Position numbers and translations under genes: made by a program. Below the pieces are notes generated by a model. That model had not been told where the DNA came from and ran no database searches. It saw only the letters and a program-made list of their open reading frames with translations. Positions 1 to 12,334 of a stretch of 12,334 bases of DNA are shown in pieces. Each line of letters opens with the position of its first letter. The first letter of the stretch is position 1. The DNA comes from Oscillospiraceae bacterium (GTDB taxonomy: Bacteria; Bacillota; Clostridia; Oscillospirales; Acutalibacteraceae): the NCBI GenBank assembly GCA_009786735.1, contig WQRM01000032.1, positions 1 through 12,334 of the forward strand, written 5' to 3'.

Positions 1-205
1 CAATCAGAATTTGCGCGCCCGGCACGTTCACGCCATCCACAAACACGCGCGAAAAATCAACCACTTCTTCGGGCGGCAGCGTGGGCGCTTCGGTGGTGAC
101 CGTTGTGTAGGCATCGTCATGGTTGGTCGCAGGTGTTCCGCAGGCCGCAATGGCGAGCATCAGTGTGAGCGCAGCGGCCAGCGCGAGCAGTTTCTTCAAG
201 TTCAT
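1..205 (-). CDS. Lipoprotein, N-terminal part only (gene runs off the left edge)
   Basis: This is the first 68 codons of a leftward gene. The product starts MNLKK, continues with a hydrophobic stretch of about 15 residues, and reaches the lipobox A-I-A-A-C with the lipidated cysteine at residue 22. It is therefore a secreted, membrane-anchored lipoprotein. A Thr/Pro/Glu-rich linker follows the cysteine (about residues 25-48), then the start of a folded part with V-F-V-D-G-V-N-V-P. The start is well supported: AGAAGGA lies about 7 bases upstream, and a near-consensus sigma-A promoter lies at 237-265. The base composition is GC-rich, like the right end of the window and unlike the adjoining radical SAM block. 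The function cannot be assigned because the body of the protein is outside the window. Confidence 0.8.
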   Translation of the reverse strand, partial: MNLKKLLALAAALTLMLAIAACGTPATNHDDAYTTVTTEAPTLPPEEVVDFSRVFVDGVNVPGAQILI

Positions 206-236
206 GGGCTTGTCCTTCTTTCTGTGTTGTGTACTC

Positions 237-265
237 AGTATACAACGGTTGAGCGGGTTTGTCAA
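237..265 (-). promoter_or_regulatory. Sigma-A promoter for the leftward lipoprotein gene
   Basis: On the minus strand TTGACA (265-260) and TATACT (242-237) are separated by exactly 17 bases. The predicted transcript start near 230 leaves a leader of about 25 bases containing AGAAGGA before the ATG at 205. The -35 box sits inside the decamer CTTGACAAAC, which recurs at two other promoters in the window. Confidence 0.85.
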
Positions 266-325
266 GCGGAATTTGTCGATTTGCAGCATGTGGCGACTAA
301 GCGCCGTGATACCAGTTGTTTTTTC

Positions 326-354
326 TTGACATCACAACGAGGATATGGTATACT
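326..354 (+). promoter_or_regulatory. Sigma-A promoter driving the first radical SAM gene
   Basis: TTGACA (326-331) and TATACT (349-354) have a 17-base spacer, a near-perfect sigma-A promoter. The transcript would start near 361, about 39 bases before the GTG start at 400. It diverges from the lipoprotein promoter at 237-265. The 206-399 interval holds these two promoters and the two ribosome binding sites; I see no gene in it. Confidence 0.85.
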
Positions 355-399
355 TTTCATAGTAGGGACACCACACAATTGCGCGAAAAGGAGATTGAT

Positions 400-1341
400 G
401 TGAAGCATTTGTTTTGGCGCGCACAAATTAGTATCTTGCGTGCATTTCCGCCTTTAAGTGGCGTTGTTTCAACCGTGAGCATGGGCGCGGCGAATTCGCG
501 CCGTGTTTGGCTAAAAACGTTTTTTTTGATGTTATTTCGAGTTCCGATGGCGCTGCTGTCGCACTTGCGAAACAAGTGCACGAATCGCGTTGTGCTTTCC
601 CGCATTAGCGTGCCCGTCACCACCCGTTGCACGCTGCATTGTGACAAATGCGCCGCTCATGTTCCTGACTTAGCACAACCGCATGATGTTCCCGCCGAAC
701 AATTGATTGCCGACGCAAAGGCGCTTTTCTTCTGCGTTGACCATGTTTACGCAACCATTTTTTCTGGCGGCGAAGCCTTTCTCCACCCGCAGCTTGATGA
801 AATCATCATGACATATGCTTCGTTTAACCGCTCCAGCAGCACCAGCGTGCAAACTAATGGCACTTTGTTGCCAAACGCGAAGGTTATCGCCGCCCTCAAA
901 GCCACAAACGCCACTGTAAAAATCAGCAATTATCCATCACAATTGCAGCCGAACGTTGAGCAGCTCAAAAGCCAACTAAGAGAACACGGGATTCGCTTCA
1001 CTCACGCAAGCGGCACCTTTTGGTGCGATGTAGGGCAACTCGGTGTTGCTCAATCCGGCTGCGCAAAGCGGCGCTTCAGCACCTGCATTCAGCAATTATG
1101 TCTGCCCTATTACAAAGGAAATTTGCATCTGTGCGGGGAATCATTCATCCTGCTGGAGGAAAACCAAGCAAACATCCCACCACAGGATTATATCAATCTG
1201 CACACAAGCACACCACAAACATTTGCCAAGCAATTGCGGCAACTTTTGCGCAAACGTCACATCAAGGCCTGCGATTATTGCTTGGGTTACACTTGTGATG
1301 CGCTGAAAATCCCCATTGCCGAACAACGAGAGCGCTCATGA
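400..1341 (+). CDS. Radical SAM protein with SPASM-like C-terminal cysteines
   Basis: A 313-residue radical SAM enzyme. The [4Fe-4S] cluster motif C-x3-C-x2-C is at Cys77, Cys81 and Cys84, and the SAM-binding G-G-E motif is at 123-125, followed by F-L-H-P. The C-terminal third is unusually cysteine-rich (Cys209, 221, 229, 234, 245, then 291, 294, 299), suggesting an auxiliary Fe-S cluster of the SPASM/twitch type. An N-terminal stretch of about 60 basic and hydrophobic residues precedes the barrel and may associate with the membrane. The GTG at 400 is chosen as start because AAAAGGAG ends 6 bases before it; an upstream in-frame ATG at 316 lies within and ahead of the promoter and cannot be used. 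SPASM proteins often modify peptides, but no precursor peptide is visible here. Substrate unknown. Confidence 0.85.
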   Translation: MKHLFWRAQISILRAFPPLSGVVSTVSMGAANSRRVWLKTFFLMLFRVPMALLSHLRNKCTNRVVLSRISVPVTTRCTLHCDKCAAHVPDLAQPHDVPAEQLIADAKALFFCVDHVYATIFSGGEAFLHPQLDEIIMTYASFNRSSSTSVQTNGTLLPNAKVIAALKATNATVKISNYPSQLQPNVEQLKSQLREHGIRFTHASGTFWCDVGQLGVAQSGCAKRRFSTCIQQLCLPYYKGNLHLCGESFILLEENQANIPPQDYINLHTSTPQTFAKQLRQLLRKRHIKACDYCLGYTCDALKIPIAEQRERS

Positions 1342-1359
1342 GCTTTATTGCAGGCGCGC

Positions 1360-1388
1360 TTGCATTTTTCTGCTGAATGTGTTATAAT
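1360..1388 (+). promoter_or_regulatory. Sigma-A promoter ahead of the Lgt-like gene
   Basis: TTGCAT (1360-1365) and a perfect TATAAT (1383-1388) are separated by 17 bases, immediately after the first radical SAM gene. It would give a leader of about 36 bases before the ATG at 1431. The genes from 1431 to 6673 can therefore be transcribed separately from the first gene as well as by read-through. Confidence 0.75.
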
Positions 1389-1430
1389 AAAACTGTTCCA
1401 GAATGAGTATCCAAAGGCAGGATTTCTACC

Positions 1431-2558
1431 ATGACAGATTTTTTCAACAATTTATTTCAGCAAACAACTCGGCTCTATATGATCGGAGGCGTGTTGTTGA
1501 ATTTATTGCCGGCGTTTTGGCTGCATTATTCCCGCCGGATGAACGCAAAGCTTGACCAACCCGCGCCACGCGGCTGGCTCACTATGCTCCACCAAGCCAT
1601 TGAGCCAAAGGCTATTTCCGGCAAGCAACGCAAGCTTGCGCACGGAAAAAAAATGCAACGAGCTCCGCGCTACGGAACATTCACTTCACGCAATCGAAGA
1701 AAACGCATCGCTGCAGTGCTACGAACTCTTGATGTTTGGCTGCGTGAAAAGCTTTCTCTTTTGCCTAGCGCAACGCTTGAACGGCGAACAAATTGGTTTA
1801 TTTTGCTGTTTGTTACTTGGCTTGTGCCGGCTTTTACTCGGTGGGTATTAACCGGTAGATTCACAGAGCTTTATCACGGCCTGCGCAACTCACCGGAATT
1901 AACCGCACAAGAAAGCACACAGTTATTGCTGTTATTTTCCTCGCTGCTGCTCATCGCCGTTGTTGCACTTACGCCATTGTTTTTTTTGAAACGAAACCGC
2001 GAATTTCATTGGGATGTTTTTGCCATCTTTATGCTTCTTCATACTTTTTTTCATAAAATGCGCTGCTACTGGTGGAACTGCTGTTTCGGCTTTGTGTGGG
2101 AAGGCGGAAGATATTCCAGCTTGATTGGCGCAGAAGTTTTCCCATTACAGCTTCTTGAAGCTGGTGGCAGTTTGTTGCTTACTGTGGTCTGCATTTTATT
2201 TGTGATATATTCAAAGCACTACAAGCCCGGCCGCGGCATGTCTCTTGCGTTGATTTTTTACGCCATACCGCGATTCTTTTGGGACTTCCTGCGTTACAAC
2301 GAAACCGTACGCACCGCAGAGCTAGACGGCCTGTTTGGGCTAACAATGGGGCAAACGGTGAGCATTCTTGCTGTGGTTTTGGCGGTCATTTGGTGGTTTG
2401 CGCTGCCGCTCGAGAGAAAAATAATGTCGCACTTTGACAGCGGGCTGCGCCGAGTGGCTATCTGGCTTTATTTCCGTCCAAGGCTTCACCCGGTTTTGTC
2501 AAAACTGTTTTCGTGGCACGACGATATTGCTGCTTTAAAGGAGGCACGCCGCACATGA
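1431..2558 (+). CDS. Divergent Lgt-family (prolipoprotein diacylglyceryl transferase-like) membrane protein
   Basis: A 375-residue polytopic membrane protein. By eye there are hydrophobic segments near residues 12-32, 121-140, 163-186, 196-208, 246-262, 272-286 and 306-324. The C-terminal half carries Lgt-like signatures: K-M-R-C-Y-W-W-N-C-C-F-G (209-220), resembling the R-x-G-C-x4-C-C-x-G motif of some Lgt-family proteins; F-P-L-Q-L-L-E (237-243), like H-P-x-Q-L-x-E; R-F-F-W-D-F-L-R (281-288), like R-F-x-x-E-x-x-R; and L-T-M-G-Q (304-308). Canonical Lgt transfers diacylglycerol from phosphatidylglycerol to the lipobox cysteine. This protein differs at several conserved positions and has a long basic insert at about 36-118, so a different acceptor is likely. 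A purine-rich AAAGGCAGGA precedes the start. The stop overlaps the next start (ATGA), indicating translational coupling. Confidence 0.7.
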   Translation: MTDFFNNLFQQTTRLYMIGGVLLNLLPAFWLHYSRRMNAKLDQPAPRGWLTMLHQAIEPKAISGKQRKLAHGKKMQRAPRYGTFTSRNRRKRIAAVLRTLDVWLREKLSLLPSATLERRTNWFILLFVTWLVPAFTRWVLTGRFTELYHGLRNSPELTAQESTQLLLLFSSLLLIAVVALTPLFFLKRNREFHWDVFAIFMLLHTFFHKMRCYWWNCCFGFVWEGGRYSSLIGAEVFPLQLLEAGGSLLLTVVCILFVIYSKHYKPGRGMSLALIFYAIPRFFWDFLRYNETVRTAELDGLFGLTMGQTVSILAVVLAVIWWFALPLERKIMSHFDSGLRRVAIWLYFRPRLHPVLSKLFSWHDDIAALKEARRT

Positions 2559-4474
2559 AAAACATTTACTTTGTTCAGGCAGGCAACCTCTATGGCAGCA
2601 ATGCGTATTTGCCTTATGCTGCTGGTTGTGTTGCCGCCAATGCCTTTTGCAACCCAAAAATCCGCGCACACTATCACTTGGGTCACTTCACATTTTTGCG
2701 CACACCAATTGAGGAAGTTGTTAATTCATACGACAACCCCTTCTTGGTGGCGTTTTCGTGCTATCTTTGGAACTTCGAGTATCATAAGACATTGGCGCAA
2801 GCCATTAAGACGCGCTGGCCACAGTGCTATATTCTGTTTGGCGGGCACAATGTGCTTAACGAAAGCTCACAACAACTCAACGATTATCCTTACATCGATT
2901 TTTTGTTGCATCGCGCAGGCGAAATCCCATTTGAACAGCTTTTACTCACCCTGCACACAAGTGGAAATCTCAACGAAGTGCCTTCCCTTTCGTTTCGCAA
3001 CGCGCAGGGGCAACCACAACGCACACAAGATGCGCCTTGCACCCGCTGTGACTTCCCCTCACCGTATCTCAACGGTTTTTTTGACGATTTGTTTGCGCAA
3101 TACCCGCACATTTTGTTTTCCATGACATTTGAAACCAACCGCGGCTGCCCATATGCATGCACCTATTGCGACTGGGGCACCGCGCGCCAAAAAGTGCACA
3201 TGATGCCCATGGAGCGCGTGAAGGCAGAAATTGACTGGGCGGCACAACACAACATCGAATACCTATTTTGCGCAGACGGCAACTTTGGCATGTTTGAACG
3301 CGACAGCGCAATTGTTGATTATTTGGCCGAAAAAAAGCAACAAACGGGTTACCCAACAAAATTTGGCGCTTGTTTTGCCAAAAACAGCAACGAAATGGTG
3401 TTTGCCCTCAACCGCAAGCTTTGCGCCCATAAGCTCAACAACGGCGCCACCCTATCTTTTCAATCTCTTTCTCCCAGCGCGCTTGAAAACATTCACCGCA
3501 AAAACCTTGGGCTTGAAGCTTATGCCGACCTGCTCGCGCAATATAATCAATCCGGTGTGCCCGTATATTCCGAACTCATCCTCGGTTTGCCCGGCGAAAC
3601 ACTGCAGAGCTTCACCCATGGCATTGGTCAATTGCTTGCTGCGGGGTTGCGCGGAATGATTCAAGTGTACCCCTGCGAAGTGCTGCTGAACGCTGCCATG
3701 GCAACCCCCGACTATCAACAAGAGCATGGCATTAAGGCTGTGCGCGTGAATAAAGTACAGCGCTATTGCAAACCCGCCACGGACGACATTCCCGAGTATT
3801 CCTCCGTCGTCGTGCAAACATCCACCATGCCGATTGAAGATTGGGTGCAAGCGATGGTGTTTTCCACATTGGTGGAAGGGCTGCACTGCTTTGGGCTGCT
3901 GCCGCTAATCGCGGTTTATCTACACCACCAAAACAACCTCCCTTACGAGCGGTTTTACCTTGATCTCATGGACTTTGCGCGCGAAAACCCCAACACGTTT
4001 TTGGGCGAACAACTCGCCTTTTTCCAAGCGCGTTATGCGGCATTTGCGCAAGGGGCTGGCGAAAACTTCGTGTTGCACGACCCACGCTTTGGCGAAATCA
4101 CATTCCCGCTTGATGCCGCAGTATTTCTTCGCGGTGCCTATGAAATCGACCGCTTGTTTGCCGAACTGCCCACATTTTTGCAGCGTTACGCGTTGCCAAA
4201 CGACCTGCTCACCCAGCTGCTCAGTTACCAAAAGGCGCTGGTGTGTTTGCCAAAACCGCAAGCTCAGCAAAGTGTTAGCTTCGATTACAACTTTCCGGCT
4301 TATTTTTCTGCAGTGTTCGCACGGCAAAGCTCTGAATTAGAAAAAAGACACACCACACTCATCCCCGAGCAAAACCCAACGCTTGCTTGGCCGGATTTCG
4401 CCCGTGAGTATGTGTGGTACGGCAGACTCAAAGGCGCTTTAACGCGCAAAGGAGATAAAGTAATTTATGACTGA
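2555..4474 (+). CDS. B12-binding-type radical SAM protein, large (639 aa)
   Basis: A 639-residue protein. The N-terminal 140 residues look like a cobalamin-binding Rossmann domain (Y-L-P-Y-A-A-G near 25-31, L-F-G-G-H near 95, then R-A-G-E before the linker). The radical SAM barrel follows, with the cluster motif G-C-P-Y-A-C-T-Y-C at Cys198, Cys202 and Cys205. A long C-terminal region of about 250 residues ends with F-A-R-E-Y-V-W-Y-G-R, a tail I associate with a subgroup of B12 radical SAM proteins. Members of this class methylate unactivated carbons or perform rearrangements. The start at 2555 has AAAGGAGG 10 bases upstream; an in-frame ATG 14 codons earlier lacks such a site. The gene overlaps its upstream neighbour by 4 bases and its downstream neighbour by 8. 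Substrate unknown. Confidence 0.85.
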   Translation: MKNIYFVQAGNLYGSNAYLPYAAGCVAANAFCNPKIRAHYHLGHFTFLRTPIEEVVNSYDNPFLVAFSCYLWNFEYHKTLAQAIKTRWPQCYILFGGHNVLNESSQQLNDYPYIDFLLHRAGEIPFEQLLLTLHTSGNLNEVPSLSFRNAQGQPQRTQDAPCTRCDFPSPYLNGFFDDLFAQYPHILFSMTFETNRGCPYACTYCDWGTARQKVHMMPMERVKAEIDWAAQHNIEYLFCADGNFGMFERDSAIVDYLAEKKQQTGYPTKFGACFAKNSNEMVFALNRKLCAHKLNNGATLSFQSLSPSALENIHRKNLGLEAYADLLAQYNQSGVPVYSELILGLPGETLQSFTHGIGQLLAAGLRGMIQVYPCEVLLNAAMATPDYQQEHGIKAVRVNKVQRYCKPATDDIPEYSSVVVQTSTMPIEDWVQAMVFSTLVEGLHCFGLLPLIAVYLHHQNNLPYERFYLDLMDFARENPNTFLGEQLAFFQARYAAFAQGAGENFVLHDPRFGEITFPLDAAVFLRGAYEIDRLFAELPTFLQRYALPNDLLTQLLSYQKALVCLPKPQAQQSVSFDYNFPAYFSAVFARQSSELEKRHTTLIPEQNPTLAWPDFAREYVWYGRLKGALTRKGDKVIYD

Positions 4475-5195
4475 GGCATTTGGCAAAGCCGTTGCACTGG
4501 TTTTTGCACACAACGAGGTGCTTTCTCTTCGCGAAACCGTGCAGAGCATTGCGCAGTCCTGCCAAGCGTCCGATATCGCCCGCATTGTGATTTTTTTGGC
4601 TTTGCATGCCACCGAACAATGCTGTGCAGAGGCACAACGCTTGGCTGGCAACACACAATTGCCCATTGCAGTGATTGTTGCACAAGAACAAGGCAGAGGC
4701 TTTGCTGTTGAAGTGCCGCAGTTGCTGTCACAGCAAAACGATGCCACACATGTTGCAATTTGGGCAGCGGATTTAGACACCCCACCCCATCTGCTGGCAC
4801 ACATGCTTGCTGCAGCAAAACAACAGCCCGCCGCAGTTATCAAGCTTTCACGCTTTGTTGCTGGCGGGCAATTGTCAAGCCGACGCGTGCCCCGTGTTTT
4901 GTTTCGTTATGCCGTGAATTTGCTGTATCGTAGCCAACAAACCGACCCACATCATGGCGAATGCTTGTTCCCGCTGGCAATGTTTCTGCGCTTTCGCCTC
5001 ACTGAAAAACACATGGCCTTTTTCTTGGAATATAGTTTGTGTTTCGAGCGCATGGGCGTGCCATTTATTGAACTGCCCAAAACCCAGCAGCTGCGCCGCG
5101 AGGGCAAGTCAAATATGTCCTTGCGCAAAAAAATGCGTTATTTGGTTCCCTTAGTTCGCGTGCGCATGTTGCCGCGCCGAAAAATCATAAAATAA
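4467..5195 (+). CDS. GT2-family glycosyltransferase, polyprenol-phosphate type
   Basis: A soluble 242-residue protein, about the length of dolichol-phosphate mannosyltransferase-like GT2 enzymes, which move a sugar from a nucleotide donor to polyprenyl phosphate. The N-terminus has a strand then H-N-E (15-17), the usual GT-A start. A-D-L-D-T (101-105) sits where the metal-binding DxD motif is expected. L-S-R-F-V-A-G-G (127-134), R-x4-R-Y-A-V-N (about 143-151) and a following Asp (160) resemble the family's SRY-x-x-GG / R-x-x-N / D pattern. There is no membrane helix. The sequence is divergent, so sugar and acceptor cannot be named. It overlaps the preceding gene by 8 bases, with AAAGGAG 12 bases ahead of the ATG, and lies in the same transcript as the radical SAM genes on both sides. 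Confidence 0.65.
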   Translation: MTEAFGKAVALVFAHNEVLSLRETVQSIAQSCQASDIARIVIFLALHATEQCCAEAQRLAGNTQLPIAVIVAQEQGRGFAVEVPQLLSQQNDATHVAIWAADLDTPPHLLAHMLAAAKQQPAAVIKLSRFVAGGQLSSRRVPRVLFRYAVNLLYRSQQTDPHHGECLFPLAMFLRFRLTEKHMAFFLEYSLCFERMGVPFIELPKTQQLRREGKSNMSLRKKMRYLVPLVRVRMLPRRKIIK

Positions 5196-5224
5196 GCGCT
5201 ATCACGAAACGAGGAGGATGAAGC

Positions 5225-6673
5225 ATGAATGTTCTTTTGATTAACCCGGATATGGGGCTTTGTTTATTGCCCAAAACCGTACCCATGGGCTTGCTTTCCA
5301 TCGCATCGTACCTGCAAACACACCATCACAGCGTGCAAATCTACGACCGCAATGTTAATCGCACGTCCTTAAAAAAAATCGTCGAACAATTCTCACCACA
5401 AGTGGTGGGGGTTTCGGTTACAACATCTTACCATATCGATGACGCCATGGCTATCTCGCGTTATTTTCGTGAACATAATATTCCGGTTGTGTGGGGTGGC
5501 CACATGGCAACGATTATCCCGGAACTCATTTTACAACAACGCGCAGCAGACTACGTTGTGTTGCATGAGGGCGAAATCACATTTCACGAGCTTTTGCAGG
5601 CGCTAGAAAACAATACGTCCGTTGCGCAGATCGATGGTTTAACTTATCTCGACAACAACGGAAATTTTGTTCAAACACCCGACCGTGCATTTGCTTGCCT
5701 CGCTGAATTCCCCATGTTAGATTGGTCTCTGGTGCGCCCGGAAAAATATTTAGATACCTTCATGGGGCATCGAAATGTATTTCGACTCTATACATCCAAG
5801 GGCTGCCCGGGACGATGCACCTTTTGTGTGAACGAAAGCTTTAACCGCCGCAGTTACCGCGCGCGCCCATTTTTACATACCAGCAGCGATATCGATCATT
5901 TGATTGAACATCATGGTGTTGACACCATCGTTTTTTACGACGAGTTATTTGGTATGGATAAACAAGCGCTTCGTGAACTTTGTGATTTTTTACGTTCTCG
6001 GAACATTATTTGGGGTGCGCAAACCAAAATCGGGGTGTTAAGCCCCGATGACATGCAGCATATGTACGACTGTGGTTGTCGCTGGCTGACTTATGGCATC
6101 GAAACAGGTTCAGCTGAAATGCAAAAACGCATCCGCAAGGGGATTTCGCTTGATAAAATTGACAAAGACCTGCAAGTTTGTGCCAACATCGGCATCGCTG
6201 CAGCGGGCAATTTTATTATCGGCTTTCCGGATGAAACCAAGGATCAACTGCGCGAAACAGTTGCGCTGATTTTGCGCAGCAATTTTTATCGTAGCATGGC
6301 AAACATATTCTCTCCCATTCCGGGAACCAAACTTTACGGAGAACTTGTTGAAACCGGACGAATTCTTGCTTGCGAGACATTGGAAGAATGGAGCAAAACT
6401 GCGATTATTTCATTTTACGGCACCACCAGTAATTTCTCTGCAGTGCCCACGCGCCACTTGCTTGTTTTACAAAATTACATTCACTGGCGCAGCTTGTTTT
6501 CGCAAAACAAAAAATTGGCACAAGGCATGTTAAAATCTACGCTTGGCTCGTTGACGCAACGTAGGCTTTGGGGCATGATACGCCTTGGTATTTCTTTCAT
6601 AAAGCTATTTTTCTCCGTTGCTTGGTACCGCTTTGCCTATCCCGACATTCGCCGAGAGTATGGACTGAAATAG
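5225..6673 (+). CDS. B12-binding-type radical SAM protein (482 aa), paralogue A
   Basis: A 482-residue protein with an N-terminal cobalamin-binding-like domain (about 1-140) and a radical SAM barrel. It has P-M-G-L-L-S-I-A-S-Y-L (20-30), Y-D-R-N-V (40-44) where the cobalamin-ligand motif D-x-H-x-x-G would lie, and V-V-W-G-G-H near 90. The cluster motif is G-C-P-G-R-C-T-F-C at Cys194, Cys198 and Cys201. N-F-I-I-G-F-P-D-E-T and the C-terminal W-Y-R-F-A-Y-P-x-I-R-R-E-Y-G-L are shared with the leftward gene at 6737-8212. The His of the cobalamin motif is replaced by Asn, so any cobalamin would be bound without that ligand, as is known for several B12 radical SAM enzymes. GAGGAGG lies 8 bases upstream of the ATG; a 29-base gap separates it from the glycosyltransferase. 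Last gene of the rightward operon. Reaction unknown. Confidence 0.87.
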   Translation: MNVLLINPDMGLCLLPKTVPMGLLSIASYLQTHHHSVQIYDRNVNRTSLKKIVEQFSPQVVGVSVTTSYHIDDAMAISRYFREHNIPVVWGGHMATIIPELILQQRAADYVVLHEGEITFHELLQALENNTSVAQIDGLTYLDNNGNFVQTPDRAFACLAEFPMLDWSLVRPEKYLDTFMGHRNVFRLYTSKGCPGRCTFCVNESFNRRSYRARPFLHTSSDIDHLIEHHGVDTIVFYDELFGMDKQALRELCDFLRSRNIIWGAQTKIGVLSPDDMQHMYDCGCRWLTYGIETGSAEMQKRIRKGISLDKIDKDLQVCANIGIAAAGNFIIGFPDETKDQLRETVALILRSNFYRSMANIFSPIPGTKLYGELVETGRILACETLEEWSKTAIISFYGTTSNFSAVPTRHLLVLQNYIHWRSLFSQNKKLAQGMLKSTLGSLTQRRLWGMIRLGISFIKLFFSVAWYRFAYPDIRREYGLK

Positions 6674-6736
6674 GCAAAAAATGCGCGTGCTTTTTGTTTT
6701 CCAAAAACAATCTGTGCCGCGCCGCAAAACCTTCAA

Positions 6737-8212
6737 CTAGCGTAAGCCGTACTCACGGCGAATTTTTGGGTAAGCAAAACGATACCACGCAAAACCAAAG
6801 AAAGTTCTCGCCGCCGTAAACACTTGACCAAACAAACTAAGCAAACCCTTGCTAAACATCATGCGCAACATGGTTTTAATCGACTTTGTGGCAATGGAAT
6901 AGCGGCTCATGCCTGCGGAATCACCCTTCGCAAAAAAGCTTTTCCACATAAAATGGCTTTGCACAACCAGCAAGTCCCGCGTTGGCACTTGCGAATAGTT
7001 GTTGCTCACGCCTTGGTATACCATGCGCTTGCTTGACAATTGCCGCAAGCTTTGCAATGGCTGCAGTTGTCCGCGCTGTATCAATTCCCGCTCCAATGCC
7101 GAATCGCAAGAGGGGAAAAAAATCACAAATGAGCACCAACTGCTTTCCAAGCGCTGTGCCAATTGCACGCTTTTTTTTATCTGTTCTTTCGTTTCATCCG
7201 GAAAACCAATAATAAAGTTGCAAAACACCGAGATGCCGATTTCTTTGCACATCTCAAATTGTTCCACAACCTTGGTTAAGTCAATGCGTTTGTTAATGCG
7301 CTTTTGCATGTCAGGACAACCGCTTTCCACGCCAAAAAAAATCCATCGGCAACCAGCATTGTGCATATGCTGCAAGTCCTCACGATTAAAATGACCCAGC
7401 CGCGTTTGGCAGCCCCAAGAAAACACCTTCAAGTTCAGCGCTCGAATTCGGTCACACAGGTCATAAAGCTCTGCCTTGTTCGCACCAAACAATTCGTCAG
7501 CAAAGCGCACACCATCCATCCCATGCTCACGCGCCAAATATGCAATTTCCTGCACAACATGCTCATTGGGGCGTTTTCGATATTGGCACTTGTGATAGCT
7601 TTCGTTCATGCAAAACGTGCATCGCGCAGGACATCCCTTAGAGCAATAAAGATGCCCCAGTTTGTTGCAACAAAAAAAAGGCGATAAATAACGCTGCGGG
7701 CGAATCAGCGACCAATCTGTCGGTTGAAACTTCGCAAGATTGGCAAACTCCCGCGGTTCAGTTCGGTGAACTTGTCCGCTTGCATCGCGATAAGCTAATC
7801 CGTTTATTTCTGCAAGACTCCAACCACGCTCGAGTGCTTGCAACAACTCGTGAAACGTCACCTCACCCTCGTTAATCACCACATAATCCGCTGCGTGTTC
7901 TGCAATCACCAGTTCAGGTGCGATTGTTGCCACATATCCGCCCCACACCACGGGGATACCCATGTTTTTTAGCGCCGCCGAAACCTTCAAACCATCTTTC
8001 ACACAATTTGTGGTGAACACTGAAACCCCTGAAATTTGCGGTTTAAACTCCCGCACCACACGACGCAGCGAAACTGTTTCTACGTTTCGGTCATATATTC
8101 GGATTTCGTGCCCAAATTGCTTCAAATATGATGCAATCGCGAGCAACCCCATTGGCCAATCTTGATACATGCCGTAAAACCCGCCGTTTGGGCAAACCAA
8201 AAGAATCTTCAT
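6737..8212 (-). CDS. B12-binding-type radical SAM protein (491 aa), paralogue B
   Basis: A 491-residue protein clearly homologous along its whole length to the convergent gene at 5225-6673. It shares P-M-G-L-L-A-I-A-S-Y-L (20-30), I-Y-D-R-N-V (39-44), I-P-V-V-W-G-G (86-92), the cluster motif with Cys194, Cys198 and Cys201 at identical positions, F-I-I-G-F-P-D-E-T, and the ending W-Y-R-F-A-Y-P-x-I-R-R-E-Y-G-L. Like its paralogue it has Asn in place of the expected cobalamin-ligand His. The start at 8212 is chosen because AAAAAAGGAGGGG lies just upstream; the in-frame upstream extension to 8305 runs through the promoter. It has its own strong promoter with a very short leader. The two paralogues probably act on the same or consecutive intermediates, but each can be expressed separately. 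Confidence 0.87.
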   Translation of the reverse strand: MKILLVCPNGGFYGMYQDWPMGLLAIASYLKQFGHEIRIYDRNVETVSLRRVVREFKPQISGVSVFTTNCVKDGLKVSAALKNMGIPVVWGGYVATIAPELVIAEHAADYVVINEGEVTFHELLQALERGWSLAEINGLAYRDASGQVHRTEPREFANLAKFQPTDWSLIRPQRYLSPFFCCNKLGHLYCSKGCPARCTFCMNESYHKCQYRKRPNEHVVQEIAYLAREHGMDGVRFADELFGANKAELYDLCDRIRALNLKVFSWGCQTRLGHFNREDLQHMHNAGCRWIFFGVESGCPDMQKRINKRIDLTKVVEQFEMCKEIGISVFCNFIIGFPDETKEQIKKSVQLAQRLESSWCSFVIFFPSCDSALERELIQRGQLQPLQSLRQLSSKRMVYQGVSNNYSQVPTRDLLVVQSHFMWKSFFAKGDSAGMSRYSIATKSIKTMLRMMFSKGLLSLFGQVFTAARTFFGFAWYRFAYPKIRREYGLR

Positions 8213-8231
8213 AACCACCCCTCCTTTTTTC

Positions 8232-8260
8232 ATTATACTTGTGTGCGTTGCGTTTGTCAA
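8232..8260 (-). promoter_or_regulatory. Consensus sigma-A promoter for radical SAM paralogue B
   Basis: On the minus strand a perfect TTGACA (8260-8255) and perfect TATAAT (8237-8232) are separated by 17 bases. Transcription should start near 8225, leaving a leader of only about 13 bases, most of it the ribosome binding site AGGAGGGG. The promoter diverges from that of ccdA, and the two -35 boxes lie in a 10-base inverted repeat. Confidence 0.88.
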
Positions 8261-8301
8261 GTGCTTTTTGCCTTTACGCGTTGCAATAAACCTTGACAAA
8301 C
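8252..8301. repeat. 10-base inverted repeat spanning two divergent -35 boxes
   Basis: GTTTGTCAAG (8252-8261) and CTTGACAAAC (8292-8301) are perfect reverse complements, with 30 bases between them. Each arm contains the -35 hexamer of one of the two divergent promoters plus four flanking bases. The same decamer occurs at the lipoprotein promoter (257-266, minus strand). This may be only a preferred -35 context or it may be a binding site. Confidence 0.6.
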
Positions 8302-8321
8302 CCACAAAAATGGGGTATCAT
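8293..8321 (+). promoter_or_regulatory. Sigma-A promoter for the ccdA operon, giving a leaderless transcript
   Basis: TTGACA (8293-8298) and TATCAT (8316-8321) are 17 bases apart. Transcription 6-8 bases downstream of the -10 box would begin at about 8327-8329, essentially at the ATG of ccdA (8329). No purine-rich ribosome binding site lies between the -10 box and the ATG. Confidence 0.75.
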
Positions 8322-8328
8322 ATATAGT

Positions 8329-8976
8329 ATGATTGCTTTGCTGTTTGCCGAGGGCGTGCTGACGTTTGTATCGCCCTGCCTGCTGCCCTTGCTGCCGCTT
8401 TACGTCACCTACTTCGCCGCCGGGCAGCACAACCGCCGCCGCACGCTGCTCAACGCCTTGGGCTTTGTGCTGGGCTTTGCGCTGGTGTTCACCGCGCTGG
8501 GTGCGTTTGCGGGCACATTGGGCGCGCTGGTGCTCCGCCACCGCTTTTGGGTGAACATCGTCACCGGGCTTGTCGTGGTGGTGCTGGGGCTGAGCTTTCT
8601 TGGGCTGTTTCGGCTGCCATTTTTGCACAAGCTGCAGCCGCGCCGCATGAACACGCAGAACATGCGCTTTGGCAAGTCCATCGTGTTTGGGCTAACCTTC
8701 GCCGCCGCGCTCACCCCCTGCGCAGGACCCATGCTGGGCATCGCGCTGATGCAAGCGGCGCAAGCGGGCGGCACACTGCAAGGCTCGCTGCTGCTGTTTG
8801 TGTACTCCCTTGGCGTGGGGCTGCCGCTGGTGCTGTGTGCGGTGCTCATGGACCACCTCAAGGGCGTGCTTGCGTTTTTGCGCCGCCACCAAACCAAGAT
8901 TCACAAAATCTCCGGCGTGCTGTTGATACTGCTGGGCATTGCCATGGCCTTTGGCCTGTTAGAAAGGATCACATGA
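8329..8976 (+). CDS. ccdA: CcdA-type cytochrome c biogenesis / thiol-disulfide transmembrane protein
   Basis: A 215-residue, highly hydrophobic protein of the CcdA/DsbD-beta family, which carries reducing equivalents from cytoplasmic thioredoxin across the membrane to extracytoplasmic thioredoxin-fold partners. It has the two diagnostic cysteines, one in F-V-S-P-C-L-L-P-L-L-P (Cys17) and one in L-T-P-C-A-G-P-M-L-G (Cys131), each near the start of a three-helix half. About six membrane segments can be seen, and the length matches the family. The ATG at 8329 gives the usual short N-terminus; an in-frame TTG at 8293 is the -35 box of the promoter. No ribosome binding site is present, consistent with a leaderless mRNA. 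It overlaps the first of two downstream lipid-anchored thioredoxin-fold genes, its probable redox partners. Confidence 0.9.
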   Translation: MIALLFAEGVLTFVSPCLLPLLPLYVTYFAAGQHNRRRTLLNALGFVLGFALVFTALGAFAGTLGALVLRHRFWVNIVTGLVVVVLGLSFLGLFRLPFLHKLQPRRMNTQNMRFGKSIVFGLTFAAALTPCAGPMLGIALMQAAQAGGTLQGSLLLFVYSLGVGLPLVLCAVLMDHLKGVLAFLRRHQTKIHKISGVLLILLGIAMAFGLLERIT

Positions 8977-9509
8977 TGAACAAAACCAAAAAGATTGCGC
9001 TGGCAGTTGCCGCGTTTTCGCTGATTTTCCTCACCGGCTGCGCCCAGCTGCGTGCGATGATCCCCCCGCGCGACCTCAATCCCCTGCCCAATTTTGCAGT
9101 CACCACCTTGGACGAACAAGTCGTCACGCGGGATGACCTGCTGGGCACACCCACGGTGCTGTTCTTTTGGAACAGCTGGTGTCCGCACTGCAACGACATG
9201 ATGCCCAATGTGCAGGCGATCTACGAAGAATTTGGCGACCAAGTGCGCATCATGGCGATCAATGCCCGCGAAGAGCAACGCAACGCCGACAGCCCTGAAG
9301 AGGCTTTGCACAACGCCTTAACTTATCTGCAACACAACGGCTTCACCCTGCCGATATATTTCGACTGGGACTTGCAAGCCTACCACGCCGCGCAAGCGCC
9401 CGCCGTGCCCACCACCGTGTTCATTGATGCCACGGGCTATGCCGCGCGCTGGCGCTTGGGCGCACGCACGCAAAACCAACTGCGCCGCGACATTCAGGAG
9501 ATACTATGA
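8976..9509 (+). CDS. Lipid-anchored TlpA/ResA-like thiol-disulfide protein (WCPHC)
   Basis: A 177-residue lipoprotein with a basic N-terminus, a hydrophobic helix and the lipobox L-T-G-C (lipidated Cys22). The rest is a thioredoxin fold of the TlpA/ResA type: V-L-F-F-W-N-S-W-C-P-H-C with redox cysteines 69 and 72, a central E-E-F-G-D-Q-V-R-I-M-A-I-N strand, and the cis-proline in A-V-P-T-T-V-F-I-D (Pro145). It acts outside the membrane, probably reduced by the adjacent CcdA. The Pro-His dipeptide between the cysteines is the DsbA type, unlike the Pro-Ser of the next gene. Two adjacent ATGs are possible (8973 and 8976); 8976 has better spacing to AGAAAGGA. The start overlaps the ccdA stop and the stop overlaps the next start, so translation is probably coupled. 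Confidence 0.88.
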   Translation: MNKTKKIALAVAAFSLIFLTGCAQLRAMIPPRDLNPLPNFAVTTLDEQVVTRDDLLGTPTVLFFWNSWCPHCNDMMPNVQAIYEEFGDQVRIMAINAREEQRNADSPEEALHNALTYLQHNGFTLPIYFDWDLQAYHAAQAPAVPTTVFIDATGYAARWRLGARTQNQLRRDIQEIL

Positions 9510-9997
9510 AGAAAATTTTGCTGCCGGTCATCCTCGTTGGTCTAATCCTCCTCACCGCCTGCAGCACAGCACTGCCCATGGGCGAAAGCGAGCTCTCCCC
9601 CGCCCCGCAATTTGTGGTGGAGGATTTGCAGGGCAACCACGTGGACGTTGCTGCCGGGCAAGCGCTTGTGCTCAACTTTTGGGCGAGCTGGTGCCCCAGC
9701 TGCCGCCGCATGATGCCCGCCTGGCAGACGATCTACGACGAACTGGGCGGCGACGTGCGCATGATGAGCATCAACGTGGGCGAAAGCCGCGACCGCGCCA
9801 TGCAGTTCACCAGCGGCGCAGGGCACACCTTCCCCGTCTACCTCGATGCGCCACTCGCCTCAGCCGCCGATGCCTTTGCGCTCACGCACTTCCCCACCAC
9901 AATCTTCATCAACGCCCACGGCGATGTGCTGCACCGCCACATCGGCACGCTCAACGCCACCATGCTGCGCCTGCACACCGCTGATTTACTTGACTAA
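9506..9997 (+). CDS. Lipid-anchored TlpA-like thioredoxin-fold protein (WCPSC)
   Basis: A 163-residue lipoprotein with lipobox L-T-A-C (lipidated Cys19) and a short linker. The TlpA-type thioredoxin domain has L-N-F-W-A-S-W-C-P-S-C (redox Cys63 and Cys66), a D-V-R-M-M-S-I-N strand and the cis-proline in H-F-P-T-T-I-F-I-N (Pro130). It is a paralogue of the preceding gene, with which it shares the M-M-P-x-x-Q-x-I-Y segment after the active site. It should work at the outer face of the membrane and receive electrons from CcdA. AGGAG lies 5 bases ahead of the ATG, which overlaps the upstream stop by 4 bases. Targets such as cytochrome c or envelope disulfides are not indicated by the neighbours. 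Confidence 0.88.
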   Translation: MKKILLPVILVGLILLTACSTALPMGESELSPAPQFVVEDLQGNHVDVAAGQALVLNFWASWCPSCRRMMPAWQTIYDELGGDVRMMSINVGESRDRAMQFTSGAGHTFPVYLDAPLASAADAFALTHFPTTIFINAHGDVLHRHIGTLNATMLRLHTADLLD

Positions 9998-10018
9998 TGA
10001 AACGGACGTTAACATCAT

Positions 10019-10387
10019 ATGTATACCATTGACGACATGCACGCGATGCTCGACACCATCGCCGCCGAGCTGCCCGATGCATTTTGGGAGAAACTGCACG
10101 GCGGAGTCATTGTTCTGCCCGACGTGAAGCTCCACCCCGGCTTGCCCGGCGTCTACATCATGGGTGACTACAGCTGCCGCCGCGACTACGGCCGCAGCAT
10201 CCGCATGTACCACGGCTCATTCGTGCACGTGCATGGTCACCTGCCGCCCGAGCAATTTCAAGCGCAATTGCGCCACACTTTGCTGCATGAGTTCACCCAC
10301 CACCTTGAGTCGCTCGCCGGTGAGCGCGGGCTCGAAATCCAAGACAAACTCCAACTGGAGAGATACAGAAGGAACCACCACCCATGA
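10019..10387 (+). CDS. Small zincin metallopeptidase-family protein (HExxH)
   Basis: A 122-residue cytoplasmic protein without a signal peptide or membrane helix. It carries L-L-H-E-F-T-H-H-L-E at 88-97, so the zinc-site motif H-E-x-x-H is His90, Glu91 and His94. The size, the motif near the C-terminus and the preceding R-x-T-L fit the 'minimal zincin' / Zincin_1 type family of small putative metallopeptidases, whose substrates are largely unknown. The start is only moderately supported: the ribosome binding site is weak (AACGGA about 13 bases upstream), and the next ATG is six codons later. It is 21 bases after the thioredoxin-fold gene, and its stop overlaps the cysS start by 4 bases, so it is probably co-transcribed and translationally coupled with cysS. 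Confidence 0.78.
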   Translation: MYTIDDMHAMLDTIAAELPDAFWEKLHGGVIVLPDVKLHPGLPGVYIMGDYSCRRDYGRSIRMYHGSFVHVHGHLPPEQFQAQLRHTLLHEFTHHLESLAGERGLEIQDKLQLERYRRNHHP

Positions 10388-11757
10388 AAATCTACAACAC
10401 CCTCACCCGCCAAAAAGAGCAGTTCACTCCCGCAGGCGATGCCTACACCATCTACGCCTGTGGGCCCACCGTGTACAACTACATCCACATCGGCAACGCG
10501 CGCCCGCTGTGCGTGTTCGACACCCTGCGCCGCTACCTCGAGTGGCGCGGTCACAAGGTGATTTTCGCGCAGAACTTCACCGACGTGGACGACAAAATCA
10601 TCAACAAAGCCAACGAAGAAGGCGTGAGCTCCCTCGAAATTTCCGAGCGCTTCATCGGCGAGTATTGGACAGATGCGCAGGGCATGAACGTGCGCGAAGC
10701 CAGCATCCATCCCAAAGTCACCGAAAGCATGCCCGAAATCATCGCCATGGTGCAGCAGCTCATCGAGCGTGGGCATGCCTACGAATCCGCCGGCGACGTG
10801 TACTTCTCCACCTCCAGCTTTTCGGGCTACGGCAAGCTGTCGCACCAGCCGCTTGACGACCTGCAAGCGGGCGCACGCATCATGGCGGGCGAGCAAAAGC
10901 GCGAGCCCATGGACTTCGCCCTGTGGAAATCCGCAAAGCCCGGCGAGCCCGCATGGGAATCCCCCTGGGGGCTGGGTCGCCCCGGCTGGCACATCGAGTG
11001 CAGCGCCATGACCAAGCATCACCTCGGCGACACCATTGACCTGCACTGCGGCGGGCAAGACCTCATCTTCCCGCACCACGAAAACGAAATCGCCCAAAGC
11101 GAGTGCTGCAACGGCGTGCCCTTTGCGCGCTATTGGATGCACAACGGCTACATCAACGTGGACAACGTGAAGATGTCGAAGTCTCTCGGCAACTTCTTCA
11201 CCGTGCGCGAAGTTGCGGAAAAATACGGCTACGAGCCCGTGCGCTACCTGCTCATCGCCGCGCACTACCGCAGCCCGCTCAACTACAGCGTGGAGGTCAT
11301 CGAGCAGGCAAAAGCCGCGCTGCAGCGGCTCTATACCTGCCGCGACAACCTCGACTTCGCCCTGCAAAACGCCGCTGAAACAGGCGAAACCCTCGACCTC
11401 GCGAGCTACCGCGACGGCTTCATCGCCGCGATGGACGATGACCTGAACACCGCCGGTGCCATGGGGCATTTGTATGACCTCGTGCGCGAGCTCAACACCC
11501 ACATGAACGCCGCAAGCAAGCCCAGCCTGCAAGCCGCAGCCGAGCTGTTCGACGAACTCACCGGCGTGCTGGGGCTGCTCTATAACCGCAAAGAAACCCA
11601 AGCCGACGACCAAGTCAACGCCCTGGTTGCCGAGCGCGAACAGGCGCGCCGCGACAAAAACTGGGCCCGCGCCGACGAAATCCGCGCGCAGCTCACCGCC
11701 ATGGGCGTGACCATCGAAGACACCCCGCAAGGCACGAAGATAATTCATAATTTATAA
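10384..11757 (+). CDS. cysS: Cysteinyl-tRNA synthetase
   Basis: A 457-residue class I aminoacyl-tRNA synthetase that charges tRNA-Cys in the cytoplasm. Both class I signatures are present: H-I-G-N (35-38) and K-M-S-K-S (263-267). The zinc site that gives cysteine specificity is intact: Cys26 in Y-A-C-G-P-T-V-Y-N, Cys206 in I-E-C-S-A-M, and His231 and Glu235 in P-H-H-E-N-E. The length is normal. AGAAGGAA precedes the ATG, which overlaps the stop of the metallopeptidase gene. The normal-looking end D-T-P-Q-G-T is followed by a short K-I-I-H-N-L tail, of which I-H-N-L and the stop codon are encoded by the left arm of the palindromic repeat that follows. Confidence 0.97.
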
Positions 11758-11862
11758 TTCATAATTCATAATTGGCTAAAATTCAACCCTCAGCGCGGAC
11801 AAAGCTTTCGTCCATGCTGAGGGTTGAAATCACATTTAATTATGAATTATAAATTATGAATT
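11742..11862. repeat. Palindromic MITE-like element, 121 bp, between convergent genes
   Basis: The ends are perfect 25-base inverted repeats (11742-11766 and 11838-11862) built from the heptad AATTCAT / AATTTAT. The left arm has four heptads plus AATT; the right arm has three plus AATT. Inside is a second perfect 13-base stem, TTCAACCCTCAGC (11782-11794) with its complement at 11816-11828, and within that a GGAC/GTCC stem (11797-11800 and 11810-11813) capped by AAAG/CTTT. The element contains no ORF of note. No clear target-site duplication is visible. It supplies the final residues and stop codons of both flanking genes. Its hairpin could also act as a bidirectional terminator or mRNA 3' stabiliser, though no typical T-run follows the stem. 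Confidence 0.85.
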
Positions 11863-12334
11863 GGTATCGGCACCCATTCCAAGTCGTCCGGGCAGAACAT
11901 CGTCCCCGGTTCGGGCGTCGTGGGGTGATACACCTGCCCCAGTGCGCCCATCAAGCGCGGCATCATCGTCCATGGGTCGAACTGTGTGAACGTCCACCAA
12001 ACCAAGCGCCACGGCAAGAACCAGCGCTTGGCAAACGCGCCGATGTCCGCCAGAATGTTTAGCCAAGTGGAGATATCACGCGGGTTTTCGATGGGCTGTG
12101 GCACCAGCACTTGTCCCTGGCGCAACACGGTGAATGGCTGCACATACAAAATGCCGCCCGGTCCCAGCAAATATGCCCGCACGAAAAAGTAGTCATCTTC
12201 CAAGTGCTCGGCGATATCCAGCGTGCTGCCGCGGTGCACTTCACGCGTGCGGTGGCTCACCCAAACGATGTCATCATACAATTCGGCTTCAATCTCAATT
12301 GTGCCCGCTTGCTCGCACACGGTGATGCGGTTCA
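11847..12334 (-). CDS. C-terminal part of an unidentified protein (possible PHP-domain protein tail)
   Basis: The reading frame is open to the right edge, so the 5' end lies outside the window; about 162 codons are visible. The first visible part is beta-rich, with I-E-I-E-A-E, V-S-H-R, then F-V-R-A-Y and G-P-G-G-I-L-Y-V-Q-P-F. This resembles the C-terminal region of some PHP-domain phosphoesterases of Firmicutes (R-A-E ... G-E-G-G-x-x-Y-x-Q-P-F), but the catalytic part is not in the window, so this is a weak suggestion. The following segment is Trp- and Pro-rich (about 80-110 residues from the end), ending D-L-E-W-V-P-I-P. The last residues I-H-N-L and the TAA come from the right arm of the palindromic element. 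A GTG at 12320 could be an internal start but lacks support. Confidence 0.6.
   Translation of the reverse strand, partial: NRITVCEQAGTIEIEAELYDDIVWVSHRTREVHRGSTLDIAEHLEDDYFFVRAYLLGPGGILYVQPFTVLRQGQVLVPQPIENPRDISTWLNILADIGAFAKRWFLPWRLVWWTFTQFDPWTMMPRLMGALGQVYHPTTPEPGTMFCPDDLEWVPIPIHNL

Follow-up and report, generated by a model that had tools for sequence, protein, structure and literature searches.

What could an Lgt-fold membrane protein, a GT2 glycosyltransferase, and several radical SAM enzymes make together when their genes lie side by side in an Oscillospiraceae bacterium? The window in which they are found, i.e., the whole stretch of DNA analyzed here, is one complete contig (C32; 12,334 bp) of a 1.59-Mb MAG that is 70.6% complete; the surroundings of the locus beyond this contig lie outside view. 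The answer we favor, with a probability of roughly 0.5, is that the Lgt-like protein, a KedN5-type methylase, the GT2 enzyme, and a second B12 radical SAM enzyme are the core of a conserved envelope-glycan pathway with a C-methylated sugar as its product. The earlier sequence-only reading knew of no described pathway with this gene combination, and none was found in the open-license PMC literature. Each component has known relatives; the combination would be a new use of TokK/CysS-type methylases in polyprenyl-phosphate-sugar envelope pathways.

Gene layout of the window

The six genes named by the sequence-only reading all lie where it had placed them (Table 1). The four genes between positions 1431 and 6673, described there as overlapping or at most 29 bases apart, are indeed that compact: the Lgt-like and KedN5-type genes overlap by 4 bases (with the start at 2555), the KedN5-type and GT2 genes overlap by 8 bases, and 29 bases separate GT2 from rSAM4. 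The likely start of the KedN5-type gene is the ATG at 2555, which has the ribosome-binding site AAAGGAGG ahead of it, not position 2549. The start codon of rSAM1 is GTG, preceded by the ribosome-binding site AAGGAGA.

Table 1. Features of the locus, with coordinates, strand, and assignment
Feature	Coordinates	Strand	Assignment and evidence
Sigma-70-like promoter upstream of rSAM1	326..354	+	TG before -10; consensus scan, 11/12
rSAM1	400..1341	+	Radical SAM protein with extra C-terminal cysteines; Pfam PF04055 32.8 bits
Terminator-like hairpin and T-run between rSAM1 and Lgt-like	1349..1364	+	Consensus scan; weak
Lgt-like	1431..2558	+	Lgt-fold polytopic membrane protein, noncanonical; C-x4-CC-x-G replaces R/N/E catalytic residues
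KedN5-type (group a)	2555..4474	+	KedN5/TokK/CysS-type cobalamin-dependent radical SAM methylase; NF033712 239 bits; TokK 7kdx and CysS 9n1b matches
GT2	4467..5195	+	Own subfamily, relative of dolichyl-phosphate mannose synthase; profile A2 vs 5mlz, E 6.6e-16
rSAM4	5225..6673	+	B12-binding radical SAM protein, HpnJ/BchE/ApyD-like class; PF02310 73.2 bits, PF04055 59 bits
rSAM5	6737..8212	-	B12-binding radical SAM protein, class as rSAM4, convergent; PF04055 79.9 bits, PF02310 65.4 bits
Sigma-70-like promoter upstream of rSAM5	8232..8260	-	TTGACA-17-TATAAT; consensus scan, 12/12

Because of the hairpin behind rSAM1 and the consensus promoter that rSAM5 has of its own, these two genes may be separate transcription units, as judged from scans that returned 11 promoter-like sites in the window versus 8.6 expected and 27 terminator-like sites versus 14.8 expected. 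The earlier grouping of four radical SAM genes into one cluster was thus too broad. Beyond rSAM5, the window encodes a DsbD/CcdA-type membrane protein, two thioredoxin-like proteins with lipoprotein-like starts, a 122-residue open reading frame (ORF) without a Pfam match, and CysS (the lipoprotein-like starts and CysS being assigned by reading). Scans of the 12,334 bp for tRNAs and Rfam families gave no matches.

Recurrence of the genes in genus and family

The gene neighborhood search that had been proposed as a check revealed a set that recurs as an operon across the genus and not as scattered homologs. Specifically, a KedN5-type gene (E ≤ 1e-60) was detected in 8 of the 14 genus genomes, i.e., G000, G048, G766, G768, G769, G770, G771, and G773. 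The Lgt-like gene (E ≤ 1e-80) was present in seven of these eight carriers, all except G048, and in none of the six others, as determined with a profile (A7) that was built from same-genus rows and found one of the two carriers outside it (G770 and G048); among the six genomes without a methylase are two with a completeness of just 66% and 72%. The genus methylases fall into two separate groups, KedN5a and KedN5b (tree of 23 sequences). The genes Lgt-KedN5a-GT2 are consecutive in five of the eight carriers, with KedN5b next in most. The order is Lgt-KedN5a-GT2-KedN5b in G766 and G773:C21, Lgt-KedN5a-GT2 in G773:C57, rSAM1-rSAM1-Lgt-KedN5a-GT2-KedN5b-ABC_cobalt permease in G768, and Lgt-Lgt-KedN5a-GT2-KedN5b-ABC_cobalt permease in G769. 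The window reads rSAM1-Lgt-KedN5a-GT2-rSAM4, with rSAM4 at the position held by KedN5b in most relatives. G770:C465 carries rSAM1-KedN5a-GT2-KedN5b, with Lgt-like genes on two further contigs; one of these off-locus matches adjoins an rSAM4-like gene and contains a stop codon. The order in G048 (98% complete) is rSAM4-like-KedN5a-GT2-KedN5b, with no Lgt-like gene, and G771 has Lgt-KedN5b, with GT2 absent from the locus stretch examined. G771, also termed L034, is the MAG Oscillospiraceae bacterium Cf509_bin60, a member of the same genus as the window.

rSAM1 had been counted as a member of the cluster, a place that its distribution does not bear out: it is present in four of the eight methylase-bearing genus genomes and in one methylase-free genome. 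Relatives with 49 to 54% identity occur in G768 and G770:C465, and tandem copies were observed in G768 (two) and G770:C492 (four). As a candidate for a conserved core in the family, rSAM1 was rejected, with matches in 4 of 150 genomes at 1e-10 (its own genome and three weak ones). The label "SPASM-like" was lost in part: Radical_SAM was the sole Pfam match, with none to SPASM, while the C-terminal cysteines leave the label possible, if unproved. Cys229, Cys234, Cys245, Cys291, and Cys294 are invariant in an alignment of three sequences. A comparison of rSAM1 with the rSAM4/5 profile aligned only 45 columns around the cluster motif.

In the sample of 150 family genomes, 15 carry a KedN5-type gene (single window protein as query, E ≤ 1e-30). 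The GT2 subfamily (E ≤ 1e-40) was found in 14 of these 15 and the rSAM4/5 subfamily (E ≤ 1e-80) in 9, and neither occurred in the other 135 genomes (Fisher 8e-19 and 6e-11, respectively, shared descent ignored), which confirms for this sample that GT2, methylase, and rSAM4/5 genes occur together. Note that both profiles were built from genes found near KedN5 genes; counting only KedN5-bearing genomes outside the profiles gives 5/6 versus 0/135 for GT2 (Fisher 1.4e-8) and 3/9 versus 0/135 for rSAM4/5 (1.7e-4), again with shared descent ignored. Four KedN5-negative genomes of the family carry weak GT2 matches (1e-16 to 7e-12). At least 13 of the 19 strong GT2 matches are no more than 200 bp away from a KedN5 match on the list. 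The GT2 profile matched 12 of 394 genomes in the order sample at 1e-15, the only strong matches being in G000 and G098, both family members. The KedN5-type profile (E ≤ 1e-60) found 1 of 249 genomes in the phylum sample, namely its own.

Other genera carry their KedN5-type genes in tandem, with six consecutive copies in G102:C83, and at least 36 of the 57 listed KedN5 matches have another less than 300 bp away. In a set of 50 copies, those within one genome are 32 to 46% identical to one another, whereas four genes of the G133 array each have a counterpart in the G073 array, in conserved order and at 47 to 65% identity. Since these paralogs have diverged and yet are orthologous in order between the two genomes, the arrays are old, and it is probable that each member has a role of its own. 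A single residue is shared by at least 90% of the 50 copies in 33 of 183 columns of the cobalamin part and 40 of 215 columns of the radical SAM part, versus 11 of 233 columns of the C-terminal part; such low C-terminal conservation is as expected if substrates or methylated positions differ.

Methylase, glycosyltransferase, and Lgt-like protein

The KedN5-type protein of the window matches TokK (7kdx) with an E value of 2.1e-93 and CysS (9n1b) with 1.5e-52, and the family profile matches TokK with 3e-152 and similarity over close to the full length. Since it scored 239.4 bits against NCBIfam NF033712, where the cut-off is 700, it is, by profile score, a relative outside the named subfamily. 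The CxxxCxxC cluster motif is present in all 50 copies, in the window as CPYACTYC. A Trp of the window protein aligns with both TokK W76 and CysS W75, and this place holds Trp in 49 of the 50 copies and Gly in one; as described in two reports, the Trp sits under the cobalt (PMC12846815, PMC13331322). The assignment as a TokK/CysS/KedN5-type C-methylase is thereby well supported, and methyl transfer to an unactivated carbon is predicted. Unlike these relatives, the Oscillospiraceae copies form diverged tandem arrays that are orthologous member by member between two genera, and several of their loci hold glycan genes.

The characterized relatives work on antibiotic precursors, not surface sugars, and to our knowledge, TokK/CysS-type methylases are makers of antibiotics. 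A small-molecule or RiPP natural product, made as in the antibiotic pathways with the same enzymes, therefore has to be weighed here, and it might also draw on the best NCBIfam match of rSAM4, the RiPP enzyme ApyD (163 bits, below the cut-off of 750), and on an FAD amine-oxidase-like gene in the L073 arrays with a relative in L085. We nevertheless regard such a product as unlikely, given that GT2 accompanies the methylase in 14 of 15 carriers, that no NRPS or PKS gene was noticed on reading the locus maps, and that the unit in the window leaves little room for a precursor: its sole gap of more than 70 bases (1342 to 1430) contains four ORFs of 22 to 50 residues, each of which runs into neighboring genes.

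The GT2 enzyme stayed just under the Pfam cut-off (20.8 versus 23.3 bits), and the best PDB match of its profile was the dolichyl-phosphate mannose synthase PfDPMS (Table 1). Its hydropathy profile is without transmembrane-like segments. In an alignment of 10 subfamily members, the counterparts of Glu12 and Asp91 of DPMS are retained in all sequences (Asp91 corresponding to Asp102) and those of Arg117 and Arg202 in nine; Asp91 binds the metal, as described for DPMS (PMC5526996). The private, methylase-tied subfamily differs from DPMS as follows: Asp89, the first Asp of the DAD motif, is replaced by A, S, C, G, T, or P and the acceptor-phosphate Ser135 by R, N, or H in all 10 sequences, and Gln93 is not retained. 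Because the first Asp and the Ser are missing throughout, transfer of a sugar to polyprenyl phosphate by GT2 is inferred but not certain.

For the Lgt-like protein, the Pfam LGT model gave 41.4 bits (cut-off, 24.9) over its C-terminal half only, and the Lgt equivalog NF000778 gave 27.2 bits where 334 are demanded. Comparison with E. coli Lgt (5azb) indicates that the Lgt fold is retained; the Lgt-like profile had no matches among PDB sequences, fold comparison alone providing this link, and Foldseek by itself returned no match under an E value of 0.001 for either the Lgt-like model or that of a GT-C-fold neighbor found in other genera. When aligned by hand via the ordinary Lgt of the same genome, which is a separate gene on contig C30, Lys209, Cys212, and Cys217 replace Arg143, Asn146, and Glu151 of E. 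coli Lgt. The latter enzyme is inactive as R143A/E/K and as E151A/Q, as reported in PMC4728403. Arg281, in an RFxxEFxR segment, is invariant among the Lgt-like proteins and was assigned by hand as the counterpart of Arg239. The protein thus resembles Lgt in fold, Pfam family, and this Arg, but differs in the lost R143/N146/E151 equivalents and a long extra loop, and with essential residues substituted, its reading as an acting Lgt is not supported. His103 of the HGGL motif was dropped as a test because the ordinary C30 Lgt has Tyr there.

Several searches with the Lgt-like protein were set aside. Of the 7,999 candidates scored in the protein database search, the sole matches were the query and P0002, and the contig-level genome search gave one locus; both understate the family, as is evident from the genus-level search. 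The counts in the family sample (39/150 at E ≤ 0.001; best beyond its own genome, 8e-21) and the order sample (9/394 at 1e-15; best, 6e-20) were not used because many of the matches are ordinary or distantly related Lgt-fold proteins with far weaker scores.

The Lgt fold together with a GT2 gene might also point to a membrane lipid, in which the targets of methylation or cross-linking by the B12 radical SAM enzymes are acyl or isoprenoid chains, the Lgt-fold protein moves diacylglyceryl from phosphatidylglycerol to form an unusual glycolipid, and GT2 supplies the sugar of the head group. HpnJ gives 146 bits with rSAM4 and 142 bits with rSAM5, and the lipid-associated TIGR04072 gives 120 and 122 bits, respectively, in each case far below the cut-off. 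The KedN5-type enzyme, however, is much nearer to TokK and CysS than to hopanoid or ladderane enzymes, and several other genera pair the module with GT-C and nucleotide-sugar genes, with no Lgt-like gene seen there except in G128, all of which leaves a lipid product rather improbable.

Glycan genes elsewhere and the proposed pathway

A family of membrane proteins with a GT-C fold, according to a predicted model, lies near several methylase arrays of other genera. It shares this fold with the polyprenyl-phosphate-sugar transferases STT3/PglB, ALG9/12, PMT, and ArnT but differs from them in that the members tested had no Pfam match; the family is absent from the window. Nucleotide-sugar genes, picked by eye and without a background count, are found near several arrays of the family. 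G771 and G770 have an acetolactate-synthase-like TPP enzyme and an SDR in one locus with an Lgt-like gene, joined in G771 by RfbF and RfbH. The TPP enzyme and SDR resemble the yersiniose-type pathway for C-4 branched sugars, the former being a putative YerE; unlike that pathway, these loci also encode an Lgt-fold protein along with radical SAM enzymes of the B12 or another type. No yersiniose-type genes were seen on the window contig. Of the unusual lipid or lipid-linked glycan suggested earlier, the glycan is favored because of the relation of GT2 to DPMS, the GT-C-fold neighbors, and the nucleotide-sugar genes, the last two lying outside the window, whereas the Lgt function invoked for it finds no support.

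We infer the sugar substrate, the GT2 reaction, the Lgt-like step, and the product of the envelope-glycan pathway as follows. The KedN5-type enzyme and the neighboring second B12 enzyme would, by means of methylcobalamin and a 5'-deoxyadenosyl radical, place methyl groups on unactivated carbons in a sugar or in the carbon branch that it bears. By homology, GT2 would then transfer the methylated sugar from the nucleotide carrier to polyprenyl phosphate on the inner side of the membrane. At the outer face, the GT-C-fold transferase would pass the sugar on in other genera; in this genus, the Lgt-fold protein may carry out a transfer to or from a phospholipid, the weakest step of the scheme, or may instead produce the acceptor lipid or serve to anchor a surface protein. 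The pathway would end in a surface glycan or glycolipid that bears a C-methylated sugar. Besides the residues lost from GT2 and the Lgt-like protein and the antibiotic substrates of the characterized methylases, points against this pathway are the missing Lgt-like gene in G048, the G771 stretch without GT2, and a window in which no sugar-nucleotide or GT-C genes were recognized.

The anchoring role touches on a further explanation, namely that the Lgt-like protein attaches a methylated glycan or lipid to a secreted surface protein. Genes for C-x4-CC-x-G Lgt-fold proteins directly precede those for giant secreted repeat proteins in G076:C36, G076:C37, G138:C63, and G128:C104, and in G128 the consecutive genes are GT2-GT2-KedN5-Lgt-Lgt-giant protein. 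These Lgt-like proteins are only 20 to 26% identical to that of the window, however, and two giant-protein queries matched nothing in the genus loci examined, so that a surface protein as the target appears quite unlikely.

A bolder form of the envelope-glycan pathway, which we consider rather improbable, is a methylation assembly line in which diverged tandem methylases, each acting on one carbon, decorate a branched sugar borne by polyprenyl phosphate and, in this genus, the Lgt-fold enzyme with conserved cysteines where Lgt has its catalytic residues transfers it to a phospholipid, giving an undescribed class of glycolipid. In the Oscillospiraceae, TokK/CysS-type chemistry, in arrays of up to six consecutive diverged copies, appears to be linked to the cell envelope. 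If this is true, sp3 carbon methylation would join the bacterial means of varying surface sugars, the arrays would be a source of numerous new, naturally selective methylases, and the branch of the Lgt fold without the Lgt active site would gain a function. The permease encoded behind the methylases in G768 and G769 matches PF09819, and a putative cobalt transporter of this type would fit a need for cobalamin.

Tandem methylase arrays and their surroundings

Diverged copies of the TokK/CysS/KedN5-type cobalamin-dependent radical SAM methylase (KedN5-type) were arranged in tandem at three sites; the array of genome G102 is a run of six such genes, and those of G133 and G073 are orthologous member by member. 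Membrane proteins with a GT-C fold in the predicted model, encoded at nine loci, form one family of about 415 aa, for which three tested members gave no Pfam match. In two genomes, a gene of the KedN5b group was immediately followed by an ABC_cobalt (PF09819) transporter permease, which possibly serves supply for the cobalamin need. Two arrays (L073 and L085) enclose FAD-dependent amine-oxidase-like genes, with a B12 radical SAM gene of a third kind (~610 aa) nearby.

Lgt-fold proteins and giant secreted proteins

At four loci, non-canonical Lgt-fold proteins are immediately followed downstream by giant secreted proteins of 1,192 to 3,043 aa, some truncated by contig ends. These giants are mutually related, and the two tested had no match in Pfam. 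A third protein with an Lgt fold in the window's genome, encoded at L036, contains the motif GRIGCFSAGCC.

Further gene sets

The four relatives of the window's radical SAM gene rSAM1 at L171 are accompanied by a radical SAM/SPASM gene, a TPP enzyme resembling YerE, an SDR, GtrB, an Lgt-like gene, and a signal-peptidase-like gene assigned by reading. The window itself carries an extracytoplasmic thiol-redox set, in which both thioredoxin-like proteins have lipoprotein-like starts.

Coordinates of the features
Feature	Locus	Position
KedN5-type tandem arrays	L068/L069 (G102:C83); L076 (G133:C18); L081 (G073:C137)	
GT-C-fold membrane protein family (predicted fold)	L068, L069, L075, L076, L077, L080, L081, L082, L134	
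ABC_cobalt permease	L150; L151	11372-11923; 6532-7077
FAD-dependent amine-oxidase-like genes	L073; L085	5906-7441; 1262-2794
Non-canonical Lgt-fold proteins, giant-adjacent	L087; L116; L120; L070	9284-10114; 8001-8777; 3733-4563; 8874-10810
Lgt-fold protein, window's genome	G000:C1 (L036)	7903-8601
rSAM1-type genes, four in tandem	L171 (G770:C492)	4343-8260
DsbD/CcdA-type membrane protein, then two thioredoxin-like proteins	window	8332-9997
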